From Candidatus Methanoperedens sp. (GTDB lineage Archaea > Halobacteriota > Methanosarcinia > Methanosarcinales > Methanoperedenaceae), in the NCBI GenBank assembly GCA_026552975.1, contig JAPMTR010000079.1, positions 1-55,415 of the forward strand: a DNA stretch of 55,415 nt, read 5' to 3'. The position numbers and the translations under genes were made by a program. Below, one piece after another: positions 1-55,415 of the stretch. The notes under the pieces are model-generated. The model did no database searches, had not been told where the DNA came from, and worked only from the letters and a program-made list of their open reading frames with translations. Within the stretch, counting starts at the first letter, position 1. Each line of letters opens with the position of its first letter.

Positions 1-115
1 TTTTTCTGATCCTTGCAGGTATGATAACCTGTCCTTTTGCGCTAATTGTTATTGTTTCGTCGTCCATAGTTTACACAGTTTACTAGTAAGACGTATGAGA
101 AGATATAATTTTTTG

Positions 116-125
116 TATGGCCATA
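116..125. promoter_or_regulatory. Perfect palindrome upstream of decayed cohesin gene
   Basis: TATGGCCATA is a perfect 10-bp palindrome starting 44 bases before the ATG of the cohesin remnant at 160. The same palindrome, followed by the same TGATT, lies exactly 44 bases before the ATG of the intact cohesin gene at 2195. Equal spacing in two paralogues suggests a shared operator or promoter element, or simply a duplicated upstream region. No protein is known to bind it. Confidence 0.45.
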
Positions 126-159
126 TGATTCATGATTATGTTGACATATTTTTGTGTAC

Positions 160-288
160 ATGAGAATTATTAAAATAATCCTATCAGCTTTTATAATAGC
201 AATGTTAATCGGCAATTCATCTGCCATTTCTGTGAGCATTCATCCATCGAATCTGGAAGTCACCCCGGGTGAGAGTTTCGAGTTTTAA
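160..288 (+). pseudogene. Remnant of a secreted cohesin-domain protein (N-terminus only)
   Basis: A 42-codon reading frame encodes a typical signal peptide (short basic start, then a hydrophobic run ending near NSSA) followed by the first strand of a cohesin domain (ISVSIHPSNLEVTPGESFEF). It aligns in register with the N-terminus of the intact protein starting at 2195, where HVTVLPADQNVATGESFNLN occupies the same place. The frame ends in TAA exactly where homology should continue; the next codons read Leu-Asn-Ile and then another stop. No further cohesin sequence follows before 440. I read this as a decayed fourth member of the surface cluster; a short secreted peptide is the less likely alternative. 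Confidence 0.65.
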
Positions 289-439
289 CTGAATATCTAA
301 TAATACGTTTCCAAATACAAAAAAAAGAATCAATAATCCGATTATCAATTTAATAAACTATTATAAACTATATAAAATCAAAAAAATCTTAAAAATTCTA
401 GAAAAATCTATCTATGTTGTAGTATATCTAATTTTTGGC

Positions 440-2095
440 ATGAGTTTGAATTATCATAATAATACGCATAAACAATATAAGAACAGCATAGAGAATAATA
501 ATGACTATAAATTTAATTCATTAAAATTAATACTATTAATTACAGCATTATTCTTGATACCACACTCTCTTGCAGCAGACGTCATTGTTTCACCATCAAA
601 TAAAATTATCAATCAGGGTCAGGCATTTGAGCTGGATATAAACCTGGATCCCACAGGCACTCCTGTTGCGGGTGCACAATTAAATATCGCCTATAATAAA
701 TCTCTTCTTAAGATCAACAGCATCAAAGAAGGAAATGTCTTCAAAATAAAAGGCTCAAATACATTCTTCAATGCTGGCACAATTAATAATTCAAATGGCA
801 TGGTCGTAAATATCTTTGATGCCATACTTGGCCCTTCAAATGTATCGACAGTTGAAACATTCATAATAATTAATGCAACATCTATTGGTGCTTCTGGTTC
901 ATCAGGTATTTATCTCTCTAACGTAAAAATAAGCGATCCGGACGGTAAAGAAGTTCCTGTTAATATTAAAAACGGCAGCGTTATTATTAATACTCTTCCA
1001 ATTCCTGCTCCCTCCCCCATCCCAAGCCCAACTCCGAGCCCATCTCCAACATCTGTACCCAAACCAACTATATCCCCAATTCTTCCCCCCAATCCAGCAA
1101 CGACTCAAGGAATTATTTTCTTTGATGATATGGAAACAGGAAAAAATCTATGGATTTCATCAGGATTGTGGCATATCACAACAAACCGTTCTAACAGCCC
1201 CCATAGAAGTTTCTGGTATGGGCAGGAAATGTCTGGAAATTATGATACAGGTATTTTGAATTCAGGATATCTTATATCTCCACCTATCAATCTTTCAGGT
1301 GTAACAGATCCCTTGTTGTCATTTATAAGCTGGTACAATACAGAAAATGGTATGACCTACGATAAAAAGATAATCCAGATATCAATAGATGATGGCCTGA
1401 TTTGGGTAACGATGAAACAAATATCAGATACTCAATCCCAATGGAATATCGAACAAATAGACATATCATCTTATGCAGGTAAAACAATAAAGATCAGGTT
1501 CTACTTTGATTCAATAGATTCATATTATAACAACTTTGAAGGCTGGTATGTCGACAATGTAAAAATTGAGTCAAAATCTCCAAACCCGACCCCAACTCCT
1601 GCTCCCGACCAAGGCGCTATTTTCTTTGATGACATGGAAACAGGAAAAAATCCATGGGTTTCGTCTGGATTATGGCATATCACCACAAAACTATCAAATA
1701 GTCCCAATAAGAGTTTCTGGTATGGGCAGGAAATGTCTGGAAATTATGATACAGGTATTTTAAATTCAGGAGCGCTCATTTCTCCATCCATCAGTCTAAC
1801 CGGAATAACTAATCCAATGTTATCATTTATGAGCTGGTATAATACAGAAAACGGTATAACCTACGATAAAAAGATAATCCAGTTATCAATAGATAATGGT
1901 CTGAACTGGGTAACATTGAAACAAATATCGGATACAAAATCCCAATGGAATATCGAACAAATAGACATCTCATCTTATGTGGGTAATAAAATAAAGATCA
2001 GGTTTTATTTTGATACAATAGATTCTTATTATAATACCTATGAAGGCTGGTATGTCGACAATATAAAAATTGAGTCTAAAGCTCCAACGGTTTAG
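440..2095 (+). CDS. Secreted cohesin protein with two duplicated jelly-roll domains
   Basis: The protein has 551 residues. After a polar N-terminus of about 26 residues comes a hydrophobic signal segment (about 27-45, ending SLAAD). A type I cohesin-like domain follows (about 46-184, with the family features VAGAQLNIAYN and NGSVIIN), then a Pro/Ser/Thr linker (about 188-225). Two domains of about 155 residues come last, each starting FFDDMETG and ending WYVDN(V/I)KIES, separated by a short PTPTPAP linker. They resemble the MAM-like/choice-of-anchor-J jelly rolls of InhA-type secreted proteins, which often bind glycans. No membrane anchor is visible, so retention would depend on partner binding. 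It heads a set of three cohesin genes on the same strand. A TATA-like ACTATATAAAAT lies at about 367-378. The long stretch before the signal peptide makes the start uncertain. Confidence 0.8.
   Translation: MSLNYHNNTHKQYKNSIENNNDYKFNSLKLILLITALFLIPHSLAADVIVSPSNKIINQGQAFELDINLDPTGTPVAGAQLNIAYNKSLLKINSIKEGNVFKIKGSNTFFNAGTINNSNGMVVNIFDAILGPSNVSTVETFIIINATSIGASGSSGIYLSNVKISDPDGKEVPVNIKNGSVIINTLPIPAPSPIPSPTPSPSPTSVPKPTISPILPPNPATTQGIIFFDDMETGKNLWISSGLWHITTNRSNSPHRSFWYGQEMSGNYDTGILNSGYLISPPINLSGVTDPLLSFISWYNTENGMTYDKKIIQISIDDGLIWVTMKQISDTQSQWNIEQIDISSYAGKTIKIRFYFDSIDSYYNNFEGWYVDNVKIESKSPNPTPTPAPDQGAIFFDDMETGKNPWVSSGLWHITTKLSNSPNKSFWYGQEMSGNYDTGILNSGALISPSISLTGITNPMLSFMSWYNTENGITYDKKIIQLSIDNGLNWVTLKQISDTKSQWNIEQIDISSYVGNKIKIRFYFDTIDSYYNTYEGWYVDNIKIESKAPTV
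1112..1580 (+). repeat. Intragenic tandem duplication, copy 1
   Basis: This is the first of two copies of a 504-bp (168-codon) period inside the cohesin gene. The copies match closely at DNA level, including many synonymous positions (for example TTTGATGATATGGAAACAGG against TTTGATGACATGGAAACAGG). That points to a recent in-frame duplication of a complete domain rather than an old one. Confidence 0.85.
1616..2084 (+). repeat. Intragenic tandem duplication, copy 2
   Basis: Second copy of the 504-bp period. It starts just after the PTPTPAP linker and ends at the last conserved KIES. Differences from copy 1 are scattered substitutions that keep the reading frame. Confidence 0.85.
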
Positions 2096-2150
2096 AATTT
2101 AGATTTTTTAGCCCATACTTTTTTAATTAATTTACATTAAATCTGTTTTT

Positions 2151-2160
2151 TATGGCCATA
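2151..2160. promoter_or_regulatory. Perfect palindrome upstream of cohesin-dockerin gene
   Basis: A second TATGGCCATA, again followed by TGATT and again starting 44 bases before the ATG (2195). It lies in the 99-bp gap after the previous cohesin gene, so it could drive or regulate the 2195/3391 gene pair separately. Confidence 0.45.
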
Positions 2161-2194
2161 TGATTCTTACTAATGTTCATATATTCCTGTAAAC

Positions 2195-3394
2195 ATGAAA
2201 AATATTATAATTTTAGTATCTATATTCATATTTGTTTGCTTGATCGGGACTTCTAATGCTGCCCATGTAACTGTTCTACCTGCAGATCAAAATGTTGCAA
2301 CTGGTGAGAGCTTTAATCTGAATGTGACCATCGATCCAGAGGGGGTTTCGATAGCAGGCGCCCAGTTAAATGTGGCGTATAACCAATCCGTTCTAAATGT
2401 TAATAGCGTTGCAGAGGGTAATCTTTTTACCCAAAATGGGGCAAGTACATTTTTCAATAACGGCACGATCAATAATTCAATAGGTACGGTCATAAATATT
2501 TTTGATGCTATCATTGGCAGGAAGAATATCTCAACTTCCGGAGTATTTTTAACGATCAACTTCACAGTTGTAGGTTCATCTGGAGGCTCAAATATTACGC
2601 TCTCAAATGTCAAGATCAGCGATCCTGATGGATTACCTGTCTTATTAAATACAAGCAATGGAAGTGTGACCATCAATAGTCCACCTGTATTGAATGCTAT
2701 CGGAGATCAAAATATAGATGAAGCACAGACTCTCACCATTACCCTTTCTTCAACAGATGCAGATGGGGATATTCTTGATTATTCTGCTTCTAACCTTCCT
2801 TCGGGTGCACAATTTAATACATCAACAAGAATTTTCCAGTGGACCCCCGGTTACACACAATCAGGCACTTATCCCTCCGTACATTTTGAAGTATCAGATG
2901 GGAATTTGACCGATAGTGAAAATATCTCAATAACTGTGAACAATGTTAACAGGCCACCAACATTTACGGCAATACCTTCAAATGAATCCATATTTAACGA
3001 AACAGATACAATAACTATCAGCATTTCAGCAAGTGATCCAGATAGTGATCCATTAACATATTCAATAAAGATCGATGGGATAGAGATGTCAACATCCACA
3101 ACTTATGATTGGGTTACCAATAACAGCAGTTCAGGAAATCATGTTATAAATATATCTGTAAATGACGGTACAGAAATCGTCTCAGAAACAATAATGGTCT
3201 ATATCAACAATTATTATCCGCGATATGACATCAATCAAGATGGGGTCGTAGACATAGGTGACCTTACAGTTATCGGACAATATTTCAACGAGGATGTTAC
3301 TCACCCTTATCCAAGATATGATGTGAACATGGATGGGAAAGTGAATATAATGGATATTGTCTTAGCTGCAGGGCATTATGGAGAATATACATGA
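2195..3394 (+). CDS. Secreted cohesin and dockerin protein
   Basis: The protein has 399 residues. Signal peptide about 1-22 (ends SNAA); cohesin-like domain about 23-158 (AGAQLNVAYN, SDPDG); a cadherin/Ig-like domain about 161-255 (LNAIGDQNIDEAQTLTIT, then FEVSDG); a second Ig-like domain about 257-338; and a C-terminal dockerin about 340-399. The dockerin has two calcium-binding repeats, YDINQDGVVDIGDL and YDVNMDGKVNIMDI, each with the Asp/Asn ladder of F-hand loops. Cohesins bind dockerins, so one chain carrying both could polymerise or bridge the neighbouring cohesin proteins. The stop overlaps the next start (ATGA at 3391-3394), implying translational coupling to the anchored cohesin protein. 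Confidence 0.85.
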   Translation: MKNIIILVSIFIFVCLIGTSNAAHVTVLPADQNVATGESFNLNVTIDPEGVSIAGAQLNVAYNQSVLNVNSVAEGNLFTQNGASTFFNNGTINNSIGTVINIFDAIIGRKNISTSGVFLTINFTVVGSSGGSNITLSNVKISDPDGLPVLLNTSNGSVTINSPPVLNAIGDQNIDEAQTLTITLSSTDADGDILDYSASNLPSGAQFNTSTRIFQWTPGYTQSGTYPSVHFEVSDGNLTDSENISITVNNVNRPPTFTAIPSNESIFNETDTITISISASDPDSDPLTYSIKIDGIEMSTSTTYDWVTNNSSSGNHVINISVNDGTEIVSETIMVYINNYYPRYDINQDGVVDIGDLTVIGQYFNEDVTHPYPRYDVNMDGKVNIMDIVLAAGHYGEYT

Positions 3395-4635
3395 AAACAG
3401 ATAAACTGTTAATATATTCATATATCTCACTCTTATTAATGGGGGCAGGGATCTTAAATGCCAGCGCTGTCACTGTTTCCATTAATCCTCAGGATGTAAT
3501 TGAGGGCCAGACGTTCGATGCTAGAGTAATTATCGACCCACAAGGGCAAACGATAGCAGGTGCTCAAACAGACCTGGAATATGATTTTTCAAATATCAGG
3601 ATAAACAACATCTCTGAAGGGGATCTCTTCAATAAGGATGGATCAAGTACATTTTTCAGTAGTGGTATAATAGATAATTCCCTGGGAAAAGCAATAAATA
3701 TCTATGGGGCATTACTCGGTTCAGCTAATGTAAAAACAGTGGGAACATTTATAATTATCAATGCAACGGCACTCGTTTCAACAAATTCAGCGAATATAAC
3801 ATTTACGAATATCCTTGTTGTTGGCCCGCAGGGTGACCAGGTTTATCCAGTTCCAATAACAACGAATCCCAACCAGATCGAAGATGGATTTATCACTGGT
3901 GGGGCAGTTCCTGTAATAGGGGGTGGAGGTAGCGGAGGCGGCGGAGGTGGTGGTGGGAACTCAGGGGAGAACGTATCCAATATCGAAGTGATCGAAAAAT
4001 ATGATCTCCCTATATCCAGAGATGCCCTTACATCCTACAGATTCGCTCATGAGACCAATCCAATAATGTTCGTAAATATTACGGGCAACACAAGCCTTGG
4101 CATAATAACGACATCGGTGGAAGTATTGAAGGATAGCTCAACCCTTATGAGCACCCGTCCAGAAGGGATCGTTTATAAGAATGCCAATATCTGGGTGGGA
4201 ACATCGGGATATGCAACGCCAAAGAATATCAAAGAAGCGCGGATCACATTCAGGGTTTTGAACTCATGGATCGAAGCAAATGGTCTGTCAGGTAGCGATG
4301 TGAAAATGACCAAATGGGATAAAAACCAGTGGATCCAGCTTGAAACATCTGAAAAACAGAAGAATGATATATATACATTTTATGAAGCAAAGACAAATAG
4401 ATTCTCACCTTTTGCGATCGTAGCAGCAAAGGTACCTAAAAACATTCCTGTCCTGGCGTTTGAGATCATGGATAAACCTGCTATGACTCAAACTCCATCA
4501 GCGGTATCGATAACTGAGTTGCCAGCAGAGCCTACCCCAATTCGAGCAGGATTATATTTTCAGATAGCAGTTGCAATAATATTTATTCTGATAATAGTGG
4601 CAGGGGTGAATATTATGAAAACGAGAAAAGAGTGA
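3391..4635 (+). CDS. Membrane-anchored cohesin protein with PGF-pre-PGF-like domain
   Basis: The protein has 414 residues. Signal peptide about 1-26; cohesin-like domain about 27-160 (AGAQTDLEYD); a Gly-rich flexible linker (about 175-191); then a domain of about 170 residues. That domain has the pattern of archaeal PGF-pre-PGF surface modules (ISRDALTSYRF near its start, VEVLKDSSTLM, FSPFAIVAAK at its end). A final hydrophobic helix (about 387-409) is followed by KTRKE. The helix lacks the Pro-Gly-Phe triplet of PGF-CTERM, so it looks like a permanent membrane anchor rather than an archaeosortase substrate. It overlaps the preceding cohesin-dockerin gene by 4 bases. The likely role is to tether dockerin-bearing partners to the cell surface. 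Confidence 0.8.
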   Translation: MKTDKLLIYSYISLLLMGAGILNASAVTVSINPQDVIEGQTFDARVIIDPQGQTIAGAQTDLEYDFSNIRINNISEGDLFNKDGSSTFFSSGIIDNSLGKAINIYGALLGSANVKTVGTFIIINATALVSTNSANITFTNILVVGPQGDQVYPVPITTNPNQIEDGFITGGAVPVIGGGGSGGGGGGGGNSGENVSNIEVIEKYDLPISRDALTSYRFAHETNPIMFVNITGNTSLGIITTSVEVLKDSSTLMSTRPEGIVYKNANIWVGTSGYATPKNIKEARITFRVLNSWIEANGLSGSDVKMTKWDKNQWIQLETSEKQKNDIYTFYEAKTNRFSPFAIVAAKVPKNIPVLAFEIMDKPAMTQTPSAVSITELPAEPTPIRAGLYFQIAVAIIFILIIVAGVNIMKTRKE

Positions 4636-4657
4636 TATGAGTGATATTTTTTTTAAT

Positions 4658-4861
4658 TTAAATCCCTTTAATAGTTGTTTTGAGGTCTCTTAGCATATAT
4701 ATTACTGCAAGTGTGCTAAAAAGGATTTCAATAGATTTAATGTACATCCTGTCTTCATAAAAGGTAATTCCATTCGGGGAGGCTATGGCCAGTGAAATTA
4801 GTATTATGGCCGAAATACCGAATGATATAGAAATGATCCTGAGAATTTTTTCACGTATCAC
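4658..4861 (-). CDS. Small two-helix membrane protein, unknown
   Basis: The protein has 67 residues and starts at GTG. Two hydrophobic helices (about 9-28 and 45-60) are separated by a polar segment rich in Tyr/Asp/Arg, with a basic C-terminus. It runs opposite to the cohesin genes. The overall plan resembles the 74-residue protein at 21552-21776, but I see no clear sequence identity. Function unknown. Confidence 0.5.
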   Translation of the reverse strand: MIREKILRIISISFGISAIILISLAIASPNGITFYEDRMYIKSIEILFSTLAVIYMLRDLKTTIKGI

Positions 4862-4881
4862 AATATATACATCATTCTGGC

Positions 4882-4941
4882 AGTATTTAATTATATCTGT
4901 TATATTCTACAAAAAAAATAATAATAATACTTATTATAATG
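4882..4941. repeat. Solo copy of AT-rich repeat tail
   Basis: The sequence running from AGTATTTAATTATATCTG through TTATATTCTACAAAAAAAA to ATAATACTTATTATAATG matches the tails of the two repeat units at 34298-34357 and 34516-34574. The folded head of those units is absent here. The copy lies in the gap upstream of the minus-strand small membrane gene and the plus-strand sugar dehydrogenase. Low complexity lowers confidence, but the order of blocks is the same in all three. Confidence 0.5.
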
Positions 4942-5025
4942 AGTTAGTTCAATATGATAACAAATAAATAATTCAATAACACTAAAATTTATTATGGTGG
5001 CGACCAATTAAACCTTCAGAAGATT

Positions 5026-6450
5026 ATGAATAAACTTAATGAAATAATCAAGAAAAAAGGACCAATAAGAAAAGTTGGCGTAATTGGAATGGGTTATGTG
5101 GGTATTCCATCTGCTGTATTATTTGCAGAAAAATTTGATTTTGTTTGGGGGTTCCAGAGGGATTCTGCGAGTTCAGGGTATAAAATAGATATGCTCAATA
5201 AAGGGATCTGCCCACTCAAAGGAGAAGAACCAGGACTTGAAGACCTGATAAAAAAAGTCCGTAAGCAGGGAAGATTTGAAAGTACATCCGATTTCTCAAA
5301 GATAAAAGACGTTGATGCTGTCACTCTTGCCATACAGACCCCATTTAAAGATAAGGGAGAGCTTGAACCTGATTTTGGGGCACTCGAAGAAGGAATAAGA
5401 CAGATAGGTAAATATCTTAATGAAGGTGTTCTGGTCGTTCTTGAATCAACGATCACACCCGGAACAACAAAGGATCTTGCTGCAGATATCCTGAAAGAAG
5501 AATCTGGATTGATCCCCGGGGAAGACTTTGCGCTTGCGCATGCCCCGGAAAGAGTGATGGTGGGAAGACTAATCCAGAATATCCAGGAACATGACAGGAT
5601 CGTGGGCGGGATAAATAAAGACAGTACAGACCGCGCGGTTGAACTTTACAGTCCAGTTCTTACAAAAGGCAAGATCATAGCTATGGATTCAACAGCTGCG
5701 GAAGTAACAAAGACGGCTGAGAATACCTTCAGGGACTTACAGATCGCAGCTATGAACGAACTGGCGCTATATTGCGAAGCCATGAGAATAAATGTCTATG
5801 ATGTAAGAACAGGTATTGATAGCTTAAAAGGCGAAGGAATAACAAGAGCTGTCCTCTATCCGGGCGCAGGTGTAGGGGGACATTGTTTGACTAAAGATAC
5901 CTATCACCTCGAAAGGGGGGTCAAAATATCTGGCTCAAGACTGGATTATCCAGCAGATTCTGAATCTCTTTATGTCCTTGCGCGAAAAATAAATGATTTC
6001 ATGCCAGAGCACATGTATAATCTTACCCTGGAAGCATTGACGCGAGCAGGCGGGAAATTCAAAGGATCAAAAATAGCCCTGCTTGGATGGGCTTTCCTGA
6101 ACAATTCGGACGATATGAGAAATACGCCATCGCAACCTTATTTTGACATGGTGAGAAAAGCCGGGGCGAAGGTCTATGTCCATGACCCTTATGTTCTTGA
6201 GGACGGAGACCTAAAAATTTCCCAGGATCTGAACGAATGTATAAAGGGGGCTGCAGCGGTAGTTATTTTTACCGGGCATAAGCATTATTCAGGTCTTAAG
6301 GCAAATGATATTAAAAAATCAGCGGGATGCCCTCATCCAATAATCATTGATGGAAGGAATGTTGTTGACCCTGATGCTTTCATCAAGGAAGGATTTATTT
6401 ATAAAGGCATTGGGCGTGGAGACAAAAACAACCACGAAATATGTATATAG
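5026..6450 (+). CDS. Nucleotide-sugar dehydrogenase (UDP-ManNAc/UDP-GlcNAc type)
   Basis: The protein has 474 residues and belongs to the UDP-glucose/GDP-mannose dehydrogenase family. These enzymes oxidise C6 of a nucleotide sugar twice with NAD+ to give a uronic acid. The N-terminal Rossmann motif is VGVIGMGYVGIPSA (about 18-31). The middle domain follows, and the catalytic Cys lies in GAGVGGHCLTKDTYHL. The C-terminal UDP-binding domain includes LLGWAFLNNSDDMRNTPS. The sequence is closest in feel to WecC/UDP-N-acetyl-mannosaminuronate enzymes. It converges with a Gfo/Idh/MocA oxidoreductase, and the pair would fit synthesis of a uronic or diamino-uronic acid sugar for surface glycans. The exact substrate cannot be told. 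Confidence 0.85.
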   Translation: MNKLNEIIKKKGPIRKVGVIGMGYVGIPSAVLFAEKFDFVWGFQRDSASSGYKIDMLNKGICPLKGEEPGLEDLIKKVRKQGRFESTSDFSKIKDVDAVTLAIQTPFKDKGELEPDFGALEEGIRQIGKYLNEGVLVVLESTITPGTTKDLAADILKEESGLIPGEDFALAHAPERVMVGRLIQNIQEHDRIVGGINKDSTDRAVELYSPVLTKGKIIAMDSTAAEVTKTAENTFRDLQIAAMNELALYCEAMRINVYDVRTGIDSLKGEGITRAVLYPGAGVGGHCLTKDTYHLERGVKISGSRLDYPADSESLYVLARKINDFMPEHMYNLTLEALTRAGGKFKGSKIALLGWAFLNNSDDMRNTPSQPYFDMVRKAGAKVYVHDPYVLEDGDLKISQDLNECIKGAAAVVIFTGHKHYSGLKANDIKKSAGCPHPIIIDGRNVVDPDAFIKEGFIYKGIGRGDKNNHEICI

Positions 6451-6469
6451 GGATTTAATCATAGTGGAA

Positions 6470-6493
6470 AAAAAATTTTCGCAAAAATTTTTT
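6470..6493. terminator. Bidirectional A/T hairpin between convergent genes
   Basis: AAAAAATTTT, a CGCA loop and AAAATTTTTT form a perfect 10-bp stem between the ends of the plus-strand dehydrogenase and the minus-strand oxidoreductase, overlapping the last two bases of the latter. T runs lie on both strands, so either transcript could end here. Confidence 0.45.
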
Positions 6494-7433
6494 AATTAAT
6501 ACCTATAGCTTTTCCTTTTTGATAAGATTCAATAGCAGCCATTGCAACTTCAAGAGCATGCTTGCTTGTCTTTCCATCTGAAATTACTTGAGTATCATTG
6601 CGTATGGATCTGATGAAATGTTCCAGTTCATTTTTCAATGGTTCTTTTTGTTCCACCTTGGCTGTCCTGATCCAGCCCTCATCATGCAATTCAACGGTCT
6701 GTTTTATATAATCAAGATACGCAACGCCTTTTAATCCTATTGCGGTAAGATTTCGGATCTTATGTGGCGTCAGCCAGTTCGTTTCCACCATTCCAGAGAG
6801 ATTGGTATCACATCTTAGAAGGATGGATGCATGGTCTTCAAAGGAATGAATATCTTTCCCTGCGATCGTATATACCTCATTGATCTTCTTGTTGTAGAGA
6901 TATGAAATAACATCAATATCATGCACACCAAGATCCATTATTATACCAACGTCGCGTATACGGGGATTGAATGGTCCGACCCTTCTTGAAGATATGGATA
7001 CTATCTTGCCAAGAAGACCTGCATCAACGATCTCTTTTAGTTTTGAGACCGCAGGATTAAATCTTTCAATGTGCCCGACCATCAGTTTCAATTTCGCATC
7101 ATGCGCCGCATTTATCATCATTTCTGCATTTTCAAGGGTATCAGCGATAGGTTTTTCGACAAGCAAATGTGTGCCTGTCTTGATCACGTCCATAGCAACA
7201 TTATAATGAAATGTCGTCGGAACGACTATGCTCACAGCATCAAGTTCCTGTGCCAGTAGTTCGTTATGGTCAAAATATGGGGTAGTATTGTGTGATCTTG
7301 CCAGCGAGATAGCCCGGTTCCTGTCAGTATCACATATCCCTATTAGTTCAACATCTTTCATTTCACTATAAATTCTTATGTGGTGCTGCCCCATCGCACC
7401 GCCACCAATTACGCCAATTCTCAATATAATCAC
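6492..7433 (-). CDS. Gfo/Idh/MocA-family oxidoreductase
   Basis: The protein has 313 residues. The N-terminal Rossmann fold starts IGVIGGGAMGQHHIRIY, and the family signature LLVEKPIADT supplies the catalytic-site Lys. The C-terminal alpha/beta domain includes DLGVHDIDVISYL. Family members oxidise or reduce sugar hydroxyls. Next to a nucleotide-sugar dehydrogenase, the likely reaction is 3-oxidation of a UDP-sugar (UDP-N-acetylglucosamine 3-dehydrogenase type), but this is inferred from context. Confidence 0.75.
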   Translation of the reverse strand: MIILRIGVIGGGAMGQHHIRIYSEMKDVELIGICDTDRNRAISLARSHNTTPYFDHNELLAQELDAVSIVVPTTFHYNVAMDVIKTGTHLLVEKPIADTLENAEMMINAAHDAKLKLMVGHIERFNPAVSKLKEIVDAGLLGKIVSISSRRVGPFNPRIRDVGIIMDLGVHDIDVISYLYNKKINEVYTIAGKDIHSFEDHASILLRCDTNLSGMVETNWLTPHKIRNLTAIGLKGVAYLDYIKQTVELHDEGWIRTAKVEQKEPLKNELEHFIRSIRNDTQVISDGKTSKHALEVAMAAIESYQKGKAIGIN

Positions 7434-7666
7434 CTATGAAATTATAATTAAATATTATTAAATAATATATTTATTATTAATAAATAAAGCCAATATGATG
7501 TATTTTAGGGACAAATTATTTAAATATATCGAAAAATAAAAAATGAGCATAAGAACGCAGAAGTATTGATTTTGAAAGTAGCATCACAACGAATCGATAA
7601 CTTTAAATTCTTAGAATGCTTGTTTTTATGTGAGACTGTCATCCTGACGGGATGCCATTGATATAA

Positions 7667-7795
7667 ATGAATAAAAAAATATCAGATAACCAGCCAAAAC
7701 GACCTGAATTAATGAAAACTGCAGGTAAAAAAGGAATTCAAGCAATTGAAACGTGGATGATCGAGGAATATTATGTTCCATTCCAGGCGTCTTAA
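7667..7795 (+). CDS. Hypothetical 42-residue protein
   Basis: A short reading frame begins MNKKISDNQPKRPELMKTAG and ends EEYYVPFQAS. It has a basic, polar N-terminal half and an aromatic acidic end. The composition looks protein-like (Trp and three Met, no low-complexity run), and it shares the gap with the Cys-rich gene 33 bases downstream. No clear Shine-Dalgarno sequence is seen. A nearby imperfect hairpin (CATCC/GGATG, about 7642-7655) could belong to its leader. I do not recognise it. Confidence 0.4.
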   Translation: MNKKISDNQPKRPELMKTAGKKGIQAIETWMIEEYYVPFQAS

Positions 7796-7828
7796 TTTTT
7801 AATATTTTGGATTGATTGCAGGGCGTGT

Positions 7829-7996
7829 ATGGAAGTTATTGGTGTATGCAGCATCTGTGGATGTCCAGGTAAACAGCAAACATGTATGTTGTGCGGGAAT
7901 TTAATTTGTTCAAAATGTATTAATGCCAAAGGTGTCTGCGTTCATTGTTCTCATGGGAAAGTATTTTCAGCTGGAAAAAGCAACAAATTTCTTTAA
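7829..7996 (+). CDS. Small Cys-rich putative zinc-binding protein
   Basis: The protein has 55 residues and holds three pairs of Cys-x2-Cys spacing (C7/C10, C19/C22, C27/C30), a fourth pair C37/C40, and an extra C12. His39 and His42 are also possible ligands. This is enough for two zinc sites in a cross-brace or B-box-like arrangement. The start ATG follows GCAGGGCGTGT. The basic tail (about 44-55, rich in Lys and Ser) could contact nucleic acid. Function is unknown; an RNA- or protein-binding mini zinc finger is the simplest reading. The regular Cys spacing makes chance unlikely. Confidence 0.75.
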   Translation: MEVIGVCSICGCPGKQQTCMLCGNLICSKCINAKGVCVHCSHGKVFSAGKSNKFL

Positions 7997-8094
7997 AAGT
8001 TCCAATGCATTTTAATACAATGTACTTAATATAGAATTATACAGGAGGCTTTCATATAGAGGAGAACTTAGATGAATTTAAACCAATAAAAGCT

Positions 8095-9519
8095 ATGTAT
8101 GCTATTCTTGGTAGTGGAGGTATTGGACTTGCTCTTTCTAAAGAGCTTGAAACAAGGAGAAAAAACATCATACTTGTTGACAATGACTCCAAAAAAGTCG
8201 ATACCCTTATAGAACAGAACCTGAATGCAATTAAGGGGAATATCGACGATATTCAAGTTCTTGAGAGCCTTGACATCCAGAATCTTGAATCTGTCTTCAT
8301 CGTGAGTTCGGATATTGAGGCAAATAAGAGAGCACTGATCTTCCTGCGTAAAGAAGCTCCCGACGCCCAGATCGTTACGAGAGTCTCCAATTACCAGCAA
8401 AAAGAAGAAATGGAAGCTGCCGGATCTGACCTTGCTGTTCTTCCCTCAAATCTTCCTGTTAAGGCGATCGCTTCAGCAATAGTGCAATATATTGAAAAAA
8501 TGAAATCAGTAAAGCTTGCCCAGGAATTAAAAAAATTGATCAACACTGTTGGGGATGGCAAACTGGCGATCATTGTTCATGATAATCCTGATCCTGATGC
8601 CATATCAAGCGCTATGGGATTAAAGGAGATCGCAAACAGCGTGGGTGTAAAAGCAGAGATCCTTTATAAAGGTGTTATCGGACATCACGAGAACAAGGCT
8701 TTTGTGAATCTTCTTGATATTGAAATGAACAACTCTAATGAGTTTAAGGCATCAGATTATAAAAAGATCGCCTTGATAGAAAGTTCAGTCCCGGGTGTTA
8801 ATAACCTGCTTCCACCGGGAACAAAGGTCAACATCGTAATAGATCACCACCAGGCAAATATCGAAGAAGTGGAAGCAGAATATAAAGACATCAGGCCCAA
8901 CATGGGGGCAACCGCAACTATAATGACAAAATATCTGCAGGAACTTGAGATACCTGTAAAAACAGAACTTGCAACAGCTCTATTATATGGTATCAAAGTT
9001 GACACCGATGATTTCAAGCGAAATACAGACCCAACTGATCTGACGGCTGCTGCTTTTCTTTATCCTCTGGCAAACCACGATATACTCAACAGGCTTGAAA
9101 CACCATCTAAATCCACTGAATCGATCGATATCCTTGGTGAAGCAATAAAGAACAGGCAGATAAAAGGCAGCTATCTTATTTCAAATGTGGGAACGATCCG
9201 CGACAGGGATACACTTGCCCAGGCGGCTGATTACCTTCTTACCCTTGAAGGAATTACAACGACACTTATTTTCGGTCTCGGGGAAGATACGATATATGTT
9301 TCAGGCAGAAGCTGTGACGACAGGATCAATATTGGGAAGATCCTGGCCGATGCATTCGGTCATGATAAGGCTGGAGGCCATGCCATGCTGGCAGGAGCAC
9401 AGATCCCTCTGGGTGTTTTCAGCGGGATGAAGGACAAGCAGACCCTCCTGAAACTTGCAGATGAAGCAATAGTCAAACGATTCCTGACCGTTATCGGTAT
9501 GGTAAAGGAATTAAGTTGA
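8095..9519 (+). CDS. TrkA-N (RCK) and DHH phosphoesterase fusion
   Basis: The protein has 474 residues. The N-terminal RCK/TrkA-N nucleotide-binding domain (about 1-120) starts MYAILGSGGIGLALSKEL. The DHH domain (about 150-310) includes IVHDNPDPDAISSAMG and VIDHHQA, the metal-binding Asp/His motifs of the DHH superfamily. A DHHA1 domain (about 350-470) includes GGHAMLAGAQ. DHH/DHHA1 proteins cleave phosphodiesters such as c-di-AMP, short oligoRNA or bisphosphorylated nucleotides. RCK domains sense NAD(H), nucleotides or c-di-AMP, so a nucleotide-signal phosphodiesterase is plausible. The start is doubtful: the frame is open back to 8035, and the upstream codons read like protein (ENLDEFKPIKA). 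Confidence 0.8.
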   Translation: MYAILGSGGIGLALSKELETRRKNIILVDNDSKKVDTLIEQNLNAIKGNIDDIQVLESLDIQNLESVFIVSSDIEANKRALIFLRKEAPDAQIVTRVSNYQQKEEMEAAGSDLAVLPSNLPVKAIASAIVQYIEKMKSVKLAQELKKLINTVGDGKLAIIVHDNPDPDAISSAMGLKEIANSVGVKAEILYKGVIGHHENKAFVNLLDIEMNNSNEFKASDYKKIALIESSVPGVNNLLPPGTKVNIVIDHHQANIEEVEAEYKDIRPNMGATATIMTKYLQELEIPVKTELATALLYGIKVDTDDFKRNTDPTDLTAAAFLYPLANHDILNRLETPSKSTESIDILGEAIKNRQIKGSYLISNVGTIRDRDTLAQAADYLLTLEGITTTLIFGLGEDTIYVSGRSCDDRINIGKILADAFGHDKAGGHAMLAGAQIPLGVFSGMKDKQTLLKLADEAIVKRFLTVIGMVKELS

Positions 9520-9629
9520 TATTTTTACGATTTGATTTGAATAAGTGAATTCAGATCAAAAGGCTCAACATTTATCTATGATAGCAGATATTGAAGAGCC
9601 ATACTTCATACCCTGGAGCTTAAACCAAA

Positions 9630-10877
9630 ATGGTCGAATCAGACGCACATAAAAAATACGAATTCAAACGGACACTTGAGACGCTTCGCGACAAGCGAGG
9701 TCGAGGTACAGAACTCATATCTCTTTATATACCTCACGACAAGCAGGTGTCCGATATCACAAGCCAGCTCAGGGAAGAATTCGGCCAGGCTTCGAACATA
9801 AAATCCAGGGTCACCAGGCAGAATGTGCAGGGGGCTATTGAATCGCTCCTTTCAAGACTTAAACTCATACCAAAAGCCCCTGTTAACGGCGTGGTCATTT
9901 TCTGCGGGGCTGTTGACATCGGAGCCAACAAGACCGATATGACCACAATAATAATTGAACCGCCTGAACCCATCGTTTCTTATAAATATCATTGCGATTC
10001 GGCCTTCCTCCTTACTCCTCTTGAGGAGATGCTGCACGAGCAAAAGACCTATGGCCTTCTTGTACTTGACAGGCGCGAAGCTACAGTTGGTTTATTGAAA
10101 GGAAAACACATTGAAGAGATGGCGCATCTTACTTCCAATGTCCCGGGCAAGCAGAGAAAAGGTGGACAGAGCGCCCACCGGTTCCAGCAGCTTCGTCTGA
10201 TAGCCATTAATGATTTTTATACCCGCATAGCTGATGCTGCAAGTGCTGTATTTATTGCGATCGACCATAAGGATTTCCAGGGTGTTTTCATAGGCGGGCC
10301 TTCGCCCACTAAAGAAGAGTTCGAAGCTGGAGAATTTCTTCATCATGAGATCCAGAAAAAGATACTGGGACTTTTTGATGTAGCAAATACTGATGAGTCA
10401 GGGCTGACCGAGCTTTTCGATCAGCTCGGGGACGTGCTTTCAGATGTTGATGTTGTAAAAGAAAAAAAACACATGGAGATGTTCCTTCGAGATCTGGTGA
10501 ACGACACCGGTCGTTCTTCATATGGTGAGGAACAGGTCAGGAAAAACCTGCAGATGGGGTCAGTTGAAGTGCTTTTGCTTTCGGATGAACTTCGAAAAGT
10601 CCGACTCACTATTAAATGCGGGAATTGCACTTTTGAAGAGAAAAAGACCATGACAAAAAAACCTGGTGACGATGATTACCAGCCCGGGAATTGCACAAAA
10701 TGCGGATCAAGCCTCAGGGTCGTTGATTCAACTGATATAGTGGAAGAACTTTCAAGCATCGCAGACCAGATGGGGACGAACGTGGCTTTTATTTCAAGCG
10801 ATTTTGAAGAAGGAAGTCAGCTTTTGAATGCTTTTGGCGGTATAGCTGCGATATTGAGGTTCAAGACCGGGATATAA
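9630..10877 (+). CDS. prf1: Peptide chain release factor aRF1
   Basis: The protein has 415 residues, full length for archaeal release factor 1, which reads all three stop codons and triggers peptide release. Domain 1 carries NIKS (56-59) for stop recognition. Domain 2 carries the catalytic GGQ (178-180) in KGGQSAHRF. The C-terminal domain has a zinc-ribbon pattern (CGNC, then CTKCGSSL). It is followed after 7 bases by the marker-2 gene, so the two may be co-transcribed. Confidence 0.95.
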   Translation: MVESDAHKKYEFKRTLETLRDKRGRGTELISLYIPHDKQVSDITSQLREEFGQASNIKSRVTRQNVQGAIESLLSRLKLIPKAPVNGVVIFCGAVDIGANKTDMTTIIIEPPEPIVSYKYHCDSAFLLTPLEEMLHEQKTYGLLVLDRREATVGLLKGKHIEEMAHLTSNVPGKQRKGGQSAHRFQQLRLIAINDFYTRIADAASAVFIAIDHKDFQGVFIGGPSPTKEEFEAGEFLHHEIQKKILGLFDVANTDESGLTELFDQLGDVLSDVDVVKEKKHMEMFLRDLVNDTGRSSYGEEQVRKNLQMGSVEVLLLSDELRKVRLTIKCGNCTFEEKKTMTKKPGDDDYQPGNCTKCGSSLRVVDSTDIVEELSSIADQMGTNVAFISSDFEEGSQLLNAFGGIAAILRFKTGI

Positions 10878-10884
10878 AACTATT

Positions 10885-11865
10885 ATGGATCTTGAACAAA
10901 TCGCAAAGGAAATAAGGGAATTTGAGGGTGTAACCCGCAAAAAACCCCTTGCAGAACTCATAAATATCTTTGATACCGTCCGTTCGCAATATTCCAGTTC
11001 GATCGTGGATTTTGGAGATGATGCAGCTGTTATCGATATTGGCGGGGATGATTATGTTCTTTTTGCGGCTGATGGCATCTGGGGGAGACTTGTGGATGCA
11101 AGCCCCTGGTGGGCAGGATACACTTCGGTTCTGGTTAATGTTAATGATATAGCGGCAATGGGGGGAAAACCCGTTGCCATGGTCAATATCCTCTCTTCCA
11201 ATAACAGGAATGCCTGCAAAGAATTGCTCCGGGGTATCAGGGATGGTATTGTAAAATTCGGTGTTCCCATGGTGGGCGGGCACATGCACCCCGACACCCC
11301 TTATACTTCGCTGTCTGTGGCCATAATCGGTACTGTCAAACGCGGATGTGAGATAAAAAGCGGCACTTCGAAGGTGGGGGATATCATAATAGCTGCATAC
11401 GACATGGATGGGAAAATAGGGCAGAATTCACCATACAGTTTTGAGTCAACAACCTCTAAAGAGCCTGTCCAGGTTCGCGCAAAATATGCGGTAATGCAGG
11501 AAATTGGAGAAAAGAAACTCGTCACTGCTGGAAAGGATATCAGCAATCCTGGACTTATCGGGACACTGGGGATGCTTCTTGAGACGAGTGAAAAGGGGGG
11601 GCGCGTTGATCTTGCAAAAGTTCCTGTGCCGCAGGGCATTGATTTTACGCAATGGTTAAAGGTTCATCCCGCAATAGGTTTTATAGTTACAGCTTTACCT
11701 GAGAATGAATCTGAAGTGATCGGTCTTTTTCAGAAAGCAGGATATACAGCAGCAAATATCGGAGTTGTGGATGACAGTTCAAAACTTCATATTTGTTATG
11801 AAAATAAGTGCGCCATGGTGTTTGATTTTAGCCTGGACGTTGTCACAGGCATAAGGCAAGGATAG
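10885..11865 (+). CDS. Methanogenesis marker 2-like AIR synthase family protein
   Basis: The protein has 326 residues and belongs to the PurM/SelD/ThiL/HypE superfamily of ATP-binding enzymes. Its glycine-rich and acidic motifs are in place: DFGDDAAVIDIG near 35-46, NVNDIAAMGGKPVAMV near 87-102, and GGHMHPD near 131-137. The C-terminal half has ISNPGLIGTLGMLLE. Length and architecture match the methanogenesis-marker-2 group, which is restricted to organisms with methyl-coenzyme M reductase. Its substrate is not established. It follows prf1 by 7 bases. Confidence 0.75.
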   Translation: MDLEQIAKEIREFEGVTRKKPLAELINIFDTVRSQYSSSIVDFGDDAAVIDIGGDDYVLFAADGIWGRLVDASPWWAGYTSVLVNVNDIAAMGGKPVAMVNILSSNNRNACKELLRGIRDGIVKFGVPMVGGHMHPDTPYTSLSVAIIGTVKRGCEIKSGTSKVGDIIIAAYDMDGKIGQNSPYSFESTTSKEPVQVRAKYAVMQEIGEKKLVTAGKDISNPGLIGTLGMLLETSEKGGRVDLAKVPVPQGIDFTQWLKVHPAIGFIVTALPENESEVIGLFQKAGYTAANIGVVDDSSKLHICYENKCAMVFDFSLDVVTGIRQG

Positions 11866-11920
11866 AAATCTTATTATCATACTCGAACAAACCTGGTTTT
11901 GATTATCCTCAGGTTCAGAA

Positions 11921-12583
11921 TTATGCTTTTTTCCATATAGTTCTTGTGCTTTTTTTATTTTTCCTGAGCCTTCCCAGTTTATACAAGTCATTCAGGATTT
12001 TCAGGAGTTCTTTTCTTGAGATCGATATATTGAAACTACCCATAAGATCCGTTTGTAATTCTTCTTCAGTCATAGGTTTATCCAGCAATTTATCCACAAA
12101 TCCGGCCATGTCTTCATAAAAAGCCCATGGATAAATGATCCAGTTCCATTCATCGAGTTTTTCACCATAATAATCCGGTATGGTTGTCGAACAGGTTTTA
12201 TAGTGAAGGACCGCAGTCCTGATCTCCAGGGGATTTTCCTCTTTCAGGTAATCCAGAAGTATCGAAATACTGTCTCCTGTATCTGCTACATCATCCACGA
12301 CAAGAATTCTTTTCCCTGAAATATCAGCCTCATGTGGTAGTGAGTATTTTATCAGTGCCTTTCCAAGGTTTGTGGCAATGCCCCAATGCTGTGTGGTTAT
12401 TGACAACAATTCATTTTTTAAAAGAAGATCACAGACCATGCGCGCCGGGACAAGCCCGCCCCTTGCTATTCCCAGAATAATATCTGGTTCATACCCTGAT
12501 CTAATGACTTTATGGGCAAGTGTTCTGGCAAGCCGATTAGCTGTGCTCCAGGTTAAATTATAGCACTTTATTGATGGATCCAT
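11921..12583 (-). CDS. Phosphoribosyltransferase with C-terminal extension
   Basis: The protein has 220 residues. The type I phosphoribosyltransferase core (about 1-145) has IARGGLVPAR (pyrophosphate loop) and the PRPP-binding motif RILVVDDVADTGDS. The core looks like hypoxanthine/xanthine or xanthine-guanine phosphoribosyltransferase. A further 65 residues at the C-terminus (from about 155) include MTEEELQTDLMGSFNISISR and KLGRLRKNKKSTRTIW, which has the look of a winged helix. The exact base is not predictable. Confidence 0.75.
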   Translation of the reverse strand: MDPSIKCYNLTWSTANRLARTLAHKVIRSGYEPDIILGIARGGLVPARMVCDLLLKNELLSITTQHWGIATNLGKALIKYSLPHEADISGKRILVVDDVADTGDSISILLDYLKEENPLEIRTAVLHYKTCSTTIPDYYGEKLDEWNWIIYPWAFYEDMAGFVDKLLDKPMTEEELQTDLMGSFNISISRKELLKILNDLYKLGRLRKNKKSTRTIWKKA

Positions 12584-12607
12584 TAAAATAAATTAAAAGA
12601 GACGGGA

Positions 12608-13492
12608 TTAAAGAAGTCCCGATCTTTGCAGTAACATCAAATCTTCAGTGGTCAGTTTTTCACCAAGCTTGAACTGGGCATAAACCTCTTCAGCTTCTTT
12701 CTTGGACTGCTCTCTTATAGATTCGTCTTTAGTTTCCTTTGTCTTTCTCTTTAATCCGATCAAGACTTTATTGATCTCCCGGATCTCTTTCTGGGTCTGG
12801 ATGAATTGCCTGTGCTGTTCATCTGCCGCTTCCTGGGCTTTAACAAATTCCTTGTGAGCTGTATCGGATTCTGCCCTTATGGCGTCCGCATCCTTAAATA
12901 TCGCGATCATCTTGTCATGATATTGCTGTGCAGCGTCTGCAAATTCCTTGACTTTATTGTGATGTACCAGCGCTTCATCGCGAAGAGCCTGCGCCTGTTC
13001 AAGAAAAGTTTTTAATTCAACATTGCCTTCAAGCTGTGATTTCTTGCGCTTCAGTTCATCAGTCATTCTGGTTATACTATCGACAAGTTCCCTTTCCTTT
13101 GCGGGTGTCATGACTTCTGTCTGCTGCCTGAATTCAAGCGCATCTATCTGCTTTTTTAAATCTTTAAGTGATGGACCATCGCCAAGATTGAGACCTTTTC
13201 GGATCTTATCAATTTCAGCGTAGATCTTATTAGCCTGATCATTTAATTCGTCGCGCTTGAGTTTGGATAGAGCCACCTGCTCATTGTTCTCATCACGCAA
13301 CTTCTTGAGCTGTTGTGCTTCATCAATAAGTTCTTTTGTGCGTTTGTTCAGATCATTTCTTTTGGTAGCACATTTACTTGCATCAAGATTGAATTCATTT
13401 CTTTTATCTTTATACTCTTCCGACTTATTTTTCAAGTCACCTTTTCTTCCCTGTAATTCATTTAGCAACCTATAGTCCTCCTTTTCCAACAA
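12608..13492 (-). CDS. Archaeal coiled-coil protein (COG1340-like)
   Basis: The protein has about 294 residues and is almost wholly helical and charged, with long heptad-like runs from near the start to about residue 255 and a short C-terminal segment (LTTEDLMLLQRSGLL). It resembles the uncharacterised archaeal coiled-coil family COG1340. The start is unsure. TTG at 13492 has no good Shine-Dalgarno sequence, while GGAGG inside the frame sits 8 bases before a TTG at 13468, giving a protein 8 residues shorter. Role unknown; a structural or chromosome-associated function is possible. Confidence 0.75.
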   Translation of the reverse strand: MLEKEDYRLLNELQGRKGDLKNKSEEYKDKRNEFNLDASKCATKRNDLNKRTKELIDEAQQLKKLRDENNEQVALSKLKRDELNDQANKIYAEIDKIRKGLNLGDGPSLKDLKKQIDALEFRQQTEVMTPAKERELVDSITRMTDELKRKKSQLEGNVELKTFLEQAQALRDEALVHHNKVKEFADAAQQYHDKMIAIFKDADAIRAESDTAHKEFVKAQEAADEQHRQFIQTQKEIREINKVLIGLKRKTKETKDESIREQSKKEAEEVYAQFKLGEKLTTEDLMLLQRSGLL

Positions 13493-13739
13493 TGGTTGGG
13501 GTTATGCATTTCATAATGCACTATACATGTCCCGGATAATCCGAAACAGCCTTGCGGCGCATCACTGTTCATACATTGATTTTGGATTTTATTTCTGGAT
13601 TTTTTTCCCTTAAAACAATATTATAAAATTCCAGAGATATTCCGCAGATCAATACACAATAAGTGAATGTTTTCTCCTCAATCAATCACATTTCTTATAA
13701 CCTTTTCGTAAAAAAAAAATTATATAGTCAAAAAAAAAA

Positions 13740-14699
13740 TTAATATGCGGATATCCCCTGAAGAGAGGAGAGCCGCTGGATTCGTTTGAGCATATTCGGA
13801 TGAGTGCTTAGCATTTCCATCAGTTTATCACTCGTTTTGACCTTTACCGGCCTTGTCCTAAGAGCCATGAGTTCATTGATGTCTATTGTTCCGCTTCCAT
13901 CCAGGTCGATCTGTGATAATTCTGTTATATCGCTGCTTGCGCGGGATGGATCATTAGCAAAGAATGCTTTCATGCCCTCCACAGGTTTCAGGGCTTCTTT
14001 TGAAACCCTTGCGCTTCCATAGACCAGTTTATAAAGGGCTGTTGCTAGATGGTGCGGTGAGTTACCAAGTTTCACTGCGCCTTCATCTGCATAATATTCC
14101 CTGATCCTTGATACATACAGCACGAGAAGATTCGTTATCAAATAAACAATAAATGCGACGATGCCAATAAGAACGCCATTACCGCGTTCCCTGCCACCTG
14201 AGAATAACTGGTTCCACGCCAGGTACCAGCAGATCATGGGAATTACGCTTATCATCGTAATAACTGCAACATCTTTATTTTTAAGATGAGACATTTCATG
14301 GCCAAGGACTGCCCTCAATTCGTTTTCGTTCAGAAGGCTCATGATCCCTTCGGTCACACAAACCCGGCCATCCTTTGCCCAGCGCCCGAAAGCAAATGCG
14401 TTGGGTATGGGCATCCTTGCGATACCGATCTTTGGCTTTGGAATTCCTGCGTCGCGCGAAAGTTCATTGACCATCCTGTGCAATACAGGATATTCCTGTT
14501 CGCTCACGTAACGAATACCCATCTGCCATTCAACCATCTTTGGTCCGATCATGTACTGGAAGAGCATCATGGCCGTGGCAAGAACGCCATAAAACCAGAA
14601 ACTGGGTATTCCTGCATAATTTGCAACGACAACCACAAGCCCGTAGACTATGGCAAACATGAACGACATTACTAAAAACAATTTCAATTTAAGCCACAT
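13740..14699 (-). CDS. htpX: HtpX-like M48 membrane metallopeptidase with an EF-hand
   Basis: The protein has 319 residues. Two N-terminal membrane helices (about 7-28 and 34-52) are followed by the zinc site HEMSH (134-138), two further helices (about 145-200) and EYYADEG, whose Glu is the third ligand. This is HtpX, which degrades damaged membrane proteins. The unusual part is a canonical 12-residue EF-hand loop, DLDGSGTIDINE (265-276), with Asp, Asp, Ser, Gly, Ile and Glu in the right places, near the C-terminus. The gene lies 44 bases downstream of the M56 peptidase gene and its BlaI-like repressor on the same strand. Confidence 0.88.
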   Translation of the reverse strand: MWLKLKLFLVMSFMFAIVYGLVVVVANYAGIPSFWFYGVLATAMMLFQYMIGPKMVEWQMGIRYVSEQEYPVLHRMVNELSRDAGIPKPKIGIARMPIPNAFAFGRWAKDGRVCVTEGIMSLLNENELRAVLGHEMSHLKNKDVAVITMISVIPMICWYLAWNQLFSGGRERGNGVLIGIVAFIVYLITNLLVLYVSRIREYYADEGAVKLGNSPHHLATALYKLVYGSARVSKEALKPVEGMKAFFANDPSRASSDITELSQIDLDGSGTIDINELMALRTRPVKVKTSDKLMEMLSTHPNMLKRIQRLSSLQGISAY

Positions 14700-14743
14700 A
14701 TGTTATATTCCTTATATTTTATCAAATAAATACTTTGTCAACA

Positions 14744-15421
14744 TTAAATAAATACCCTATCAATCTTATTTCTTGCAGATAAAAGCGCTTCACTCCCGCT
14801 AACTTCCGCTGCAAAACGATCTGCCATGCATTCCAGTTCAGGATCAGCGGATGAAGAAAATGCCATCAGTGCCAGTTGTTTCATGAAAGGCATTGCGGAA
14901 TTATATTTTATATGCCATGCTTCATGCGCCAATACTGCTTTTAGCTCGTCATCATCCAGCATTTCAAGAAGCCCTATTGATATAAAGATCGACCTTCCTG
15001 ATGCAAATGCTCTAGGGATCGCTGAATCTAAGTAATATAATTTTGCTGATGTTAGATTAGATACAAATTCCTGCGTCCAATTCAAAATACTAACGGCCGG
15101 TTTAGCACCGAGTTTTCGTATCAGTATACGATCATAATAACGCAGCGTTGCGAATATTATGAAAGTTGAAGCAAATAAGTAAGATGAATAAATATATAAT
15201 GAAAGCATCTCGCTGCATTCCATCAGATAATAAACCAAAGCGATCGATAGAATTCCAGATGTCTGTGAAAAAATAAATAATTTAAGCTTCATTCTGGGAT
15301 TTGAAAGTATCAGGCTTATAGATATTAATACTATTGAAATCGATACAATTAAAGCTATAAAAGGCGCCCATGACCTCAAACACTGGCCATAGCAGCTTAG
15401 ATCACCAATTAATAAATTCAT
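14744..15421 (-). CDS. M56/BlaR1-like membrane peptidase
   Basis: The protein has 225 residues. Three or four N-terminal membrane helices (about 18-40, 45-67, 72-95) are followed by a cytosolic zinc-peptidase domain with HEAWH (166-170) and a downstream ELECMADRFAAE that supplies the Glu ligand. This is the layout of the BlaR1/MecR1 (M56) protease domain but without the penicillin-binding sensor of bacterial BlaR1. Its ATG overlaps the stop of the BlaI-like gene by 4 bases. By analogy it would cleave or inactivate that repressor after a membrane signal. The signal is unknown; archaea lack peptidoglycan. Confidence 0.75.
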   Translation of the reverse strand: MNLLIGDLSCYGQCLRSWAPFIALIVSISIVLISISLILSNPRMKLKLFIFSQTSGILSIALVYYLMECSEMLSLYIYSSYLFASTFIIFATLRYYDRILIRKLGAKPAVSILNWTQEFVSNLTSAKLYYLDSAIPRAFASGRSIFISIGLLEMLDDDELKAVLAHEAWHIKYNSAMPFMKQLALMAFSSSADPELECMADRFAAEVSGSEALLSARNKIDRVFI

Positions 15422-15777
15422 TTTTTATCGCTGTATTTTGAAAAATTCTCAACAGCAAGAGGTCCAAATGTTTCTACCAGGCTGTCTAATATTTTAGTTG
15501 TGATCTCACTTGCCGCTTCTTTCTCAGTAAAAACCGGTTCATACATGTATCTGACCCTGCCATTGACCTTTTCTGTTCGCCTTGTCGTATATCCAGCTTT
15601 GACGAGCCTGTCAAGGGTACCTGCTACGCTTGTCAAAGGAATATTTGTTTTTCCTGTAAGTTCTGATGTTGTCATTTCCCCATCAGCCCACAGAGCCCGA
15701 AGTATTGCCGCCTCAATCGGACTGAAAAATTTAGTAAGACCATCATTTGAAATATTGATTTGATCAAGTTTAACCAT
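15418..15777 (-). CDS. BlaI/MecI-type winged-helix repressor
   Basis: The protein has 119 residues. The winged helix (about 14-85) has the BlaI pattern: FFSPIEAAILRALWADGEMTT, then LTGKTNIPLTSVAGTLDRL and a wing TRRTEKVNGRVRYMYEPV. A helical dimerisation tail follows. I chose the ATG at 15777. An in-frame ATG at 15828 would overlap the upstream gene and add a non-conserved leader. The gene is translationally coupled to the M56 peptidase. An inverted repeat lies directly upstream of the start and could be its own operator. Confidence 0.8.
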   Translation of the reverse strand: MVKLDQINISNDGLTKFFSPIEAAILRALWADGEMTTSELTGKTNIPLTSVAGTLDRLVKAGYTTRRTEKVNGRVRYMYEPVFTEKEAASEITTKILDSLVETFGPLAVENFSKYSDKK

Positions 15778-15780
15778 AAC

Positions 15781-15797
15781 TTTACAATTAACGTAAA
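15781..15797. promoter_or_regulatory. Candidate BlaI-type operator
   Basis: TTTAC, seven bases, then GTAAA forms an inverted repeat three bases upstream of the repressor ATG. TACA/TGTA-like dyads are typical BlaI/MecI operators. On the minus strand a TATA-like TTTAATACC lies about 20 bases further upstream, so a bound repressor would sit on the expected transcription start. This is predicted from position and symmetry only. Confidence 0.4.
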
Positions 15798-15809
15798 TGG
15801 TATTAAAGA

Positions 15810-16529
15810 TTACTGCTGGACTTTCCACTTCATGATGATGCCTTCATCCAGCTTCTCACACGAGATCAGGCCCAATTTGCAAAAATCAGACACAAATCCT
15901 TCTCCATCTACAAGGGTGGGGGCAGATCCACCTCCAATGATCATATTCCCGATAAATGCATATATTTCATCAACAAGACCATTGCTGACCAATCCCCAGT
16001 TCAAAGTGGCGCCCCCTTCAACCATTAACCTGTTAATTCCGCGTTTCTTCAATTCAATGAGGAGTTTTACAAGATCAACACGCTTTTGGCCCGTGGAAAT
16101 TATTCCGGCAAGTTCTGAAAGTTCCAAAATATTCTCTAAAGGTGCATTTTCACAAACGGCGATAATTCTTTTTCCTTCTCCTTTCTTAAATATATCCGAA
16201 TCGACCGGCGTTTTAGCCATACTGTCCACAATAATTCGTATAGGGTTTTCAAAAAGTCCTTTGGAGCGCCTTTTTTCCCGTCTTTCCTTTGATTTCACAG
16301 TGAGGCTGGGATTATCGGAAAGCACCGTTCCTATACCCACCATAATAGCATCTGATGTTGCTCTGAGTTCATCCATCCTGTCAAAATCCAGACTTCCGGA
16401 GATGCGTGTCTGCTTACGTTCTATCGTTGCGATCTTTCCATCAGCGCTCATGGCAGTATTGATAAAAACGAATGGTCTATCAGGTGTACCTGATATGTCA
16501 GTATTTTTCTCCCTTTGAGGATTTGGCAT
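15810..16529 (-). CDS. arfC: 2,5-diamino-6-ribosylaminopyrimidinone phosphate reductase
   Basis: The protein has 239 residues and belongs to the RibD C-terminal/RIB7 family. It reduces the ribosyl side chain of the diaminopyrimidine to ribityl, an early step of archaeal riboflavin (hence FAD and F420 deazaflavin) synthesis, with NAD(P)H. Seen motifs are VFINTAMSADGKIAT (about 20-34), MVGIGTVLSDNPSLTVK, and the NADPH-site end NRLMVEGGATLNWGL. The C-terminus (LISCEKLDEGIIMKWKV) is typical. Riboflavin synthase for the same pathway is at 41156-41617. Confidence 0.88.
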   Translation of the reverse strand: MPNPQREKNTDISGTPDRPFVFINTAMSADGKIATIERKQTRISGSLDFDRMDELRATSDAIMVGIGTVLSDNPSLTVKSKERREKRRSKGLFENPIRIIVDSMAKTPVDSDIFKKGEGKRIIAVCENAPLENILELSELAGIISTGQKRVDLVKLLIELKKRGINRLMVEGGATLNWGLVSNGLVDEIYAFIGNMIIGGGSAPTLVDGEGFVSDFCKLGLISCEKLDEGIIMKWKVQQ

Positions 16530-16623
16530 GGATTTATAAAATACTGCAAAGTTGAAATATCTAATCTTTAACGAAAAGCTGAAATGCTTATAGTATAATT
16601 AGACCAAATTATTGGTGATAATC

Positions 16624-18195
16624 TTGAAGATACTTGTAAGTGACCCTATATCCGATCAGGGTGTTGAAATATTAAAGAAAGAATTTAATGTTGACATTTC
16701 GACCGGTCTTAAGCCTGAAGAACTGATCAATAAGATCGGGAATTACGAAGCGCTCATCGTAAGAAGCGAGACCCAGGTAACAAAAGAGGTCATAGCTGCC
16801 GGTAAAAAATTAAAAATCATAGGCCGTGCAGGGGTCGGGGTTGATAATATTGACGTAACTGCGGCCACAGAGAGGGGAATAATTGTTGTCAATGCCCCCG
16901 AGGGAAATACCATCTCAGCGGCAGAGCATACCATAGCTATGATGATGGCGATGTCAAGGAACATCCCCCAGGCGAACGCATCATTAAAAGGGAAGAAATG
17001 GGACCGGAAAAAATTCATGGGCGTTGAGGTCAGGGGAAAAATACTCGGTGTAATCGGGCTTGGAAGGATCGGGGGAGAAGTTGCAAAAAGGGCGCAGGGG
17101 ATGGAAATGGATATTCTCGCTTATGACCCCTTCATTTCTCCTGAGAGGGCAAAAGAGCTGGGCATTGAGCTTACTACAGTAATAGATATTGTCAAAAGGG
17201 CAGATTATATTACCGTGCATACCCCACTTACAAAAGAGACTAAAGACCTTATTAATACAAAAGAATTCGCGGTCATGAAAAAAGGTGCCAGGGTCATCAA
17301 CTGTGCAAGAGGCGGCATCATAAATGAAGAGGCACTTGCAAAAGCAGTAAAAGATGGTATCGTAGACGGTGCTGCTATTGATGTCTTTGTCAAAGAACCG
17401 CCGTTTGACAGCCCTCTTATTGATCTTGACGCTGTTATTATGACCCCCCATCTTGGCGCCTCAACAGAAGAAGCCCAGATCAATGTGGCAATCTCAGTTG
17501 CTGAGCAGATAGTGAATTCCCTGAAAGGGCAACCTGTGAAGAACGCTATCAATATGCCTTATATCAAACCTGATGCAATGCAGGTACTTGAACCATATTT
17601 CCCCCTTGCTGAAAAGATCGGAAAATTGTGTATGCACCTGATCGGTAGCAATTATGAAAAAGTAGAGATATCATATTGCGGTGAGATCTCAGAACATAAT
17701 GTCGCCCCTCTAACACTTGCTGTATTAAAAGGATTGCTTGAACCTGTATTGGGCCCAGGCGTAAATTATGTGAATGCGCCAACAATAGCTAAAGAGCGAA
17801 AGATCAAGGTAATTGAGAGTAAATCAAAGACGAACCAGGGCTATTCCAGCCAGATAGCAGTGAAACTGACAAAGAAAGGCGAAGAAAAGATCGTAAGCGG
17901 AACCATTGTTGGAAAAGAGCCGCGTATAGTGCAGATAGATGAATATCGCATTGATGTAGTTCCATCAAAATTCATGATCATGGCAAAACATCGTGATCAC
18001 CCCAACATTATAGGACCATGCTGCATGATACTGGGAAAGAACAAAGTCAATATAGCAGGGATGCAGGTAGGCCGCATCATTGCAGGCGGTGAAGCCATAA
18101 TGGTGCTCAATATCGATAGCGAAGTGGAGGAAGGTATACTTGATGAGATTAGAGCTGTTGATGGGATTATCGATGCAAAGCTTGTGATATTATGA
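16624..18195 (+). CDS. serA: D-3-phosphoglycerate dehydrogenase (long form)
   Basis: The protein has 523 residues and catalyses the first step of serine synthesis. The substrate domain starts KILVSDPISDQGVEIL. The NAD-binding domain has LGVIGLGRIGGEVAKRA. The catalytic Arg/Glu/His set appears in NCARGGIINEEAL and MTPHLGASTEEAQ. An intervening ASB domain precedes a C-terminal ACT domain (about 450-523, IIGPCCMILGKNKVNIAGMQVG) for serine feedback. I place the start at TTG 16624, four bases after GGTGAT (16614-16619). A TTG at 16612 overlaps that ribosome-binding site. The stop overlaps the small membrane gene by 4 bases. Confidence 0.93.
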   Translation: MKILVSDPISDQGVEILKKEFNVDISTGLKPEELINKIGNYEALIVRSETQVTKEVIAAGKKLKIIGRAGVGVDNIDVTAATERGIIVVNAPEGNTISAAEHTIAMMMAMSRNIPQANASLKGKKWDRKKFMGVEVRGKILGVIGLGRIGGEVAKRAQGMEMDILAYDPFISPERAKELGIELTTVIDIVKRADYITVHTPLTKETKDLINTKEFAVMKKGARVINCARGGIINEEALAKAVKDGIVDGAAIDVFVKEPPFDSPLIDLDAVIMTPHLGASTEEAQINVAISVAEQIVNSLKGQPVKNAINMPYIKPDAMQVLEPYFPLAEKIGKLCMHLIGSNYEKVEISYCGEISEHNVAPLTLAVLKGLLEPVLGPGVNYVNAPTIAKERKIKVIESKSKTNQGYSSQIAVKLTKKGEEKIVSGTIVGKEPRIVQIDEYRIDVVPSKFMIMAKHRDHPNIIGPCCMILGKNKVNIAGMQVGRIIAGGEAIMVLNIDSEVEEGILDEIRAVDGIIDAKLVIL

Positions 18196-18377
18196 ATAAG
18201 AGATCGCGTGAGATAGCAATATCCATTGGTTCGGTAATCCTCTTTGTCAGTTTGATAGCCATTTCAAAATATACTCTTGGGACTTTGGCAGGGTTTGGTT
18301 ATGCAGGTTCCCTGCTGGTCTTTATCGTAATTATGGGATTGGCCGGTCTTAATCTTGCAGAAATTCCTGACAAATAG
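18192..18377 (+). CDS. Small two-helix membrane protein coupled to serA
   Basis: The protein has 61 residues. Two hydrophobic helices (about 8-25 and 35-55) are joined by a short Gly-rich turn, with a basic N-terminus and a charged C-terminal tail. The ATG overlaps the serA stop (ATGA at 18192-18195), which makes it a real, translationally coupled gene. Function unknown; a link to serine metabolism is suggested only by position. Confidence 0.7.
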   Translation: MNKRSREIAISIGSVILFVSLIAISKYTLGTLAGFGYAGSLLVFIVIMGLAGLNLAEIPDK

Positions 18378-18410
18378 AATTTTTAGAACCATAAAACAAT
18401 TTCAATCACA

Positions 18411-18986
18411 ATGGTAAAGATCATCGTTATCAACAATTATGGCCAGACATGCCACCTGATCCATCGAGCAGTCCGTGACCTCGACCAGGAGGTTGAACTG
18501 ATGAAAAATACTGCTTCAATTGCCGAAATATTAGAAAAAGAACCTGATGGGCTCATACTCAGTGGTGGTCCGACACTTGAGCGGGCGGGAAATTGTAGCA
18601 CGTATGTCATGGAGATCGACCTGCCCATCCTGGGTATATGCCTTGGCCATCAGGTGATGGCACGAACATATGGGGGCGCAGTCCGAACTGGTTCTGCCGG
18701 AGGATATGCGGCAGTTAGTATCGAAATACTTGAAGAGAATGATATCTTAAAAGGGATCGGTCCTGTCACAAAAGTCTGGGCATCCCATGCCGATGAAGTA
18801 TCTAAGCTTCCATCGGATTTCATGAAACTTGCCCGCTCAAATGTCTGCGAAGTTGAAGCCATGAAACACAGGAAAAAGCCATTATACGGTGTCCAATGGC
18901 ATCCTGAAGTATCCCATACTGAAAAGGGAAATGATCTTCTCATGAACTTTTTTCGGGTATGCGAGACCTATCAGCCAATAACATGA
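18411..18986 (+). CDS. guaAA: GMP synthase glutaminase subunit
   Basis: The protein has 191 residues. It is a stand-alone class I glutamine amidotransferase, as in archaea, which supplies ammonia to the separate ATP-pyrophosphatase subunit (not in this window) to turn XMP into GMP. The nucleophile Cys is in [11 protein letters not shown] and the catalytic His/Glu are in [11 protein letters not shown]. The start [16 protein letters not shown] is typical. Its last 47 bases overlap the end of the minus-strand MFS gene. Confidence 0.92.
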
Positions 18987-20025
18987 CCACATAGCCAATC
19001 AACGCAAAAAAAGCCCCTGACGCAAGGACTGCATGGAAACCATACTTTTCAAAGATAATGCCTCCAATGAGAGAACCTAAAATAGATGCAAATGCTATTG
19101 AAGAGTTAAGAAGCCCAGCAGCCGCTCCCTTTTCATCATTGTTTTTTAATAATTCATTCGTTGAACCTACAAATAGGAATGAATAAGAGAAAGCTATCAG
19201 GGCAAGACCCAGAATAGCCTGGTAATATATTGTTAAAGGTATCAATACCAGGAAAGCCACCACAGAAAGCATATCTCCGGTATGGATGAGGAAACTGTTT
19301 TTAAACCTGTCAAGACGCCTCATTATAAAAAATTGAAGCGAAGGATTCAACATATAGATTATCCCGATCCAGAATTTATTGGCTCCAAGGCCTGCGAGAT
19401 ATAATGGGAATATCAACCAAACTCCATTAGCTCCGATCTGGCGCAGGAAAAATCCAAAATAGATATTCCAATTCTTTTTTAGGAGTTCAAGTGAAAAAAA
19501 ATCCGTCTTTTTCCTGGTACCAGCCTCAGTTTGAGGAAGCGTTAATGTTAAAAGGAACGATAGTGCAAATAAAAGAGAAGCAACTGCGAATATCTCCCAG
19601 ATCACTGCTATTACACCTGCCAGAAGATTTCCAAGCGCCCAGCCAAGTGGCATGAATGAACTGAATTTCCCGATACTGCGCTTCAAATTGTAAACATATA
19701 GCATCAGGACAGCCGGGTAGATCCCTGCGCTAAAACCTGCCATGGCGCGAAATATCGCGAGGCTGACCGGATCATAAGCGTACATCTGTATAAAGAAGGT
19801 TATAGATGAACTTAAGAATCCTGCATAAAGAAGTGTCTTTGGCGGATAATTGTCCGATGCCCTGCTGAAAATGTATGTTGAAAGAAAAAGTGCTGCGCCA
19901 TAACATGCCCCTATTATCCCGATCTGGGTTCCGCTTGCGTGTAATTCAGTTGCAAAGATAGGGATAAAAAGATTAGACATCATTATTGAGGAATTAATAA
20001 GAAGTTGTATGGCGTTAAGTCTCAT
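18940..20025 (-). CDS. MFS transporter
   Basis: The protein has 361 residues with about 11-12 membrane helices in two halves, short for the major facilitator family. After the second helix lies an [10 protein letters not shown] loop that fits a degenerate MFS motif A. The substrate is not predictable. The gene is convergent with guaAA and shares its final 47 bases in antisense. Its start faces rfcL with a 74-bp divergent promoter region. Confidence 0.75.
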
Positions 20026-20099
20026 ATCGATCTCATATAAGTCGCATTCAGATGAAAAGATATCTATTTAAGCAGTATAAGGTGAACTAAAGGTGGATC

Positions 20100-21545
20100 A
20101 TGAGCCTTGATTGGACTGAAAAATATCGCCCACAAACATTATCAGCGGTAGTGGGGCATAATAAAGCTGTAGAGGAGCTAAAAGCCTGGGCTGTGACATG
20201 GCTGCAGGGGATCCCTGATAACCGGGCAGTCGTCCTTTATGGAAAAGCAGGAATAGGAAAAACCACAACAGCTCACGCTCTTGCACGGGAAATGGGATGG
20301 GAGGTCATCGAGTTGAACGCAAGTGACCAGCGTACTGCGGATGTCATTGAAAAGGTTGTGGGTTCTGCTTCCCGGATGGGAAACCTCCAGGGGAGCAAAA
20401 CAAAACGACTTATAATTATGGATGAAGCGGATAATATCCACGGCACCTCAGACCGGGGAGGAGAACGGGCGATCGTAGAACTCATAAAAAAGACGAACCA
20501 TCCCATAATCCTGATCGCGAATGAACTATATGATATGTCTGCGGGTCTGCGGACAGCCTGCAAACCAGTCCAGTTCAATTCCGTTATGTCGCGTTCCATG
20601 ATACCGGCCCTGAAGAAGATCGTTGAAGTTGAAGGAATAAAATGTGAACTGGGAGTTCTTGAAAAGATCGCGGAAAATGCCAACGGTGACCTTAGAAGCG
20701 CTATTAATGACCTGCAGGCGATCGCACAGGGAAAAAATACGCTCAAGATCGATGATATCGTTACGGGTGCCAGGGATAATAAGGAGAATATCTTCAAAGT
20801 ACTTGTAAAGATCCTGAAAGGCACAAATATACGCGAGGCGCATGAAGCAACATTCCATCTTGATGAGAACCCGGACGACCTGATACAATGGATGGATGAG
20901 AATCTACCTCTTGAATTTACCTCGCCGGATGATCTTTCCAGGGGATATTATTATCTTGGAAGAGCTTCTGTGTTCTTAGGAAGGGTGCGAAGAAGGCAAA
21001 ATTACAACATGTGGAGATATGCCAGCGTCCTTATGACAGCAGGTGTCATAGTTGCAAGATCGCATCGTTATAGCGGATTCGTAAAATACCAGCCACCTTC
21101 ATTATGGAGAAAGCTCGGGCAGACAAAGGGAATGAGGCATGTCCGGGATTCCACAGCAAAGAAGATCGGGACATACTGTCATGTTTCCATGAGTTTTACG
21201 CGTTCACAGCTGTTCCCATTTTTCAGGCTCCTCATCACAAATGATAAATATGCATCAAATATCACTGCAGCTCTTGGGTTTGAGCCTGAAGAGATAGCTT
21301 TTCTTCTGGAATCAAAATCCGTAACAAAAAAAGTGCAAAAGATATATGAACAAGCCCAATCTTTGAAAGAGGCAGAAATAGAAAGTGATGTTGAACTTTT
21401 CGGGGGTTTTGGGGGCGCTGATAAAAAGACTTTAACTCTTGAACCTGAAAAGAATGTAATAGATAAGAAAATTAATGAGGTAAAAAAACCTGAGATTCCT
21501 GTTAAGAAAGAGGGTAAATCCCAGAGTTCCCTTTTTGATTTTTAA
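20100..21545 (+). CDS. rfcL: Replication factor C large subunit
   Basis: The protein has 481 residues and is part of the clamp loader that opens PCNA. Walker A is GKAGIGKTT (48-56) and Walker B is IIMDEAD (107-113). The N-terminus WTEKYRPQTLSAVVGH is the RFC box of the large subunit. An archaeal RFC-L C-terminal domain follows, then a charged Lys/Glu linker and a terminal PCNA-interacting peptide, QSSLFDF (last seven residues). The small subunit is not in this window. Confidence 0.95.
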   Translation: MSLDWTEKYRPQTLSAVVGHNKAVEELKAWAVTWLQGIPDNRAVVLYGKAGIGKTTTAHALAREMGWEVIELNASDQRTADVIEKVVGSASRMGNLQGSKTKRLIIMDEADNIHGTSDRGGERAIVELIKKTNHPIILIANELYDMSAGLRTACKPVQFNSVMSRSMIPALKKIVEVEGIKCELGVLEKIAENANGDLRSAINDLQAIAQGKNTLKIDDIVTGARDNKENIFKVLVKILKGTNIREAHEATFHLDENPDDLIQWMDENLPLEFTSPDDLSRGYYYLGRASVFLGRVRRRQNYNMWRYASVLMTAGVIVARSHRYSGFVKYQPPSLWRKLGQTKGMRHVRDSTAKKIGTYCHVSMSFTRSQLFPFFRLLITNDKYASNITAALGFEPEEIAFLLESKSVTKKVQKIYEQAQSLKEAEIESDVELFGGFGGADKKTLTLEPEKNVIDKKINEVKKPEIPVKKEGKSQSSLFDF

Positions 21546-21551
21546 TGATAA

Positions 21552-21776
21552 CTATTCTTTCTTTATTAATCTCTCTTTGATGAAATAGATACAGACAGCA
21601 AGCACTGACACTGCAAATAGCGCATCATATACAGGCTTATATTTGTAATCAATGAAAGTTCCTATCATCATATCTATTGAATAATACAATTTAAAGATCG
21701 CCAGCACTGCAAATAACATCGCGATCAGGAATACTCCCAGATAAAAATATTCCTCGATCTTTTCCCTATTGACCAT
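21552..21776 (-). CDS. Small two-helix membrane protein
   Basis: The protein has 74 residues with a charged N-terminus (VNREKIEEY), helices about 11-31 and 47-64, and a basic tail. It starts one base after the stop of the PGF-CTERM surface protein gene, so the two form an operon. Function unknown; possibly an accessory to export or processing of its neighbour. Confidence 0.6.
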   Translation of the reverse strand: MVNREKIEEYFYLGVFLIAMLFAVLAIFKLYYSIDMMIGTFIDYKYKPVYDALFAVSVLAVCIYFIKERLIKKE

Positions 21777-21777
21777 A

Positions 21778-22785
21778 TTATAACCTCCTTCTTACCAGGA
21801 ATACTACAATTAAAGCTGATATCGCTGCAAATATTTCAAATCCAGGCTCCTGCGGCACAGCCATTTTATTTCCGTAATTATCATATGCAGTAGGTGTATT
21901 CATGATCTGTGGAATTGATCCACTTTCTCTCACGAACTTTGATACCTCAAGATTCATCTTCTTATCGACACTTTCTTTTGGAACTGTCTTTGTTGGAGCA
22001 AGAAGGACTGGCTTTTCCCATGTATTTACGAGTGTCTCCCCACGCCATAGCTCCACGACCACCATATAATTATATTCATCAGGAACAACGAGTTGCACAG
22101 TTTTTATAGATGTGGTCTCATTCAGGATCACACCTGTTTCAGTATCTGTCTTATCTGCGATCAGGTTTGAGTTCGCTTCCCTTGCCTTTACTATCAATTT
22201 CAGATCATCAGAAGCTTCGGGGCCTTTATTTTCAAGATAGATATCGGATTTTATCGAAACTTTCCCGGCTGAAACTCCCCCTACAGTAAAATCAATATTG
22301 TTCAAAGTCACACCACTTCTCTTTGACTCCGGGGTCATTGCATTCAATCCCTGGATATTTACAGCGCCACTATCCCGGATGCTCCCATTGTCAAACAGAA
22401 GAATGTTCAGTTCATACCCACCGTTTCTCTCAACAATTAGATTCGTGGAGACAGAAAGCGTTTTCTCAATATCCGATTCTGTTTCAGGTATCGAGGTGGA
22501 AACCTGTGTCTCAAGAAGTTTTGTTACGCTATTTATAGCCCGTATCAGCATTGTAGCATTCTGGGTCCGTGCCCCGGCATGGTTTACGTATGCGGTCACA
22601 TTCACCTCGATCCTGGATGATGTAACTTCCACTGGCTTTACATCCACATCCCGGATTGTCAGCGAAGACGGAGGGAGCCATTTTGGAGGCTCTTTCTGAA
22701 GAACATCTTTATTGAGCGCGATCATGGCAAAAGATATGACTAATACAGATGCCAATATAATGGTAAGAAGATACACCGGTTTCAT
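21778..22785 (-). CDS. Secreted surface protein with PGF-CTERM sorting signal
   Basis: The protein has about 335 residues. The N-terminal hydrophobic helix (about 3-22) is a signal segment. The exported region is rich in beta-strands, with two or more Ig-like or CARDB-like stretches (VDVKPVEVTSSRIEVNVTAYV; GKVSIKSDIYLENKGPEASDDLKL). The C-terminus is Pro-Gly-Phe, a hydrophobic helix, then RRRL: the PGF-CTERM signal used by archaeosortase A for lipid attachment. I prefer the ATG at 22785 over 22809 because it begins directly at the signal peptide (MKPVYLL). Specific function unknown. Confidence 0.75.
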   Translation of the reverse strand: MKPVYLLTIILASVLVISFAMIALNKDVLQKEPPKWLPPSSLTIRDVDVKPVEVTSSRIEVNVTAYVNHAGARTQNATMLIRAINSVTKLLETQVSTSIPETESDIEKTLSVSTNLIVERNGGYELNILLFDNGSIRDSGAVNIQGLNAMTPESKRSGVTLNNIDFTVGGVSAGKVSIKSDIYLENKGPEASDDLKLIVKAREANSNLIADKTDTETGVILNETTSIKTVQLVVPDEYNYMVVVELWRGETLVNTWEKPVLLAPTKTVPKESVDKKMNLEVSKFVRESGSIPQIMNTPTAYDNYGNKMAVPQEPGFEIFAAISALIVVFLVRRRL

Positions 22786-22875
22786 AATCCCGATTGTATA
22801 ATAAATCACTATAGTAATAAAAGTTGCGGAAGCTTTCCAAAGCTTTTTATCTACATACCATGTCTTTTGGGGGCT

Positions 22876-23508
22876 ATGAGAGCTGTCATCCCATTTAAGA
22901 AAAGCAATGCAAAATCAAGGTTGAGCACATTGCTTTGCGAAAGTGAACGGGAGGATCTTGCTATGTCAATGCTTACAGACGTGGCGGGTACGCTTGCAGG
23001 TTCTGGATGTTTTGACGTTGTCGATATTTTATCCACATCCCCGGTCTATATTGAAAATACCAATATCGTTTTAACTGAAATGGGTTTGAACGAAGCCCTG
23101 AATGAATATCTCAGACAAATGTCATCCCATAACATAAATGAGCCGGTTCTAATAATTATGGCGGACATTCCCCTCGTTTCAAAAAAAAATATACAGGATA
23201 TCGTCTCGTCCAGGGCCGATATCGTTATCGCCCCTGGAAGAATGGGCGGTACAAATACTATATTTATCCGAAAACCGCAAAGTTTCCATGTGGATTATTA
23301 CGGCCCAAGTTTTCTTAAGCACCTTGCGATCGCAAAGAACCTTAATGTAGAGGTTTTTGATTCTTTTAACCTGAGTACTGACATAGATGAAGTAAGTGAT
23401 CTGGCTGAGATCCTTATTCATGGAAAAGGGTATTCTAAGGTCTATCTTGAAAGAATTGGAATCAGTCTCCTTGCCAGAAAAGGTCGTGTTGGAGTGGAAA
23501 GACTTTGA
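22876..23508 (+). CDS. cofC: 2-phospho-L-lactate guanylyltransferase
   Basis: The protein has 210 residues. It is the nucleotidyltransferase that activates 2-phospholactate (or phosphoenolpyruvate) with GTP in coenzyme F420 synthesis. The start MRAVIPFKKSNAKSRLSTLL is the family signature for nucleotide binding. LIIMADIPLVS holds the metal-binding Asp, and APGRMGGTNTIFI is conserved. I chose ATG 22876 over an in-frame TTG at 22867 because the protein normally begins MRAVIPFK. It precedes pdxS by 68 bases on the same strand. Confidence 0.9.
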   Translation: MRAVIPFKKSNAKSRLSTLLCESEREDLAMSMLTDVAGTLAGSGCFDVVDILSTSPVYIENTNIVLTEMGLNEALNEYLRQMSSHNINEPVLIIMADIPLVSKKNIQDIVSSRADIVIAPGRMGGTNTIFIRKPQSFHVDYYGPSFLKHLAIAKNLNVEVFDSFNLSTDIDEVSDLAEILIHGKGYSKVYLERIGISLLARKGRVGVERL

Positions 23509-23576
23509 TATACTTCCTGGCTTGTTTGTAAAAATGGCGTAAAGTATATCTTATATCATTAAGAAGGTTAGACGTT

Positions 23577-24473
23577 ATGCAACTTGAAAATCTCAGACAT
23601 GGCACTGAATTGTTAAAACGCGGTTTTGCGAAAATGCAAAAAGGCGGCGTAATTATGGATGTTACAACACCGGAAGAAGCACTTATAGCTGAACGGGCAG
23701 GCGCAGTGTCGGTAATGGCGCTCTTCCAGGTGCCTGCTGATATACGAAAAGCAGGTGGAGTTGCAAGAATGTCTGATCCAGAGGTTATTTCTGCGATAAT
23801 TGAAGCGGTCACAATACCGGTCATGGCAAAAGCAAGGATCGGGCATTTTGTGGAGGCTGAGATCCTTGAAGCGCTGGGTGTTGACATGGTGGATGAATCC
23901 GAAGTTCTAACTCCAGCCGATGAGATGTTCCACATTGACAAAACAAAATTCACAATTCCTTTCGTTTGCGGCGCGCGCGACCTTGGAGAAGCGCTAAGAA
24001 GGATCAATGAAGGCGCAGCAATGATACGCACAAAAGGCGAAGCTGGAACTGGAGACGTAAAAGAAGCCGTTCGACATATGCGAACGATAATGAGTGCGAT
24101 CCGTGAGCTGAAAGGGAAAAGCTCGGAGGAATTGATCCAGGTGGCGCGAAAGATCGAAGCGCCGATCGAGCTTGTAATAGAAACAGCCAGGCTTGAAAGG
24201 ATACCTGTGGTCAATTTTGCAGCCGGCGGAGTTGCAACTCCTGCTGATGCAGCTTTGATGATGCGTCTTGGAGCGGACGGGGTTTTCGTGGGTTCAGGGA
24301 TATTTAAGGCGCAAAATCCTGAAAAGATGGCAAATGCTATTGTGGAGGCTGTCAATAATTACGATAATCCGTCTAAACTTGCAGAGATCTCAAAAGGACT
24401 CGGAGGGGCTATGAAAGGGATCGATATCAGGAGTTTGAGCGAGAAAGAAGTGATTCAGGGAAGAGGATGGTAA
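23577..24473 (+). CDS. pdxS: Pyridoxal 5'-phosphate synthase subunit PdxS
   Basis: The protein has 298 residues, full length. With the PdxT glutaminase (not in window) it makes PLP from ribose 5-phosphate, glyceraldehyde 3-phosphate and ammonia. Family blocks seen: [50 protein letters not shown] with the catalytic Lys, and [15 protein letters not shown], followed by the phosphate-binding GEAGTGDV and [13 protein letters not shown]. Confidence 0.97.
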
Positions 24474-24526
24474 TTTAAATATTTTTATATCCTATGTTTA
24501 AGAAAATCAGTTCGAATTGAACACGG

Positions 24527-24575
24527 ATTGCGCGGATTTTCACGGATATGTGCTTATCCGTATTATCCGTGCAAT
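24527..24575. terminator. Long nested hairpin between pdxS and mfnD
   Basis: ATTGCGCGGAT (24527-24537) pairs with ATCCGTGCAAT (24565-24575) with one G-U pair. Inside it, ACGGATA and TATCCGT form a perfect 7-bp stem with loop TGTGCT. CGGAT-type words recur four times, so several foldings compete. It lies 53 bases after the pdxS stop and 60 bases before the next gene, and could act as a pdxS terminator or a dispersed palindromic repeat. Confidence 0.5.
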
Positions 24576-24634
24576 ACGCTTTCTATTTTGTGTATCTCTC
24601 TTGATATCATTAATATGTTCATTTAGGGGCCATA

Positions 24635-25531
24635 ATGAAAATCCTGATCGCGGAATACGCTGTCGGCGCAGGCATCGAAGAATACATGCTTGAAGGCAGG
24701 GCAATGCTTGTAACACTTGCCAGAAGTTTTGAGGCATGCGGTCATGAGGTAATATATCCTTCATCTGGTACAATAATTGACTCCGGGACTGCTGTGGATA
24801 CGGAGAGATTTGAGGATACACTGGTCCGATTATCGAAAAAGTGTGATGCAGGTCTTGTAATTGCTCCCGATGAACTCCTTGGCGACCTGACAAAGATCAT
24901 TGAAGAAAATACAACAAACCTTGGATGTCCATCAGATTCCGTGCGCCTGTGTGCGGATAAACTCAAAAGTTCCCTCGTGCTTGCTAAAGAAAATATTCCT
25001 GTTCCATTGACACAAGGAGAAGGGGCGTACAATGGCGATTTTGTGATCAAACCCAGATTTGGCTGTGCATCCGAAGGGATCCATAGAAGTAAGAAAGGGG
25101 TTTTGAAGGACGGTTTTATCGCGACTGAATTTATTAAAGGAGAACATCTGAGCGCAAGTGTAATTACTGGAAAAACGCAGCTTCTTCTCACAGTTAACAG
25201 GCAATCGATCAAAATTGACGATATAATATCTTATAATGGCGGAATGGTTCCATATATATGTGACCGGGAAGAGGAAATCGCTGATATCGCAAAAAAAACT
25301 CTCAAAGTCCTTGGATGTCGAGGTTATGCAGGAGTGGATATAGTTCTTTCGGATAAGCCATATGTTGTGGATGTAAATCCAAGGCCGACAACATCACTTA
25401 TAGGGATAACAAGGGTTATGAAAGCGCAAATCGCTGATCTTATCCTCAGGTCATCATTCGGGGAATTACCTCAAAAAGTTGAAATAAGTGGGTGTTTCAC
25501 ATTTAAAAAAGATGAATTATTTGGGTTTTAG
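24635..25531 (+). CDS. mfnD: ATP-grasp ligase, probable tyramine-glutamate ligase
   Basis: The protein has 298 residues and belongs to the ATP-grasp family of COG1821 type. The N-terminus is MKILIAEYAVGAG. ATP-binding elements are FVIKPRFGCASEGIH and FIATEFIKGEHLSASV, and the catalytic metal site is VDIVLSDKPYVVDVNPRPT. MfnD joins gamma-glutamate to tyramine in methanofuran synthesis, and this is the expected family in methanogens. The substrate assignment is by family, not by a residue I can point to. Its last 15 bases overlap the convergent membrane gene. Confidence 0.72.
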   Translation: MKILIAEYAVGAGIEEYMLEGRAMLVTLARSFEACGHEVIYPSSGTIIDSGTAVDTERFEDTLVRLSKKCDAGLVIAPDELLGDLTKIIEENTTNLGCPSDSVRLCADKLKSSLVLAKENIPVPLTQGEGAYNGDFVIKPRFGCASEGIHRSKKGVLKDGFIATEFIKGEHLSASVITGKTQLLLTVNRQSIKIDDIISYNGGMVPYICDREEEIADIAKKTLKVLGCRGYAGVDIVLSDKPYVVDVNPRPTTSLIGITRVMKAQIADLILRSSFGELPQKVEISGCFTFKKDELFGF

Positions 25532-26539
25532 GAGAACCCAGAAGTAAAAGGCTCCCAGGATCGTATTGAACCAGTAGGATACGAGCCTGTAGAGAAGTGT
25601 GGCAAGAACTGCTATCTCCCATGGAGTTCCACCGTAATAGAAGAGAAGCGCCATTGTGCCATCCACTATCCCAAGACCACCGGGAAGAAAAAGAGGAAGC
25701 CAGCCGCTTATCATCGAAATTGTATACGAAATTATAAGAGTACTGATATGTATATTGTTCTCACCTATCGATAGGAATATCATGTATATTGAAAGAATAT
25801 CAAAGACCCAACCCAGATAGGAAAATAAAGCGGCTTTTGCAAGACCGAATCTATCCTGATGAATATTCCGGAGGCCTCCATGGAAGGAGTTAATGGATAT
25901 ATCAACTGCTGCTACATAAGATGAATGTTCAAATCCTTTCTTAATAAGCCCAATAAAAGGAGCCAGATAACGAATGGTTGAATGTATGAACGATGAAAGT
26001 TTATCTTTCCTCATATAGAAATATATTATAAGGCCAAACATCGAAAATGCAAGCCCTACAGAGAATATCAATCCAGCCATAGTCCATAAACCAAGTTCTA
26101 TTTTTGGATTTGAGAACATTAGCCACGCACCCAGCATTCCTATGGTTAAGAATGGGAACATATTGAGCATCCTGACTGATACGATCCCTGCAAAACATTC
26201 TGCTTTGTTCTTTCCGGTCTCTTTACCGAGGAACATAGCTTTTACAGGTTCGCCTGCGGTTCCAAATGATGGGGTTATATTATTGATGAATGTCCCTGCC
26301 ATGTAGAATTTGAATAATTTGTATAGGCTGATCTTTCCGGGAGTAAGGAGCCTCCATGAAAGGGTAAATGTTATAATATTTAATAGGTTGAATAGTAAAG
26401 CAAGAAAAAGGAATGATTTATTGGTATTACCAATCAAATCTATGAACTTTTGAAGTCCGATCTCATTTGTAAAAATCGCAAATATCAACGCACCTATCAG
26501 AATTACCGCCAGTATATTTCGATTTTTGAACCTTTCCAT
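25517..26539 (-). CDS. UPF0104/lysylphosphatidylglycerol synthase-type membrane protein
   Basis: The protein has 340 residues and about eight membrane helices. The family pattern is visible: TPSFGTAGEPVKAMFL in the first third, and GWLPLFLPGGLGIVDGTMALLF followed by LLYRLVSYW in the last third. Archaeal members lack the aminoacyl-transferase half of MprF and are thought to be flippase-like. The start ATG is 153 bases from the L1 start and divergent from it. Confidence 0.75.
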   Translation of the reverse strand: MERFKNRNILAVILIGALIFAIFTNEIGLQKFIDLIGNTNKSFLFLALLFNLLNIITFTLSWRLLTPGKISLYKLFKFYMAGTFINNITPSFGTAGEPVKAMFLGKETGKNKAECFAGIVSVRMLNMFPFLTIGMLGAWLMFSNPKIELGLWTMAGLIFSVGLAFSMFGLIIYFYMRKDKLSSFIHSTIRYLAPFIGLIKKGFEHSSYVAAVDISINSFHGGLRNIHQDRFGLAKAALFSYLGWVFDILSIYMIFLSIGENNIHISTLIISYTISMISGWLPLFLPGGLGIVDGTMALLFYYGGTPWEIAVLATLLYRLVSYWFNTILGAFYFWVLLKPK

Positions 26540-26605
26540 TTAATCCCCTCGATACCAATTCTATTTATAAATAATGTTGCCTGTAAACATCCAAAAGAAT
26601 AGACC

Positions 26606-26685
26606 GATAGTTTAAAGTACTTTCTGGTAGAAAAGAGTACTCCCCTATCATCCGTAGGAGACAGTAGTCGAATAACTACGGGAGG
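26606..26685 (+). promoter_or_regulatory. Structured leader of the L1-L10-L12 operon
   Basis: A TATA-like TTTATAAAT lies at about 26565-26573, which would start a leader of about 100 nt. Within it GATAG (26606) pairs with CTATC (26645), enclosing an AGTACT/AGTACT stem extended by TTCT/AGAA. Next, CCGTAG (26652) can pair with CTACGG (26676), or GTAGT (26664) with ACTAC (26675); the two are mutually exclusive. The CTACGG strand runs into the GGAGG ribosome-binding site (26681-26685), so the switch could control L1 translation. L1 autoregulation by binding its own mRNA is known in archaea and bacteria; that this is the site is an inference. Confidence 0.5.
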
Positions 26686-26692
26686 AATTATA

Positions 26693-27334
26693 TTGGAACA
26701 CGAAAAAGTACTTGAATCAGTTAAACAAGCTCTGGAGAAGGCTCCCGAGAGAAAATTTTCAGAAAGTGTTGAAATCGCGATCAACCTTAAGAATCTTGAT
26801 ATGAACCAGCCGACCAACAGACTTGATGAAGAGATCATCCTGCCAAACGGCCTGGGAAGACCCATAAAGATCGCTGTGTTCGCAAAAGGCGATACTGCGC
26901 AAAGAGCAAAGGCCGCAGGCGCTGATTACGTTTTTGATCCTGAAGAAATAAGCGTTCTTGGTGAAGACAAGACACGGGCAAAAAATCTTGCTGAAGAAGT
27001 GAACTTCTTCATAGCAGAATCTGCCTACATGCCTGCAATAGGCAAGACCCTTGGACAGGTACTTGGTCCCAGGGGGAAAATGCCAATACCTCTTACTGCT
27101 GATAAGGATATTGTCCAGGTTATCAACAAGTCCAAGAACTCGATCAAAGTGAGATCCAAGGATAAATTGACATTCCATATTCTAGTAGGTAAGAAGGACA
27201 TGGACCCTGTAAAATTGGCCCAGAACATCGAGGCTATAATAAACCGAATAGAGCACAGGTATGAACGAGGTCTTTATAACGTCAAGTCAGTCTATGTAAA
27301 ATCTACCATGGGACCTGCAGTGAAGGTGATCTGA
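26693..27334 (+). CDS. rpl1: Ribosomal protein uL1
   Basis: The protein has 213 residues, full-length archaeal L1, which binds 23S rRNA at the L1 stalk and usually represses its own operon. It starts at TTG, 7 bases after GGAGG. Family blocks seen: EIAINLKNLDMNQPTNRLDEE, PNGLGRPIKIAVFAKG, GKTLGQVLGPRGKMPIPL and YNVKSVYVKSTMGPAVKV. Confidence 0.97.
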   Translation: MEHEKVLESVKQALEKAPERKFSESVEIAINLKNLDMNQPTNRLDEEIILPNGLGRPIKIAVFAKGDTAQRAKAAGADYVFDPEEISVLGEDKTRAKNLAEEVNFFIAESAYMPAIGKTLGQVLGPRGKMPIPLTADKDIVQVINKSKNSIKVRSKDKLTFHILVGKKDMDPVKLAQNIEAIINRIEHRYERGLYNVKSVYVKSTMGPAVKVI

Positions 27335-27335
27335 A

Positions 27336-28256
27336 ATGTCAACTGAACTCGCACACCACAGTATTCATATACCAAAATGGAAAAAAGACGAAGTTGAGGA
27401 AATAAAGAAAAACATCACATCTTATTCATCGGTAGGTGTTGTTGGAATACGCGGTATTCCTTCAAACCAGTTACAACTGATGCGAAAGAGTCTTCGAGGT
27501 ATTGCTGACCTGAAGCTTTGCAGGAACTCGCTTATTGATCGTGCGCTCAATGAGTCCGCTGCCGATGTTCAGCAAATTAATAAGTATGTGGAAGACCAGA
27601 CCGCATTATTGTTCACGAACGAGAACCCATTCAAGCTACAAAGAATACTCCTGAATGGCAAGACCTCCGCTCCAATAAAAGCCGGAACAGTTTCGCCTAA
27701 GGATATTGTTGTCGAGAAGGGGCCAACAGCTTTCCCACCAGGACCAATTGTCGGAGAATTAACAGCAGCAGGTATTGCGGCAGGTATTGAAGGTGGAAAA
27801 GTCGTTATCCGCCAGACAAAAACTGTAGCAAAGAAAGGCGATGTCGTTGATTCAAAACTTGCATCCATTCTTTCACGACTCGAAATTCATCCAATGGAAT
27901 TGGGTCTTGACCTTCGCGTTGTTTATCAAAACGGCATGATCTATGAATCAAAGATCCTATCGGTCGATGAAACAGTATATAAGAATAATCTAATTCTGGC
28001 AGTCCAGCATGCATTCAATTTGTCAGTCAACTCAGCATATCCGACTAAATTCACGATCAGCACACTGCTTACAAAGGCAGCGTCCCAGTCAAGGAATCTT
28101 GCGATCAATGCTGAAATAGTAATGCCTGAGATCATCGATGTATTACTTGGAAAAGCAAATGCTCAGATGATGTCTATAGCAAAGTTGGCCAATGCGAAAG
28201 ATGCAAACTCGACCAGTACTAAACTAAAGGAAAAACTTGCAGCTGTGCCAAAATAG
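27336..28256 (+). CDS. rpl10: Ribosomal protein uL10 (P0), short C-terminus
   Basis: The protein has 306 residues and is the base of the ribosomal stalk. The rRNA-binding N-domain (about 1-105) has SSVGVVGIRGIPSNQLQLMRKSLRG. The archaeal insert (about 110-185) has GPIVGELTAAGIAAGIEGGKVVIRQ, and L12-binding spine helices follow. The chain ends KLKEKLAAVPK. Archaeal P0 usually continues with an Ala/Glu-rich hinge and a GLGALFG-type tail, like the one that ends L12 here; that tail is missing. Its ATG comes one base after the L1 stop. Confidence 0.95.
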   Translation: MSTELAHHSIHIPKWKKDEVEEIKKNITSYSSVGVVGIRGIPSNQLQLMRKSLRGIADLKLCRNSLIDRALNESAADVQQINKYVEDQTALLFTNENPFKLQRILLNGKTSAPIKAGTVSPKDIVVEKGPTAFPPGPIVGELTAAGIAAGIEGGKVVIRQTKTVAKKGDVVDSKLASILSRLEIHPMELGLDLRVVYQNGMIYESKILSVDETVYKNNLILAVQHAFNLSVNSAYPTKFTISTLLTKAASQSRNLAINAEIVMPEIIDVLLGKANAQMMSIAKLANAKDANSTSTKLKEKLAAVPK

Positions 28257-28269
28257 GAAAGAAGTCTAA

Positions 28270-28344
28270 ATGGTACAAGTTGCAGCAGATCTAAACGAAA
28301 AAAAATATAATGAACGGGCTTTGGCTCGTTATTCGGTTAATTAA
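28270..28344 (+). other. 24-codon open frame and hairpin between L10 and L12
   Basis: An ATG 13 bases after the L10 stop opens a 24-residue frame (VQVAADLNEKKYNERALARY in the middle) ending TAA, 17 bases before the L12 start. The end of this frame contains AACGGGC and GCTCGTT, a 7-bp stem (one G-U) with loop TTTG at 28313-28330. It may be a leader peptide or hairpin tuning the much higher L12 synthesis, or only a spacer. Confidence 0.3.
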
Positions 28345-28361
28345 ATAAATAGGTGATTAAA

Positions 28362-28673
28362 ATGGAATACGTATATGCAGCGCTTTTATTACATAGCGCA
28401 GGACAAAAAGTAACTGAAGAAGGAATAAACGCTGTTGTAAAATCAGCAGGTGTTGAAGTAGATGCAGTAAGGGCAAAGGCTCTAGTTGCAGCCCTTGATG
28501 GCGTCAATATCGAAGAAGCAATCGCAAAGGCAGCATTCGCAGCCCCAGCAGCCGCAGCAGCAGCCCCGGCAGCAGCCGCAGCAGCCACCGCAGATGCTCC
28601 AGTAGTGGATGAGAAAGCCAAAGAAAAGGCTGAAGAAAGTGGTATGGAAGGCCTCGGAGCCTTATTCGGTTAA
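28362..28673 (+). CDS. rpl12: Ribosomal protein P1/L12
   Basis: The protein has 103 residues and forms the flexible stalk that recruits translation factors. It has a helical N-terminal dimerisation domain ([16 protein letters not shown]), an Ala/Pro-rich hinge (about 65-85), a charged segment and the terminal GLGALFG factor-binding tail. I chose the ATG four bases after GGTGAT (28352-28357). An in-frame GTG at 28353 lies inside that ribosome-binding site. Confidence 0.97.
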
Positions 28674-28710
28674 GAAGAATTCACATTCTTCTTACAATTT
28701 CTTTTTTTTT
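28672..28710 (+). terminator. Hairpin plus T-run ending the L1-L10-L12 operon
   Basis: AAGAAGAAT, loop TCAC and ATTCTTCTT form a perfect 9-bp stem directly at the L12 stop, followed within about ten bases by a long T run. It has the form of an intrinsic terminator; in archaea the T run alone is usually enough. Confidence 0.65.
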
Positions 28711-28774
28711 GCTTATTAATTATTATAAAATTAGTATTATTAGCTCTTTTTATTCACAGATGAAATAAAAAAAA

Positions 28775-29137
28775 TTAACCCGTTTTGCTCAACTTCATGA
28801 TAGCTGCAGCAATATCCCCTTTGGTTTCCTTAAGGGCATTCCGGGCATCGATACTATTTGATTTTGCCTGTTCCATTACAAGTGTTACGTCTTCTTCGGG
28901 TATCGTAACAGGTGCAACTTCACGCATAACATCCTGGGGAGTTCCCATTACCTGATATGTTTTCATCCCCCTGGCATCCATTATACTGACCTGGGCATCC
29001 TTGAAAACAATATCTTTCTGAGGAGTACGGATGATAACTTCTTCCACATTATCTATTTCCTGTACATCTATCCCCATCTGCTTCATCATGGAAGCCATTT
29101 TTCGTGGGTTTATACCCTTACCAAGACCCGGGATCAT
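28775..29137 (-). CDS. nac: Nascent polypeptide-associated complex protein
   Basis: The protein has 120 residues. The archaeal NAC homologue binds nascent chains at the ribosome exit as a homodimer. The N-terminus MIPGLGKGINPRKMASMMKQMGI is typical. The NAC beta-barrel (about 35-80) has VIIRTPQKDIVFKDAQVS, and a C-terminal UBA helix bundle (about 85-120) has VTLVMEQAKSNSIDARNAL. It lies 3 bases after the A-type Fe-S gene. Confidence 0.95.
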   Translation of the reverse strand: MIPGLGKGINPRKMASMMKQMGIDVQEIDNVEEVIIRTPQKDIVFKDAQVSIMDARGMKTYQVMGTPQDVMREVAPVTIPEEDVTLVMEQAKSNSIDARNALKETKGDIAAAIMKLSKTG

Positions 29138-29140
29138 ATC

Positions 29141-29461
29141 TCATCCGCAGGAACTGCAACCTGAACCACATTTTGAAGCGGCCGGGTTATCTATGACAAA
29201 ACCTTTGCCATATTCATTATCGATAAAATCGATCTTGAACTCTTCAATATCTTCCTGGATATCTTTTTTGAAGAAGATCTTTATACCCTGGCTTTCTGAA
29301 ACAGCGTCATCATCTTTTGCTGTATTTTCAAGTGTAAGGCCGTATTGAACTCCGCTACAGCTCATCCCGGCCGCAAAAACGCGTAATCCATGGTCATTTT
29401 TCTTTTCTTTTTCAAGCAATTCTTTCAATTCTGCCGCAGCAGCATCTGTTATTTCTATCAT
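29141..29461 (-). CDS. A-type iron-sulfur carrier (IscA/ErpA family)
   Basis: The protein has 106 residues of the HesB/IscA fold. The first conserved Cys is in FAAGMSCSGVQYGL, and the C-terminal cluster of Cys is in KCGSGCSSCG. Family members carry [2Fe-2S] or [4Fe-4S] clusters to target enzymes. The extra Cys in the tail (four in the last nine residues) exceeds the usual C-x-C. It is followed 3 bases later by nac. Confidence 0.88.
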   Translation of the reverse strand: MIEITDAAAAELKELLEKEKKNDHGLRVFAAGMSCSGVQYGLTLENTAKDDDAVSESQGIKIFFKKDIQEDIEEFKIDFIDNEYGKGFVIDNPAASKCGSGCSSCG

Positions 29462-29511
29462 TTGCTTTCTCCTTTTTTCCTTTATGTTTTGGGTATATAT
29501 AAATGTAATAT

Positions 29512-29877
29512 CTATTTCTTATAAACATCTTCAGGTTCGAATAACTTCTCACCGATCACATCTCCCTCTATCGTCCTGTAGAAACATGATCTATAGCCTG
29601 TATGACAGGCTCCTCCTATCTGTTCGATCTTGAGCAATACGGCATCAGCATCGCAATCTATTAAAATTTCATGAATGATCTGCTCATTTCCTGAGCTTTC
29701 CCCTTTCTTCCAGAGTTTGCGCCTTGATCTGCTCCAGTAGTGTCCTCTTTTTGTTTCAATAGTCTTCTGGAGCGCTTCCTTATCCATGAATGCGACCATG
29801 AGCACTTCACCGGTCTTATGATCCTGGGCTATCGCTGTGATCAATCCATTGTCAAATTTCAGGTCTTTCAAATCCAT
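29512..29877 (-). CDS. hisI: Phosphoribosyl-AMP cyclohydrolase
   Basis: The protein has 121 residues, a stand-alone HisI that opens the adenine ring of PR-AMP in histidine synthesis. Motifs: [38 protein letters not shown], and [21 protein letters not shown] with the zinc and magnesium ligands. It lies in a minus-strand run after the sulfur-carrier gene. Confidence 0.95.
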
Positions 29878-29906
29878 ATAATAAATCCAGCCAAAAGAAA
29901 GAAAAG

Positions 29907-30182
29907 CTATCCACCACTTACGGCAGGAAGGATCGAGATCTCATCAGAATCCTTTACAGGACTGTCCAGACCGCTTAAATGCCTGATGTCCTCACCATTG
30001 ACGTAAAGGTTGACAAAACGCCTTACTTCGCCTTTGTCAAGGATGCGTTTCTCAAAATCAGGCCCAAACTGCTGCACTAATTTTTCCAGTACGGTTTTTA
30101 CAGTCGTATTCCCGACTTCAAGTATCGTTTCGCGTGAATGGGTCACATTACTTAATGCTGAAGAAAATCTTACTTTTACCAT
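29907..30182 (-). CDS. Ubiquitin-like small modifier/sulfur carrier (SAMP/MoaD type)
   Basis: The protein has 91 residues with a beta-grasp fold and C-terminal Gly-Gly (ILPAVSGG). It begins [17 protein letters not shown] and contains [14 protein letters not shown]. Such proteins are adenylated by an E1-like enzyme and then carry sulfur (MoaD/ThiS role) or are conjugated to proteins (SAMP role). I chose ATG 30182, just after GGTGAT; a longer frame from 30269 adds a non-conserved leader overlapping thrC. It follows thrC by 10 bases. Confidence 0.85.
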
Positions 30183-30192
30183 TTTATCACCT

Positions 30193-31464
30193 TTATGAAT
30201 TAATAATAGGAGCAACTTGTTGTTTATGAATATCCAACTTAGGCGCTGACAGGCGTTCAAATTCGCCAAGCATGGGTTTTATGACCGGCGGGCGCTGCAG
30301 TGACTTAAGGAGCGTATCCTGTGCTTTAAGACCATTTCCGGTCACATAGACCACAACACGTTCATCATGCTGGATATGTCCGCTTTCCACCAGCTTTTTC
30401 AAACCTGCGACAGTTGTGCCGCCTGCTGGTTCTGTGAATATGCCTTCTGTCCTTGCAAGAAGATGTATCGCTTCAATGATCTCAGTATCTGTAGGTGTTG
30501 CTGCAAATCCACCCGAATCAAGGATCGTCTTCTTTGCATAATAACCGTCTGCGGGATTACCTATTGCAAGGCTGTGAGCCACGGTCTCAAAGTTCCTGAC
30601 CGGGATAACTTCACCGTTTTTCTGCACTGCGCTGGATATTGGTGAACAATTAAGGGGCTGGGAACCAGATATCTTTACATTTGAAATATCCACGAGCCCA
30701 ACTTGTTCCAATTCATTGAATCCGCGTGATATTGCGCATAGTAGCGCTCCGCTTGCCATCGGAGCCACAATGTGATCCGGAGTCTGCCAGTTCAACTGTT
30801 CGGCAGTCTCATACGCCAGGGTTTTTGAGCCTTCCGTATAATACGGCCTGATATTAATATTCACAAAAGCCCAATCGGGATGTGAATCGGCCACCTCGCT
30901 TGCAAGCCTGTTCGCATCATCGTATGTTCCTTCAACAGCAATGACATTTGGTCCATAGACAAGCATCTGGACGATCTTTCCAAGTTCGATCGTGGCAGGA
31001 ATGAATATATATGCTGGAAGCCCGGCCTTTGCGGCGTGGGCGCCAACGGCTGCTGCAAGGTTGCCTGTGCTTGCGCATCCAACGGCTTTGACATTGAATT
31101 CGATCGCTTTTGAAATTGCAACAGAGGTGACCCTGTCTTTAAAAGAATTCGTAGGATTTACGGACTCATCAAGAATATAAAGTTGATCCAGCCCAAGAGC
31201 AGCACCGAGACGCTGCGCATGGTGAAGTTTATTAAAACCAGCACCAAGGTCAATACGCTTTTCTGACTCAAGTGGCAGAAGGTCTGCATATCTCCATATG
31301 GATTTTGGACCAGCTTCAATTTTTTTCTTGTCTATTTGATCCGAAATGACATCCCAATCGTAATTGACCTCAAGAGGGCCGAAACACTCATAACATGTAT
31401 TCTGGATAATGGCAGGGTACTGGGCTCCGCATTCCCTGCATTTTAATCCGATAACTCGACTCAT
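30193..31464 (-). CDS. thrC: Threonine synthase
   Basis: The protein has 423 residues and is PLP-dependent, converting O-phosphohomoserine to threonine. An N-terminal zinc-ribbon-like segment has CRECGAQYP and CYECFGPLEV. The PLP Lys lies in NPTNSFKDRVTSVA, and substrate-phosphate loops include GCASTGNLAAAVGAHAAKAG. The start at 31464 follows GGTGA by five bases; a GTG at 31473 overlaps that ribosome-binding site. It leads an operon with the ubiquitin-like carrier. Confidence 0.93.
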   Translation of the reverse strand: MSRVIGLKCRECGAQYPAIIQNTCYECFGPLEVNYDWDVISDQIDKKKIEAGPKSIWRYADLLPLESEKRIDLGAGFNKLHHAQRLGAALGLDQLYILDESVNPTNSFKDRVTSVAISKAIEFNVKAVGCASTGNLAAAVGAHAAKAGLPAYIFIPATIELGKIVQMLVYGPNVIAVEGTYDDANRLASEVADSHPDWAFVNINIRPYYTEGSKTLAYETAEQLNWQTPDHIVAPMASGALLCAISRGFNELEQVGLVDISNVKISGSQPLNCSPISSAVQKNGEVIPVRNFETVAHSLAIGNPADGYYAKKTILDSGGFAATPTDTEIIEAIHLLARTEGIFTEPAGGTTVAGLKKLVESGHIQHDERVVVYVTGNGLKAQDTLLKSLQRPPVIKPMLGEFERLSAPKLDIHKQQVAPIINS

Positions 31465-31625
31465 TAACTTCACCGCAGCATACTACAACATTACCATATA
31501 TAATATTTTCTATGTGAATTGATAACTATGGGTAATAATATAGTCCGGATATGGTAAAACACGGCTGTTTGAATTGAAGGAGGAAAACACAGGGCTGGTT
31601 ATGAATTACTTTTCATGCCATTCTT

Positions 31626-32117
31626 TCAATCAACATCAGGCTTGTCTTTTGTCTCAATTCCGCTTCTTACTTCAACAGCTGTCCCTTTCTTGAATGCCTG
31701 CATCTCAAGAGCGCAAAGCACTGTTTTTCCCGTCGCAAGCAGCCGGTCGTTCTCATCCACCACAAGAACCTCCTGCCCGGAACGTATCTGAGGATCAACA
31801 GCTATAACATGACGCGAAAAAGCGGTCTTTCCCTTTGCAACAAAGGGCGCTGCGTCGCTATTTACAACTACCCTGTGTCCGGGATATTTGAAATATCCAT
31901 GTATTTTGCCCGCTCCTTTAATGCTCAGGGTCAACATGCCGTCATTAGCCCTGACTGTCGCTATTCGCTCATTATCGAGCAGTATCTGGCGTATCCTTTT
32001 TGTCGTTGAGAACTTGAATTCCACATTATCAGGAAAGAGGATATTACCAGCGCCTTGACCGAACTGGTAATCAGCTATTGTTCGGACGCGTTTTAAATGG
32101 GAGAGTGGTTGTACCAT
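31626..32117 (-). CDS. PUA-domain protein (archaeosine TGT C-terminal-like)
   Basis: The protein has 163 residues. The N-terminal part (about 1-75, with RTIADYQFGQGAGNILFPDN) resembles the C2 domain preceding PUA in archaeal tRNA-guanine transglycosylase. The PUA domain (about 80-150) has RVVVNSDAAPFVAKGKTAFS and LLATGKTVL. No catalytic domain is present, so it likely binds RNA in the way that the C-terminal half of TgtA/ArcS does. It is divergent from nnr. Confidence 0.75.
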   Translation of the reverse strand: MVQPLSHLKRVRTIADYQFGQGAGNILFPDNVEFKFSTTKRIRQILLDNERIATVRANDGMLTLSIKGAGKIHGYFKYPGHRVVVNSDAAPFVAKGKTAFSRHVIAVDPQIRSGQEVLVVDENDRLLATGKTVLCALEMQAFKKGTAVEVRSGIETKDKPDVD

Positions 32118-32272
32118 GATTAATTTCTCTTAGGTCGATGAACACTTATCAATATTGTCAATATCCGATAATGTTTCAAGTACAGGTTTATGTGAAAAAT
32201 TAAAAATCAATAAAGAATCGATGAAAATAGCTTTTAATTAATTATAAGGTTTCATGTGCGAATTACAAATGT

Positions 32273-33730
32273 ATGCAAACAATCACCTCATCCCGGATGG
32301 CGGCCATTGATGCCAATTGCGACTACCTCGGGATAAATCGCCTTGTTCTCATGGAAAATGCGGGCGCAGCCGTGGCACGAGCTGTTAAGGAAAGGATAAG
32401 CACAGGCAAAGTCGTGATCATTGCTGGAAAAGGAAATAACGGGGGGGATGCCTTCGTCGCAGCAAGACATTTGAGCAGGTATGATGAAAAAGTCTTATTA
32501 TTGGGGCGAAAAGAAGAGATAAAAACCCCCGAAGCACTTACGAACTGGAATGCACTGGAAAAAAGTTCTATTTCATTGACTCAGGTTCGAGATTCAAAAA
32601 CATTTGATCGCACATTGATAGAAGATACAGACATAATAATCGATGGTATATTCGGAACTGGCGTTCACGGGTTGATCCATGAACCTGAATCAACTGCAAT
32701 CGACCTTATAAATAAATCGGGCGCTTTTGTGATATCTATTGACGTTCCATCCGGTCTTGATCCCGATGGGGGGAAATTTGCCAAATCGGTAAAAGCAAAT
32801 CTTACGCTGACATTTCATAAAATGAAAGTTGGCCTTATGACCCCCCATTCAGGAGAATGTGCCGGGGAAATCAGGGTCATAGATATCGGCATCCCTCATG
32901 ATGCTGAATTCTACGTGGGTCCCGGGGACATTCAGCCTTTCTTAAAAAGACCAGCAACAAGCCATAAAGGCAATTCTGGAAGAGTACTTATCATAGGTGG
33001 TGGACCGTATTCAGGTGCTCCTGCGCTGGCTGCACTTGGAGCGCTTCGAGGTGGTGCTGATATCGTAACAGTTGCCGCCCCCAGAAGTGTTTCAGACATC
33101 ATTGCCTCGTTCTCCCCTAATCTAATCGTTCGTCCCCTGACAGGTGATATTTTATCAGGGGAGGATATTTCGATCATATCCCGGCTTATTTCCAGTCATG
33201 ATGTCGTTGTAATGGGGATGGGACTTGGAACTGAAGATAAGACTCTGCGTACAATCGAAAAGATCGTTCCTCTATGTAAGAGAATAGTCATTGATGCGGA
33301 TGCACTCTCACCGCGACTGGTTTCCCTTTTTAATAAAAACATGATCATAACACCCCATGCAGGTGAAATGAGGCGGTTGTCCGGCCTGGATGTCCCCCAT
33401 GATATCAATGAGAGGGTGAAAATGATTAAGGATTTTGCAGATACTCATAAGGTCACAGTTCTGTTAAAAGGGGCAGTTGATATCATTTCAGATGGTCTGG
33501 ATGTCCGCGCCAACAGGACTGGAAATCCCGGGATGACTGTGGGAGGAACAGGTGATGTTCTCGCAGGCCTCACTGGTGCTCTTTTTGCCAGGTGTGATTC
33601 TCCCCTTGAAGCGGCTGCAAGTAGCGCTTTTATAAATGGGGCAGCGGGTGACCTTGCTTTCCAGGAATTTGGATATGGTCTTCTTGCTACCGATGTTATT
33701 GATCTTATTCCTGCGGTGATGAGATCATGA
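32273..33730 (+). CDS. nnr: Bifunctional NAD(P)HX epimerase/dehydratase
   Basis: The protein has 485 residues and repairs hydrated NADH/NADPH. The N-terminal YjeF epimerase domain (about 1-210) has IIAGKGNNGGDAFVAARHL and SIDVPSGLDPDGG. The C-terminal ADP-dependent dehydratase domain (about 220-485) has GNSGRVLIIGGGPYSGAPALAA and the ribokinase-like GNPGMTVGGTGDVLAGL. The stop overlaps moaC by 4 bases (ATGA at 33727-33730). Confidence 0.94.
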   Translation: MQTITSSRMAAIDANCDYLGINRLVLMENAGAAVARAVKERISTGKVVIIAGKGNNGGDAFVAARHLSRYDEKVLLLGRKEEIKTPEALTNWNALEKSSISLTQVRDSKTFDRTLIEDTDIIIDGIFGTGVHGLIHEPESTAIDLINKSGAFVISIDVPSGLDPDGGKFAKSVKANLTLTFHKMKVGLMTPHSGECAGEIRVIDIGIPHDAEFYVGPGDIQPFLKRPATSHKGNSGRVLIIGGGPYSGAPALAALGALRGGADIVTVAAPRSVSDIIASFSPNLIVRPLTGDILSGEDISIISRLISSHDVVVMGMGLGTEDKTLRTIEKIVPLCKRIVIDADALSPRLVSLFNKNMIITPHAGEMRRLSGLDVPHDINERVKMIKDFADTHKVTVLLKGAVDIISDGLDVRANRTGNPGMTVGGTGDVLAGLTGALFARCDSPLEAAASSAFINGAAGDLAFQEFGYGLLATDVIDLIPAVMRS

Positions 33731-34194
33731 AGTTTTCTCATATTGAAGGAGAGAAAGCAAGAATGGTCGATATCAGCGAAAAGAAAGAAGTATCAAGAAG
33801 AGCGATATCTTCAGGAGAGATACAATTAAAGCCAAAAACCATCGAAGCCATAAGAAACAAACAAATTATCAAGGGTTCGGTACTCGAAACCGCGAGGATC
33901 GCTTCAATTATAGCAATAAAAAATACATCTTCTGTGATACCAATGTGTCATCAGATCACGATAACTGGTATCGACGTGCAATTTGACATTGGATATGATA
34001 ACGTAAAAGTGACAGTCGATGTTAGAACGATAGGAAAAACAGGAGTTGAAATGGAAGCTCTTCACGGGGCCAGCGTTGCGCTTCTTACGATATGGGATAT
34101 GGTAAAATCCGTGGAAAAAGATGATACCGGCAATTATCCATCTACTGCAATAAGAAATATAAAAGTCATTGAAAAGATCAAAGAACAAAAGTAA
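33727..34194 (+). CDS. moaC: Cyclic pyranopterin monophosphate synthase
   Basis: The protein has 155 residues and forms cPMP in molybdopterin (Mo/W cofactor) synthesis. It starts FSHIEGEKARMVDISEK. The active-site blocks are IPMCHQITITGIDV and EMEALHGASVALLTIWDMVK, with the catalytic KSVEKDD segment after it. It is translationally coupled to nnr. The AATATAAAAG near its 3' end (about 34157-34166) could be the TATA box of the downstream repeat element. Confidence 0.95.
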   Translation: MKFSHIEGEKARMVDISEKKEVSRRAISSGEIQLKPKTIEAIRNKQIIKGSVLETARIASIIAIKNTSSVIPMCHQITITGIDVQFDIGYDNVKVTVDVRTIGKTGVEMEALHGASVALLTIWDMVKSVEKDDTGNYPSTAIRNIKVIEKIKEQK

Positions 34195-34205
34195 ATAATG
34201 CAGGC

Positions 34206-34266
34206 CAGGCGCCTAAAAAAACGATGGGTCGAAGGAGACTGAGGGTACTAAAGGCTTAGGCGCCTG
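34206..34266 (+). ncRNA. Novel stem-loop element, copy 1
   Basis: CAGGCGCCTAA (34206-34216) and TTAGGCGCCTG (34256-34266) are perfect inverted complements enclosing a loop of 39 nt. The loop holds CGATGGGTCGAAGGAGACTG and then AGGGTACTAAAGGC. The loop core is identical in copy 2, while the flanks differ. Copy 2 adds a T on the 5' side and an A on the 3' side, which extends the stem by one pair. A paired insertion like this suggests selection on the folded form. Inside the loop GGTC and GACT could form a 4-bp stem with loop GAAGGA. RNA on the plus strand is assumed; the strand is not proven. Confidence 0.5.
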
Positions 34267-34297
34267 ATCCTACAACATTATTAATCATGATTCTAAT

Positions 34298-34357
34298 AGT
34301 ATTTAATATTAACTGTTATATTTTACAAAAAAAATAATAATGCTTATCATAATCATA
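34298..34357. repeat. AT-rich tail of repeat unit 1
   Basis: This block (AGTATTTAATATTAACTGTT, then ATATTTTACAAAAAAAATAA) follows copy 1 after a partly conserved linker (CTACA, CATTA, AATCATG). It matches the tail of unit 2 and the lone copy at 4882-4941. It has long A runs and a TTATATTTTA that could be a TATA box or, on the other strand, a T-rich terminator. Confidence 0.6.
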
Positions 34358-34421
34358 AAAAAGCTAATGGGTGCAGAGTTATCTTAAATATAAAGAAAAT
34401 ATTTAAAAATGGTGTAGTTAT

Positions 34422-34484
34422 CAGGCGCCTAATAAAAACGATGGGTCGAAGGAGACTGAGGGTACTAAAGGCATTAGGCGCCTG
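34422..34484 (+). ncRNA. Novel stem-loop element, copy 2
   Basis: CAGGCGCCTAAT pairs perfectly with ATTAGGCGCCTG (12 bp), with the same loop core as copy 1. A TATA-like AATATTTAAAAA lies at about 34399-34410, roughly 20-25 bases upstream. That is the right distance for an archaeal promoter starting transcription at or just inside the stem. The GGCGCC core is strongly G+C-rich against a very A+T-rich surrounding, as for stable RNAs. Confidence 0.5.
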
Positions 34485-34515
34485 ATTCTACAGCATTACC
34501 AATCATGTTTCTATT

Positions 34516-34574
34516 AGTATTTAATATTAACTGTTATATTTTACAAGAAAGATAATAATACTTATGATTATGAT
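34516..34574. repeat. AT-rich tail of repeat unit 2
   Basis: Second copy of the tail block, offset 218 bases from the first. It runs into the last bases of the minus-strand gatD stop region, so part of the gatD end (34568-34574) overlaps the repeat. Identity with unit 1 is high through TTAATATTAACTGTTATATT and then falls off. Confidence 0.6.
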
Positions 34575-35821
34575 GTGTGTGTGCTTCGGGTCATCTCGCC
34601 TGCGATATTCGTTTGCATCATTTCTTTAATATTTTCGATGCCTTTAGCCTGCCCGAGTACCCACATAAGTTTTACAAGAGCAACTTCTGACATCATATCT
34701 TCAGATTCTATAGCTCCTGCTTTTAATATATCCCTTCCCGTATCGTAAACGCGGTCACATACCCTTCCGCTGATGCATTGGGATGTCATAACAACAGGAA
34801 TGCCAGCATCAACAACCGTTTTAATAAGGGGTATCCATTCTGTTGAAACATGTCCAAGGCCTGTGCCTTCAATGACAATTCCTTTATATCCTGAACCTGA
34901 ATGGAACAGGAGGGATTCATCGCTAGCCCCGGCTGCATATTTTATCAGGGCGCATTTTGATTCAAGCTTATCATTGAGAACAAGTTTCTTTTCACCTCTT
35001 TTCACAAAAGAAGAGTTTATCCGAATATTTCGTGAAGGGTAGTCTACTCGCCCGATGGGTCTTGAATTTATGGACTGGAAAGCATCACGTCTTGATGTGT
35101 GCATTTTGCGGACTTTAGTTCCCCTGTGTATGCTGCAAAAGTCATCGCTTGATGAACCATGCATCACAACACAAACCTCTGCGATATCGCTTGTTGCTAC
35201 TACCGCAGCGCATATGGCGTTCATGGCATTGTCGCTGCTGGGTCTGTCTGCGCTTCTCTGCGAACCAACTAGAACAATAGGGACAGGCGTTTGTATCATG
35301 AATGAGAGCGCTGCTGCTGTGTACATCATAGTATCAGTCCCATGAGTGATAATTATGCCCTCAGCTCCGTTCTTTATCTCCTCATAAACTGCGCGAGCAA
35401 GCTCGACCCAGTAAGACGGACGCATGTTCTCACTTAGTATACTGTATATCATGCGGCAATTAAAATTCGCGATTTCTTCAAGTTCTGGGATGGTCTTAAT
35501 AATGTCATCTGCTGAAAATTGAGACGTGACCGCTCCTGTTCGATAATCTATCTTGCTGGCTATAGTTCCACCTGTTGAAAGGATTGAAATTGTGGGGAGC
35601 TCTGGATCTCTTTCCTTCTCCTGGCAGCCTTTTTCATGAATGGGCTTTATTTCTTCCTTTTTTTCGATAAGTGTTATTATTGCCGATCCTTTCTTTAATC
35701 CTATATTATATCCATTCTTTAATTTCAAGACGATCCTGTCAGTTTGTGAGGGCATGAGTGTCCCCTCATACTTTCCGCCTCTTGTTTCCACATGGACTTT
35801 ATCGTATAATTCTGGCTGCAT
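34568..35821 (-). CDS. gatD: Glu-tRNA(Gln) amidotransferase subunit D
   Basis: The protein has 417 residues. It is the asparaginase-like subunit of the archaeal GatDE complex, which turns Glu-tRNA(Gln) into Gln-tRNA(Gln) and supplies ammonia from Gln or Asn. The N-terminal barrel (about 1-75) precedes the asparaginase motifs [19 protein letters not shown] and [18 protein letters not shown]. Later blocks are [20 protein letters not shown] and [11 protein letters not shown]. GatE is not in this window. Confidence 0.95.
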
Positions 35822-35869
35822 GATGATCCCTGATTTTTTATAACATTAATAAATTCGTACTTATTGCAA

Positions 35870-35924
35870 GGGTTAGATTCATCCCCAACCTTTCGGAGTG
35901 GGGTATTCTCTACCCCTTGAACCC
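35870..35924 (+). other. GC-rich structured segment upstream of aspartase-family gene
   Basis: GGGTT (35870-35874) can pair with AACCC (35920-35924). Inside, CCCCA (35883) pairs with TGGGG (35899), or GGGGTA (35900) pairs with TACCCC (35911) around a TTCTC loop. The last two share bases and exclude each other. The segment stands out from AT-rich surroundings between two divergent genes, 87 bases before the downstream ATG. It may be a leader switch, a terminator or a small RNA. It is not a tRNA. Confidence 0.4.
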
Positions 35925-36011
35925 ACGGAGATAAAAACCTATTTATTATCTTTTATCTCAAAAAGATTTTAAATGAATAACTGATATTAACGCTACTTTG
36001 AGGAAAAGAAT

Positions 36012-37445
36012 ATGACACGTATCGAAAAGGATAGTTTGGGAGAAATAGAAGTCCCGGATAATGTATATTATGGGGCGTTCACAACTCGTGCATCAAAGAA
36101 TTTCAAGATAAGCGGGATAAAGGCCGATCCAATTTTCATAAGATCGCTTGCCACCATAAAAAAAGCATGCGCAAGAGCCAATATCAAGCTCAATATGCTT
36201 GATAAGATCAAAGGGGATGCGATAATCCAGGCAGCTGATGAGATAATAGTCGGAAAATACACTGACCAGTTCATTCTTGACGTGTTCCAGGCAGGAGCAG
36301 GCACTCCTTTTAACATGAACATGAATGAGGTGATCGCTAATGTTGCTATAATGAAATTAGGAAAGAAAGTGGGCGATTACTCAATAATTCATCCAAATAA
36401 CCATGTGAACATGGCGCAATCCTCAAACGATGTTATCCCGACCACAATTCGTTTGAGCGTCCTCCTCAAACTTGAACCTTTAAAAAAAGAAATTGAAAAA
36501 ATTATATCTGCATTTCATATAAAAGCCAGGGAATATGACCATGTGATCAAGGTAGGCAGGACTCATCTGGAGGATGCTGTACCCATACGATACAGCCAGG
36601 TACTCAATGGATATGCTGCTGCACTTGAAAAAAGCCTGGAGAGGTTGAACTCATGTGAAAAAAACATGCTGGAGCTGGGTATTGGGGGCACAGCTATCGG
36701 GACCGGCATCAATACGCATCCTGATTTCAAGAAGAACGTAATCTTTGAATTGAACAAGCTTACAGGATTTGAATTCAAAACTCAGGACAGTATCATGCTC
36801 TCCTGGTGCATGACAGGTTTTGTTGAGGTTTCAAATGGCTTGAGGGTGCTTGCTATTGAATTGAATAAGATATCGAATGATCTTCGCCTTCTAAATTCTG
36901 GACCTAAGACAGGCATTTCTGAGATCATACTTCCCGAAGTCGAACCAGGATCTTCTATAATGCCGGGAAAAATAAATCCATCCATAGCTGAAGCAGTTAA
37001 TATGGCATGTTTCCAGATATCAGGCAATGACCATGCTGTAGCAATGGCTGCAGAAGCAGGCCAGCTTGAACTTAATGTAATGACCCCGCTTATTGCTTTT
37101 GATCTTTTATGGAGTATTGAGATCCTTACCAATACTATAAGGATGTTTCGTGAAGATTGTATTTCCGGGTTGGTCGTGGATGAAAAAAGATGTAATGAAC
37201 TCCTCGAAAATAGCCATGCGCTTGCAACAATTTTGAATCCATATATTGGTTATGATATGGTGGCAAAGCTTGTGAAAACCGCCCTTTCTGAGAATAAATC
37301 CCTGAAACAGGTTCTGATCGAGAAAGATATCATTCCCCATAAATATTTGAATGAGATACTTGATGCAAGGAAAATGACTGAACCAGGAACTATTGATAAA
37401 AATATCATCAATGATATCATCACATACATGAAAAAGCGTGGGTAG
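36012..37445 (+). CDS. aspA: Aspartate ammonia-lyase/class II fumarase family enzyme
   Basis: The protein has 477 residues. The start TRIEKDSLGEIEVPDNVYYG and RASKNFKISG favour aspartase (Asp to fumarate plus ammonia). Active-site blocks seen: HPNNHVNMAQSSND, VGRTHLEDAVPIRYSQ and the mobile signature loop GSSIMPGKINPS. Fumarase is the alternative, as the families share these motifs. PurB, a relative in the same superfamily, is encoded 740 bases downstream on the other strand. Confidence 0.75.
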   Translation: MTRIEKDSLGEIEVPDNVYYGAFTTRASKNFKISGIKADPIFIRSLATIKKACARANIKLNMLDKIKGDAIIQAADEIIVGKYTDQFILDVFQAGAGTPFNMNMNEVIANVAIMKLGKKVGDYSIIHPNNHVNMAQSSNDVIPTTIRLSVLLKLEPLKKEIEKIISAFHIKAREYDHVIKVGRTHLEDAVPIRYSQVLNGYAAALEKSLERLNSCEKNMLELGIGGTAIGTGINTHPDFKKNVIFELNKLTGFEFKTQDSIMLSWCMTGFVEVSNGLRVLAIELNKISNDLRLLNSGPKTGISEIILPEVEPGSSIMPGKINPSIAEAVNMACFQISGNDHAVAMAAEAGQLELNVMTPLIAFDLLWSIEILTNTIRMFREDCISGLVVDEKRCNELLENSHALATILNPYIGYDMVAKLVKTALSENKSLKQVLIEKDIIPHKYLNEILDARKMTEPGTIDKNIINDIITYMKKRG

Positions 37446-37528
37446 ATAAATTACATGCTTATAATCATAACTATCATCAAATAGATTTAAATAATATCAA
37501 TTAGAATATCTTTGATAGAGGTTGAACA

Positions 37529-37696
37529 ATGGACATATTTGAAGTATTAACCGCTATATCAAAGAGCAGAATTAACCTGGTAAAGCGGGGTCTAAATGAA
37601 AACAAAGCCATGCTCAAGGCACAAAGAGTAGTTTCAAAAGAATATCACATACCAATGCCCGAAATACAGAAACTTATCGGGAACAGGATCAATTGA
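37529..37696 (+). CDS. Hypothetical 55-residue helical protein
   Basis: The frame begins MDIFEVLTAISKSRINLVKR and ends PEIQKLIGNRIN. It is basic, amphipathic and predicted helical, with no Cys. A TTTAAATAATAT stretch (about 37486-37497) could be its TATA box, and GAGGTTGAAC precedes the ATG. It sits alone between the aspartase-family gene and a minus-strand acetyltransferase. I do not recognise the family. Confidence 0.55.
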   Translation: MDIFEVLTAISKSRINLVKRGLNENKAMLKAQRVVSKEYHIPMPEIQKLIGNRIN

Positions 37697-37708
37697 AGGA
37701 GTTCTTAG

Positions 37709-38161
37709 CTAATTTATCTTCTTTACAAGAGGGACCTCATCACATTCCGGGAATTTGGAACACTTAATACACATGCTCCATATTTTATGAGGCAATGTAC
37801 TTTTTTTTACTTTCACGAACCCATGCGCCTCAAAAAACTCAGGGACATATGTCAGCGTTATGAGCTTATTTAATCCAAGCTCTCTTGCTTCACTTTCGCA
37901 GGCTTCAAGTATCTGTGAGCCTATTCCCTTCCTGAATTTTTCAGGGTCAACTGCCAGCGAAAGGATCTCACCATAATCTTCCCATGCAATATGAAGAGCG
38001 CCGCAGCCCACAAGTTTTCCGTCATCGATGACAACATAAAAATCCCTCAAGTTCTCGTATAATTCACTCAATGAGCGCGGGAGCATAATACGTTTATCTG
38101 CGAAACTATTTACGAGTTTCCAGATCTTTTCAACATCTTTTATGGTTGCTTTTCTTAACAA
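37709..38161 (-). CDS. GNAT N-acetyltransferase, N-acetylglutamate synthase-like
   Basis: The protein has 150 residues with a GNAT fold. The acetyl-CoA site is in AVDPEKFRKGIGSQILEACE, and the following LITLTYVPEFFEAHGFVKV is typical. The tail IWSMCIKCSKFPECDEVPLV, with its Cys cluster, matches the short archaeal ArgA-like group thought to make N-acetylglutamate for arginine synthesis. It lies 26 bases downstream of purB on the same strand. Confidence 0.75.
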   Translation of the reverse strand: MLRKATIKDVEKIWKLVNSFADKRIMLPRSLSELYENLRDFYVVIDDGKLVGCGALHIAWEDYGEILSLAVDPEKFRKGIGSQILEACESEARELGLNKLITLTYVPEFFEAHGFVKVKKSTLPHKIWSMCIKCSKFPECDEVPLVKKIN

Positions 38162-38187
38162 ATGATTACCTCACCAAGTTATCTATT

Positions 38188-39525
38188 TTATTTTCTTGTT
38201 TTCAATTTAGCTGCAAGGGATTCAACCTGTTCTACTGCTGTGCCTATATAATTGTCCGGTTCCATTAACTGGATTATTTCGTCTTCAGTAAGGTATTTTG
38301 ACACAGTTTCATTCCTGATCAGTGCATCTTTCATGTGGATACCTGATTCGCGCGCAGACATTGCACACTGGCGCACGATCTCATGGGCTTCCTGTCTTCC
38401 CACGCCTTTCCTGCTAAGGTAGATCATGATGGCTTCACCCATGTTGAGTCCGTTGAGCAGGTTCATGTTCTTCCGTATATTCTCTGGATAAAAGCGAAGA
38501 TTCTGTATGATCGTCGAAGTTAAGCGGATAACGTGGTCAGTGAGCACACATGATTCCGGAAATACGATCCGTTCACATGATGAATTTGTAAGGTCACGTT
38601 CGTCCCATAGCGTATTGTTTCTAAGCTCAGGTTCGACCATGGCACGGACTATCCTTGCAAGTCCGCAAACCTGCTCTGATTTTATTGGGTTACGCTTATG
38701 AGGCATGGTGGATGAACCCACCTGTTTCTTTCCAAAACTTTCCTCCACCTCTGCGATCTCGCTCCTGGCGAGGCTTCGTATCTCAATACAAATTTTATCC
38801 AGAGTTGTAACAGTATTTGCCATCCACATCACGAATTCTGCATGCCTGTCTCTCTGGATTATCTGGTTTGAAACGTCCGCAGATTCAATTCCAAGGAGCT
38901 CCATGGTCTTTTTCTGTATCTCGATGCCTTTTTTTCCAAAAGCGGCCTGAGTTCCCACAGCCCCACTCATTTTTCCAACAATCGCACGCGACGTAAGCTG
39001 GTCGAGCCTTTCGAGATGCCTGTCTACCTCTGATGCCCAGATCGCAAAGCGTAAACCGTATGTTGTGGGAACCCCTATCTGCCCGTGAGTGCGCCCTGCA
39101 CACACAGTATTCTTATGCTGGACTGCCGCCTCTATAAGGACTGAACGCAATTTTTCGGTTTCTTTCCTCAGGATCGATATTGCATCCTTTATCTGGAGAG
39201 CCGTTGCAGTATCTAATATATCATTGGAAGTGGCCCCAAAATGTATCCATTTCCCTGCATCATCCGATTGCTCGGTAAGTGCCAGTACGACTGCCATGAC
39301 ATCATGATGGATCTCGTCTTCGATTGCTTTTACACGATCAAGCTTGACATTCTTTGAGCCATTGGATATTTTCTCATCCGCCCCTTTCGGGATATAATTA
39401 AGATGTGCCTGTGCTCTTGCAAGAGCCACTTCGACTGACAGCATTTTGGAAAGCCTTGTCTCTTCATTCCATACAGACTTCATTTCCGCATGCCCATAGC
39501 GGTATTCAATAGGGTGTATTGCCAT
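38188..39525 (-). CDS. purB: Adenylosuccinate lyase
   Basis: The protein has 445 residues and acts twice in purine synthesis (SAICAR to AICAR, adenylosuccinate to AMP). It starts AIHPIEYRYGHAEMKSVW. Active-site blocks are HFGATSNDILDTA, AGRTHGQIGVPTTYG and the flexible signature loop GSSTMPHKRNPIKSE. Length and order are normal. Confidence 0.95.
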   Translation of the reverse strand: MAIHPIEYRYGHAEMKSVWNEETRLSKMLSVEVALARAQAHLNYIPKGADEKISNGSKNVKLDRVKAIEDEIHHDVMAVVLALTEQSDDAGKWIHFGATSNDILDTATALQIKDAISILRKETEKLRSVLIEAAVQHKNTVCAGRTHGQIGVPTTYGLRFAIWASEVDRHLERLDQLTSRAIVGKMSGAVGTQAAFGKKGIEIQKKTMELLGIESADVSNQIIQRDRHAEFVMWMANTVTTLDKICIEIRSLARSEIAEVEESFGKKQVGSSTMPHKRNPIKSEQVCGLARIVRAMVEPELRNNTLWDERDLTNSSCERIVFPESCVLTDHVIRLTSTIIQNLRFYPENIRKNMNLLNGLNMGEAIMIYLSRKGVGRQEAHEIVRQCAMSARESGIHMKDALIRNETVSKYLTEDEIIQLMEPDNYIGTAVEQVESLAAKLKTRK

Positions 39526-39624
39526 TTGGATACTAATTAGTCCCGCGGTTAAAAGAAACTTTCGTTAATCTCCAGGTCACCATTGCGATAGGTTTATCTC
39601 TGGAGTAAAATAAACATTGTTACT

Positions 39625-40092
39625 ATGCAAAGAGTTTCCTCTAATATTTTACTTTTCACAATTATGAGTTTATTGATCCTTGTTTCAGGATGCATCAATG
39701 ATCAGAATGTTGTTGAACCTGAGTCCAACCTTTCACAAAATAACACCAATGATATACAGCCCCATTCAACGATTACAGCAGAGGTAGAAACTGGCCTGGT
39801 CAAATTGGACCATAGAAGTGGCGATGCAATCCCTATGATCAACCTTACTATCATTATTGAACAGGGTGATCAATATTCCATCTATGAGAAATTGGATCAG
39901 GCCAAAGAAAAATTTGCTATGGGGGATATGATCAATCTCACCAAGAAAAGTGTCGATATAAATGGTATCATGATAAATGCAAAGATCTCAATAAATAGTT
40001 CTGGGTTATCAGGGAACTCAACTACTATTACCCTTCTCTCAAAAGGAAATAATTTTGCAAGAATTGTTTCTTCGGATGAATTTTTTGGATGA
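39625..40092 (+). CDS. Lipoprotein with archaeal pilin-like domain
   Basis: The protein has 155 residues. Its signal peptide ends in a lipobox, LVSGC (Cys23), so the mature protein should be lipid-anchored. A Asn/Ser-rich spacer follows. From about residue 57 the beta-rich part (TGLVKLDHRSGDAIPMINLTI) resembles the C-terminal half of archaeal type IV pilins and archaellin-like proteins (DUF1628 type), but the class III pilin signal is replaced by the lipobox. Divergent from purB. Confidence 0.65.
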   Translation: MQRVSSNILLFTIMSLLILVSGCINDQNVVEPESNLSQNNTNDIQPHSTITAEVETGLVKLDHRSGDAIPMINLTIIIEQGDQYSIYEKLDQAKEKFAMGDMINLTKKSVDINGIMINAKISINSSGLSGNSTTITLLSKGNNFARIVSSDEFFG

Positions 40093-40096
40093 AATA

Positions 40097-40234
40097 TCAT
40101 TCAAGGAACAATTTTCCGCCATATGCTGCAAATACTATTGCAACGTACCCCCATTTGTTATTCTGGCATTCATATGCGATCAAACCAAAACTGAGCGCTA
40201 TAAGAATTAAGCCTAACAGGTTTATACTTGTCAT
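40097..40234 (-). CDS. Small membrane protein, 45 residues
   Basis: The frame starts at ATG 40234 (MTSINLLGLILIALSFGLIA), giving one or two hydrophobic segments with a short polar turn (ECQNNKWG). A TATA-like TTATTTTAATATTA-type region lies about 20 bases upstream on the minus strand. A longer frame to 40303 exists, but its leader looks random. Unknown function. Confidence 0.45.
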   Translation of the reverse strand: MTSINLLGLILIALSFGLIAYECQNNKWGYVAIVFAAYGGKLFLE

Positions 40235-40324
40235 GATTGCAAATATTTTTAATATAATAAAAATATTACGGCAAAAAAATGATGGGATCAGAGCAACAAA
40301 CACATATCAGTTACATTTATGTAT

Positions 40325-41146
40325 TCATCCTTTACTTCCATATTTTCTCACATGATCCCATGCTTTGTGATATTTGTCAAATGATTTATCCTTTGAATAA
40401 ATAGAAATATTCTTTCTCCCGAAAAGCTCCCTGTCTTTCCCAACTGGGCACACTTTTATGCAAATCCCGCACGGAGACCTGTATTCATCACGGAGTTGCA
40501 TGCTTCTTATCGCGCAGAGTTTCTTATCCACTGGCGGGGGGAACTCCCCGTTTTTTGGTATTGCTCCTACAGGGCAGTTTTTTACGCACTGAAGGCAGTG
40601 GATGCAGATATCTTTGCCTGTTATGGGATCAGCTTCGATATGTGCAGAGGTAAAAATGGATGTAAATCTCACCCTGGGTCCAAATTCCGGCGTTAGCAGG
40701 ATATTATTGTGGCCAAAAGAACCAAGACCGGCAAGAAAAGCCGCATGTTTATGGGAAAAGAATGCAAAAGGCTTTTCGATCAATATCTTTATATCACCAT
40801 AGCCGTCCCTTGGAAGATATAATGAACTGTGGCCTTTTTCATTCAGGAAATTTGCGATCTCACAGGCTTTTGAATCAAGCATGGAATTTACGGTCTTATA
40901 TAATTCCATATAGTAGATCGATGGCGCAGTTTCAACTATTGGCAATGCTACTGGCAGTCCGATAACGATTACTGTGTTTGCTTCAGGATAAATGGATCCA
41001 GGCCAGAATTCTTCAGGTATCCATGGAAAAAGCCTGTTAGGGAGTACATTTGGGGGTTTTTCCCATCTTTCAACAGGAGCAAAACCCAGGATGGGGATTC
41101 CGAGACTTTTACATTTATTCTTTATTTCAACTTTCAGGGATTTCAT
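40325..41146 (-). CDS. QueG-like 8Fe ferredoxin-domain protein
   Basis: The protein has 273 residues. The N-terminal region (about 1-160) ends AAFLAGLGSFGHNNILLTPEFG, a block shared with epoxyqueuosine reductase (QueG) and reductive dehalogenases. Two [4Fe-4S] sites follow: C181-x2-C184-x2-C187-x3-C191, and C226-x2-C229-x3-C233, with C211 as a likely eighth ligand. The HEAT-repeat tail of bacterial QueG is absent. In archaea such proteins are usually uncharacterised reductases. It lies downstream of ribC with a 9-base gap. Confidence 0.7.
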   Translation of the reverse strand: MKSLKVEIKNKCKSLGIPILGFAPVERWEKPPNVLPNRLFPWIPEEFWPGSIYPEANTVIVIGLPVALPIVETAPSIYYMELYKTVNSMLDSKACEIANFLNEKGHSSLYLPRDGYGDIKILIEKPFAFFSHKHAAFLAGLGSFGHNNILLTPEFGPRVRFTSIFTSAHIEADPITGKDICIHCLQCVKNCPVGAIPKNGEFPPPVDKKLCAIRSMQLRDEYRSPCGICIKVCPVGKDRELFGRKNISIYSKDKSFDKYHKAWDHVRKYGSKG

Positions 41147-41155
41147 ATTCCAATT

Positions 41156-41767
<612 letters not shown>

Positions 41768-41826
41768 TTATACATGTAAGATAGTTGTATTATGAAAAAA
41801 TTTAATAATAACAGGAGAAAATAACT

Positions 41827-42972
41827 ATGAATCTTGAAAATAATTTGTTGATGATACCGGGTCCTGTGCCTGTTGTGCCAAGGATATTAAGAGCTATGTC
41901 CAAGCCTATAATCGGGCACAGGGGTAAGGAATTCGGCGATATGTACAGTGAATGCAGGACAATACTCCAGGAGCTTTTCGCAACCAAGAACGATATGTAT
42001 ATCATTTCAGGATCCGGAAGCTGCGCCATGGAAGCTGCTGTTGGCAACGTCATCGGCGAAAAGGATACTCTTGTCGCGATCGAGAACGGAAAATTTGGGG
42101 AACGCTTCAGGGAAATTGGTGAACGGTATGGCAAAGTAAGATCGGTGAAATTTGATTATACAAAAGGTGAATCAATTGAACTTGACAGGGTCGAAAGTGC
42201 CCTTGCAGAAGGAGCAAAAGCAGTGTCTCTGGTTCATAATGACACATCAGTAGGTATAAAGAACCCGGCAAAAGAGATCGCAGACCTGGCTAAGAAATAT
42301 GGCGCCCTGTTTATCATGGATGGCGTGACCACGATCGGTGGGGATGAAGTGCTTGTTGATAAATGGAATGTGGATATTGCAGTGGTGGGTTCCCAAAAGT
42401 GCATAGGAGCACCTCCCGGATTATCCGCGATCTCCGTGAGCAAGAAAGCATGGGATTCCATGGTTGAAAAGCCTCCTTATTATATGGATCTTAAGGCTTA
42501 CAAGAAATCAGCAAATAAAGAAATCGCACAGACTCCCTATACACCCGCAGTTTCGCTTTTCTTTGCATTTCATGAAGCACTTCGCATTGTAAAAGAAGAA
42601 GGACTTGAAGCGCGTATAAAGAGACATGCGCAATATGCCCAGGCCCTTCGAGCGGCCGCAGGTGCTATGAATATTGAATTATTCCCGCAATTGAACTTGA
42701 TCAGTAATTATTCAAATACCGTAACTGCCATGAAAATACCCACAGGCATCGATGATAAGAAGCTGCGAAACGGGATAAAAGAGATCGGCATCCAGGTCTC
42801 TGGAGGCCAGGGTGCGCTAGAAGGCAAGATATTCAGGATCGGAAGCATGGGAAACATCAGCAAGCTTGATATTCTCAGCACTGTGCAGGCTGTTGAGATC
42901 GTCCTTCACAGGAATGATGTTGTCAAGAAGATGGGGCCTGGAGTGGAAGCTGCAAGCAATATTTTAAAATAG
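41827..42972 (+). CDS. Class V aminotransferase (alanine/serine-glyoxylate or pyruvate type)
   Basis: The protein has 381 residues and is PLP-dependent. It starts MIPGPVPVVPRILRAMSKPIIGHRG-like, typical of the broad-specificity archaeal enzymes. The PLP Lys is in VVGSQKCIGAPPGLSAI, and the Asp contacting the pyridine N is in IMDGVTTIGG. Methanogen homologues act on alanine, aspartate or phosphoserine-related substrates. The exact donor is not decidable here. SerA in the same window would supply 3-phosphohydroxypyruvate, which is one possible link. Confidence 0.82.
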   Translation: MNLENNLLMIPGPVPVVPRILRAMSKPIIGHRGKEFGDMYSECRTILQELFATKNDMYIISGSGSCAMEAAVGNVIGEKDTLVAIENGKFGERFREIGERYGKVRSVKFDYTKGESIELDRVESALAEGAKAVSLVHNDTSVGIKNPAKEIADLAKKYGALFIMDGVTTIGGDEVLVDKWNVDIAVVGSQKCIGAPPGLSAISVSKKAWDSMVEKPPYYMDLKAYKKSANKEIAQTPYTPAVSLFFAFHEALRIVKEEGLEARIKRHAQYAQALRAAAGAMNIELFPQLNLISNYSNTVTAMKIPTGIDDKKLRNGIKEIGIQVSGGQGALEGKIFRIGSMGNISKLDILSTVQAVEIVLHRNDVVKKMGPGVEAASNILK

Positions 42973-43000
42973 CTATTATATAAAATCTATAAATCTTGTT

Positions 43001-43033
43001 AATCTGTGTCAAAAAAGTCCTTTGACGCAGATT
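43001..43033. terminator. Bidirectional hairpin between convergent genes
   Basis: AATCTGTGTCAAA and TTTGACGCAGATT form a 13-bp stem with one G-U pair and the loop AAAGTCC. It lies between the aminotransferase stop and the stop of the minus-strand membrane gene, and is well placed to end both transcripts. Related AATCTGTG/CACAGATT-type palindromes are common dispersed repeats in many genomes. Confidence 0.55.
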
Positions 43034-43062
43034 TAACAGATTATATTTTGAGATATATCGTT

Positions 43063-43416
43063 CTACTGATGTGGTTTTAGATCCGTAGACCTTATTTCAT
43101 CCAGAACTTTTGATATTAATGTTTTAGCATTCTGGAGGTGGGTTGTACCGCTACCTGCAAGCTGTGTGAAGTTATCCTGTATGAAAACCTCATTTTCCTG
43201 TAACAGGTAAACGTAATAAATAAGGATGCCCCAGTAAATAGAAGCACCAATGAACATTGCGCCTGAAATTGCAAGCAACTGGTAATATATCATAGCAGTT
43301 GTCATTCCGCCCGGTCTTAAAATATCGATCGCTGAAATGAAATTATATAATATTATCAATCCCAGAATTATAGGTATCAAACCTATTATTAACAGGTTAT
43401 TCTTGGTCAGTCTCAT
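43063..43416 (-). CDS. Two-helix membrane protein, unknown
   Basis: The protein has 117 residues with membrane helices about 7-28 and 42-70, then a soluble C-terminal tail of about 45 residues (NEVFIQDNFTQLAGSGTTHL and a helical end with LKPHQ). The start follows an archaeal-style A+T-rich upstream region shared divergently with the peroxiredoxin gene. I do not recognise the family. Confidence 0.55.
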   Translation of the reverse strand: MRLTKNNLLIIGLIPIILGLIILYNFISAIDILRPGGMTTAMIYYQLLAISGAMFIGASIYWGILIYYVYLLQENEVFIQDNFTQLAGSGTTHLQNAKTLISKVLDEIRSTDLKPHQ

Positions 43417-43545
43417 ATTTCCCTCTGCTTATAATATGTAAATTCACTATTTAAATCTGCCTGACAACATTCACAAATTCTAGGTTAAGAAAATATATAT
43501 CTTTGTCATAGAATGTATTGGTTGATAAATAAGGAGGAAATTTGA

Positions 43546-44013
43546 ATGAGTACAATAAAAATCGGCGCCAAAGCAAATAATTTTATATTAAAAGACCAGG
43601 AAGGCAAAGAGCTCGGATTATCTTCTCTTCAGGGGAAAAAAATATTATTATCTTTCCATCCACTTGCCTGGACAAGTGTGTGCGCAGAACAAATGAAATC
43701 CCTTGAAATTAATATGGTGAGATTCAGGGAATTAAATACAGTGGCTCTTGGCATGAGTATTGATACCGTTCCATCAAAAAAAGCATGGGCAAAAGAACTC
43801 GGTATAAAAGATACAAAGCTTCTTTCGGATTTCTGGCCGCATGGGAAAGTAGCAGACATTTATGGGATATTCAGGGAAAAGGATGGATTTTCGGAACGGG
43901 CAAATATAATTATTGATGAAAATGGAAATGTGGTTTTTGTAAAAGTTTATCCTATACCTCAGCTCCCTGATATTGAAGAATTAATAGAAGTTCTTAAGGG
44001 TCTGGAAAAATAA
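43546..44013 (+). CDS. Peroxiredoxin (one-Cys)
   Basis: The protein has 155 residues with a thioredoxin fold. The peroxidatic site is P39-x3-T43-x2-C46 in SFHPLAWTSVCAEQM, which reduces peroxides. C46 is the only Cys in the chain, so there is no built-in resolving Cys and an external thiol or protein partner is needed. GGAGG lies 7 bases before the ATG. Length matches AhpE/BCP-like short peroxiredoxins. Confidence 0.85.
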   Translation: MSTIKIGAKANNFILKDQEGKELGLSSLQGKKILLSFHPLAWTSVCAEQMKSLEINMVRFRELNTVALGMSIDTVPSKKAWAKELGIKDTKLLSDFWPHGKVADIYGIFREKDGFSERANIIIDENGNVVFVKVYPIPQLPDIEELIEVLKGLEK

Positions 44014-44067
44014 TATTTTCATCCTGCAGGGACAAACTTATTTGCCTTATAAGAAGATGTGCACAAT

Positions 44068-44481
44068 ATGAAAACTATTTATCTTGCCGCCCCACTTTTT
44101 TCCGAAGCTGAATGCGATTTTAACAGGAAACTGAAAAGCGAACTGCAAAGTATCGGTTTTAAGGTTTTCCTGCCGCAGGAGGATTCGAATAATGTCCATG
44201 ATAGGGTGGATAGACAGAAGATTATTTTCAATAAGAACCTTGCCGGGATCGAGAAATCGGATTTGATCGTTGCAGTGTTAGATGGCGTTGACGTTGATTC
44301 AGGAACAGCCTGGGAAATAGGTTATGCATGTGCGAAGGGCAAACCCATTATAGGGTTAAGGACAGATTTTAGAACACTTGGCATAGAAGGAACAGTAAAT
44401 CTTATGATAGAGCGTTCAGTGATAATGTTTATGAGCGTTTCGGAATTATTAAATCATTTGATGTCAATGGAAATACCATGA
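44068..44481 (+). CDS. Nucleoside 2-deoxyribosyltransferase-like protein
   Basis: The protein has 137 residues. MKTIYLAAPLFSEAECDFN is the family start. LIVAVLDGVDVDSGTAWEIGYA holds the Asp and catalytic Glu of the nucleoside deoxyribosyltransferase/DNPH1 fold, and the later GKPIIGLRTDFR is conserved. It would transfer or hydrolyse deoxyribose of (deoxy)nucleosides or their phosphates. I chose ATG 44068 over a GTG at 44059, since the family starts with the first beta-strand. Confidence 0.85.
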   Translation: MKTIYLAAPLFSEAECDFNRKLKSELQSIGFKVFLPQEDSNNVHDRVDRQKIIFNKNLAGIEKSDLIVAVLDGVDVDSGTAWEIGYACAKGKPIIGLRTDFRTLGIEGTVNLMIERSVIMFMSVSELLNHLMSMEIP

Positions 44482-44526
44482 AAATATCGTGTATATCTGG
44501 AAGTCACTATCGAGTTTAAAAAATAA

Positions 44527-44934
44527 ATGAACGAAGATCATCATTTAAGCAAACAATTTTCAAAACCCGAAGATGGGGAATATGTTCCAATAACATTCAT
44601 TGAATTTAAACGAAAAATTGTGGGTTGGTCTAATGAATTGAAAAGAAGTGTTTATATTGAGAATGAGGAGCAAAAATCAACATTAAAAAGGGTAAGGGAA
44701 ATAAATCTAATGATCGTAATCAATCATCTTTCAGGAAAAACCTCTTCTATTGAGCTTACGGACGATGAAAAGGCCCAATTTGAAGCAGTCTACAATACTT
44801 TTCTTAAAAAAGGAGGTATGCTTATGTACACTCGCAAAAGGATCGGTGCAAAGAAAGTGTCCTTTTTTGAGCTCAAAGAACAAGACAGAGTTATTGATGC
44901 ACCTTTGAAAAATTTGTTGTCAGAAATGTTTTAG
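44527..44934 (+). CDS. Hypothetical protein, 135 residues
   Basis: The frame begins MNEDHHLSKQFSKPEDGEYV. It is mostly charged and mixed alpha/beta, has no signal or membrane segment and no Cys, and ends PLKNLLSEMF. It lies 45 bases downstream of the deoxyribosyltransferase gene on the same strand. Its stop abuts, back to back, the end of a frameshifted minus-strand gene. I cannot assign a family. Confidence 0.55.
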   Translation: MNEDHHLSKQFSKPEDGEYVPITFIEFKRKIVGWSNELKRSVYIENEEQKSTLKRVREINLMIVINHLSGKTSSIELTDDEKAQFEAVYNTFLKKGGMLMYTRKRIGAKKVSFFELKEQDRVIDAPLKNLLSEMF

Positions 44935-45167
44935 TTATGTGTTCAAGTAAACAGCGGACACTTCATAAAAATTAGGTTCGATTTTGGTTTCATACATGAT
45001 TTCCACCATATTAGAAAAACCGGGAACCTGCATATCGTAAAATTATTAGATTGTATATAAATATTTTCAATCTTTTTTATTGATATTCCTGCCTTTAATA
45101 ATTTCACTCTTTCCTGGGAAGTTTCTAACATATTTTTTATTCCTTCATTATTTTCGTTTTTGAACAT
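44935..45167 (-). pseudogene. Small gene broken by a frameshift
   Basis: Two minus-strand frames together look like one small protein. Frame A (45167, or ATG at 45131) reads LETSQERVKLLKAGISIKKI, then ENIYIQSNNFTI, and then becomes unlike protein. Frame B (45033-44935) reads QVPGFSNMVEIMYETKIEP and ends NFYEVSAVYLNT before a stop. Joining them at ACG-ATA-TGC needs a single extra base (ACG ATA ATG CAG). The whole would have about 62-75 residues. This is a one-base deletion in a short conserved protein, a programmed shift or a sequencing error. Function unknown. Confidence 0.5.
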
Positions 45168-45409
45168 CGTTATTATGATTATAATATCATAAATAGATAT
45201 AACTGTGCCGAGAATTCTTTCAATTTAAACCAGTTTTTAAGCTTTATTAATGTTTATTAAAGTTTTTAACTGTATTTAAAACCTTATTTTTAATATATAA
45301 AATACTGTCAATCGATTTTTTGTATTATAAATCGTTCAAAATGAGATAATCCAATAAGAAAAAAACTAATAAGGGGGTAAGCTTAACTTCCCTATTTATT
45401 TTATGTCAC

Positions 45410-46360
45410 TCAGATCCCGCTTATTCCGTAAGACTCTAAGATCACTTCACCATTCAGATGCCCGGTATGATATGTTTTTCCGGTTTCAAGGTCATTCACC
45501 GTGATCTCAGCCGGTGCGAACACATTTGCATCTATCTTAAAGAAGTCATATCCAGCGTCTTTAAATGTCTTAAAGAAAGGTTTGCCATAATCCTTTGACG
45601 TGCTGGATGGTACCATTTTGAATTTATCTTCTTCAAATCCCCGCACAGTAAGGAATACAGATCCATAATATATAACGCTGTCATTTGTTGAACCCATGGC
45701 TTTCAGGTCATCTTTGACGACCGGGGCGATCGGCGCGCTTCCGGTGCCGCACACGATCTTTGTTGTATCGTATCCAAGTTCATTGAGTTTAAATATTGCT
45801 GTCTCCACCACACGTCCGGAAACCTGTACTGAACCCACGATACTGGCAGTTGGTGCAACAAGTGCGATCACGTTCTCAGTATCAACATGGCATGCCTCAG
45901 CGATCACTTCTATTACCTTATCGTCAGGAAGCTGGTTTGATTCAAGAGCAATAACGGCATGCTCGTAATCGTCTTCATATTTTATCCGCTCAAAGGTCTT
46001 CTTGGGTTTGAGAGCAAGCGCCCTTGCAGGACCCGATCCCATGGCGAAATATTTATCGACACTTATTCTCCAGCCTGCTTTCTGGGAGCCAAGACAGGAC
46101 ATTGCGGGGTGATCAGTTGTAACATCTATGAAAGCCAGCGGTATATCATTGATCTTATGAACGGACATTGAGCAACCCCCAAATCCCCCCATGCATACCT
46201 CAGTGAACATGAGACCAGCTTCATATCCTCCGGGAACATTTATCCCGCAGTCTATCACTTTACCGCCATTTTTCAATTCAAGTGTTTTTATTTTTAATTC
46301 TTCAGACCAATCCATCATATCTTCTGCGATTTCCATCGATTTTTCATTAACGCTTAACAA
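45410..46360 (-). CDS. mch: Methenyltetrahydromethanopterin cyclohydrolase
   Basis: The protein has 316 residues, full length. It interconverts formyl- and methenyl-tetrahydromethanopterin in the C1 pathway of methanogenesis or reverse methanogenesis. Blocks seen: [54 protein letters not shown] and [19 protein letters not shown]. Divergent from alaS with a 112-bp promoter region. Key evidence for the organism's metabolism. Confidence 0.96.
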
Positions 46361-46472
46361 AAATTCACCACCGAATAGTAGACGTAGTTACTAGGCAAAA
46401 CAGGCTTATAAGGTTTTTGAATTTTTACGTTATAGTTATCTATTCCCTTTACAATAAATAGCCCCAGATATT

Positions 46473-49217
46473 ATGGATGAGTACCAGCTTGATTATTTTA
46501 AAGATAATGGATTTGAGCGAAAACAGTGCCCCAAATGTTGCAAGAATTTCTGGACGAGAGATACAGAAACACAATTTTGCGGAGATCCGCCCTGCGTTTC
46601 ATATTCATTCATAGGGGCTCCCGTTTTCAAGAAGGAATATGACATCTCATCCATGAGGGAAGCGTATCTATCATTTTTCGAGAAGCATGGACATACTCGC
46701 GTGGATCGATATCCTGTGATCGCTCGCTGGCGTGATGACATTTACCTCACGATAGCATCCATCGCGGATTTCCAACCTTTCGTGACTTCAGGACTTGTCC
46801 CGCCGCCAGCGAACCCCCTTACGATCTCTCAGCCCTGCATACGTCTTGATGACCTCGACGCAGTGGGCCGAAGCGGACGGCATCTGTCGACTTTTGAGAT
46901 GATGGCGCATCATTGTTTCAACAAACGCGGCGAGGAAATATACTGGAAGGACAGGACAGTTGAACTGTGCGACAGCCTCCTGAAAAGCCTGGGTCTTGAC
47001 CTGAATGCTGTCACATATAAGGAAGCGCCATGGGCAGGCGGAGGAAACGCAGGCCCCAGCGTTGAAGTGATGGTTGGCGGGCTTGAACTTGCAACCCTTG
47101 TTTTCATGGATTTAAAACAAACAAAGGGCGGCTCAATTACCATCAAAGGCGAGTCTTATGAAAAAATGGATAATTACATCGTTGATACCGGATATGGCCT
47201 TGAAAGATTCGTTTGGGCATCCAAAGGCTCACCCACCATTTATGATGCAGTGTTCCCGAAGATCGTGAATGAACTCATGGATCTTGCAGGTATTGAACAC
47301 GCCATTGATGATCCTGAATACGCAAATTTTTTCTCACAAAATGCAAGAATGGCAGGGGTCATGGATATTAGCGGCCAGGCAAACCTCCTTCAGCTTCGAA
47401 AGAAAGTTGCGGATAGCATTGGAACGACCGTTGAAAAGCTCCAGAGGATCATGGCGCCGGTGGAGAGCGTTTATTCCATTACTGATCATACCCGATGCCT
47501 TGCATTCATGCTGGGCGATGGCATAATCCCGTCAAATGTGAAAGCAGGATATCTTGCAAGGCTTGTGCTTCGCCGCACGCTTCGTCTCATGAAAGAACTG
47601 GATATAAGGGAACCACTTATCGAGATCATTGAGATGCAGATAAGGAACTTCCCGGAATATCCGGAATTCAAGGAACGCCTCGATACAATAAGGGAGATCG
47701 TAGGGCTTGAAGAGGAGAAATACGCAGACACCATCGAGCGTGGAACAAAACTGGTAAGAAAGACCGCTCAGCATTTCAAGGAAAAGAAAGAGAAAATGCC
47801 CCTTGGTGAGATCATACAGTTATATGATACCCATGGCATCCCGCCTGAGATCACCCGCGAAGTATCAAAAGAAGCAGGTATAGACATAGAGCTTCCAGAT
47901 ACGTTCTATTCACTGGTAGCACAGAAGCACAGTAAAGCGCAAGTCGAGGAGGAAGAGACTAAAAACCTTGATCTGCCGCAGACACGAAGACTGTATTACG
48001 AATCCCCTGAACAAACAGAGTTTGAGGCTATAGTTCTTGATGTTATTGAAAAGAATATCGTACTGGATAAGACTATCTTCTATCCTGAAGGCGGAGGCCA
48101 ACCTGCGGATCATGGCACACTTTCGGTTAACGATTATGTTGTTAATGTCGTAGATGTCCAGAGCTTAAATGGCGTCATAATGCATGAGACTGATTCTGAT
48201 TTTGGTTTCAAGAAAGGGGATACGGTCAAAGGCAATATCGACCGCGACCGAAGAATTGCTCATATGCGTCACCATACTGCCACGCATATTGTGAACGAGG
48301 CTGCAAAATCAGTTCTGGGCAAGCACATCTGGCAGACCGGCGCTCAGAAATCAGTCGACCGTGCAAGACTTGATCTTACTCATTTCAAGCGCATTACTGA
48401 GGATGAGTTCAAAGAGATCGAATTGCGGGCGAACAGGTCAGTTATGAATAACGAGCCTGTGCATATCGACTGGATGGATCGTATCGAAGCAGAGAAGCAA
48501 TATGGGTTTGTGCTTTACCAGGGAGGTGTGCCTCCAGGCAAGGACATCCGCATCCTTCGTGTGGGGAACGATGTAGAAGCCTGTGGGGGAACGCATGTTT
48601 CAAATACAGGATTCATTGGCCCGATCAAACTTCTCAAGACAGAACGGATACAGGATGGTGTTGAGCGCATCGAATTTTCGGCCGGAGAAGCTGCCATAAA
48701 GCGCCTTCAGGAAAGGGATGACCTTTTGAACAAAGCCTCTGAGGCCCTTCGGGTTTCGCCAGAGCAGCTTCCTGACACGGTGAACAGGTTCTTTGAGGAA
48801 TGGAAGGATTTCAAGAAAGAGAATGAACGCCTGAAAGCCGAACTTGCGCAGGAACGAGTGAAGGCGATGATGGGCGATGCCATTGATATCAATGGCTTGA
48901 GGGTGCTTGCAAAGAAGATCCCTCATGCTGACGTGGAGGAGCTTATAAAAGCAGCCTCTGAGTTTAGCAAGAACGAAAATGTTGTTGCAATCCTGGCAAG
49001 CGATAAGAATGGTGTCAAGATAGTTGTTGCAGCAGGCGCAGGAGCCCAGAAGCTGGGTGTGAATGCAGGCGCAATCGTTCGCGAGATGTCAAAACTCGTG
49101 GGTGGCGGTGGTGGCGGCAAACCAATGATAGCACAGGGCGGAGGCACGGATCCAAGCAAGATAGTGGAGGCGCTGGAGAAGGGCGTGGAGATGGTGAGGG
49201 AAAAGGTGGGATCATAA
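46473..49217 (+). CDS. alaS: Alanyl-tRNA synthetase, archaeal type
   Basis: The protein has 914 residues. It begins with the archaeal-specific N-terminal extension containing a Cys cluster (CPKCCKNFW, CGDPPC). The aminoacylation core follows, then the editing domain with HHTATH and the zinc-site Cys in ACGGTHVSNTG. A C-terminal oligomerisation domain (C-Ala) ends GGGGGGKPMIAQGGGTDPSK. All parts are present and in order. Confidence 0.96.
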   Translation: MDEYQLDYFKDNGFERKQCPKCCKNFWTRDTETQFCGDPPCVSYSFIGAPVFKKEYDISSMREAYLSFFEKHGHTRVDRYPVIARWRDDIYLTIASIADFQPFVTSGLVPPPANPLTISQPCIRLDDLDAVGRSGRHLSTFEMMAHHCFNKRGEEIYWKDRTVELCDSLLKSLGLDLNAVTYKEAPWAGGGNAGPSVEVMVGGLELATLVFMDLKQTKGGSITIKGESYEKMDNYIVDTGYGLERFVWASKGSPTIYDAVFPKIVNELMDLAGIEHAIDDPEYANFFSQNARMAGVMDISGQANLLQLRKKVADSIGTTVEKLQRIMAPVESVYSITDHTRCLAFMLGDGIIPSNVKAGYLARLVLRRTLRLMKELDIREPLIEIIEMQIRNFPEYPEFKERLDTIREIVGLEEEKYADTIERGTKLVRKTAQHFKEKKEKMPLGEIIQLYDTHGIPPEITREVSKEAGIDIELPDTFYSLVAQKHSKAQVEEEETKNLDLPQTRRLYYESPEQTEFEAIVLDVIEKNIVLDKTIFYPEGGGQPADHGTLSVNDYVVNVVDVQSLNGVIMHETDSDFGFKKGDTVKGNIDRDRRIAHMRHHTATHIVNEAAKSVLGKHIWQTGAQKSVDRARLDLTHFKRITEDEFKEIELRANRSVMNNEPVHIDWMDRIEAEKQYGFVLYQGGVPPGKDIRILRVGNDVEACGGTHVSNTGFIGPIKLLKTERIQDGVERIEFSAGEAAIKRLQERDDLLNKASEALRVSPEQLPDTVNRFFEEWKDFKKENERLKAELAQERVKAMMGDAIDINGLRVLAKKIPHADVEELIKAASEFSKNENVVAILASDKNGVKIVVAAGAGAQKLGVNAGAIVREMSKLVGGGGGGKPMIAQGGGTDPSKIVEALEKGVEMVREKVGS

Positions 49218-49257
49218 ACCAGTCACATAATTTATTAAAGGAAAATATGGAAAATCC

Positions 49258-49752
49258 TTATTTCCCTTTTTTCCTTATAATAGCAACATCGCCCAGCGTG
49301 GTTCCCCTTATGAACCCTCCGCTCCTCTGGTCTTTGGATGATACTTTCTCGGTCAATTTAATGTTTAAGGTAGTTTCAAGCTTTTTGCGGATACTATCTT
49401 CAGGTATTAGCTCTTCCCGTTCTATCTTTCTGATAAGCGTGGCTTTCTCCATCATCTTTGATGCCAGATCTTCTATCGTCAACCCATGGGCTTCCCTGGC
49501 CTTTTTTATGATCTGCGCATAATCCTGGTTGATCTCATCATCAAGTTTATCAAAAGCATCTCTTTTTGGTTTGTAACTGACGATGATCTTCTCGGTCGGG
49601 GTCATCTTTCTTGAAACAGGCATCCATTTGTCCTGCGGTTTCCCATAATGAGCGCATTTACTGCAGACATCCAGAACAGTTCCTTCGACGGTCACACGTA
49701 CTGGATTTCCCTTAACATCACTGCCACATATTTCACATTCCATAAAATTCAT
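49258..49752 (-). CDS. MBF1-like zinc-ribbon helix-turn-helix factor
   Basis: The protein has 164 residues. An N-terminal zinc ribbon (CEICG at about 6-10, CSKCAHYG at about 33-40) precedes a helix-turn-helix (about 80-140; [36 protein letters not shown]). This is the archaeal homologue of multiprotein bridging factor 1, which binds the ribosome and affects translation or transcription. It is divergent from pan with only 44 bases between starts. Confidence 0.9.
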
Positions 49753-49796
49753 CTCGGCGAAAACTCTATATACCGTCTACGCTTAAATATCATTCG

Positions 49797-51035
49797 ATGT
49801 CGCAAGTCGATGAAAACCGGGAAAGCCCAGTATCGATGGGGAATAATGATTTTTCTCGTTACCTGATGGATAGGGTAAAAATGCTGGAAGAAAGGAACAG
49901 TTTCCTCAAAGAACATGCCAATAAGGTAGAAATGGAAAAGCGTTTTACAGAAGGTCAGATCCTGAACTATGAAAGAGAGATACGCCAGTTAAAAAGTGAG
50001 CTTGAACGTGTAAAAATGCCTCCACTTGTGGTTGGGACTGTTGTCGATGTGCTTGATGGGGGCAGGGTGATCATAAGGAGCAGTACGGGTCCCCAGTTCG
50101 TTGTCGGATCGACCCAGTTCATCGAAAGTTCTGAACTTTTACCCGGGGTTTCTGTCTCTTTGAATTACCAGAGTCTTGCCGTAGTTGGTATCCTCCCTTC
50201 TTCTCGTGACCCTTTAGTGCATGGAATGGAGGTCATAGAATCCCCCACAGTTTCATATTCAGATATTGGAGGCCTGGATGAGCAGATCCGGGAACTTCGT
50301 GAGACTGTCGAATTGCCGCTCACGAAACCCGAAGTATTTGAACGCATCGGGATCGAACCCCCTAAAGGAATATTATTATATGGCGCCCCGGGAACAGGAA
50401 AATCGCTTCTTGCAAAAGCTGTGGCTAACCAGACAAAAGCCACTTTTATCAGGATAGTAGGTTCAGAACTTGTCCAGAAATACATTGGAGAGGGGGCGAG
50501 GATGGTACGGGAACTTTTTAAAATGGCAAAAGAAAAATCTCCCAGCATCATATTCATAGACGAACTTGATTCTATAGGAACAAAACGAATTGATTCTGCA
50601 ACTTCCGGTGACCGTGAAGTCCAGAGGACATTGATGCAGCTTCTTTCTGAAATGGATGGATTTGATCCCAGGGGGAATGTCAGGATCATAGCTGCCACGA
50701 ACAGGCCTGATATCCTGGATCTTGCCCTTCTTCGCCCCGGAAGGTTTGACCGTTTCATCGCTATACCTATGCCCAATAAGGATGCCCGAAAACTGATACT
50801 CCAGATCCATTCCAGAAAAATGAAGTTATTGGATGATCTTGATCTTGATGAGCTTACTTCACTCACCGATGGAGCTAATGGTTCTGATCTAAAGGCCATA
50901 GTCATGGAAGCGGGTATGTTCGCAGTGAGGGAGGAGCGCTTCGGTGTTGGAATGGAAGATTTTAGAAAAGCAATACGAAAGTTATTTATCTCACCATCAA
51001 AACCAAATCTTCATTCCGAAGGCATGTTTGCGTGA
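49797..51035 (+). CDS. pan: Proteasome-activating nucleotidase
   Basis: The protein has 412 residues and is the AAA+ unfoldase of the archaeal proteasome. The N-terminal coiled coil spans about 22-74 and the OB domain about 75-140. The ATPase has GAPGTGKS (196-203; Ser where Thr is common) as Walker A and IIFIDE (251-256) as Walker B. The arginine-finger region [11 protein letters not shown] and a C-terminal helical domain follow. The last three residues are M-F-A, so the HbYX docking motif has Phe in place of Tyr. It is followed 19 bases later by a PEBP-family gene. Confidence 0.93.
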
Positions 51036-51054
51036 TGATCGTGAGGAGGATTAT

Positions 51055-51519
51055 ATGGATAAGATAATTATTTCTATAGAAGGATTTAAAGATGGAGAAA
51101 CCATACCTGACATTTATACTTGTAAAGGAAAGGATCATTCACCATCACTTTCATGGAAAGGGATACCTGCTGGAACTAAAAGCATTGCATTGATCATGGA
51201 CGATCCCGATGCTCCCGGAGGGACTTTCGTTCACTGGTTATTATATAATGTGCCTGCTCAGACACAAAAGCTGCCGGAAGCCATGCCAAATGATAGAACA
51301 CTCTCTGACGGAAGCATGCAGGGCATGACAGATTTTGGAAGAACAGGATATGGCGGCCCATGTCCTCCGCCGGGAAAACCACACCGATATTACTTTAAAT
51401 TATATGCCCTTGATTCAAAGATCGCACCTGCACCAGGCATCTCAAAAGAAGAGCTTGAGAACAAAATGCTGGGACACATCCTTGCAAAAGGTGAACTCAT
51501 AGGAATATATAAACGGTGA
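51055..51519 (+). CDS. YbhB/YbcL-type PEBP family protein
   Basis: The protein has 154 residues and belongs to the phosphatidylethanolamine-binding/Raf-kinase-inhibitor fold. The ligand-site blocks are IALIMDDPDAPGGTFVHWLL and GYGGPCPPPGKPHRYYFKLY. Prokaryotic members have no agreed role (small-molecule or protein binding). I chose ATG 51055 after GAGGAGGA. A longer frame from 50944 lies inside pan. It may be co-transcribed with pan. Confidence 0.85.
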   Translation: MDKIIISIEGFKDGETIPDIYTCKGKDHSPSLSWKGIPAGTKSIALIMDDPDAPGGTFVHWLLYNVPAQTQKLPEAMPNDRTLSDGSMQGMTDFGRTGYGGPCPPPGKPHRYYFKLYALDSKIAPAPGISKEELENKMLGHILAKGELIGIYKR

Positions 51520-51552
51520 ACTTTTTTTTGTGTTCACTCGTTTTGATGAATA

Positions 51553-52503
51553 TTATCCGATATTATTAATTTCCTGCCTCAGCTCCCCAAGCGTTGATTT
51601 GCGTTCAGCGAATGCGTTATGCTGGTGAATGCTCTCCTCGTTTATCTGCTTGATGACGATGACTGAGTCATCAGGAAGCTCCGGGAACTCTTTTACAACC
51701 TTCTGTGCCATTGTTCGCACACAATCTTCAACAAATTTAGGATTCTTATGTGTTCTTTCCACTATAACCGCTTCATCCGCTCTTTTTAATAATTCGAACA
51801 TTTGTGAGCTCATGGAATTCTCAATGATATTGATGATCTTTTCTAGGGAAACAAAATGTGCATCATGAACTTCTATTGAAATAATTCCCCGTCCTCTCTG
51901 GTTATGTGTTGGCATGGGCACAGCGCTCATGAATTTTTTAATGATATCTGATCCCACTCCGAGATTTTTCAATTCTTTCCTGGCTTTATCGACCATGATC
52001 TCCTGGGCACATGGACATGCCGTGATGCCAAGCGCTTCAGCTCCAACAAGTTTTCTTATAGTGATCTCTTTGCCGCGAATAGCTTTGGCCTCAGCGAAAA
52101 TGTTTACTACTTCCTGGCATTTTATCTTTGTCGCAGGTGTTTCCCTTTTTAGCACATATTCGCTCTTCATCCTCACTTCTGCATTGAACGCATATTCATG
52201 CCTGTGAATGAGCCTTTTTGCAACTTCGCCACACAGGTCTTCGATCTCATAGACCGGGGATGCGATCATTTCTTCAAGGACTTCATCGATCGCTTCAAAA
52301 TTCCGTGATAGGTTCGCCCCTTTCCTGTCTGAAGGAAGGTCCACAAAAATATCAAAAGTAGATACAAGCACGATCGGCCTTTTATCTTTTCTTGCTACTT
52401 CAACAAGTTTCTTGACGTCGGTCACTCCCACCCGCGTCAGGGTCAGGGCGATCTCAGGCTGATTTGCCTGTATATCAGGTAAATAAACTACTGGAAGTTT
52501 CAT
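51553..52503 (-). CDS. mptA: GTP cyclohydrolase MptA
   Basis: The protein has 316 residues. It is the Fe(II)-dependent FolE2-type enzyme that turns GTP into 7,8-dihydroneopterin 2',3'-cyclic phosphate, the first step of tetrahydromethanopterin synthesis. Blocks seen: [32 protein letters not shown] with the metal-binding Cys, [14 protein letters not shown] and [18 protein letters not shown]. It supplies the cofactor used by Mch in the same window. Confidence 0.93.
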
Positions 52504-52665
52504 TCGTTATTATCTCCATATTTTCTGGAATGTTTCTGTGAAATATATGTTTACACTCTGAAGGTGCACATAAGGACTTTGTATTATTAAATAATTGCTG
52601 TTAGTTTTAAGACAAACCTAAATATCGGGAGTTCATCAAATTGTTTATATACTGAGAATCATATT

Positions 52666-53484
52666 TTGTTTTCGAGGGATACTATCAAGTTCAAATCAAA
52701 TGATTTTGCCAGGATACTGGTTATAGTGGCTGTTTTAGCATATATAATGATATCAGTGGCCTACGGAATAAAATCAATTTTCCAGACAGGAACAATGGTT
52801 TTTCCAGAACCGCATTATTTCTTATTTCTTTTTTCTATTGGTTTTGTGATCTTCACTGTGTTCTTTGAAAGAGAGATAAAAGCTGTTTATCCAAGGGATA
52901 TAATAGGTGGGGCGTTAGCATCTGCTTGCCTGACATTTCTTGCAATGGCAGGTTTTGCCGGAATGAGATATATCTGGGAAAAGGGGTTGACAGATCTTGG
53001 TATTGAAACAATGGCCTATGGATTTTCAATTTCAATGATACTTAGTTTGATCTTATATTTTGCCCTGAGAAAAATTGAAGTAAAATTTGTTCCAAAGGGT
53101 TTTACGAAGGTACTATACATTGTCATTGGGATCGCAGTTGTTATGATGATATCTGTTGTCTATGGAATAAATTATATGCAAAAGATCAATCCATATCCGA
53201 TCCCTCCACATATTATTCTATTGATGTTCGCCATCGGTTTTGTTCTGGCTTCAGTATATTATGAAAAATGCAATGCTTTATATCCATGGTTGCTCGTTGG
53301 TGGCGCAGTGACCTCGATGGGTGTTGTTTTTATAATCACGATGATAATAGGTGGAATAAGATATTTGCTGGAAAAAGGATTTACCGGTCTGGGTACTGAC
53401 ACAGTTTTTTATTCTCTATCGATATGTATCATATTGAGTATGATCTTATACAACCAATATAAAATCGTGAAAGATAAACTTTAG
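52666..53484 (+). CDS. Eight-helix membrane protein with internal duplication
   Basis: The protein has 272 residues in two homologous halves. Each half has four helices in the same order, with matching landmarks: MISVAYGI/MISVVYGI; FLFSIGFVIFTVFFERE/LMFAIGFVLASVYYEK; AVYPRDIIGGALAS/ALYPWLLVGGAVTS; MRYIWEKGLTDLGIET/IRYLLEKGFTGLGTDT; and ISMILSLILY/ICIILSMILY. It starts at TTG, and a TATA-like TTTATATA lies 17-24 bases upstream, so the transcript may be nearly leaderless. I do not recognise the family. Channel or transporter is possible. Confidence 0.65.
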   Translation: MFSRDTIKFKSNDFARILVIVAVLAYIMISVAYGIKSIFQTGTMVFPEPHYFLFLFSIGFVIFTVFFEREIKAVYPRDIIGGALASACLTFLAMAGFAGMRYIWEKGLTDLGIETMAYGFSISMILSLILYFALRKIEVKFVPKGFTKVLYIVIGIAVVMMISVVYGINYMQKINPYPIPPHIILLMFAIGFVLASVYYEKCNALYPWLLVGGAVTSMGVVFIITMIIGGIRYLLEKGFTGLGTDTVFYSLSICIILSMILYNQYKIVKDKL

Positions 53485-53531
53485 ATCGCGGATGAAGGAT
53501 AAATAAAAATGAGCGATATACTGGTATAAAT

Positions 53532-55304
53532 ATGGGAAAGATCCATCTTCTTGACAATGCTTCCATTAATAAAATAGCAGCAGGGGAAGTCATCGAACGA
53601 CCAGCATCAGTCGTCAAGGAACTTATTGAAAACTCGATAGATGCTGGAGCAGACACCATCAGGATAGAGGTCGTGATGGGCCAAAAAAGCTCCATTCGCA
53701 TTACAGATAATGGCTGCGGAATGAGTAAAGATGACGCTGCTTTATCTTTTATTAAACACGCTACAAGCAAGATACAAAATGTTGAGGACATAGAGACAGT
53801 AAAAACAATGGGATTTAGAGGCGAAGCGCTTTCATCCATTTGCGCCATAGCAAATGTGGAGATCATAACAAAGACAAAAGATGAACTTGCAGGGACAAAG
53901 GTAATTATCAGGGGCGGGGAACTGATAAGCATCGATCAGACCGGTGCGCCTGAAGGGACATCTATTGTTGTCGATGAACTTTTCTATAATACGCCGGTCA
54001 GGAAAAAATACTTAAGATCAGATAGTGTTGAACTGGCCCATATAATAGATGTTGTAACAAGGATGGCGCTCGGGCACGATAAAATATCGTTTTCGCTTTC
54101 AACTAAAGAGAAAGAGGTCATTCGATCCCCCTCATCAGAACTCCTGGATACGATAATTCACATTTACGGCCAGGATATTGCAAGAGCCATGTTCCCGATC
54201 GATCTTGTGGCCGGGAATATCAGGATAACAGGTTACATTTCAAAACCTGAATTATTAAGAAGCAGTCTACTTTTCCAGTCTTTTTTTATCAATGACAGGA
54301 GTATTAATTCAAAAGCCATCGGATTTGCATTGAGGGACGGATACGGCACCCTGATTCCAAAAGGGCGTTTTCCGATCTGTATTTTAAAGATATACGTCGA
54401 TGCCAGGGAAGTGGATGTCAATGTGCATCCAGCGAAGAACCAGGTGAGACTGAGCCATGAAAGAGAAATATGCGATATGGTTACGCGCTCGGTCAGGGAA
54501 GCGCTTTCTGGAAAAAATTTAATCCCTGAAATAAATATTCTCTCGAAGCAGCCAAAACAATCTCAACTATCGGGGCAACTACAAAGATCATTAATATACG
54601 ACGCTCCTGATCCCCGTCCTCAGCTGGTAAATGAGAACATGATCGATTTTAGACCTTCTGCAAAAGATACGCAACGAAGATTGAGGCGATCAGAAAGCTC
54701 TGTGGCCAAAATGGAAAAACCCGCAGGGATGGAATTACCTCAGGTCAAAGTTCTTGGCCAGGTGGATAGTTTATATATGCTTGTCCAAATCGGGGAAAGC
54801 CTTATGATAATAGATCAGCATGCTGCCCATGAACGTATTTTTTTTGAACTTGTGAGGGCTTCAAAGAGGGATGATTCCCAGGAACTCATCGTTCCGATCA
54901 ACATGGATCTTGATCAAAGAGAGGTCGCTCTAATGAAGGAAACCATACCTTACCTTGAGGAGTTCGGCTTTCGGATATCTGGATTCGGGCAAGATACATT
55001 TGCAGTAACAGCTGTTCCTATTGTCCTGGGAAAACTTGAAGACCCGGCAATGGTACATGATATTATTTCAGATATTCTCTCGCAAGGGAAGATAAAAAAT
55101 GAGACCGGGATTTTTGAAAGGGTGACTAAAAGTATCGCATGCAGAAGCGCTGTCAAGGCGGGTGCGGTTTGTTCGACTGAACAGATGGAAAGTCTCACCA
55201 GGCAGCTTTTGCAGACCGAGAATCCTTATACCTGTCCTCATGGAAGACCCACGATGCTTTCATTTAATAGACAGGAACTGGATAAACTTTTCAAAAGGAG
55301 TTAG
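53532..55304 (+). CDS. mutL: DNA mismatch repair protein MutL
   Basis: The protein has 590 residues. The N-terminal GHKL ATPase has ELIENSIDAGAD, ITDNGCGMS, MGFRGEALSSI and GTSIVVDELFYNTPVRKK. A linker (about 340-400) follows. The C-terminal dimer/endonuclease domain has DQHAAHERIFFE (the DQHA-x2-E-x4-E metal site), ACRSAVKAG and CPHGRPT, so this is a nicking MutL. Canonical MutL is found only in some archaea, so the gene is probably of bacterial origin. MutS is not in the window. Confidence 0.93.
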   Translation: MGKIHLLDNASINKIAAGEVIERPASVVKELIENSIDAGADTIRIEVVMGQKSSIRITDNGCGMSKDDAALSFIKHATSKIQNVEDIETVKTMGFRGEALSSICAIANVEIITKTKDELAGTKVIIRGGELISIDQTGAPEGTSIVVDELFYNTPVRKKYLRSDSVELAHIIDVVTRMALGHDKISFSLSTKEKEVIRSPSSELLDTIIHIYGQDIARAMFPIDLVAGNIRITGYISKPELLRSSLLFQSFFINDRSINSKAIGFALRDGYGTLIPKGRFPICILKIYVDAREVDVNVHPAKNQVRLSHEREICDMVTRSVREALSGKNLIPEINILSKQPKQSQLSGQLQRSLIYDAPDPRPQLVNENMIDFRPSAKDTQRRLRRSESSVAKMEKPAGMELPQVKVLGQVDSLYMLVQIGESLMIIDQHAAHERIFFELVRASKRDDSQELIVPINMDLDQREVALMKETIPYLEEFGFRISGFGQDTFAVTAVPIVLGKLEDPAMVHDIISDILSQGKIKNETGIFERVTKSIACRSAVKAGAVCSTEQMESLTRQLLQTENPYTCPHGRPTMLSFNRQELDKLFKRS

Positions 55305-55334
55305 TTTAATTATATATTATGATAACTTGGGTGT

Positions 55335-55415
55335 ATGGTAAGGGTAATCGGAATAGATCCGGGAACAAAAAGTTTTGATCTTTGCGGTCTTGATGACGAT
55401 GAAGTAATTCTTGAC
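55335..55415 (+). CDS. DUF1464-type protein, 5' end only
   Basis: The first 27 codons before the window ends read VRVIGIDPGTKSFDLCGLDD and continue EVILD. The GIDPGTKS start is an ASKHA/actin-like phosphate-binding strand, as in the archaeal DUF1464 (predicted butyrate-kinase-like) family. It starts 30 bases after the mutL stop on the same strand. The remainder lies outside the window. Confidence 0.6.
   Translation, partial: MVRVIGIDPGTKSFDLCGLDDDEVILD

Follow-up and report, generated by a model that had tools for sequence, protein, structure and literature searches.

Two hairpin repeats between moaC-like and gatD-like genes of Candidatus Methanoperedens are very probably minus-strand small RNA genes

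The repeat and its gene neighbours

Analysis of a window of 55,415 nucleotides from Candidatus Methanoperedens sp. (contig JAPMTR010000079.1; the window is the whole stretch of DNA analysed) revealed two copies of a repeat in the gap between a moaC-like open reading frame and a convergent open reading frame, which we take from its sequence to be gatD-like. The copies start at 34206 and 34422, 216 bases apart with no protein gene between them, as a sequence-only reading of this DNA had reported. Two further details of that reading were borne out, in that the 34-nt loops of the copies match exactly and an extra T in the left arm and an extra A in the right arm give copy 2 one more stem pair than copy 1. 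The features of the locus are as follows.

33727–34194, plus strand: moaC-like gene, convergent neighbour (open reading frame and conserved neighbour; name as in the earlier reading)
34190–34279, minus strand: predicted small RNA gene, copy 1, ~90 nt (hairpin z, covariance-model match)
34222–34255, minus strand: 34-nt loop of copy 1, identical to the copy 2 loop
34298–34310, minus strand: TATA-like box of copy 1 (AATATTAAATACT), in the same conserved register as that of copy 2
34334–34356, minus strand: upstream box of copy 1, matrix score 26.6 (part of the matrix training set)
34404–34496, minus strand: predicted small RNA gene, copy 2, ~93 nt (hairpin z, covarying stem, covariance-model match)
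34405–34409, minus strand: run of five U (UUUUU) 3' of the copy 2 stem, a presumed terminator, read from the sequence
34439–34472, minus strand: 34-nt loop of copy 2, GCCTTTAGTACCCTCAGTCTCCTTCGACCCATCG
34516–34528, minus strand: TATA-like box of copy 2 (AATATTAAATACT), register kept in nearly all of 35 aligned copies
34552–34574, minus strand: upstream box of copy 2, a period-3 ATNATNAT motif and presumed regulator site, matrix score 23.7 (part of the matrix training set)
34568–35821, minus strand: gatD-like gene, upstream of the RNA and on the same strand (open reading frame and conserved neighbour)

The 5' and 3' ends of both RNAs were placed from the TATA spacing and the U-run, and the 3' end of copy 1 so placed overlaps the moaC stop. 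A covariance model of which both copies are part matched copy 2 at 34415–34494 (minus strand, 110.8 bits) and copy 1 at 34199–34276 (minus strand, 93.8 bits). Similarity between the copies continues for ~85 bases beyond the hairpin, on its right side as seen on the plus strand; we read this conserved tail as a putative minus-strand promoter and the 150-bp unit as a ~90-nt RNA together with that promoter. The repeat is real, since the minus-strand fold z values of −6.35 for copy 2 and −5.19 for copy 1, together with conservation across the genus, mark it as more than chance, and it is very probably a small RNA gene on the minus strand.

Stem, loop and strand of the predicted RNA

On the minus strand, a hairpin of ~11–20 bp presents a ~39-nt loop, 34 nt of which are nearly invariant. 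Other units of the family gave fold z values of −6.51 (locus L020), −3.83 (locus L035) and −4.69 (a virus record described below), and two diverged paralogs fold less strongly (−2.49 and −2.57). RNAalifold recovered the stem from the minus-strand sequences, with two-sided change at seven pairs, and in an 11-pair helix 98.3% of 352 cells were paired, two-sided changes again falling at seven of the 11 pairs. Two-sided cells in this helix numbered 42, compared with 14.3 ± 2.6 in shuffles, and the seven two-sided pairs and 15 further pair types, two of five covariation measures, were reached in 17 of 500 shuffles, all of these shuffle tests being inflated by the relatedness of the sequences. Slid versions of the helix paired at 25–40%, in a control that favours a structure derived from those same sequences. 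These comparisons show pairing in the predicted stem to be kept by compensatory change, in agreement with the co-varying stem first proposed from the two copies.

Departures from Watson-Crick pairing were distributed unequally: read on the minus strand, the 11-pair helix shows 24 G·U and 2 A·C cells, and the 13 pairs counted show 24 and 6. Because reading the plus strand turns the G·U cells into mismatches, the RNA is placed on the minus strand. The plus-strand orientation in which the sequence-only reading described the repeat is thus not upheld, the wobble pairs, promoter-like boxes and U-run all indicating the opposite strand. Its proposal of a small RNA with a fixed loop survives as to the nearly fixed loop and the covarying stem, but needs revision as to strand (minus) and extent (~90 nt plus promoter).

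The loop, which is pyrimidine-rich and predicted to be mostly unpaired, was compared among 46 distinct copies, namely those of the window, of the BLAST-found loci L007–L035 and of loci L086–L095, the loci other than the window having been found through whole-unit BLAST or the covariance model; alignment A2, whose rows were chosen by loop, was therefore left out of this count. The exact 34-nt loop occurs in 38 of these copies, four differ by one edit and four by three to five edits. Invariance is not absolute, because eight of the 46 carry a changed loop. The one-edit copies include three members of arrays on the moaC side, with an extra C in two and a G to A change in one, and their stems are still paired, in one case through a double change. 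Diverged paralogs at five places have UUUAGUA-nCCUCAGU-yUC-yUUCGA in common, and the C-runs ACCC, CUCC and GACCC are changed in one paralog group. An inner loop helix (GUC/GAC), also predicted, was discarded as it is broken in one paralog group.

Coding could in principle account for a conserved loop, as a small open reading frame or leader peptide of 17 codons (ATG CCT TTA GTA ... TGA) runs across it and is open in copies reading AATGCC. We consider this explanation extremely unlikely, since the ATG becomes ACG in copies reading AACGCC and would-be synonymous positions are unchanged in exact loops.

Distribution, promoters and candidate regulation

A covariance model made from 32 distinct sequences gave 53 matches with E under 1e-13, spread over 30 of the 185 genomes of the order. 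At this threshold the family was found in 28 of 31 Methanoperedens genomes and both sister-genus genomes, and in neither the single genome of a third genus (0/1) nor the other genomes of the order (0/151), so that the search of Methanosarcinales proposed earlier gave strong matches confined to Methanoperedens and its sister genus. The three Methanoperedens genomes lacking the family are 63–74% complete. Weak model matches occurred in 11 further genomes of the 185 (E 0.01–0.82, at most 24.6 bits). By BLAST, 46 of 149 relatives had a match at E ≤ 0.01; 28 of the 31 genus members and two sister-genus genomes were strong, and the remaining 16 matches were weak (E ≥ 0.001) and lay within the A/T-rich part. 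Thirty contig stretches carry the exact 34-base core, under the titles Methanoperedens, Methanoperedenaceae, Methanosarcinales, Euryarchaeota or uncultured archaeon, most named records being Ca. Methanoperedens. Of 237 genomes of the class, 30 contain a conserved 24-base sub-pattern (≤2 mismatches), all of them Methanoperedenaceae.

The genomic position is largely fixed. Of 60 records, 57 have the RNA next to same-strand gatD, convergent moaC or both, a count of records rather than of independent genomes because two collections overlap; the exceptions are the copies at L011, L034 and L059, of which L034 and L059 look like one place. Loci carry one to four copies, with four in tandem at G003:C17 and G019:C34. 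Several copies in some genomes, inverted ends and a few copies at other loci would also be expected of a mobile repeat of the MITE or REP type, for which the sequence-only reading had named freely varying loops between fixed ends as the signature. The reverse was observed, with ends varying while pairing is kept and a loop that is mostly exact, and this pattern, the gatD/moaC placement and the presence in the source genome (93.6% complete) of just the two copies described here at ≤3 mismatches render a mobile repeat exceedingly improbable.

The small RNA is absent from the RNA catalogues searched here. Rfam 15 gave no match in the window at the gathering cut-off, in line with the earlier failure to match the element to a known riboswitch, and a lax Rfam search of 34150–34620 gave five matches, all far below cut-offs. 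A plasmid search for the RNA gave no match, and no small RNA of this kind from Methanoperedens or ANME-2d was found in a literature search covering titles and abstract openings, with most subscription journals outside its scope. Riboswitches and cis-acting leaders occupy the 5' leader of a gene read in the same direction; this RNA instead points at a convergent moaC, both in the window and in each of the 60 records where moaC was seen. The exception is a copy at G004:C112 (L034/L091), directly ahead of a gene for a MarR_2-like helix-turn-helix (HTH) protein: at L091 302–779 the RNA copy directly precedes this gene, with GGAG and ATG coming after the copy. In L190, an HTH protein resembling this one has the upstream box ahead of it. 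Box C/D guide RNAs carry RUGAUGA and CUGA boxes around a guide. The minus-strand loop contains neither word and no Rfam family matched, and the RNA does not qualify as a box C/D guide; the weak box-like words CGATGG and CTGA of the earlier reading, which had itself judged the layout not to fit a standard guide, had been read on the opposite strand.

Alignment of 35 copies on the TATA placed AATATTAAATACT at a fixed position 5' of the hairpin, and the period-3 box (T-ATGAT-AT-ATAATTAT), which ends 25 positions before the TATA start, is in register in nearly all of them, L034 being off register. The upstream box of copy 2 overlaps the gatD stop, with spacing to the TATA as in other copies. Most hairpins of the family have a U-rich run 3' of them, copy 1 being one without a comparable clean run. 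These features indicate that each copy has its own putative TATA promoter and that most RNAs presumably end at the U-run. The plus-strand TATA-like sequences noted earlier before both copies are probably not promoters: the conserved TATA-like boxes are on the minus strand, and the plus-strand A/T run before copy 2 complements the U-run located 3' of the minus-strand hairpin.

Matrix sites of at least 20 bits in the window numbered three, comprising the two RNA promoters, both in the training set, and a site at 4918 (minus strand). The latter belongs to a second promoter-like stretch (4870–4942, minus strand), with box and TATA-like sequence, that faces a 67-aa membrane-like minus-strand open reading frame; the frame on its other side is presumably nucleotide-sugar-dehydrogenase-like. 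The box pattern exceeds its backwards control in many of the 31 genomes (43 versus 1 in G019), though not in every one (10 versus 11 in G015; 142 versus 109 in the source genome). Pattern and control are both very common in the source genome, unlike in most relatives, which hints at A/T-rich repeats. Proteins encoded near other box sites matched CheD, type IV pilin-like, KaiC, MinD/ParA, two glycosyltransferase, HerA-like, subtilase, CBM96, lectin-like and GDSL-lipase families and, below cut-off, the MarR_2-like HTH, which suggests a surface and motility type regulon, the neighbours scanned against Pfam being hand-chosen (21 of 44, five without a match). At L162 (1059–1623), ~310 bases separate a box site from a downstream gene for an Sm/Hfq-like protein of 75 aa (LSM 18.9 bits, below cut-off), and the stretch between them has no Rfam family match.

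We take the upstream box to resemble a Fur box. A Fur-controlled iron sRNA was nevertheless rejected, as the box was found at none of 20 feoB stretches at 13 bits (20 of the 29 genomes with FeoB, two stretches being shortened by contig ends) and matches to the Fur profile were partial. The Fur profile matched in 16 of 31 genomes at E ≤ 0.001, in 12 over the cut-off, with a best score of 30.2 bits; among the matches listed, all cover part of the profile, and the source genome gave no match. Iron or Fur control is thus not supported.

The loop's partner and comparison with known systems

The sequence-only reading had proposed a check of the loop for complementarity to rRNA, tRNA or mRNA leaders. 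The longest complementary run in SSU and LSU rRNA, taken from other members of the genus because the source assembly contains none, was 10 nt, towards the lower limit of the range in 30 shuffles per rRNA, and an rRNA target was rejected. Runs were ≤9 nt among 17 distinct tRNAs at the loci examined. No loop preference for ribosome-binding sites was detected at 129 start regions (+0.22 kcal/mol versus control stretches); 41 of 60 shuffles were as good or better by difference and 59 of 60 shuffled loops bound more strongly by mean, and general anti-Shine-Dalgarno action is not supported. A loop-complement search of 31 genomes yielded 83 matches, 48 of them the RNA itself and 35 others, compared with 46 in a backwards control, and no convincing extended complement was found among them, which argues against one long antisense target. 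About five of the non-self matches are look-alike stretches that turn up in two or three genomes each (e.g. G008:C70:2977 and G017:C42:9305), and these may represent either coding sequence in common or genuine targets.

An antisense regulator of the LhrC/RsaE kind, acting through short seeds, is a possible though doubtful alternative. Here the C/U-rich loop would pair through CCUC or CUCCUU with the ribosome-binding sites of several mRNAs and block translation, the tandem copies giving sensitivity. The pyrimidine-rich, mostly unpaired loop, the one to four near-identical copies and the recurring look-alike matches are consistent with such a role, and there is precedent for it: excerpts of the report on LhrC1-5 of Listeria describe five copies whose redundant CU-rich motifs bind the Shine-Dalgarno region (PMC4132741), and excerpts of that on sRNA162 of Methanosarcina mazei describe a single-stranded linker that masks a ribosome-binding site (PMC3510493). 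However, the 129 start regions were bound no better than controls, the ACCC, CUCC and GACCC runs are changed in one paralog group, and the sRNA162 linker is called the most variable part of that RNA in the same excerpts, whereas the loop is the most conserved part here.

A copy of the RNA is also carried, at 70.3 bits, by one IMG/VR record of 54,970 bases (IMGVR_UViG_3300037264_009246, L216/L250). This copy (L216 2012–2089, minus strand) has a loop identical at 34 of 34 positions and a different yet paired stem, its flanks matching those of copy 2 at 17 of 44 positions, ungapped. A relaxed viral search returned 23 stretches, of which only L216 scored convincingly (next best 18.8 bits). At 8 bits the matrix detected no host upstream box in L216. 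Genes in the part of the record examined encode an integrase-like protein (Pfam 22.4 bits, below cut-off; PHROG integrase E 2.4e-10), an MCM helicase, an RFC-like ATPase, a Kelch protein, a subtilase, and a reverse transcriptase and Mtd-like tail protein that we read as a diversity-generating cassette. We infer that the host is Methanoperedens, and the record could be a provirus.

Host and virus record have the same 34-bp core between inverted flanks, and in the record the integrase-like gene lies ~680 bp away, which raises the question of a DNA attachment or recombination site, with the virus-like record supplying attP. The excess of G·U over A·C fits RNA rather than DNA, the repeat has its own promoter and U-run, and the flanks of virus record and host differ while each is self-complementary, so that we regard such a site as very improbable.

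The loop barely changes, the stem changes in matched pairs and a virus-like record carries a copy; an important docking partner for the loop is therefore probable. Given that hosts and the virus-like record alike retain the loop, that paralogs keep no inner helix and that the genomes hold no convincing extended complement, a protein or protein-plus-RNA partner, more likely a protein, is favoured over one long antisense target. The explanation we prefer, with moderate confidence, is a stand-alone trans-acting small RNA of Methanoperedenaceae whose loop recruits or titrates such a partner. A regulator bound at the conserved upstream box would set the level of the RNA, and one to four tandem copies would raise its dose; the loop presented by the minus-strand hairpin would be single-stranded and would serve as the working part, held by the conserved partner. 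More tentatively, this may be a new RNA class in which the near-invariant 34-nt loop recognises a conserved archaeal protein, the host having one to four copies and the virus copy serving to tap or block the same host factor.

Methanoperedens couples methane oxidation to nitrate and metal reduction. With its clear covariation, fixed locus, recognisable promoters and virus-record copy, the family is testable in existing enrichments, with the prospect of naming the loop's partner and of learning whether the viruses of these archaea employ RNA regulators of the host type.

Comparison with known small RNAs revealed partial likeness to several multicopy systems. PrrF1 and PrrF2 of Pseudomonas, alongside which E. 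coli RyhB is compared, are sRNAs duplicated in tandem, and a separate regulated promoter drives each of the PrrF copies. The Methanoperedens RNA resembles PrrF in its tandem copies with their own promoters and differs from PrrF and RyhB in the lack of support for iron control. Like sRNA162 and sRNA171 of M. mazei, as described in excerpts of that report, it is an archaeal intergenic RNA with a TATA promoter, a long single-stranded stretch and a homologous second copy; sRNA162 has 191 nt, three stem-loops and a 39-nt linker, whereas the RNA described here has one hairpin and a conserved loop, placing it outside that family (PMC3510493). LhrC, by the same kind of excerpt, comprises several stem-loops and makes a Shine-Dalgarno contact that has been tested, unlike the single archaeal hairpin without general preference for ribosome-binding sites, but the two share several near-identical copies (two here and up to four at one locus elsewhere, with promoter boxes per copy), C/U-rich unpaired recognition stretches and shared upstream control (PMC4132741).
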